From positions 1-23,742 of IMG/VR virus record IMGVR_UViG_3300006802_000578: a DNA stretch of 23,742 nucleotides; one strand, given 5' to 3'. Position 1 is the first letter of the stretch. Each line of letters starts with the position of its first letter. The notes beneath the pieces were generated by a model that was given only the letters and a program-made list of their open reading frames with translations, was not told where the DNA came from and ran no database searches. The translations under genes and the position numbers were made by a program. The stretch is from a virus. This document shows positions 1-23,742 of this stretch, piece after piece.

Positions 1-66
1 ATTCAAAGAGAAATGAAAGAATTTCATGAAAGACTGTTAGATATTGAAAAAACAAGGAGGAGATAA
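1..66 (+). CDS. 3' end of an unidentified gene (partial)
   Basis: Frame 1 is open from the window edge to a TAA at 64-66, giving the last 21 residues (ending EFHERLLDIEKTRRR). The segment is highly charged and predicted helical, like the C-terminal tail of a small phage coiled-coil or membrane-anchored protein, but too little is present to name it. The codons AGG AGG near its end also form the ribosome site of the next gene, and the stop abuts that gene's ATG, so the two are probably cotranscribed and translationally coupled. The start lies outside the window. Confidence 0.55.
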   Translation: MQREMKEFHERLLDIEKTRRR

Positions 67-720
67 ATGGCATATTTAGATGATAGGTTGTCAGAAGAAG
101 AAAAAGGTATTTTATATACTATTTCTAATTATGATAAAGAAAGTGATTTTATTCATATTTTAACAAGTTTTAATTTTACAAATCTATTCAATTTAGGTTA
201 TGTAAATTTTGAAAGAAATGGTCTTTTCCCCTTTTTTTCTGAAGAATATCGATTGCACACAAAAAAAAGGTTAAAGAACAACACTAATATTGATAGCGAT
301 GGATGCTGGATTTGGAATAAATGTTTGGTTACTCCTAAAAGACTATATGGTTTAACTTCTCTTTCAATAAATAATTGTAAAAAGAAATATTTATCTCATA
401 GAGCCTCTTATCTTGTATTTAATGGTGTTATACCAAAAGGTTTGCATGTTTTGCATTATTGTGATAAGCCATTTTGCATTAATCCAAACTGTTTACATTT
501 GGGTACAGGACTTATAAATCAAAAAGAGATGTTTGAACGTGGCAGGGCAACAAAACCAACCAAAGAAAATAATGGAAACTCAAAGTTTACACAAAAGATT
601 ATAAATGAAATTAGAAATAAATATGAATTTGGATGGACTCAAAGAGATCTTTCAAGATTTTATAATACAACATCAAGCAATATAAATTGTATTGTAAATA
701 ATAAAACATGGAAGGTTTAA
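67..720 (+). CDS. HNH homing-type endonuclease with C-terminal helix-turn-helix
   Basis: A 217-aa protein. Residues 78-81 (DGCW) and 111-115 (HRASY) are the lead-in of the phage HNH_3-type nuclease domain, and residues 127-147 carry the metal-finger core: H130, C132, D133, C137, N139-P140, then G146-T147. A downstream NQKEMFERGRA segment also matches the family. The position normally held by the last catalytic His (NP-x-H-L) reads NPNCL, so it is Cys142, with a His at 144. Residues 170-217 (GNSKFT...TQRDLSRFYNTTSSNI...NNKTWKV) are the small helix-turn-helix tail common in free-standing phage HNH enzymes. Start chosen from the AGGAGG at 55-60. The gene is visibly more AT-rich than the structural genes, sits on the opposite strand to the late operon and converges on it, as expected for a mobile homing gene. 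Whether the nuclease is active is uncertain. Confidence 0.85.
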   Translation: MAYLDDRLSEEEKGILYTISNYDKESDFIHILTSFNFTNLFNLGYVNFERNGLFPFFSEEYRLHTKKRLKNNTNIDSDGCWIWNKCLVTPKRLYGLTSLSINNCKKKYLSHRASYLVFNGVIPKGLHVLHYCDKPFCINPNCLHLGTGLINQKEMFERGRATKPTKENNGNSKFTQKIINEIRNKYEFGWTQRDLSRFYNTTSSNINCIVNNKTWKV

Positions 721-754
721 ATGCATTTTATTATTTTTATAGTTGGCATGATAT

Positions 755-2092
755 TTATTCGCCTATTTCTTCTTGACTGGTAAACAAATTAATTAATTCT
801 TGTTCTGATATTTCATCAAGTATATCGGCTGCATCAGAATCCGATTTTCTTACTAAATCGGATAACTCTTTTATGTTTTTGTGTGCTAAAAACAATTTTC
901 TTTCATTAAGATTAGTAACAAATTTTTGTCCTATTTGTTGATATTTTGGATTAATAAGCATTTGCTGAGCTAATTTACGTGCTGATTTTTCACCTAGAAA
1001 TTTCACTAAGGTTGGGTAATAACCAGTTGCGAAAGAAACACCTAACCCTAAAGCTTCTCCGGCACCAACAAGATCTGACATTAAATTTGGTTCAAGTCTT
1101 TTAGCTATTTTGAAGTATTTAGAATATAGATCATTGATAAGGTCAAAGTCTTGTGCTAGTGCAGGATTAGACTGTTTTAATGCTTCTCTTATGGGTTCTT
1201 TAAGTGTTTGGATTTGCCTAGATTTTTTCCCAAATGTCGCATTTATATCACCCCAAAAATTGATTAATGCCTCACCATTTACAGGATTTGACTTTAAATC
1301 AGTTAAATCTTGAGCAATCTTTGATCGTTGAGATGATGGAAGCTTCATCATCAAATCATCAAGCTGATTAAACAAGTTTTCTGTCTGTATATCTGGTAAT
1401 CTTTCCGATGCTAAGGCTGATGACTCAATTTCATGATAAGCATTTGATAATTCGCCTTTTGTTCTCTTTAATGCTCTTTCTGTTGTACCTCGTCTAGGTG
1501 TTAACTTTGTAAGCCATTTTTGCTTCGTCTCTCCTTGTAAAAGAGGTGTGAGGGCTTCATCTGATATTCCAAGTTTTCGTGCTGCATCTATAATCTCTTT
1601 GTTTTTCCCGCCACTTATTAGTTTTTTCGTAACATCTGGACCAAACCATGCTGTTAGCTCAGCTGCTGCCTGTACAACAGGTGGGGCGCCCAATTCTTCA
1701 GCGCCTTGGCCCAATATTGCTGCTCCTGCACCACGGCCTATGGTGCTAGCTACTGTACCTCCTGGTAGAGATAATGCCGTTGGTATTTCTTTCAACCCTC
1801 TTCTAATTACCTTTTGTCCAAACCCTTCATCTGTAGGTAAAACTTCATCTAATACTTCTGTTTGTTGCTCGAGCTGTTGTTGTGTGCTTACTCCAGTATC
1901 TAAAGGACCAAATGCACGACCAAAACGAGAAACACCTTCAACAAAACCTTTTAAAGCCGTCTTTCCATATTCTTTAGCAACGTCGAAATATGTATCTTCT
2001 TCAATGACATCAGGCATCCCTCTAGCTATATCAAAAATATCATCGCTTTCATCAAAAGATTGGTCTTCTTTAGCAACATCAAATATTGTCAT
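755..2092 (-). CDS. Probable ejection / internal virion protein (445 aa)
   Basis: Last gene of the late operon. Its ATG overlaps the stop of the preceding gene (TAATG). The first 40 residues hold three copies of a short motif, FDVAK (4-8), FDIAR (20-24) and FDVAK (36-40), spaced exactly 16 residues apart. A Gly/Ala-rich, weakly hydrophobic stretch follows at about 105-150 (ALSLPGG...GRGAGAAILGQGAEELG), then a long helical charged middle and a second Gly-rich hydrophobic patch near 340-365. No catalytic motif is seen. Position after the tail hub and the alternating amphipathic/Gly-Ala composition are typical of podovirus proteins that leave the capsid with the DNA and form a channel across the envelope. 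Function is inferred from context and composition, not from a recognised domain. Confidence 0.6.
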   Translation of the reverse strand: MTIFDVAKEDQSFDESDDIFDIARGMPDVIEEDTYFDVAKEYGKTALKGFVEGVSRFGRAFGPLDTGVSTQQQLEQQTEVLDEVLPTDEGFGQKVIRRGLKEIPTALSLPGGTVASTIGRGAGAAILGQGAEELGAPPVVQAAAELTAWFGPDVTKKLISGGKNKEIIDAARKLGISDEALTPLLQGETKQKWLTKLTPRRGTTERALKRTKGELSNAYHEIESSALASERLPDIQTENLFNQLDDLMMKLPSSQRSKIAQDLTDLKSNPVNGEALINFWGDINATFGKKSRQIQTLKEPIREALKQSNPALAQDFDLINDLYSKYFKIAKRLEPNLMSDLVGAGEALGLGVSFATGYYPTLVKFLGEKSARKLAQQMLINPKYQQIGQKFVTNLNERKLFLAHKNIKELSDLVRKSDSDAADILDEISEQELINLFTSQEEIGE

Positions 2093-3396
2093 TATAATTT
2101 ATCCCTAAATTCTTGTGGATTGGCTGCATACATTCGAAATTGTTCTGAAGTAGGAATAGTATATCCATCAGCTTTTGCTTTATCTTTTGCTTTATCACCG
2201 TATTTTTTCTGATATAGTTTGGCCATAACAAGAGTTAAAGGTGTTCCACGAGGCACTTTTTTACCAACCTCGCTTTGCAGTTTTTTTACACCTTTTTCTT
2301 GTTCTTCAATTTGCTTCATTCGGAATGTTGTTCTGTCAAATATCTCTTTGTTTTTTTCTTTGACTGTATTTTGCGCACGACGAGCGATGTCTTTTCTTAC
2401 AAAACCGAAACTTTCTTGATCTTCATTAGCTAGTCGATCAAATTCATCTATGTAGGCTTTATCCATTGCTAATTCACCTTCAAGCATCTCTTGTGTTGTA
2501 AGGTTAGCTTCCATAGATTGACCAATCATTGGAAACATGGAATTTAAGCGCTGTTCAAACCAAATATTTTGCGCGCGAGCACTAACACGTCCCATATTGT
2601 TAAGTAGATTTTCTTTACTTGCAGTAATAAGTTGTGCACCTTTAGCTGTTCTAAAAGCATCAACTCCTGTTAAATCTGCAAGTTTATTAAGTGAGATAAA
2701 ACCTATTTCCCCTGATTCTGCCGCATTTCTAGCTAAATTCAGTGAGCTTTCTTTTTTGGGTAAAGTTTCTCTTAAATCATCTACCTTTTCTTCAGCTTTT
2801 TTGCTAAATTGTGTTTCATATTGGCGCTGATCAGTAAATCTTTTGTATTTTTGGTCCTCTTCACGGTCAATTTCTTTTCGAATAGCTTCATTCTGCTTTT
2901 GCATTTGAGTAGCAACTGCAGGATTAATCAATGCTACTTGTGTTATCTTTTCATCAGGTATTAATCTGTCTTTTAATTGTCTTGTACGTAAATTTAAAGG
3001 TTCTCCTCGTTCAGGTGGATCTAAAACTTCTGTCATAGTAGCGTCCATTGGTTGATCACCGGACATAGTCATAGGTGCCGTTCCCAGATCTCCTAAAATT
3101 CCTGATAACAATTGCTGTTGTTGTTGAAACTTTTGCTCTTGAAGTTGTTTTCCTTTCTGCAAATCCTGCTGACCCTTCAACCTCGATTCCAATGACTCTA
3201 GAACAGTTTTTTGTCTATTTGGTGAGACGCGAGTAAGCACTTGATTGATAGCTTGCTGGAGCTGTTCGGGATTCTGAGATCCTGATAGACCGCTGAGAAT
3301 TTCTTCAATTGCGGACTTGTCCTGTATCTCTTTTCCTATTCCGCCTATGTTTGTGCCGATTGCTCTAGCTATTTCAAAAGGTGATGGTGTTGTCAT
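2092..3396 (-). CDS. Probable ejection / internal virion protein (434 aa, Gln-rich coiled coil)
   Basis: Preceded by AAGGAAAAAC before the ATG at 3396. The N-terminus contains FEIAR (residues 7-11), the same short motif repeated three times in the next gene. Residues of about 75-100 are a Gln-rich coiled coil with runs of Q, and most of the rest is charged helix with a KKLQSEVGKKVPRGTPL segment near the end. No signal peptide or membrane segment is present. The gene lies between a Gly-rich hydrophobic small protein and the 445-aa protein, an order usual for the ejection-protein triplet of P22-like podoviruses. An alternative is a core or tail-chaperone protein. No enzymatic motif, such as a lysozyme-like transglycosylase, is visible. 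Confidence 0.6.
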   Translation of the reverse strand: MTTPSPFEIARAIGTNIGGIGKEIQDKSAIEEILSGLSGSQNPEQLQQAINQVLTRVSPNRQKTVLESLESRLKGQQDLQKGKQLQEQKFQQQQQLLSGILGDLGTAPMTMSGDQPMDATMTEVLDPPERGEPLNLRTRQLKDRLIPDEKITQVALINPAVATQMQKQNEAIRKEIDREEDQKYKRFTDQRQYETQFSKKAEEKVDDLRETLPKKESSLNLARNAAESGEIGFISLNKLADLTGVDAFRTAKGAQLITASKENLLNNMGRVSARAQNIWFEQRLNSMFPMIGQSMEANLTTQEMLEGELAMDKAYIDEFDRLANEDQESFGFVRKDIARRAQNTVKEKNKEIFDRTTFRMKQIEEQEKGVKKLQSEVGKKVPRGTPLTLVMAKLYQKKYGDKAKDKAKADGYTIPTSEQFRMYAANPQEFRDKL

Positions 3397-3405
3397 GTTT
3401 TTCCT

Positions 3406-4026
3406 TTATGCTGATGGTTCAAACCCAGGTCTAGAGCCACTTGATACACCGCCCTCTTGAATTTGAGCTGGTCCAGATGTAAAGTAGTTTAATATTCCTG
3501 ATATATCATCTCTGAATCCAGGTGAAGACGCATATCCAGCCGCTGCTTGACCAAATTGCTGTCCCGATGTCAAAGGATTAGCTGCACCTGAGCCTGCTCC
3601 AGTAATTAGTCCTAAGGCTCTCATCATACGTTCCATGCCTTGATTTCTAAAATCACCATATAATTGATCGATATTGCTTTCAAGGTCTACACCTGCACGG
3701 GTTAATGCATCATCAAGCCCAGTTCCACGTTGTAGTCCTGATGAGATAAACTTTTGCTGTATCTGTGGTGCCGTCTGTTGCTCAAAGCGTCTTAATGCTG
3801 GATCTACAATCGATCTTTGAAAGGCATCTTCATCTAGATTGAAGAGGTCATTAAATGACCCTTCACCTTTGATAGAGGCTAATATATCATCTAATGTTTT
3901 ACGGGTCATTTTTTGTTGTTTCGTCTCAGTATCACCACCTCCTCCACCAAAAAACCCTCCAGCGACTGATGTTATTGCTGGTATTAAAGAAGCTATTAAA
4001 CTCATTGTTGCTGGATCTAAACTCAT
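3406..4026 (-). CDS. Probable small ejection protein (206 aa)
   Basis: Starts at the ATG following AAGGGGAAACT. The N-terminus (residues 1-32) is a hydrophobic Ala/Ile/Ser helix ending in a glycine run (GGFFGGGGGD), which looks like a membrane-interacting segment rather than a cleavable signal. The middle (about 60-130) is helical with QQTAPQIQQKFISSGLQRGTG, a motif I associate with small phage virion proteins next to ejection genes. The C-terminus is low-complexity Gly/Ser/Pro. It is the first of three adjacent genes that together resemble the podovirus DNA-ejection set. Exact role unknown. Confidence 0.55.
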   Translation of the reverse strand: MSLDPATMSLIASLIPAITSVAGGFFGGGGGDTETKQQKMTRKTLDDILASIKGEGSFNDLFNLDEDAFQRSIVDPALRRFEQQTAPQIQQKFISSGLQRGTGLDDALTRAGVDLESNIDQLYGDFRNQGMERMMRALGLITGAGSGAANPLTSGQQFGQAAAGYASSPGFRDDISGILNYFTSGPAQIQEGGVSSGSRPGFEPSA

Positions 4027-4035
4027 AGTTTCCCC

Positions 4036-4302
4036 TTAGGACAATTGTGTCCAGTTTACAGTCGTTGGATTGGTGTGCTCTGTCAACATCTCAACCTTTA
4101 ACGTTGTTGTATTAATGTTTATATCGCCATTGCTTAAGAAGGTGTCTGTCGTTTGTCCATCTGTTGTTCTCTGGTAGATGTCAGGCTTTCTATTCACAGC
4201 CTCCGCTAATGTGCTGTACATTTCCTCTAAATAACGTAGTAGAGTCTCTTTGTCCAAGTCTTCGGCTCTACCAAAATCAAAACTTTCAGATATTCTACCC
4301 AC
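4036..4302 (-). CDS. Small virion-associated protein (88 aa), GTG start
   Basis: The frame opens with GTG at 4302, eight bases inside the end of the tail-hub gene, with GGGAAG upstream. No in-frame ATG gives the full conserved-looking length, so GTG is the likely start. Residues 1-40 are an acidic helix (DLDKETLLRYLEEMYSTLAEAVNRKPD). The second half is a beta-rich, Thr-rich segment (TTDGQTTDTFLSNGDININTTT...). Small proteins of this build commonly sit between hub and ejection genes in podovirus operons. No biochemical function can be assigned. Confidence 0.6.
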   Translation of the reverse strand: MGRISESFDFGRAEDLDKETLLRYLEEMYSTLAEAVNRKPDIYQRTTDGQTTDTFLSNGDININTTTLKVEMLTEHTNPTTVNWTQLS

Positions 4303-6205
4303 TTGTCAAACTTCCCGGTAATGCATGGATTCTTGTTGATGTTATCTTGACACCTACAGCAGGACTGGATTGTCTATACACAAATGTAAAGAAGTCAGCT
4401 TCCTGATTCACTGCCATTGATACCCAGCCTTTATCTTTCAAAGTGTTTGTCGGCTTAATCAAAACATCTTTTTTAAATGGCGTTGTCTCTCCATCCATAT
4501 ACACATCAATATAAAGAAAACCTCCGTTGGTGTTAACCAAAAACTCAACCATACTGATATAGCATCGCATGCCTCGTTCTCTATAAGGGTTGAACTCATT
4601 GAGTGTTGCCTCGAAGTTGATGATCTTAGATAGTGTCCCACCTTGCGTATAGGCTGTATAGGTTTGTGAATCGACATTTAGAGTAACGCTTGTGTTCGTA
4701 GCAGAAACGACGGTATAGGGTACCGTCACTCCAACAGGGTCAGTGGAAGGATCATAGTTATTGATCTCCGTCATCCCCTCGACGTTCTGGACTACGACTT
4801 GATCTCCAGCTTTAAACGCTGACGCATCTACTGTTAAAACAGCTTGTGCAGCTTGTGATACTGCTGTGATATTTGTGAAATAGTCATCCCAGTCTCTGTT
4901 TAGTTGATAGATGAATCCTTCATCGTCACCTATTAGTGTTTTTTCTACGCTTTCTCCAAGCCCTATTTTATCCCAAATATCTTCTGTCGTATCCCATTGT
5001 GCCCAGGATGGGTTTTCATTCTCATCGATATCATCCCAGCTTAAATCAATGCCGACCTGTGTGCCGTTAATGACAGTGCCTCTAAATTTATAGATAGACC
5101 AGCTACCTTCCTCATAATTATTAGCTAGAATTCTGTCTTGCGTCCCAAAACCTGTTCCTGATTCTTCATAGGTCCAAAGAAATTGACTCGTTTCTCTATC
5201 AAAACCTCCAAAGGTGGTATCAAAGTTAACTTGATTGATATCATCACGTGTGAATCGCGGAATCTTATTATCTGATCTTAGGGATTCTCGTGTATCCATG
5301 GTAAGAATACCTGTTCTGCCTATAGATTTAATCTTGCTATCCCATTGAGCAAAGGAAAAGGTAGCATCTGTACCGATTACCGAGGGAATGCGCCTAGGAA
5401 GGTAGGGGTTGAAGACATCTGACGATTTTTCCAGCACCCAATTTGATGAGGTTAAATTGAGAGCAATGTAGTTTCCTAGAATAGAGGCCCCTTTGATTTC
5501 CTCATAGGTGTCTAGCTGTATAAGTCCAGATCCTGATGTATTAAAATCATCTCCAGTTCCAGAACTATCACGAATGCCTGAAAAGATTATCCCTTGGCTT
5601 TTTTTGTCAGAGGCGATCTCTGGTAAGATAAAGTTGATGCGCTCATTAAAAAAGAGGACATGCGTTGCTCTTTGTAGATCACCGCTTGCAAATTGGACGA
5701 AATCTTGGTTGTCTCCACCAACACCTCCATCAGTAAAATCTTTAACATCTGTTCCATCATAAAAAAAGATTGAGGAACCTGCTGCATTTGCTGCTATTCC
5801 TCTGCCTGTGAAAACAAAACGCTCTGTATTATCTGCAAATGGATAAGAGACACCGGATATATAGTCTTCATTATTGGATATGTTGAACCCACCATAAGCA
5901 GCCATTGAGCCACCAAATGATATTTGATCAAACACGCCAGTCGTTGTATTAAATACGTACAGGAAGTTAGCATCCGTTGCTAGAAGATCTATGGTACCAT
6001 TGGGCTTAATGTGCTCGAAAATGCCTGTTATTCTACTTGCATTGGCAAGTCTTGGGGCAAAGAGAGCTACGCCTTGTCTAGACTGCAGAACTTGCCTAAA
6101 GATATAACCATCGACGATATTTTGAAATGAGTCGGAGGGCTCGAGGAAAGTGACGCCATCTCGTGCAATACCTGTCTTGTAGCCTGTAATCTCAAATATT
6201 TCCAT
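4295..6205 (-). CDS. Tail hub / tail stabilisation protein, beta-propeller-like (636 aa)
   Basis: The first ATG is at 6205, overlapping the TGA of the preceding gene. An in-frame TTG one codon earlier is unlikely to be used. The protein is a long run of beta-strands with repeated blade-like segments (LLATDANFLYVFN, RFVFTGRGIAA, ILGNYIALNLTSSNWVLE, SIGRTGILTMDTRESL), the pattern of podovirus stopper or hub proteins that close the connector below the adaptor. Residues of about 443-523 (ITAVSQAAQAVLTVDASAF...YTQGGTLSK) form a separate insert resembling the FCCH-like beta domain found in two head-region proteins of this phage. The C-terminal part has a jelly-roll-like character. Assignment rests on size, fold pattern and gene order. 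A receptor-binding contribution is possible. Confidence 0.6.
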   Translation of the reverse strand: MEIFEITGYKTGIARDGVTFLEPSDSFQNIVDGYIFRQVLQSRQGVALFAPRLANASRITGIFEHIKPNGTIDLLATDANFLYVFNTTTGVFDQISFGGSMAAYGGFNISNNEDYISGVSYPFADNTERFVFTGRGIAANAAGSSIFFYDGTDVKDFTDGGVGGDNQDFVQFASGDLQRATHVLFFNERINFILPEIASDKKSQGIIFSGIRDSSGTGDDFNTSGSGLIQLDTYEEIKGASILGNYIALNLTSSNWVLEKSSDVFNPYLPRRIPSVIGTDATFSFAQWDSKIKSIGRTGILTMDTRESLRSDNKIPRFTRDDINQVNFDTTFGGFDRETSQFLWTYEESGTGFGTQDRILANNYEEGSWSIYKFRGTVINGTQVGIDLSWDDIDENENPSWAQWDTTEDIWDKIGLGESVEKTLIGDDEGFIYQLNRDWDDYFTNITAVSQAAQAVLTVDASAFKAGDQVVVQNVEGMTEINNYDPSTDPVGVTVPYTVVSATNTSVTLNVDSQTYTAYTQGGTLSKIINFEATLNEFNPYRERGMRCYISMVEFLVNTNGGFLYIDVYMDGETTPFKKDVLIKPTNTLKDKGWVSMAVNQEADFFTFVYRQSSPAVGVKITSTRIHALPGSLTSG

Positions 6206-6810
6206 CAAACATCTCTATAAGTAACACGATAATTCCATGTGTTTCCAGTATTTGCTTCATCAGCTCTAACACGAATATTCAATCCGGAAGCATCTGTTCC
6301 ATTTCCAAAACGAACATTATATGTAGCCGTTGATCCACCTTGATTTCTTTGCCCATAAGCCCAAGCATCACATGTTGCTCCAGTGGTTTTGAATGCTCCT
6401 GCTTGCATTGTTTGATTTCCACTCGTTCCGCTTCTAAACATGAAAATTTCACCATAGACATTAGCAGGAACAGCAACCATGTTTGTAAACGATCCCGTGA
6501 CAACATGCGTGCCTGTCAAAAAAGAAGGAGCTAATTGATAAATACCATCGCTGTTTCGATACCAAAGCTCTTTTCTATCCTCTACAGTTGCATTGATATA
6601 AAGAACACCATCCATCCCTGTTGCGATTGTGGCATCGGCGGCATTGTTTGGCATATTGATAAACTGATGCCTTCCATCTTCATTCGCGCCGATGTTCCAG
6701 TAATGGTCATTGTTGAGAGTCGTTTCAATATAGTTGTTGTTGTCGTTTAGACGAGATTTGTTATCTTTAACAGACTTTGTCCCGTCGATTAAGGTTGAAT
6801 TCCATGTCAT
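6205..6810 (-). CDS. Tail-fibre-like or surface protein (201 aa)
   Basis: Starts at an ATG overlapping the stop of the 43-aa gene by four bases (ATGA), with AAGG upstream. The N-terminal 50 residues are polar with an Asn-rich part (SRLNDNNNYIETTLNNDHYWNIG), like the start of fibre-tip domains that describe a sample or grid. The rest is beta-rich with Gly/Thr/Asn bias, and the C-terminal half (GTSGNQTMQAGAFKTTG...YNVRFGNGTDASG) looks like a compact trimeric receptor-binding domain. It sits immediately before the tail hub. I place it among the exposed virion proteins. No specific family is recognised. Confidence 0.5.
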   Translation of the reverse strand: MTWNSTLIDGTKSVKDNKSRLNDNNNYIETTLNNDHYWNIGANEDGRHQFINMPNNAADATIATGMDGVLYINATVEDRKELWYRNSDGIYQLAPSFLTGTHVVTGSFTNMVAVPANVYGEIFMFRSGTSGNQTMQAGAFKTTGATCDAWAYGQRNQGGSTATYNVRFGNGTDASGLNIRVRADEANTGNTWNYRVTYRDV

Positions 6811-6938
6811 TTCTTCTTACCTTTTCTGAGCTTTTTAGGAAGTTTTTTTCCTTTAGGTGTTTTACTTTCAAACTCTTTAGCAACTTTTGGCTTGTTGGCG
6901 TATAAGTAAGCTCGCTGCTTTGTGCTTTTGAATGGCAT
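6807..6938 (-). CDS. Small basic phage protein (43 aa)
   Basis: The translated frame extends further upstream, but the ATG at 6938 is preferred: it overlaps the stop of the 417-aa gene (TAATG) and has GGAGAGAG upstream, and the longer version would start deep inside that gene. The product begins MPFKSTKQRAYLYANKP and ends in a lysine-rich tail (KGKKLPKKLRKGKKK). Mini-proteins with the MPFKS.aQR.ylyA..P pattern recur in tailed-phage structural operons. They are very basic and probably bind DNA or an acidic virion surface, but no role is established from sequence alone. Confidence 0.65.
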   Translation of the reverse strand: MPFKSTKQRAYLYANKPKVAKEFESKTPKGKKLPKKLRKGKKK

Positions 6939-8191
6939 TATATTAACTCTCTCCATGTCAAGGAACCATAAACATCGGCATTTGTGACAACTATAGGTGT
7001 CGCACAAAGAACAATCGGTATCTGTGTTCCATCTATTTTTGTGCCTATTTTTAGTGCTGTATTAATATTTTGTGAAGCGACTCCAGATATTCCACCATTT
7101 GCAGAGTTGAAAAAACCTGAAGCAATGATCTTTCCATTGGTAACGGTATTTGCTGTTGCTCCGTATGCCACTTGAACAGCGCTATTACTCAAATTGTTAT
7201 AAGTAAACGCTCCAGCGACTGTTGGGTTGTATTGCAAAGACCATAATATATCTTTTGATCCAGCTGTTTCCATCATTGACATTGCTAATATATTAACAGT
7301 TGCTCCTTTATAAGCACTTTTTAGGCGTAATCCAATCAAAGCATAAGTTGTCCCTGCTGCATTTGCATCAACAAGTGTTGAAGTGCTGGCTGACCTGACC
7401 ATACCTAATTCCTCAACGCCACCTTCGCTAATAACACTGGAACATATACAATCAATACTATCTGCCGGTCCTGTGCCTGTATTTTCTATTTCATAACGAA
7501 TAGGTAAATTCGGTGTGGACATGTATACAGTTGTAAGATTGTTTGCATTTAGGAACTCATGCACATAATAGATAAGCCCATCTATGACAAAACCTGTTCT
7601 CACTCTTCCAACACCAAGCCATTCGAAATCTATGATCAAAATTTGTGTTTTAGTGCAATCAAGGGTAATTCCGCTAGGTCCTGTACCATCCATGGGGTCA
7701 ATGTTCCATGATGATTGTATGACTTGGTTATCTACTGTTTCATTAGATGTGTAGGTACGTCGTACAATATTTAAATCTGTGCCAGAACCTTCTAAAAATA
7801 TTCCGTTATTTTCATCAAATAGTCCTACGCGTTTATTGTTGCCTTCGTATAAATCATTTAAATTGAATGTTATGAAAATAAGCTGACTTTTACCTGGTTG
7901 ATAGTTAAACCTTTGTAAAGTTTGACGAACGCGCACACCTGCAACACCATTTGCAACACTTAATGTTTGTTTTGCTTGGTTAACATTATAAACTGTTGTT
8001 GTAGATCCACCTGATGTCTGTTGGTTATCCCAAAACAAAGGTTGATTCTCTGCAGTTCCGGCAATTGCATCATCATCAAAGATATTTTTAGTATCGAAAA
8101 TAGTATGTGGTTCAGATACTCGGAGTCTGGCAAATGCGTCTATACTAGGTGAGTCCTGAGAAGCAATAAAAACATTTCTTAGTTGTGTCAT
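6938..8191 (-). CDS. Large beta-rich virion protein, candidate fibre or surface protein (417 aa)
   Basis: Coupled to the previous gene by an ATGA overlap and lacking a strong ribosome site of its own. The N-terminus SPSIDAFARLRVSEPHTIFD is a recognisable signature of a structural protein seen in environmental podo- and myoviruses. It is followed by LFWDNQ, then VRVRQTLQRFNYQPGKSQLIF, which looks like a concanavalin- or jelly-roll-like beta sandwich. The rest is beta-strand rich with Ser/Thr/Asn bias and no catalytic motif. The family is usually annotated only as hypothetical or virion structural. In this operon it lies between the adaptor and hub genes, where fibre or head-decoration genes are placed. 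Confidence 0.6.
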   Translation of the reverse strand: MTQLRNVFIASQDSPSIDAFARLRVSEPHTIFDTKNIFDDDAIAGTAENQPLFWDNQQTSGGSTTTVYNVNQAKQTLSVANGVAGVRVRQTLQRFNYQPGKSQLIFITFNLNDLYEGNNKRVGLFDENNGIFLEGSGTDLNIVRRTYTSNETVDNQVIQSSWNIDPMDGTGPSGITLDCTKTQILIIDFEWLGVGRVRTGFVIDGLIYYVHEFLNANNLTTVYMSTPNLPIRYEIENTGTGPADSIDCICSSVISEGGVEELGMVRSASTSTLVDANAAGTTYALIGLRLKSAYKGATVNILAMSMMETAGSKDILWSLQYNPTVAGAFTYNNLSNSAVQVAYGATANTVTNGKIIASGFFNSANGGISGVASQNINTALKIGTKIDGTQIPIVLCATPIVVTNADVYGSLTWRELI

Positions 8192-8607
8192 ATTATATAC
8201 CAGTCTGTTCCATTGGAGATTATTGTTATAGATTCATCTTGAATGAGATTTATCGTTTCTTCACCGTCAATTGTTTCAGATCCAAGCGCATCCACAGTTA
8301 TAATTCCTGTTCCAGAATTTTTTATCTCGTATTGTTTTCCTGATACCGATACTGCGGTTGGTAGGTCTAATGTAAAAGTTCCAGAAGTACAAAGAATCAT
8401 GTAGTCATTAGCTGTAAGTGTATATGTGCCAGTCTTTTCAGATATAGACTCTAATGATCTTATTGTAATCGTTGATCCTGATCCTTCAGTTGAGACATTT
8501 TGACTGCCATATATTTGAACAGTATTTAAAGATGATTTTGCAGTACCGCTATCAGTGACAAAACTATATGGATCTATTTCTTCTCTTTTTCTACACGCTT
8601 GACTCAT
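8188..8607 (-). CDS. Tail-associated beta-domain protein (139 aa)
   Basis: The ATG overlaps the stop of the adaptor gene (TAATG) and is preceded by GAGG. Residues of about 60-139 (TGTYTLTANDYMILCTSG...FTLDLPTAVSVSGKQYEIKNSGTGIITVDALGSETIDG...ISNGTDWYII) form the small all-beta module widely found at the C-terminus of phage fibre and baseplate proteins. In that module D/G-rich turns precede a final W-x-I strand. The first 50 residues are polar and probably an attachment region. Likely a short fibre, spike base or fibre chaperone. The exact place in the virion is unknown. Confidence 0.55.
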   Translation of the reverse strand: MSQACRKREEIDPYSFVTDSGTAKSSLNTVQIYGSQNVSTEGSGSTITIRSLESISEKTGTYTLTANDYMILCTSGTFTLDLPTAVSVSGKQYEIKNSGTGIITVDALGSETIDGEETINLIQDESITIISNGTDWYII

Positions 8608-9296
8608 TAAAACCTCGGCATTGCTCTAGAGAGCTTTCGTTGATTATGAGTGCGTTTCAATAGTTGATTCTTTTCTTTTCTGAAGTTTCTTTCTATGTTT
8701 CCCATTGTCTCTTGACTTAGACCATAATCTGCAGCGTATTGCCGAGCTGCCCCATACGCAAGATATCTAAGCCAATAATCATAGGGTATATCAGTACTTG
8801 TATTAGTAATATCGTCATTTTTCTTATATCCATAGATCGTGACATCGTAACTTTGGTCTGGAATTGTTCTGAATGTCATTTGATTGCCATAAAATAACAT
8901 TTCTGTAGGATATCCAGCGGTTAAGATATCTTCGTTGTTAACACCCCATCGATTAAAGAAAAGCCCAGGATCTTGATAGATCCTGAGCCTATTCCATGAC
9001 GTTGAATCTGTAGGCTGCGTTGTCAAACTTATAAAACCATTCAAACCAATATTGATGAAATTATTGTCAGCTGCAACATCATTAAAAGTATATACACCAT
9101 CAGTGACAGTCTCATCGATGGTAAATTCTAAGGTTCCAAAGTTTTCAAATAGCTTGGTATCATTGGCCATTTCTAGATTGAAGAAGTCATTGACGTACTC
9201 TAAAAGCGTCGTATCATTAGAATCAGGGTCGTTTTCGTTACGCCGTCTTATTGCTAATCGCATGATTCTTATAACATCTACAAAATCTCTGGCCAT
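8607..9296 (-). CDS. Head-tail adaptor (connector) protein (229 aa)
   Basis: Starts after AAGGTAAAATT. An N-terminal helical part (FVDVIRIMRLAIRRRN...LLEYVNDFFNLEMAND) is followed by a beta domain (TIDETVTDGVYTFND, FISLT) with the YQDPGLFFNRWG-type segment and MTFRTIPDQSYDVTIYGYKK. A final helical part (YWLRYLAYGAARQYAADYGLSQETM) and a basic tail (RTHNQRKLSRAMPRF) close the protein. This helix-sandwich-helix plan, the C-terminal AARQ.A.DYG-type helix and the length of about 230 aa match the phage adaptor/gatekeeper proteins that dock under the portal. The position midway between the coat and hub genes agrees. Confidence 0.65.
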   Translation of the reverse strand: MARDFVDVIRIMRLAIRRRNENDPDSNDTTLLEYVNDFFNLEMANDTKLFENFGTLEFTIDETVTDGVYTFNDVAADNNFINIGLNGFISLTTQPTDSTSWNRLRIYQDPGLFFNRWGVNNEDILTAGYPTEMLFYGNQMTFRTIPDQSYDVTIYGYKKNDDITNTSTDIPYDYWLRYLAYGAARQYAADYGLSQETMGNIERNFRKEKNQLLKRTHNQRKLSRAMPRF

Positions 9297-9305
9297 AATT
9301 TTACC

Positions 9306-9761
9306 TTAAAATACTGATCGCAGTGAAAACCTTGGGTCATAATGCGATATTCTTGTTTCTTTTGATCCATCTGGATTATCGTACCACTTCCACACAGGCA
9401 CGCCCTTGTTATGCAAATGCTCAACAATGCATTGTGGTAGATCGTATTCCTTCCCAGGAACCAATGTCTTTTTGAAATGAATTTTATCATTGCTTACAAA
9501 GACTGGTAAAGGGTTCATCGGTTGATCATTGCGATTGAAGACAACACGTTGCTTGGGGTGCAGTTCCTCTGGGCATTGCTTAATTTGATGTCTGCAATAA
9601 CCATATTTCTTGTTTTCAGCACGGGCTCTTTTATTATATTCTTGATAATCCTCATAGCTTTCTAAAGGCATGAATTTAAGATCGTCTTTTGTTGCCTTAT
9701 CCATGATACCATCAATGAAGCTATCTTTTGCTGTTGTTTCGTTTTTTTTCGGTCTTGCCAT
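9306..9761 (-). CDS. Conserved phage head/structural protein (151 aa)
   Basis: The open frame runs further upstream into the preceding gene, but ATG 9761 is preferred. It follows GGGAG at normal distance, lies just after the previous stop, and opens with MARPKKNET, a typical basic N-terminus. Residues 75-151 carry a distinctive conserved-looking stretch (VVFNRNDQPMNPLPVFVSNDKIHF, PGKEYDLPQCIVEHL, GVPVWKWYDNPDGSKETR) that I recognise as a recurring hypothetical protein next to N4-gp56-type coat genes in podoviruses. It is a soluble alpha/beta protein without membrane segments. The role is probably in head completion or decoration, by context. Confidence 0.6.
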   Translation of the reverse strand: MARPKKNETTAKDSFIDGIMDKATKDDLKFMPLESYEDYQEYNKRARAENKKYGYCRHQIKQCPEELHPKQRVVFNRNDQPMNPLPVFVSNDKIHFKKTLVPGKEYDLPQCIVEHLHNKGVPVWKWYDNPDGSKETRISHYDPRFSLRSVF

Positions 9762-9762
9762 G

Positions 9763-10089
9763 TTAACTCCCTTCGTATTCAAATGTTGTTTGTTCCACTG
9801 TTGCTTGTCCTCCTGACACATATGCAACATAATTTGTTGAGTCGACATATTCTAGTGAAATGGGATCACGCAATAGAAACGTGGTTGTTGAATCGACATA
9901 AATATTGTATTCCTGTCCATCTATTCGATTCATTCCTCGGTCTACCGCTTTTCTACCTACTGGTCCCAAATCGGTAATGCGGACAAGCTGCCCAGTGCTA
10001 AAGCCATGTGCCGATGTCGTCGTTACTTGGCATTTCTCAGCCTGTGATATATTGCTGATATTTGCTCTAAAAACAGCTTGTCCACTCAT
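9763..10089 (-). CDS. FCCH-like beta-domain protein (108 aa), paralogue of the preceding gene's domain
   Basis: Nearly the whole protein (residues 9-100) is a single domain that aligns along its length with residues 104-191 of the 247-aa protein encoded just upstream. Shared pieces include CxVTT, HG-STGQ-VRITDLG-VG and YVSGG, and about half the positions are identical by eye. Such domains in phage proteins are commonly annotated as ubiquitin-activating E1 FCCH-like, by fold similarity only; no link to ubiquitin is implied. The gene probably arose by tandem duplication of the domain part. It starts a few bases after the upstream stop, with GAGA as a weak ribosome site. Likely virion-associated. 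Confidence 0.6.
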   Translation of the reverse strand: MSGQAVFRANISNISQAEKCQVTTTSAHGFSTGQLVRITDLGPVGRKAVDRGMNRIDGQEYNIYVDSTTTFLLRDPISLEYVDSTNYVAYVSGGQATVEQTTFEYEGS

Positions 10090-10091
10090 GA

Positions 10092-10835
10092 TTATCTCAA
10101 GTTTGCAAGGTCGCCCAAATCTTCGAGCTGACCAAACTTCATAGCCTCGAAATAGAACACGTCACCATCGGCAGCACCACCAAAGATGGATGTGCCGAAG
10201 GTTAGTCTATAACTTACAGCTGCATAATCATATGCTGCAGGGTTGCTAAGTTCTCTTGTTTCAAGAACAACGCTACCGCCTGATACATACGCTGTAAATG
10301 CTGTTGAGTCTACGTCTTCTCCAGATACTGGATCTTGTAGGCTGAAATTGGTTGTATCAACAACAACGATCTTATATCGGTTATTGTTCAATTCGTCTGC
10401 GCCACGTGCAGTAGCATTAGGACCGACATTACCAAGATCAGTAATCCTGACAATTTGCCCTGTGCTATAACCATGTGTTGTCGATGTTGTAACCACACAC
10501 GGATCTGCTAGAGAAACAGCGCTGATTGCTCTACGATAACTCGTAGCGCCACCAGCAGTATCGGCAGAAGTGAAACCATTTGTCGTTTCAAGAAGCAAGT
10601 TTTCTCCACCGGTCGCCCCGTTATCTGCAATAACTTGCCACTGAAGTGCATCACCAGCAGGCATTCCTCTGAACCATACAGAGCATGGCTCTGCACCGAC
10701 ATCACTCCAAGAAGTATAGTTATATACTGCTACCTTGTCAGCTTGGAAAGGGAGAGTAAACGTATAAGCTCCACCAGCATCATATTCAAATGTTGCTCTA
10801 TAGGTCATAGTTTGGCCTAAAAATAAATCACTCAT
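10092..10835 (-). CDS. Virion protein with FCCH-like beta domain (247 aa)
   Basis: A strong ribosome site (AAGGAGG) precedes the ATG. Residues 1-100 form a beta-rich domain (TYRATFEYDAGGAYTFTLPFQADKVAVYNYTSW, WFRGMPAGDALQW), and residues 104-191 are the FCCH-like module repeated in the next gene. The C-terminal 55 residues are again beta-rich with a Gly/Asp end. It directly follows the major capsid gene, a place used for head decoration or minor capsid proteins. The TYRATFEYD...WFRGMPAG pattern recurs in podovirus structural operons. It could also be a head fibre. No enzymatic motif. Confidence 0.6.
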   Translation of the reverse strand: MSDLFLGQTMTYRATFEYDAGGAYTFTLPFQADKVAVYNYTSWSDVGAEPCSVWFRGMPAGDALQWQVIADNGATGGENLLLETTNGFTSADTAGGATSYRRAISAVSLADPCVVTTSTTHGYSTGQIVRITDLGNVGPNATARGADELNNNRYKIVVVDTTNFSLQDPVSGEDVDSTAFTAYVSGGSVVLETRELSNPAAYDYAAVSYRLTFGTSIFGGAADGDVFYFEAMKFGQLEDLGDLANLR

Positions 10836-10846
10836 TTATGACCTCC

Positions 10847-11779
10847 TTAAGCTTTAGTTGAGAGTAGGTTTACGATATGGGAATCATCAAGGATCGCAGC
10901 ATTAAACCATGCTGTGAAACCCATAGATTGAAACCTGTTCAGATAATCATTGAAACCTAATGGCTTCATGATCATTTCTGTTGCCACTTCATCAATAGAC
11001 ACATAGCCGTAAGCATTAGCGCCGACAAATGTGTTTGAATATTGTGGAGGACTATCCGAAGATTCATTGACTAGAGTCGATGTCACAACTCTAGCTTCCT
11101 GAACAGCACCGAACTCGGCTTGTAGTACTGTCTCTTGTGCTCCATACTGTGATGTTGGCACGAAAGCATCCAGTGCACGGATGTCAGGCTTAACTTTGAC
11201 ATGGGATACACACCAGAAAGCTTCTTCGATAGGACCAGTACCAAATCGGGAAGTCCCTTCGATCATAGGTGCCATCTTTTCGGTGTCATTCTCATCAAGA
11301 TAGGCAATCGCTCTATCCCAATCATCTTGTGTCAACTCTGTTACAGCATTACCGTTAGCACCATTCAAGCAGGTGATCTGTGGAACAGCACTTTGCCATA
11401 CGTCACGCGTAACTTTGTCTAACATCGTGTGCATACACTGAGAGAGGTTATCTGCTGTCTCATAAGCTGTATCGTCTTCTACAACGAGAAGAACTTTACG
11501 GCTAAGGAGAACAACTTTACCAAACTCTTGTACTGTGACATTGATATCAAATTTTTGGATTTGTTCTGGTGCTGGATCAGCATCTTCAGGTAGCACAACA
11601 GGATCACTGTTGAGGTTTTCTTGACGTCTAAACGTCATCGTGTCGGTATTCTTTTGTGGTAAATCAAAAGAGCGTCCAAACAGATTGTGAACGTTCCTTG
11701 GTTTGGAACGTTGCAACAAAGCTCTATGCGCCCACTGATCTGCCATTGAGCCATAGTTACTAGTTGTTGTTACTGTCAT
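10847..11779 (-). CDS. Major capsid protein, N4-gp56-like HK97-fold family (310 aa)
   Basis: Translated from an ATG after AGGAGACCTAA. The N-terminal section (ALLQRSKPRNVHNLFGRSFDLPQKNTDTMTFRRQENL) and the following E-loop/P-domain pattern (NVTVQEFGKVVLLSRKV, ADNLSQCMHTMLDKVTRDVW, LTQDDWDRAIAYLDENDTEKMAP, VSHVKVKPDIRAL) fit the N4-gp56 group of HK97-fold coat proteins. Its length is shorter than the P22 coat (430 aa) but usual for smaller members. It is preceded by a scaffold gene and followed by virion genes, as expected. An 8-bp perfect inverted repeat lies within the coding sequence at 11690-11712. It is probably the most abundant late product, consistent with the good ribosome site. Confidence 0.8.
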   Translation of the reverse strand: MTVTTTSNYGSMADQWAHRALLQRSKPRNVHNLFGRSFDLPQKNTDTMTFRRQENLNSDPVVLPEDADPAPEQIQKFDINVTVQEFGKVVLLSRKVLLVVEDDTAYETADNLSQCMHTMLDKVTRDVWQSAVPQITCLNGANGNAVTELTQDDWDRAIAYLDENDTEKMAPMIEGTSRFGTGPIEEAFWCVSHVKVKPDIRALDAFVPTSQYGAQETVLQAEFGAVQEARVVTSTLVNESSDSPPQYSNTFVGANAYGYVSIDEVATEMIMKPLGFNDYLNRFQSMGFTAWFNAAILDDSHIVNLLSTKA

Positions 11780-11796
11780 TTAGGTCTCCTATTGAC

Positions 11797-12408
11797 CTAA
11801 CGCCGCCTTCTTTTCGATTTACGCCAATCTCTAAATTCACTATCTGACATGTTGAACACATCAACAGCGTCGTTTAATGCCGCAGCTTTTGGTATAGAAT
11901 TTGATGAACGAGGTGCCTGCGCTTGTTGAGCTTGGCTCTTAGCTTGACTCTTTTTAGAGTTGAGGGCCTGCATCAATTCATATGCCTCTTTAATACGGTT
12001 TTCAGAGTTTTGTATCGCATAAGCGAGGTTAGGTCTTCTTGTTAAAAAGTCTTCTAACTCATTTTGCACAAACTCCGCACGCTCTGGGTAACGTTCTGCA
12101 TAGTCCGTTTCCCTGACAGTGCGAATTGTCTCTTTCTGCACATTTCCAAGCTCTTCACGCGTAACAGACTCATATTTTGAGTAGTCCTCTTCAGCAGGCT
12201 GCTGCTTTTTCTTAAGTTCTTCAAGTTCAAATTGGAGCTGCTGTCTCTTCTTGCGTTCTTTTTGAACTGCTGTCAGAGGCACCATCTTCTCTGATTCTTC
12301 TTGATGACCTTGATCATGATTATCATGACCCACTTCAGCCTTTTGCTCAGGTTCTACAGCTACTTGTGTTGCTTGGTTTTCTTGAGGCTCGGAGTATTCC
12401 TCACTCAT
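11797..12408 (-). CDS. Scaffolding protein (203 aa)
   Basis: An ATG seven codons further upstream is possible, but ATG 12408 has the strong site AAGGAG six bases before it, so it is preferred. The protein is acidic and Gln/Glu-rich at the N-terminus (EEYSEPQENQATQVAVEPEQ), with a long charged coiled coil in the middle (VQKERKKRQQLQFELEELKKKQQ). It ends in a very basic tail (DWRKSKRRRR). An acidic helical rod with a short basic C-terminus that docks on the coat protein is the hallmark of podovirus scaffolds. Position directly before the coat gene agrees. No protease motif is visible, so exit through the portal or host cleavage is more likely than self-processing. Confidence 0.75.
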   Translation of the reverse strand: MSEEYSEPQENQATQVAVEPEQKAEVGHDNHDQGHQEESEKMVPLTAVQKERKKRQQLQFELEELKKKQQPAEEDYSKYESVTREELGNVQKETIRTVRETDYAERYPERAEFVQNELEDFLTRRPNLAYAIQNSENRIKEAYELMQALNSKKSQAKSQAQQAQAPRSSNSIPKAAALNDAVDVFNMSDSEFRDWRKSKRRRR

Positions 12409-12461
12409 TTGTTTCTCCTTTGTTGACATAGCTACCCGCTATGAGGGTTTGTAACGAACAA

Positions 12462-12854
12462 TTATGCCTTGTTCGATGGCATTGCACCTTTTGCTTGTAG
12501 GTAGGCGACACCTTGTGTGTTGAAGTTAACTTTCAACTTTTCTCCCTTTCTTTTTGGGGGAACCATCCAAAGAAGTTCACATATCCCCTTACGATTGTTT
12601 ACCCAGTACACCATCTGATTCGATGTAAAAGAAGGTATTTTATAGGTTATGACGGGAGCATCTACCTTAAAATCCCCTGTAATCGGGTCAAACTTAGCAT
12701 GAAAAGTGATGAAATAGGGCATATCTAAATGTTGATGCAGCATCACCGTCTTTTCCAGCCATTCGTCAATGACCTTCTTAAGTGCTACTTTCTCATCAAT
12801 AAACTTAGATGGTAATACCAAACCCGACTCGGGGCATTTCATCATCTTTTGCAT
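12462..12854 (-). CDS. Conserved hypothetical head-region protein (130 aa)
   Basis: The ATG overlaps the preceding stop (TAATG). The product is a soluble alpha/beta protein: a helical start (KFIDEKVALKKVIDEWLEKTVMLHQ), then strands (MPYFITFHAKFDPITGDFKVDAPVITYKIPSF) and ELLWMVPPKRKGEKLKVNF. A single early CPESG occurs, without a paired Cys motif. I recognise the style as one of the small conserved proteins between portal and scaffold in podoviruses with this coat type, but no function is known to me. Confidence 0.55.
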   Translation of the reverse strand: MQKMMKCPESGLVLPSKFIDEKVALKKVIDEWLEKTVMLHQHLDMPYFITFHAKFDPITGDFKVDAPVITYKIPSFTSNQMVYWVNNRKGICELLWMVPPKRKGEKLKVNFNTQGVAYLQAKGAMPSNKA

Positions 12855-13048
12855 TACTTACCAGATTTTCCTCTTAGAGAATCATCTTTCATTTGAGCTC
12901 TTTGTAGAAGCTCATTAGCCTTGCGCTGATCAGGATTTCCTCCTGGCCCGCACATCGGTTTTACCCTCTTTGCTGGTGCTAATGGATTGTCCTTATAGCT
13001 ATACATGCCACGTGGTGAATCCATCATCTTACCTTTGGGTTCTTTCAT
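12854..13048 (-). CDS. Small basic hypothetical protein (64 aa)
   Basis: Preceded by a clear GGAGG (CTTTGGAGGTTTAAA then ATG) and placed directly after the portal gene. It is rich in Lys, Arg, Pro and Gly with almost no hydrophobic core (MKEPKGKMMDSPRGMYSYKDNPLAPAKR...), so it is probably disordered and may bind nucleic acid or an acidic virion protein. The ribosome site and its tight fit between neighbours (its stop overlaps the next start) support it as a real gene. Function unknown. Confidence 0.6.
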   Translation of the reverse strand: MKEPKGKMMDSPRGMYSYKDNPLAPAKRVKPMCGPGGNPDQRKANELLQRAQMKDDSLRGKSGK

Positions 13049-13083
13049 TTTAAACCTCCAAAGTTTATTTTTAGTTTACTACT

Positions 13084-15243
13084 TTATTGACCATTGTTCA
13101 ATAAAGGATTTTGTTGGTTTTCTTGCGGATTAATATTTTGCGACTCGATTTGTTGCCTAGCTTCTTCTTTTGCGTCGACCGTCTCAGCTTTACGTTCCGT
13201 CTCTAATGAAACAACTTCTTGTGCTAAGGCTTCTTGTTGATGCATCTCCTGAACGAATTTCATGAGTTCTATGATACGTTCATCTTCAAGTTTTGATATC
13301 TCAACAATTGCTTTTGCTCTTGCAAGTACAGCATCGGCAAGGTTAGAGGATGCTTCACTATGTCGTTCTTCAGCTAGACCAATATCGCTTAAGATTCTTG
13401 CCTCACGCTCTTTCGCCAAGCTTAAGTTTGAGATTTTCTGACTATTAGCAAGCTCTAGCGCCATTCTCTCTTGTTTATCAATTTTCTGTTGTTGCTGTTG
13501 TGCTTGTTTTTCTTGTGCACTGATAGCTTCTTTAAGTTCTTCAATACCCGAAACATCAAGTTGCTCAATGATGAGTGATTGGGGAACATCAACAATGCCT
13601 TCACGCTTAAGATTGACAAGTTCATAGTAGAACGCATCTTTTTGTGATTTGCTTCTGATGCCCTCTTTGATTTGGGCGTCATACTGCTCAAACTCTTTAT
13701 TGTAGAATTGCTTAGTCGGTGTTTCGCCTAGAATCCGCTCAATCTTCTCTGGTGGATACTTGTTTTGTAGCACCTGCATCACAAGGCCGCCCATCTGCTG
13801 TTGCGTATATTCGATATTGTCGAAGACTTTTCTATTCGATCTTAGGCCCTGGGCGATACGTACCTGTGCCAAACGTCCGCTAATTTGCGTGTTACCCCCC
13901 TCATCAATGCCCATCACGCTTTCGTTGACATTGGCGAGGGTAAGAGAGAGATCATCAAGAATCTTTTGGTATTCTATGATCGCAGGGTTGACCATGCCAC
14001 CTTGTAACTCTTGGACAGAGTTTAATCCTTCTGGGGCATTGTCAGGGTCTACACCAATGAGTTTAGCTTGCCCTGACTGTTGCAAATCTTCAACATCAGG
14101 AACAGAGCCAATGAGGTATTTGTAACCTGTCGAGATGACGCTATCCATCATATCGATAATCTTCATGTGTCGTTTGTTGAACTGCCTCTGATTCCAATAC
14201 TGTGTTGCTGCGATACCCTGTATTCTTTGTGAAGGCATCCATATTGAAGGCTCAAAATAACACACTAAAGGACGGAAAGGGAATGTTTCTATTATTCCTG
14301 TATCATCTTCACCTCGATAAACAGGTATCCCATTCAACATGATATTCAATTCTACGTATGGCCGCTCAATCTTCCTTATCTCGACTTTTGGGATCTCTGA
14401 CTCATCCAAACCCAGAAGCTCTCTATCTTCATGGAGATCTTTCATGCGCTTAATACCAGTCTTAAGCTTGTCTTTTTCTTCTTTATCAAGGTCGCTAATA
14501 TCTCGATAAAATCCTGTTGTAAGATCGACAAGGTATTCTCTCATGCGCGTTGTACGTCGATAATATTGATCATACGCTATGATCTTAGGTGCTTTACTTA
14601 CGTTTGTAAAACTGGGATGGAAGTTGATGAATTTGTCATCACGGAAGCTTGACGGGATGTCATCAATAACTTTTGGATCGACAATGTTATCTAGCAGCAT
14701 CTTCGCTTGCGTGGGGTTGACTAGGTCGCGTGTGATAGCAAATCCGCAGTCGCTTAAGTCAAGGTTTTCAAATGTAGGATCTAGATAGAATGAATTAAAT
14801 GTGCGCTTATAGAATGATATATCTCCATTGATAAAATCCTTGGAATAGTCCATCTGCAGCCCACAAAGTGAGATGCCAGATTTTAACATCTCATCACATG
14901 CTCCAAGGAATGTGTTGTATCCACTTCCTCGATCCCAAACATTATATTGAAGCTTTGTAAACTGTGTTGCTGTTTCTTCATCACTACCCTCAACAGGAGA
15001 AATGACCACAGACTTAAGATTATCCCTAAGATAACCGGAGAAGAATTCTAATGCTCGACGAGTAATATTGAATTCTATCGGCTCGCGCCCTTCCCTGGAT
15101 AGCTCTTCACGCTCAGTATTTGACCAGGTATAGCCACTTGCTGACATGGTAAAAACCTGAGCATCCGTTACGAAAGGACTCCAAAAGTCCCTTGCATACA
15201 GGTAATTGCTCTCATATTCTGATATTAGATTTGTGTCAGTCAT
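13084..15243 (-). CDS. Portal protein, P22-type (719 aa)
   Basis: Length is close to P22 gp1 (725 aa). The N-terminal part (REPIEFNITRRALEFFSGYLRDNLKSVVISPVEG, then EMLKSGISLCGLQMDYS) and the central YKRTFNSFYLDPTFENLDLSDCGFAITRDLV are characteristic of this portal family. It is followed by the crown/stem region with FPFRPLVCYFEPSIW and QRQFNKRHMKIIDMMDSVI. The last 150 residues form a long Gln/Glu-rich coiled coil (KQAQQQQQKIDKQERMALELAN onward), the barrel-like extension that reaches into the capsid. The ribosome site is weak (no good GGAGG before ATG 15243), but the N-terminus looks complete. It forms the dodecameric DNA channel and pairs with the terminase encoded upstream. Confidence 0.85.
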   Translation of the reverse strand: MTDTNLISEYESNYLYARDFWSPFVTDAQVFTMSASGYTWSNTEREELSREGREPIEFNITRRALEFFSGYLRDNLKSVVISPVEGSDEETATQFTKLQYNVWDRGSGYNTFLGACDEMLKSGISLCGLQMDYSKDFINGDISFYKRTFNSFYLDPTFENLDLSDCGFAITRDLVNPTQAKMLLDNIVDPKVIDDIPSSFRDDKFINFHPSFTNVSKAPKIIAYDQYYRRTTRMREYLVDLTTGFYRDISDLDKEEKDKLKTGIKRMKDLHEDRELLGLDESEIPKVEIRKIERPYVELNIMLNGIPVYRGEDDTGIIETFPFRPLVCYFEPSIWMPSQRIQGIAATQYWNQRQFNKRHMKIIDMMDSVISTGYKYLIGSVPDVEDLQQSGQAKLIGVDPDNAPEGLNSVQELQGGMVNPAIIEYQKILDDLSLTLANVNESVMGIDEGGNTQISGRLAQVRIAQGLRSNRKVFDNIEYTQQQMGGLVMQVLQNKYPPEKIERILGETPTKQFYNKEFEQYDAQIKEGIRSKSQKDAFYYELVNLKREGIVDVPQSLIIEQLDVSGIEELKEAISAQEKQAQQQQQKIDKQERMALELANSQKISNLSLAKEREARILSDIGLAEERHSEASSNLADAVLARAKAIVEISKLEDERIIELMKFVQEMHQQEALAQEVVSLETERKAETVDAKEEARQQIESQNINPQENQQNPLLNNGQ

Positions 15244-15271
15244 ATCTAACTTATACCGTTTAAATCAAATT

Positions 15272-16774
15272 TTAATATATCATTTTCTTTCTACGGGCTA
15301 CAACCTCTCTATGTTTTTCAAGAGCATTGTTTGTATTTGAACCCCGTTCAATATGTCCAATAGCTTGCGCTAGATATTGAAATGCGTCTGCGTAGTGTCC
15401 TGCTAATTGCTTTGGTTGGGGTTCTTCAAGATAGTGACCCGTTGGCTCATGCCATCGTTTTCGATATTTAGATAGCTGATCTAAAAGAGGTTTAACTTTC
15501 TGCACATTAAAAACACATCGATTAAACTTGTTTTTTGCGTAGGCGATAAGCTCTTGTTTGTCTGTTCTTGGTAAGACAATGAAGCGTGTGTTTGTCCCAG
15601 AAAACAACTTTCTAAATTCCTTTTCGTAGCTGTTAACGACATCTAAAGGATCGCGCTTTGTTGCATCATGAGGTAAGAATATAGTGTGATACAGGTACTT
15701 CCTATCTTGCAGTAAATGCTTAGCATAGAAATCTAAACCTTTATTGTTGTCTTCGTAGAAATCAATGATCCTTATCTCTCCATGAATAACCTGGAAGAAG
15801 ATAATAACTGTTAGATCATTGACTCCGATATCCATTGAAACATAGACGGGTTCTAAAGCATCATAGATCGGTGTATATACGCACCGGCTTTCGTTATACG
15901 CCTTCTCTATCAGCTCGGCAAAGTAGTAAGCATCAGAGCGAGACATGAACGCCTCTTGAACTGTTGAAGGAAACTCTTGCTTAATCTTCTCTCCAAGGAC
16001 CTTCTTTTGAAGAGCGTACCAGTTACGCTGTTGCTTATCGAACTTGACCTCTAATTGATCTTCTAATGCTTTGAAGTAGTCTGTCAGCTCTACGTCATAT
16101 AACACTTCATCGCGAAGCCTATACCCTTCTTCCTCATACCAAGGGAAAAAAAGAAGCTTATAGTCCATTTTTGTTAACTCTTCACCTTGATGCTGATTTG
16201 CAGTCAAACACATATCTGCAAAGTATCCATCCATGCCTTCACCTGTTGACTCGATGATAACCTTTCCGTCAATAGGCAATGTGTTAAGCGTTCCAGTGAT
16301 AACCTCTTCGGCTTTCATCGGTGTGCGCGCACATGTCTTACCAAACTCTGAGACAAGCACATTTTGATAGGTCGATCCTCGGAGTGTTGTATCGACTCTA
16401 AGAAAGGACCCATTTTCAAAGCTTATCTCTCTTGCTGATCGTGATCTTATACCTAGATTAGGGACGAGCTGTGGGAGGAAAGTATCTAGAGCATGCCCGA
16501 TGATTCGCTTAAAGATATGCTGCGCGTGCTCTAAAGAGTAGCTAACTATGCCTGTGGCTAGGTTAGGTGTGAAAAGCGTATCGTCTAGCATATCAATAAC
16601 GCTCAGGGTTGACATCCCGAGCTGCCTCGCTTTCAACACGAGCTTGCGCCTATGTGGCTCTTCGATGACTTTTTTCTGTACTGGATTGAGTTTGAAAGGG
16701 ACGCTGTTGCCGTCTTTATTGATGACACGATAGAGGTGATTGAGGCGCCAAACCTTAGAATCTAAGCAACTCAT
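15272..16774 (-). CDS. Terminase large subunit (500 aa)
   Basis: ATP-driven DNA-packaging motor. Residues 48-56 (KARQLGMST) are the Walker A variant used by many terminases; 139-143 (VLVSE) is Walker B with the catalytic Glu; 176-178 (STG) is a candidate coupling motif. The C-terminal RNase H-like nuclease shows the three acidic sites: D315 (SMDIG), D370 (PHDA) and D463 (HYADAF). The linker EFPSTVQEAF (267-276) is also typical. Length is standard. The ATG overlaps the small terminase stop by four bases. All motifs are intact. Confidence 0.9.
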   Translation of the reverse strand: MSCLDSKVWRLNHLYRVINKDGNSVPFKLNPVQKKVIEEPHRRKLVLKARQLGMSTLSVIDMLDDTLFTPNLATGIVSYSLEHAQHIFKRIIGHALDTFLPQLVPNLGIRSRSAREISFENGSFLRVDTTLRGSTYQNVLVSEFGKTCARTPMKAEEVITGTLNTLPIDGKVIIESTGEGMDGYFADMCLTANQHQGEELTKMDYKLLFFPWYEEEGYRLRDEVLYDVELTDYFKALEDQLEVKFDKQQRNWYALQKKVLGEKIKQEFPSTVQEAFMSRSDAYYFAELIEKAYNESRCVYTPIYDALEPVYVSMDIGVNDLTVIIFFQVIHGEIRIIDFYEDNNKGLDFYAKHLLQDRKYLYHTIFLPHDATKRDPLDVVNSYEKEFRKLFSGTNTRFIVLPRTDKQELIAYAKNKFNRCVFNVQKVKPLLDQLSKYRKRWHEPTGHYLEEPQPKQLAGHYADAFQYLAQAIGHIERGSNTNNALEKHREVVARRKKMIY

Positions 16775-17199
16775 TCTTGCTTCAACTTTTCTTCTTTGAG
16801 TAACTGCTTGATCTCTGAGAGTGTAAACTTTTGCTCTTCCTGCGAATTTTTATATTTGGCTTCCGCTTTCATTTTTTCTATTTCCTGCTCTTTTGCTTCT
16901 GGGACATAATGCCACATAAAGCGATGACCAATGGAGGGATTTATCGTTCCGTCAATGATTTTACGGCCTAATGCAGCTCTAGCTTGCTCGTAATAAGGCC
17001 AAAACTCTTCAACTTGTATTAACAACTTCCACTCGGCTTGGATCATCCCAATTTCAGGTAATGTATACCATTCACAAAACCTAGATCTAAGCGGTTCGGA
17101 GGGATCGGTTTTTTCTGTCGCCCATTTAACTAGTTTTTTTCCTAACTCAATACACTTTTCTGGTGGGGGTGTTGTCGATCTTGGTCTTCCTCCTGCCAT
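16771..17199 (-). CDS. Terminase small subunit-like protein (142 aa)
   Basis: Strong GGAGG before ATG 17199, with an ATGA overlap into the large subunit gene. The N-terminus (MAGGRPRSTTPPPEKC) is basic and Gly/Pro-rich, as in many small terminases that recognise packaging DNA. The rest is helical (WKLLIQVEEFWPYYEQARAALGRKIIDGTINPSIGHRFMWHYVPE) and ends in a charged coiled coil (EIEKMKAEAKYKNSQEEQ), the oligomerisation and large-subunit contact region. Position and size make the assignment likely although no signature residue is diagnostic. Confidence 0.75.
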   Translation of the reverse strand: MAGGRPRSTTPPPEKCIELGKKLVKWATEKTDPSEPLRSRFCEWYTLPEIGMIQAEWKLLIQVEEFWPYYEQARAALGRKIIDGTINPSIGHRFMWHYVPEAKEQEIEKMKAEAKYKNSQEEQKFTLSEIKQLLKEEKLKQE

Positions 17200-17402
17200 C
17201 AGACCTCCATTGAGATTTTAAGTTTTACTGTATCAGGAATAATCTTGGTGTTTGCTATCGCTTCCTCGATGCACTCTTTTACTAAAGGATCGTCGGGCGT
17301 CACTTGATAAAGTTCATACATCGGGAATTTTTGCTTGTACGTTCCATCATCGCTTTTGATAGTGACAGTAAGCTCTGAGAAAAAAGAGTTGTTATCTGAC
17401 AT
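17199..17402 (-). CDS. First gene of the late operon, hypothetical (67 aa)
   Basis: The frame extends upstream, but ATG 17402 has AAGG at normal distance and lies about 22 nt from the predicted transcription start. The longer start would read through the promoter. The product is a small alpha/beta protein (SELTVTIKSDDGTYKQKFPMYELYQVT...IIPDTVKLKISMEV). Its stop overlaps the small terminase ATG (TGATG). No homologue is recognised. A packaging accessory or late regulator are possibilities by place only. Confidence 0.6.
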   Translation of the reverse strand: MSDNNSFFSELTVTIKSDDGTYKQKFPMYELYQVTPDDPLVKECIEEAIANTKIIPDTVKLKISMEV

Positions 17403-17424
17403 ACGAACCTTTTTTTTATATTCT
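17396..17424 (+). promoter_or_regulatory. Possible divergent promoter for the early cassette
   Basis: On the plus strand CTGACA (17396-17401) is one base from the -35 consensus, with TATATT (17417-17422) or TATTCT (17419-17424) at 15 or 17 bp. It would serve the 60-aa gene starting at 17470. The -10 match is moderate and the AT-rich sequence makes chance matches likely. Confidence 0.25.
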
Positions 17425-17430
17425 ATCTGA

Positions 17431-17460
17431 ATTATATCTAATTTTATATTTAATTTACAA
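17431..17460 (-). promoter_or_regulatory. Late operon promoter (sigma70-type)
   Basis: On the minus strand the sequence reads TTGTAA, an 18-bp AT-rich spacer, then a perfect TATAAT, placing the start near 17424, about 22 nt before ATG 17402. It is the best-matching promoter in front of the structural genes. Its -35 box overlaps the ribosome site of the divergent plus-strand gene (AAGGAG, 17459-17464). Confidence 0.65.
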
Positions 17461-17469
17461 GGAGTGTGT

Positions 17470-17652
17470 ATGAATATTTCTTTATTTGACAATCGTGGCG
17501 TATGGCTCGGTATGGGTTTTTTGCTGCATGTTGTGCTGTTGTTTATCGTTTGTCTTGTAGCTAAAGGATGCGAGCAGCAGCCCTGTCTTCCTAGTGTTTC
17601 GGTGGGTGATGTTGAGGTAGACGTAACTTTTTTCGATTTTGATGATGATTAG
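17470..17652 (+). CDS. Small membrane protein (60 aa)
   Basis: ATG 17470 is preferred over an in-frame GTG two codons earlier because AAGGAG (17459-17464) sits at the correct five-base distance. Residues of about 12-31 (LGMGFLLHVVLLFIVCLVAK) are a single membrane segment, followed by Cys-rich GCEQQPC and an acidic C-terminus (VDVTFFDFDDD). It could be a holin-like, antiholin-like or membrane-anchored regulatory peptide. Being first in the early cassette, next to the late promoter, makes lysis function less certain. No family recognised. Confidence 0.55.
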   Translation: MNISLFDNRGVWLGMGFLLHVVLLFIVCLVAKGCEQQPCLPSVSVGDVEVDVTFFDFDDD

Positions 17653-17653
17653 C

Positions 17654-17682
17654 TTGCATATATTTATTTGTTATGATATATT
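17654..17682 (+). promoter_or_regulatory. Early cassette promoter
   Basis: TTGCAT (17654-17659), a 17-bp spacer and TATATT (17677-17682), with a predicted start near 17689 and the next ATG at 17716 behind an AGGATGG ribosome site. The same TTGCAT-N17 arrangement occurs in the promoter at 22759. It lies directly after the stop of the 60-aa gene. Confidence 0.55.
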
Positions 17683-17715
17683 TATGTTATAACCAAATAA
17701 CCTTAGGATGGTAAC

Positions 17716-17916
17716 ATGCTTTTAACAAGTGAAGATCTACAACGAGACGTCAGCGAGCAAGCTGCTAACATCGACATTTCATGCTATACATGTAACTACG
17801 ATGATTTAATTGATAATGTAACTGCTGATATGATGAGAGATCTAAAAAACTGGGATGAATACAATTCACTAAGTATAAAAGATTTTTGGGATTATTTTAC
17901 TCCTTATGAGTCGTAG
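17716..17916 (+). CDS. Small acidic hypothetical protein (66 aa)
   Basis: Starts at the first ATG after the promoter at 17654 with AGGATGGTAAC in front, the same G-rich style as its downstream neighbours. The protein is acidic and helical (MLLTSEDLQRDVSEQAANIDIS...DDLIDNVTADMMRDLKNWDEYNS) with aromatic residues near the end (FWDYFTPYES). No known motif. Small acidic phage proteins expressed early often bind host proteins or mimic DNA, but nothing here proves this. Confidence 0.5.
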   Translation: MLLTSEDLQRDVSEQAANIDISCYTCNYDDLIDNVTADMMRDLKNWDEYNSLSIKDFWDYFTPYES

Positions 17917-17920
17917 TTAA

Positions 17921-17967
17921 TTAATCAATATGCCCTATAGTTATATAGGGTATCTATGATTGATTAA
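17921..17967. repeat. Nested inverted repeats between two early genes
   Basis: Outer arms TTAATCAAT (17921-17929) and ATTGATTAA (17959-17967) are perfectly complementary. Inside lies a second hairpin, CCCTATA-GTTA-TATAGGG (17933-17950). No T-tract follows, so it is not an obvious terminator. It could be an operator, an RNA-processing site or a structured leader for the following gene, whose ribosome site lies 10 bases further on. Confidence 0.5.
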
Positions 17968-17987
17968 CCAAAACCAAGGGGGATACC

Positions 17988-18194
17988 ATGACTTCAGAAA
18001 AAACTTATTACTTTGATGAGTTGACCAAGAAAGCACAATTATCGGCTTTGAACAAATTACAGTCTCATAAGCTTTTGCATGATGAATTTGAAAGCGACTA
18101 TGAGCGCGAGATGCAAACCTCTCATGATCATATCTTGTGTTGCATCGCTGATGATGATTTATTTTTAGAAAATGGCGATCCATTAGAATATTAA
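17988..18194 (+). CDS. Small phage protein (68 aa) of the 'FDEL' type
   Basis: Ribosome site AAGGGGGATACC directly before ATG. The N-terminus (YYFDELTKKAQLSALNKLQ) matches a pattern found in many small early phage proteins, where an F-(D/E)-E-L-x-x-(E/K)-A-Q segment leads a helix. The rest is acidic with HDHILCC and a C-terminal GDPLEY. The family is of unknown function. It belongs to a run of small genes sharing the same translation start style. Start is secure because of the ribosome site. Confidence 0.55.
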   Translation: MTSEKTYYFDELTKKAQLSALNKLQSHKLLHDEFESDYEREMQTSHDHILCCIADDDLFLENGDPLEY

Positions 18195-18216
18195 CAAACA
18201 AATTAAGGGGGATAAC

Positions 18217-18447
18217 ATGACTTACGACGATTGGAAAACATACGACGATGCGTGGGATGTGGTAGATACTTCATTTTGCGACCACTGCAAAGGCGATCAT
18301 ACGTTATGCAGAGTAGGCGAACATCCTTTTTATTTTGAGGAAACGAGTCGTTACAAAAGATCGTTTGAGTTTTGTTGCGAAACGTGTCGTGATACATTTC
18401 TCAGCGAGAATATAGATGAAGAAGATGTAATAGAAAATTGGGGGTAA
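18217..18447 (+). CDS. Small zinc-ribbon-like protein (76 aa)
   Basis: Ribosome site AAGGGGGATAAC before ATG. Two Cys pairs, FCDHC and FCCETC, enclose about 30 residues, the spacing of a treble-clef or TRASH-like zinc finger. The ends are strongly acidic (MTYDDWKTYDDAWDVVD, ENIDEEDVIENWG). The next gene carries the same Cys arrangement and may be a paralogue. It probably binds zinc and acts through protein or nucleic acid contact. No target is evident. Confidence 0.6.
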   Translation: MTYDDWKTYDDAWDVVDTSFCDHCKGDHTLCRVGEHPFYFEETSRYKRSFEFCCETCRDTFLSENIDEEDVIENWG

Positions 18448-18448
18448 T

Positions 18449-18637
18449 ATGAAACACTGTGATTATTGCTTGGAGAGCTTTGATAGCTCTCCTTATAATG
18501 TTGAATTTGGCAACACTTTACGGTTCTGTTGTGAAGCTTGCATGTATGGGTGGCGTAGAGAGTACTACGCGCTTACAGACTGTGCTACTGAAGATTGCTC
18601 GCTTGAAGATGCCATCGGGAGGGCTATTAATGAATGA
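18449..18637 (+). CDS. Small zinc-ribbon-like protein (62 aa), likely paralogue of the preceding one
   Basis: Begins one base after the previous stop with GGGGG inside the end of that gene as ribosome site. The Cys layout is HCDYC, about 20 residues, then FCCEAC, closely echoing FCDHC/FCCETC of the upstream protein. A second acidic Cys-containing part follows (DCATEDCSLEDA). The stop overlaps the start of the 96-aa gene by eight bases. Likely zinc-binding. Function unknown. Confidence 0.6.
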   Translation: MKHCDYCLESFDSSPYNVEFGNTLRFCCEACMYGWRREYYALTDCATEDCSLEDAIGRAINE

Positions 18638-18920
18638 TTTTAGACGATATCTGCTTTTTGTGTTTGAAACTTTCTATCCTTCGGGGGGTATGGAGGATTT
18701 TATAACCGATGATGATGATTTTAATATTTTAATTGAAATAGCAAAAAGCATTTGTATAGAAGAAAATTATTATCGTGGAATTATACAGATATATGACACT
18801 GAATATATGAAGATTATTTTTACTGGAATAATCAACGATCAAACATTATCTTCAAGAAGTGATTATGAAAATATAAAGGTTGTTTTTGATGAAAGAGATG
18901 GAATGGGAAAGAGTGCTTGA
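18630..18920 (+). CDS. Hypothetical early protein (96 aa)
   Basis: The frame is open from 18459, but the earlier part is a shadow of the zinc-ribbon gene. ATG 18630 follows GGGAGG (18617-18622) and overlaps the previous stop. The protein is acidic with a hydrophobic core (RRYLLFVFETFYPSGGMEDFITDDDDFNILIEIAKSICIEE), likely a small alpha/beta fold. No motif recognised. Base composition is more AT-rich than the two zinc-ribbon genes upstream. Confidence 0.55.
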   Translation: MNDFRRYLLFVFETFYPSGGMEDFITDDDDFNILIEIAKSICIEENYYRGIIQIYDTEYMKIIFTGIINDQTLSSRSDYENIKVVFDERDGMGKSA

Positions 18921-19089
18921 CGAAGGACGGCGTTATCTTAAGATGAGCTTGCCTGAAGAAGATGTTGAGCTTTGGACGGAAGACAGGTGCATTAGAGCGA
19001 TTAACCGCCTTTACTTCGGGGGTCTTCAAGCTTTTGCTAGGTATGTAGAAAAAAAGGAAGAGGCGCTCCCCCCTTCCTCAAAACAATGA
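18889..19089 (+). CDS. Last gene of the early cassette, hypothetical (66 aa)
   Basis: ATG 18889 with AAAGG about nine bases upstream is preferred. It overlaps the previous gene by 32 bases in another frame. The product is a charged helical protein (MEWERVLDEGRRYLKMSLPEEDVELWTEDRCIRAINRLYFGGLQAFARYVEKK) with one Cys. ATG 18898 is an alternative start. A terminator follows within five bases of the stop, confirming the end of the cassette. Function unknown. Confidence 0.55.
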   Translation: MKEMEWERVLDEGRRYLKMSLPEEDVELWTEDRCIRAINRLYFGGLQAFARYVEKKEEALPPSSKQ

Positions 19090-19092
19090 ATA

Positions 19093-19138
19093 AGCGTATT
19101 TCAGAACGTTCATTATGAGAACGCTAAGATTTTTTTTA
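19093..19138 (+). terminator. Intrinsic terminator of the early cassette
   Basis: Arms AGCGT/ACGCT (19093-19097, 19121-19125) extend, with one bulged base, into TTTCA/TGAGA, followed by an eight-T run (19130-19137). On the other strand the downstream sequence is only weakly T-rich, so it acts mainly on plus-strand transcripts, though it may slow the converging minus-strand operon that ends at 19150. Confidence 0.7.
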
Positions 19139-19149
19139 TAGCAGATTTT

Positions 19150-19512
19150 TTATACCGATTCAACCTCAACCTTTAAGGCGAAGTCTTTGCCTTTCTCTTG
19201 CATGTAGTAAAAAGCAAGCCTTGAGTCGCCATCGGCGCGGCCGGGTGCTAGGCCAGGTATCAGCATATCAGCGAGAACGTCGAGCGGCGCCTTAAGACTA
19301 GCGACTAAATTGTCATAATCAAGAGTACCGGGTGAGATGCGAGTTAAAGTGATTCGGCACGGTAGGCGAGTCTTTTCGATGCCCTTGCAAGCTAGACGGA
19401 TGATCGTGTCGTTTTTTTTGTTTTCTTTATGACGTTTTGCCCAATGGACATTAAGCGTCTGGTTTGGGCTTCTAATGCGTATCGGGATTATCCAGGTGTT
19501 TTTTGTCGTCAT
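19150..19512 (-). CDS. RusA-like Holliday junction resolvase (120 aa)
   Basis: RusA-family endonucleases cut four-way junctions during phage recombination. The protein shows the usual N-terminal IPI-x-PN-x-TL-N-x-HW segment, a central LDYDNL (D65, D67, N68) corresponding to the acidic cluster, and a second acidic site DGDSR (D94, D96) before the last strand. Length of 120 aa matches. The Pro/Arg-rich segment PGLAPGRADGDSR replaces the more common G..DDD loop. The start is the ATG at 19512, preceded by GAAG only, about 25 nt after a predicted promoter start. Last gene of the leftward operon. Confidence 0.7.
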   Translation of the reverse strand: MTTKNTWIIPIRIRSPNQTLNVHWAKRHKENKKNDTIIRLACKGIEKTRLPCRITLTRISPGTLDYDNLVASLKAPLDVLADMLIPGLAPGRADGDSRLAFYYMQEKGKDFALKVEVESV

Positions 19513-19639
19513 GCAGTTGCTTCATTTCATAATGAATATATTTTTTATATATCATATTTGCATGATTTGCAATTGTTACGTTTGACATGTTGCGCCCTTC
19601 CCTGACTGCTTCTTTAAACTGGATCACCTTGGGATTCAT
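19472..19639 (-). CDS. Possible small protein (55 aa) overlapping the resolvase gene
   Basis: An open frame from ATG 19639 to TAG 19472 gives a protein-like sequence (MNPKVIQFKEAVREGRNMSN...MIYKKYIHYEMKQLHDDKKHL) with a helical, basic character and a segment that could be a helix-turn-helix. It fills a gap otherwise lacking a gene and overlaps the resolvase start by 41 bases. The ribosome site is weak (AGAAG), and a promoter-like sequence lies inside it, so it may instead be a regulatory leader. Confidence 0.4.
   Translation of the reverse strand: MNPKVIQFKEAVREGRNMSNVTIANHANMIYKKYIHYEMKQLHDDKKHLDNPDTH
19544..19572 (-). promoter_or_regulatory. Possible promoter for the resolvase gene
   Basis: On the minus strand TTGCAA, a 17-bp spacer and TATAAA precede the resolvase ATG by about 25 nt after the predicted start. 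It would allow separate expression of the resolvase. It lies inside the possible 55-aa frame. Confidence 0.4.
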
Positions 19640-19662
19640 CTTGTTCTTCTAAAATTTTATAC

Positions 19663-19875
19663 TTACTCAGGATAAGAAATCCAAAATTCTACTATTGTTT
19701 CGGGTTGATGACAACATGAACACCATGACATAGGAAAACAATACCAGTCTTTTTGATTTTTTACGTTATCCCACCAACCTGCAAATATTTGGTCTTTTCC
19801 GTCTAATTTTCCTTTACATATCACAGGCTTATAAGTTTCAGGCATTTTAAAATTAACGTCATTCCATTCTATCAT
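19663..19875 (-). CDS. DUF551-like small protein (70 aa)
   Basis: The ATG overlaps the stop of the previous gene by four bases. W-rich layout IEWNDVNFKMPETYKPVICKGK...AGWWDN...WYCFPMSW...FWISYPE follows the DUF551 pattern (an opening W, a P-x-x-x-x-P-V strand, a W-rich C-terminus), although the usual ending H-W-x-P-L-P is replaced by FWISYPE. A CSCC cluster is present. Such proteins are frequent in phage early regions and have no known function. A clearer member of the same type is encoded at 22987-23367. Confidence 0.5.
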   Translation of the reverse strand: MIEWNDVNFKMPETYKPVICKGKLDGKDQIFAGWWDNVKNQKDWYCFPMSWCSCCHQPETIVEFWISYPE

Positions 19876-20144
19876 ATTGCTCTTTTCAGTTCTTCAAGCA
19901 CTAGTCGCTTAAACTCTACTTCATGACTTTTCTCTAAAAACTCTATCGTCGGGATGTATTTCCCTACCCCGTCAGCATCTTTCCAAAAAGTTGGCAGTCC
20001 TACCCATTCTTTGCCATCTTCTTTTCTGAAATGGCACATACCCCGGATGGTGACGCCCCATTTTTTCATAATAAGGTCGAACTTTCCGACTAGAGAGTTT
20101 TTGTCGCATGGGTCGTAGTTTAGTATCTCTATTCTATCGTTCAT
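19872..20144 (-). CDS. SpoVG-like phage protein (90 aa)
   Basis: The frame runs ten codons further upstream, but ATG 20144 follows AAGGAAG at the right distance and is preferred. The pattern KNSLVGKFDLIMKKWGVTIRGMCHF...DGKEWVGLPTFW...KYIPTIEF is that of a widespread phage protein in recombination or replication operons, with SpoVG-like features (strand, I-x-G, then WV-x-x-P). In SpoVG-type proteins this surface binds nucleic acid; that is known for the family, not shown here. Overlaps the 39-aa gene's end by 11 bases. Confidence 0.55.
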   Translation of the reverse strand: MNDRIEILNYDPCDKNSLVGKFDLIMKKWGVTIRGMCHFRKEDGKEWVGLPTFWKDADGVGKYIPTIEFLEKSHEVEFKRLVLEELKRAI

Positions 20145-20253
20145 GGGCTTCCTTTTCATTTGGCAATTTAGCATCCAATTTAGCTACCAGCTCATCAATC
20201 TCTTCGATGATGAGGTCAACTTCGTCGATCAGGTCTTGCAGCGTGTCAGTCAT
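20134..20253 (-). CDS. Tiny acidic helical protein (39 aa)
   Basis: ATG 20253 overlaps the TGA of the ribbon-helix-helix gene (GAATGA) and has GAGAGGG in front. It ends in TAG at 20134, overlapping the next gene's start. The sequence (MTDTLQDLIDEVDLIIEEID then ELVAKLDAKLPNEKEAHER) is a nearly continuous acidic amphipathic helix. Coupled between two well-supported genes, it is probably real. A dimerisation partner or antagonist of the upstream RHH protein is a reasonable guess. Confidence 0.55.
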   Translation of the reverse strand: MTDTLQDLIDEVDLIIEEIDELVAKLDAKLPNEKEAHER

Positions 20254-20402
20254 TCACCCTCTCCGTCTTTGTTTTGTGCTAAATGTTGCTCAAGAATATG
20301 CTGCACCATGTCGGACACTTTCGTTTCGTTGTCGATGCAGTGGTGCTTAAACTGCTTGATAAGATCGGCAGGGAGGTAGATCGCAAGTTGTATTTTCTTC
20401 AT
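20250..20402 (-). CDS. Ribbon-helix-helix DNA-binding protein (50 aa)
   Basis: ATG 20402 follows GAGGATGAATC. The protein reads MKKIQLAIYLPADLIKQFKH then HCIDNETKVSDMVQHILEQH, the classical Arc/MetJ pattern: an N-terminal beta strand (KKIQLAIYLP), helix 1 (ADLIKQFKHHCIDN), a turn (ETKVS) and helix 2 (DMVQHILEQHL). RHH proteins of this size are dimeric repressors, often autoregulatory or acting as antitoxins. It is coupled to the 39-aa acidic gene. The likely operators in the window are the inverted repeats at 22764 or 17921, an untested inference. Confidence 0.7.
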   Translation of the reverse strand: MKKIQLAIYLPADLIKQFKHHCIDNETKVSDMVQHILEQHLAQNKDGEGE

Positions 20403-20411
20403 GATTCATCC

Positions 20412-20669
20412 TCAATTTCTATGAATTATTCCAGAATTGTAATATGGCGATTTTTCTGATGTAATTTGTTTATACCAAAGGTCGTCCATCTTGCAGCATA
20501 GCTTAGATGTTAACATTCTAGATGCACTACATAAACATCTGACATGCACTGAATTTACATTAAAGGTTTTGTAAAACCTGTCTTCCCATTTTGAAAGTAA
20601 TTGCGATATAATTTTCAAGTCCTCAACAAATTCAAGGTGATCTTGTTTTGTCATGGGGATTTTCTTCAT
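20412..20669 (-). CDS. Hypothetical protein (85 aa)
   Basis: The ATG overlaps the preceding stop, with GAGGAAGA in front. A helical protein with basic centre and several Cys (VHVRCLCSASRMLTSKLCCKMDDLWYKQ). The opening MKKIPMTKQDHLEFVEDLKIISQLLSKWEDRFYKTF is an amphipathic helix. No recognised family. It shares the AT-rich composition of the two genes upstream, from which it is probably translated as a unit. Confidence 0.55.
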   Translation of the reverse strand: MKKIPMTKQDHLEFVEDLKIISQLLSKWEDRFYKTFNVNSVHVRCLCSASRMLTSKLCCKMDDLWYKQITSEKSPYYNSGIIHRN

Positions 20670-21316
20670 TCTTCCTCATCCATTAATAACATGTTTTCTA
20701 GATATATTTTGCTTTGTTCAAATATTTTTTCTTTTGTATTTTCCTCTATAGTACTGAAAATCCAATCAAATTCCTTATAATACTCGAATCCATTTGGCCC
20801 ATATTTAACATTTTGATCTAATCTTCTGCTTTTTTTTATGAATGGTTGCATATCAGGAAATATCAGCCCCATTCCTCCAAGAATCCTAACTTTTAAGAAA
20901 GTTCCATTTTTTTCATATTCGGAAATGACTCTTTTGGATAATGAAGTTGGAAATCCTAATTTCTCTAAATCTTTATAAATATATCTATAATATAATAGAT
21001 TTTTTATACTTTTTTCATTGTTTTTGACTAATCCCCATCTTTCAGATTTTGAAAAATACCAACTTCCATAAAAAAACATTTCCAAAGGCCATCTAGTATG
21101 AATTTGCCAGCTAAACGGAAGCTCTTTTTTTAAAATTGGCTCTATCATTTCTTTACAGATAATTTCAGCTTTGCTTTGTTCTTTATCTAACACATGCTCA
21201 ATGACTGCGCTGCTGTACTCCCAATTTATTAACATTTCAACATTTTTTGATATCTCACCTGAAATATATTCAACTAATTCTTTTTCTTTAAAATCTATAT
21301 TTTGTTTGATATTCAT
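20666..21316 (-). CDS. Hypothetical AT-rich gene (216 aa)
   Basis: Begins four bases after the previous stop (GGAATAAGGA before the ATG). A soluble, mostly helical protein with aromatic-rich middle (PFSWQIHTRWPLEMFFYGSWYFSKSERWGLVKNN, then LLYYRYIYKDLEKLGFP) and a basic segment (FIKKSRRLDQNVKYGPNGFEYYKEFDW). No nuclease, helicase or toxin motif could be identified. Codon use is strongly A/T-ending compared with the structural genes, suggesting recent acquisition. It is followed by coupled small genes, so it is part of a three-gene unit. Confidence 0.6.
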   Translation of the reverse strand: MNIKQNIDFKEKELVEYISGEISKNVEMLINWEYSSAVIEHVLDKEQSKAEIICKEMIEPILKKELPFSWQIHTRWPLEMFFYGSWYFSKSERWGLVKNNEKSIKNLLYYRYIYKDLEKLGFPTSLSKRVISEYEKNGTFLKVRILGGMGLIFPDMQPFIKKSRRLDQNVKYGPNGFEYYKEFDWIFSTIEENTKEKIFEQSKIYLENMLLMDEEE

Positions 21317-21319
21317 TCC

Positions 21320-21631
21320 TTATTCCAAATAAAGTTTATATTTATTTTCTTCTTTATAATATTTAAAACATAAACCCCAATTTTCTTCATTTTTTAATTG
21401 CTCAATATCAAATTCATCTTTTGTTTCATAAAGTCCTTTATATGCCAATAGGTTCATTGTGGCATTTATAGCCTCCCAGCAATTCCGATAAGTATTATAA
21501 AGATTTTTAAATGCTTGTTTATAGGCTTCAAGTTCTGTTTCTCCATATCCACAAACTTCTTGAATGTTTTCATCAAAATCTCTAGGTACTGTGATATAAT
21601 ATTTGTCTTCGTATAGAATTGATTTATGCAT
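21320..21631 (-). CDS. Hypothetical small protein (103 aa)
   Basis: ATG 21631 is preferred over the adjacent GTG because AAGGAG lies at five bases from it. The protein (MHKSILYEDKYYITVPRDFDENIQEVCGYGETELEAYKQAFKNLYNTY...) is an alpha/beta fold with the HicB-like or Arc-like opening strand plus GYGETELEAYKQA, a pattern seen in HicB-type antitoxin N-terminal domains (a strand, then G-x-G-x-T-x-x-E-A). A HicA partner is not obvious. AT-rich. Probably cotranscribed with the 216-aa and 85-aa genes. Confidence 0.5.
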   Translation of the reverse strand: MHKSILYEDKYYITVPRDFDENIQEVCGYGETELEAYKQAFKNLYNTYRNCWEAINATMNLLAYKGLYETKDEFDIEQLKNEENWGLCFKYYKEENKYKLYLE

Positions 21632-21656
21632 CACATCTCCTTATTGGGTATTCTCT

Positions 21657-21685
21657 ATATTAATACTTATACATTTGTTTTTCAA
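21657..21685 (-). promoter_or_regulatory. Possible promoter for the AT-rich three-gene unit
   Basis: On the minus strand TTGAAA, a 17-bp spacer and TAATAT lie between the stop of the initiator gene and ATG 21631. The -35 box matches five of six consensus bases and the -10 box four of six. A separate promoter here would give the three AT-rich genes their own expression, like a moron. Confidence 0.4.
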
Positions 21686-21691
21686 TACTAT

Positions 21692-22714
21692 TTAGAGGCT
21701 CATGTATCTTTTTCTAGTTAGACAATCAACGTAATATCCTGACAATTTTGATATAGGTACTCCTCTGTTTTTCATGTTTCTGCAATATCGTGCTGCTAGC
21801 TCAAGTTCACCTAGCTTGTTTGATACGTTAATCTTCTTGAGGTAGCCTTGATCAATCCCTATTGCACGAAGCCAGTTGATTGCAGTTGACTCACTCCTAA
21901 AACATTCAGACAGATCCAAATCTAAAAAAGCAAGCGGGACGGCGGAGCCGTTGTAGTCTGTTTTAATAACATTGGTATATGGAGAAAAAGGAATATGATT
22001 TGAGGGTACATCTACACTCCGCCCAAAATCTCTTCCCTGAGGGTTTTTGGTACGACTACACTCCGCCCTATTGGGTTGATTTCCATCTACACTCCGCCCT
22101 AAGTTATGAACAATCTCGCCTTTATTATCAGACAACGCCCCCTGTCTCATCTTTTCAATGGCAAACTCTGCTTCTTCTTTTGTGATCTTTTGGCGCATCG
22201 AAGGGAAGGCCTTATTATTAAGCTTGGTGAAGGCATTGTTGTATGAGGTGACATCTACTATTGAAATATTATGAATGACCTTAGAGTTGATGTATTTGCT
22301 TCCATCAGCGTTTTTTGTTCTAGTCCTCTTTTCTTCGATAAGAATAAGCGATAATCCTTCAAGCTGTTCAAAGGACTGCATCAATGCTTGTTTACCTTTG
22401 ACGACTGTTTTATTTGAGCATCCTATTTGATCAGCATATGTTTGGCCTGTTGCCCATGCTTTGTTGACTCTTCCTGATTTTTGCTTGATAACTCGATAAA
22501 GTTCTTTTTGATGTGGCGTCAGGCGTTTCCTGTACCAGGTCTCCTCACCTGTTTCCTTGTTTACCTCACAGTCGATATAAGTCAAATGATCGATGATAGC
22601 AGGGACTTTATCAAAGTTGCATTGATACCCTTGAGTGAACCTTTCTTGGTACTCATCATTAAAAAGGTTTGGATTTTCTTTGGTGTAATTAGAATTTTGA
22701 TTTGATTCTGACAT
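21692..22714 (-). CDS. Replication initiator-like protein, lambda O-type arrangement (340 aa)
   Basis: The frame extends further upstream, but ATG 22714 follows AAGGAA and lies about 20 nt from the predicted promoter start. Residues of about 65-155 form a winged helix-turn-helix of the replication-protein type (LTPHQKELYRVIKQ, ATGQTYADQIGCSNKTVVKGKQALMQ, then the wing SLILIEEKRTRTKNADGSKY). Residues of about 205-234 are encoded by three iterons and form a low-conservation linker. The C-terminal part (INWLRAIGIDQGYLKKINVSNKLGELELAARYCRNM) is a helical domain that could load helicase or bind a partner. Having the origin repeats inside the initiator gene is the lambda O design. No polymerase, helicase or primase gene is visible nearby, so host factors are probably used. 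Confidence 0.65.
   Translation of the reverse strand: MSESNQNSNYTKENPNLFNDEYQERFTQGYQCNFDKVPAIIDHLTYIDCEVNKETGEETWYRKRLTPHQKELYRVIKQKSGRVNKAWATGQTYADQIGCSNKTVVKGKQALMQSFEQLEGLSLILIEEKRTRTKNADGSKYINSKVIHNISIVDVTSYNNAFTKLNNKAFPSMRQKITKEEAEFAIEKMRQGALSDNKGEIVHNLGRSVDGNQPNRAECSRTKNPQGRDFGRSVDVPSNHIPFSPYTNVIKTDYNGSAVPLAFLDLDLSECFRSESTAINWLRAIGIDQGYLKKINVSNKLGELELAARYCRNMKNRGVPISKLSGYYVDCLTRKRYMSL
22012..22099 (-). repeat. Iteron array, probable replication origin inside the initiator gene
   Basis: Three perfect 13-bp copies read GGGCGGAGTGTAG on the minus strand, at 22012-22024, 22056-22068 and 22087-22099 (spacings 44 and 31 bp). They are translated in two different frames (GRSVD for the outer two, AECS for the middle one), so the identity is kept at DNA level and not at protein level. 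This indicates DNA-binding sites. A perfect hairpin (ACGGCGGAGCCGT) lies about 80 bp to the left. Confidence 0.65.
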
Positions 22715-22741
22715 GATTGTTTTCCTTAAATAATGTTTTAT

Positions 22742-22769
22742 ATTGTAAGGAAAACTCATTGCATGATAA
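22742..22769 (-). promoter_or_regulatory. Promoter of the initiator operon
   Basis: On the minus strand TTATCA, a 16-bp spacer and TACAAT precede ATG 22714, with predicted start near 22735. The -35 box overlaps the left arm of the inverted repeat at 22764-22798, so binding there would block it. Confidence 0.5.
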
Positions 22770-22787
22770 ACTATGACCGCATATGAT
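22759..22787 (+). promoter_or_regulatory. Divergent promoter of a short RNA
   Basis: TTGCAT (22759-22764), a 17-bp spacer and TATGAT (22782-22787), predicted start near 22794. No coding sequence follows on this strand; transcription would meet the terminator at 22816 within about 25 nt. The -35 box is the same TTGCAT as in the promoter at 17654. Confidence 0.5.
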
Positions 22788-22798
22788 CTAGTTTATCA
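22764..22798. promoter_or_regulatory. Inverted-repeat operator between divergent promoters
   Basis: TGATAAACTA (22764-22773) and TAGTTTATCA (22789-22798) are perfect 10-bp complements around a 15-bp centre. The left arm overlaps the -35 box of the leftward promoter and the spacer of the rightward one. The right arm covers the rightward start site. This placement fits a repressor that controls both promoters. The binding protein is not identified; the RHH protein at 20250-20402 is one candidate. Confidence 0.55.
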
Positions 22799-22847
22799 CG
22801 CAAAGAGTAATCCAAGGCCATGTTAGCGCATGGCCTCTCTTTTTTTG
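22794..22847 (+). ncRNA. Predicted short regulatory RNA (about 54 nt)
   Basis: Bounded by the promoter at 22759-22787 and the terminator hairpin at 22816-22847. It contains about 22 nt of single-stranded 5' sequence (TTTATCACGCAAAGAG...) followed by the GGCCATG/CATGGCC hairpin and a U-rich tail, the layout of a small regulatory RNA. Readthrough to the second terminator would give about 104 nt. No ribosome site or ORF is present. Inferred from sequence only. Confidence 0.4.
22816..22847 (+). terminator. Intrinsic terminator (first of two, plus strand)
   Basis: GGCCATG (22816-22822), a six-base loop and CATGGCC (22829-22835), followed by TCTCTTTTTTTG. A seven-base-pair GC-rich stem with a T tract. 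It faces rightward although both flanking genes run leftward. Confidence 0.75.
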
Positions 22848-22874
22848 AAGCTAAATTTTTCGTTTTATGGTTTT

Positions 22875-22897
22875 GACCCTTCGGGGTCTTTTTTTTT
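22875..22897 (+). terminator. Intrinsic terminator (second of two, plus strand)
   Basis: GACCC-TTCG-GGGTC with a stable UUCG tetraloop and a nine-T tract (22889-22897). It backs up the terminator at 22816, keeping plus-strand transcripts out of the converging leftward genes. Confidence 0.75.
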
Positions 22898-22917
22898 GCT
22901 TCGATATATTTTGTTTG

Positions 22918-22926
22918 TGATATAGT
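22918..22926 (+). promoter_or_regulatory. Possible extended -10 promoter
   Basis: TG-A-TATAGT is a good extended -10 element without a clear -35. It would start near 22933 and run toward the 3' end of the leftward gene at 22987, through the hairpin at 22968-22983. A function would be an antisense or structured RNA. Confidence 0.25.
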
Positions 22927-22967
22927 GTGAGAAGTTGCAATCGCAGCTGTCCAGGAAGTTTGTTTAT

Positions 22968-22983
22968 CCCCTCTTATGAGGGG
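22968..22983. repeat. Hairpin after the stop of the 126-aa gene
   Basis: CCCCTC-TTAT-GAGGGG, a perfect 6-bp stem, just beyond the stop (TAA) of the leftward gene at 22987. Neither side has a strong T tract, so it may be a weak terminator or an mRNA 3' end protecting structure. Confidence 0.45.
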
Positions 22984-22986
22984 AGT

Positions 22987-23367
22987 TTAACTTTCTCCGC
23001 AGACGGGACAAAAACTTACTCTCTTTGCCTTTGATTTACCTTCTATTGATTCAACATAGATTCCGTCTCGCTTATGACGTGACGACCAATGTGCGTCCAT
23101 GCAGACTTTTTCATCGTAAGGGGGAAGGGGTGTCCAGTGAGAAGGCTCTGAATCATAATCCGGGCAATCCGTCATCCAGTGTCCCCACCCATGTAGGAGT
23201 ATTCTTTTATCATCGGCTATATCAGTAGCGCAATCGTCTATACAAAAACAGCCGATCGAATATGATTTAATGCTATCCCAATATACGATCACATATTCCG
23301 TGTATCCTTCGGGGTCGTCTTCGCAGCGTGGAGGAATCTTTTTCTTGCAGTCATACCAGTCAGTCAT
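22987..23367 (-). CDS. DUF551-like protein with C-terminal zinc motif (126 aa)
   Basis: ATG 23367 is chosen because GGAGGAGAAAG precedes it. A slightly longer frame starts inside the upstream gene. DUF551-like features: MTDWYDCKKKIPP at the start, a YVIVYWD strand, YSIGCFCIDD, then WGHWMTDCPDYDSEPSHWTPLPPYDE, the signature HW-x-PLPP end. The last 45 residues are an extension with FCPVCGES, a two-Cys zinc knuckle that may pair with other Cys in the protein. Overlaps the stop of the upstream gene by eight bases. Role unknown; common in phage accessory regions. Confidence 0.6.
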   Translation of the reverse strand: MTDWYDCKKKIPPRCEDDPEGYTEYVIVYWDSIKSYSIGCFCIDDCATDIADDKRILLHGWGHWMTDCPDYDSEPSHWTPLPPYDEKVCMDAHWSSRHKRDGIYVESIEGKSKAKRVSFCPVCGES

Positions 23368-23608
23368 CTTTCTCCTCCAGCAACACACTAAAATCTTCTA
23401 CAGCTTCTGTCCTTCTTAACCTTTCACAAGGATACTCGCTCTCAAACACAATATGAGGCGCTCTGTTGCTATATACTTGATATATACGGAAATACTGCCA
23501 CTCATGAATAGAAGCTTTTTTGAACGCATTGTTTAGAGTCGTAGCATGGGTGACGTTTTTGGTGTCGTTACCCTGCGGGGTGATCTGGTTGATGATTAGT
23601 ACTTTCAT
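23360..23608 (-). CDS. Hypothetical small protein (82 aa)
   Basis: A small alpha/beta protein (MKVLIINQITPQGNDTKNVTHATTLNNAFKKASIHEWQYFRIYQVYSNRAPHIVFESEYPCERLRRTEAVEDFSVLLEEKDD overall, shown in part by MKVLIINQITP and HIVFESEYP). The ribosome site is weak (GGAC ten bases upstream). It is coupled to the DUF551-like gene by overlap of its stop. No family recognised. Confidence 0.5.
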   Translation of the reverse strand: MKVLIINQITPQGNDTKNVTHATTLNNAFKKASIHEWQYFRIYQVYSNRAPHIVFESEYPCERLRRTEAVEDFSVLLEEKDD

Positions 23609-23623
23609 TTTTATTTGTCCATT

Positions 23624-23740
23624 TTATGAGCGCGATTCTATATTCAATCGGTCGCTTGTATTTTCATTTCCATCTTTTGATGTTCTCAAGTTCACTGTCC
23701 AATTTCCATCTATGACTGTTAAATGACCCGTCTTCCGGCA
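23624..23740 (-). CDS. Possible 3' end of an upstream gene (partial)
   Basis: On the minus strand a frame is open from the window edge to a TAA at 23624, encoding 38 residues (start CRKTGHLTVIDGNWTVNLRT). It is polar and Asn/Thr-rich. A second frame is open for about 25 codons in the same stretch, so this is uncertain, and no family is recognised. Confidence 0.25.
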   Translation of the reverse strand, partial: CRKTGHLTVIDGNWTVNLRTSKDGNENTSDRLNIESRS

Positions 23741-23742
23741 AT

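Follow-up and report, generated by a model that had tools for sequence, protein, structure and literature searches.

A candidate oop-like antisense unit on the structured leader of a phage replication initiator resembling lambda O

Results

The initiator gene and its surroundings

The window, by which we mean the whole 23,742-nucleotide stretch analyzed, is a 23.7-kb virus record with a P22-like portal. Its leftward gene at 21692..22714 (-) encodes a protein of 340 amino acids that looks like a replication initiator of the lambda O-type layout. Matches to phage replication initiation families are weak (phrog_270, E 0.0011; phrog_19658, E 0.0038). Because a Shine-Dalgarno motif, AAGGA, is properly spaced from 22714, this position is the most likely start, not the first ATG at 22759. 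A single relative of the protein, L002 (30% identity), was found in IMG/VR. Searches of annotated phages and plasmids with tblastn returned zero matches, and none of the 80 loci fetched as portal relatives held this initiator. A structure model (mean pLDDT 44, too weak for a fold search) has a winged-helix-like order of elements in its N-terminal half and a low-confidence, unstructured stretch at the iteron positions.

These iterons, which the original prediction had missed, form a 19-bp direct repeat present three times around CTACACTCCGCCC; a repeat search located them inside the initiator gene at 22009..22102. We presume that they constitute the origin; an origin within the gene is the layout of lambda O (PMC3985674). 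At the equivalent place, the L002 initiator carries a different 28-bp repeat, also in three copies. Iterons are present inside five other phage initiators, and the same script recovered those of lambda O.

Upstream of the initiator are two more leftward genes, one at 22987..23388 (-), which is phrog_4030-like by profile match, and the other at 23360-23608 (-). The terminator scan detected no leftward terminator between these genes and the initiator, and we presume that the nearer one is co-transcribed with it. At the 3' end of the same gene, positions 22933-22998 (+) fold at -27.7 kcal/mol, which ranks with the lowest local energies in the window; the strand of that gene has no T-run there. 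On the other side of the initiator, a 50-aa ribbon-helix-helix (RHH), Arc-like protein is encoded at 20250..20402 (-) (phrog_2639, E 9.4e-7; RHH_5, E 2.5e-5) and is a possible regulator. A strong leftward terminator at 19053-19079 (-), directly after a RusA-like gene, likely closes the leftward operon to which the initiator belongs.

Two hairpins in the initiator leader

The original prediction described a perfect 10-bp inverted repeat in this region, and it is indeed present (TGATAAACTA, 22764-22773; TAGTTTATCA, 22789-22798). Inverted-repeat and fold scans demonstrate that it is part of a longer structure of the initiator leader, which we call hairpin A (22749..22813, minus strand). This structure has 25-nt arms (22749-22773 and 22789-22813; 84% complementary) separated by a 15-nt spacer. 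It is the top-scoring inverted repeat of the window, matched in 0 of 300 shuffles, and the 66-nt segment at this place has the lowest fold energy among the 7892 scanned over the whole contig. As RNA, hairpin A is worth -34.0 kcal/mol on the minus strand, where it includes two G.U pairs, versus -23.5 kcal/mol on the plus strand; its imperfect positions pair better in minus-strand RNA. No second occurrence of TGATAAACTA without mismatch was found in the window, nor was any exact copy of the inverted repeat found elsewhere in the viral contigs searched.

Fold and repeat scans also revealed a hairpin that had previously gone unnoticed. Hairpin B (22719..22755, minus strand) has a perfect 10-bp stem with arms at 22719-22728 and 22746-22755, a feature equalled in 7 of 2000 shuffles. 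The Shine-Dalgarno site of the initiator, AAGGA(A), is in the 3' arm, at 22721..22726 (-) within TAAGGAAAAC. The predicted accessibility of this site depends on where the transcript begins: its unpaired probability is approximately 0.00-0.15 for transcripts starting at 22757 or further right (that is, read-in transcripts), but 0.78-0.98 for those starting at 22735 or 22745. The initiator should therefore be poorly translated from read-in mRNA and well translated from a local transcript.

A short rightward RNA and its candidate promoters

On the opposite strand, an intrinsic terminator (AGGCCATG TTAGCG CATGGCCT followed by a T-rich tail) lies at 22815..22845 (+). Its 9-bp stem (22815-22836; dG -13.9) is followed by CTCTTTTTTT, which bears out the strong terminator proposed earlier, and it is among the few strong terminators of the contig. 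It diverges from the initiator and is within about 250 bp upstream of it, a placement like that of the lambda oop terminator. A second rightward terminator, GACCCTTCGGGGTC plus a T-run (22875..22897, +), was picked up by the terminator scan and had been missed before.

The letters of both promoters in the original prediction are in place. The rightward candidate (22759..22787, +) consists of TTGCAT at 22759-22764 and, after 17 nt, TATGAT at 22782-22787, the latter inside the apical loop of hairpin A. The local leftward candidate for the initiator (22742..22769, -) consists of TTATCA at 22769-22764 and, after 16 nt, TACAAT at 22747-22742, with a start near 22735; its -10 element (22742-22747) overlaps the 5' arm of hairpin B (22746-22755). 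The rightward candidate matches 8/12 consensus positions, a score attained by 331 of 500 shuffled versions of the same 80 bp (66%); the leftward one matches 9/12, a score attained by 136 of 500 shuffled versions of a 60-bp piece (27%). Since these scores are not above chance, neither match is evidence by itself, and the promoters and start sites are to be read as guesses from consensus.

Taken at face value, the rightward candidate would start an RNA at ~22794 that ends at ~22846 (+), or ~53 nt, close to the ~54 nt proposed originally. This plus-strand RNA folds at -17.8 kcal/mol (z -3.7). A short, non-coding, terminator-ended RNA beside the initiator is plausible, while its proposed promoter matches consensus at a level that most shuffles reach.

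The antisense relation to the leader

The original prediction reasoned that this RNA diverges from the initiator, so that its target must lie elsewhere. We find no support for this point. To our knowledge, an antisense RNA always faces away from the gene that it opposes, and the deciding factor is the start of the sense mRNA. The short RNA is complementary to the initiator mRNA if the latter begins to the right of 22846. Because no leftward terminator separates the two upstream genes from the initiator, mRNA reading in from them would contain a sequence exactly complementary to the short RNA. The target search suggested at the time, using the 22-nt 5' segment, itself leads back to this locus: the best pairing in the window is with the initiator leader (-35.4 kcal/mol), and the next is approximately -18 kcal/mol. 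Being perfectly antisense to the leader, the RNA needs no distant target, provided that the initiator is read from the upstream operon. The likeness to copy-control or switch RNAs drawn in the original prediction was, by contrast, the right analogy.

We also considered a switch between hairpins A and B, in which binding of the antisense RNA would free or hide the ribosome site. This idea was dropped, as hairpin B folds with or without the RNA bound (modeled by blocking the stretch that the RNA would occupy). No change in access to the ribosome site is therefore predicted to be caused by the RNA, and any effect would have to be exerted via interference, RNase III or some other route.

Comparison with other phage initiators

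Given the lack of a close relative of the initiator, we compared arrangement instead of sequence. Fifteen other initiators were selected on protein similarity alone: L002, nine phrog_270 matches taken from contigs sharing the portal, and five relatives of L095/L094. The sample is small, the phages are not fully independent (their initiators and leaders are nonetheless very different), gene calls on the control contigs are crude, and the thresholds were chosen while the first cases were being viewed. With those caveats, a divergent intrinsic terminator (dG <= -11, within 450 bp upstream and pointing away from the initiator) precedes 9 of the 15 initiators; in two of these nine cases it is bidirectional. 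Among the co-directional control gaps, 10 of 90 have one (Fisher p 8e-5). The control figure was 12 of 92 gaps from the same contigs before the L021 and L065 gaps were removed as bordering initiator-like genes. Lambda served as a positive control, and its pO and tO were both recovered. Of all the promoters, that of L002 is the best: TTGTCA-N18-TATAAT (11/12 matches, with TG before the -10) fires away from the initiator into the terminator.

We compared leader folding as well. For the 140 nt that precede the start codon, the median z was -3.6 for 16 initiators, L021 and L065 included, versus -0.5 for 90 controls (p 2.5e-5). The test is conservative, since a few control sequences may in fact be leaders of initiators. 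At z -9.2, the leader in the window is lower than every control. In L105 and L021, a long inverted repeat, located between roughly -90 and -30, comes directly after a divergent terminator, as in the window, and L092 has a terminator-like stem and then an even longer inverted repeat; the weaker L105 terminator (-9.8) and the L092 stem were left out of the terminator count.

The arrangement is not universal, since seven isolated-phage initiators chosen by similarity to the relatives have no divergent terminator. A sense-strand folding bias was considered as a general rule and abandoned, the phages giving mixed results. For covariation, close relatives of the initiators of L091 and L092 were sought, and the searches returned only the queries themselves. 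Comparison of the region with phages by blastn gave one 27-bp match (E 0.3), which we ignored, and Rfam covariance models gave 0 matches at the gathering score.

Some leaders have features of their own. By eye, short frames with ribosome sites overlap the initiator start in L090 (reverse strand, before the start at 1989) and L091 (before 1480), and CTCC/GGAG stems hide the initiator's ribosome site in both, resembling the coupled leader peptides of plasmid initiators. Also by eye, the long hairpin in the leaders of L107 (1289-1417) and L021 (1541-1624) has a loop whose sequence complements the region of the initiator's ribosome site, a possible pseudoknot.

Discussion

On balance, we lean toward the view that this region is an oop-like antisense unit laid over the structured leader of a lambda O-type initiator. 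Leftward mRNA reading in from the upstream genes would carry a leader containing hairpin A and then hairpin B. An oop-like promoter within hairpin A would fire rightward, and the resulting RNA of ~53 nt, ending at the terminator at 22815-22845, could pair fully with the 5' part of that leader. Opposing transcription and antisense pairing would limit the leftward transcription that reaches the initiator and its in-gene origin, as proposed for lambda pO/oop. Opposing transcription would be the likeliest effect, with pairing and cleavage second. Transcripts from the local leftward promoter would not include hairpin B's 5' arm and would allow the initiator to be made freely. Computation supports the terminator, the two hairpins, the iterons, the complementarity, the Shine-Dalgarno burial and the recurrence of the arrangement elsewhere, whereas working promoters, read-in transcription and the regulatory outcome are inferred. 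By analogy, the unit may help to set the frequency of phage DNA copying.

The closest known system is lambda pO-oop-tO. OOP RNA has an orientation identical to that of the short RNA here, away from the initiator (PMC3985674, PMC5869508). In lambda, and by prediction here, a short RNA is fired away from an O-type initiator with in-gene iterons, ends at an intrinsic terminator just upstream and opposes the transcript of the initiator's operon. What OOP and pO do in lambda replication was long obscure; pO lowers the amount of pR transcription arriving at O and the origin, and its loss impairs replication (PMC3985674). There are differences as well. OOP is antisense to cII, overlapping its 3' end by 52 bases (PMC5869508), whereas the RNA in the window would end at ~22846, some 140 nt short of the upstream gene's stop at 22987, with no overlap. 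Moreover, the lambda O leader is not unusually folded (z ~0). A LexA box (CTGT-N8-ACAG, with at most one mismatch) is absent from the region, a consensus that may not be that of the host.

Plasmid R1 offers a second parallel: its CopA antisense RNA acts on CopT, an initiator leader that is strongly folded and conceals the ribosome site. The locus described here likewise combines such a leader with a predicted antisense RNA. It differs in that inspection by eye revealed no coupled leader peptide in the window: no frame with a ribosome site overlaps the initiator start. In Bacillus subtilis, one report describes an antisense RNA on the 5' untranslated region of dnaA (PMC12112137). There, too, the RNA overlaps the leader of a replication initiator, although that initiator is a cellular one.

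Other explanations must be weighed against this proposal. The inverted repeat, which the original prediction named as a shared operator, could be a DNA operator, at which a repressor (the RHH protein, a Cro/CI-like protein or the initiator itself) closes two divergent promoters, the short RNA being a by-product or absent. We consider this rather unlikely, despite several points in its favor: the repeat spans the leftward candidate -35 and both rightward candidate elements, an Arc-like RHH protein is encoded nearby, and replication initiators often autoregulate. Yet the 10-bp half-site is found without mismatch at no second place in the window, and 25-nt arms with a 15-nt spacer would be long for an Arc-type site. 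The G.U pairs of the repeat, which fall on the initiator-sense strand, and the retention of a folded leader in other phages with unrelated sequences also speak against an operator.

It is less probable still that the locus is a timing switch without a functional small RNA, in which hairpin B silences read-in transcripts, the local promoter turns the initiator on, and the terminators serve only to shield the upstream genes from antisense transcription. Such a switch would resemble T4 gene e, in which read-in transcripts bury the ribosome site in a hairpin whose 5' arm contains a local promoter (PMC3014915). The predicted burial of the Shine-Dalgarno site here varies with the transcript's 5' end, the candidate local -10 overlaps hairpin B in its 5' arm as in gene e (PMC3014915), and two rightward terminators stand in series. 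The T4 case is distinguished by its use of late promoters, and an antisense RNA does not figure in the passages on gene e (PMC3014915). Further, a timing switch leaves unexplained both hairpin A and the divergent terminators before other initiators. Finally, a trans-acting small RNA with a phage or host target unrelated to the initiator strikes us as very improbable. The 5' segment is predicted to be partly single-stranded, but the best non-cognate pairing in the window, at about -18 kcal/mol, falls far short of the -35 kcal/mol for the leader.

Beyond our favored reading of an oop-like unit at this locus, we offer a more tentative generalization. Many phages with O-type initiators may possess a plasmid-like copy-control leader, strongly folded and with a hidden ribosome site, from within which a divergent, terminator-ended antisense RNA arises; such leaders would recur with very different initiators, and OOP would be a reduced form. 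The recurrence of the arrangement before other initiators, if true, would turn a lambda peculiarity into a general design. It would also link the timing of phage replication to plasmid copy control, a connection testable by reporters.

Two observations concern other parts of the window. A reading frame with an HNH-like motif at 67-720 (+), bordering a structural block that otherwise lies on the minus strand, possibly encodes a homing endonuclease, judging from its sequence. The portal gene (13084-15243, -) has at least 86 relatives in IMG/VR and zero matches in 50,697 annotated phage records; one relative, with 62% identity, is on a contig binned as a Parcubacteria genome.
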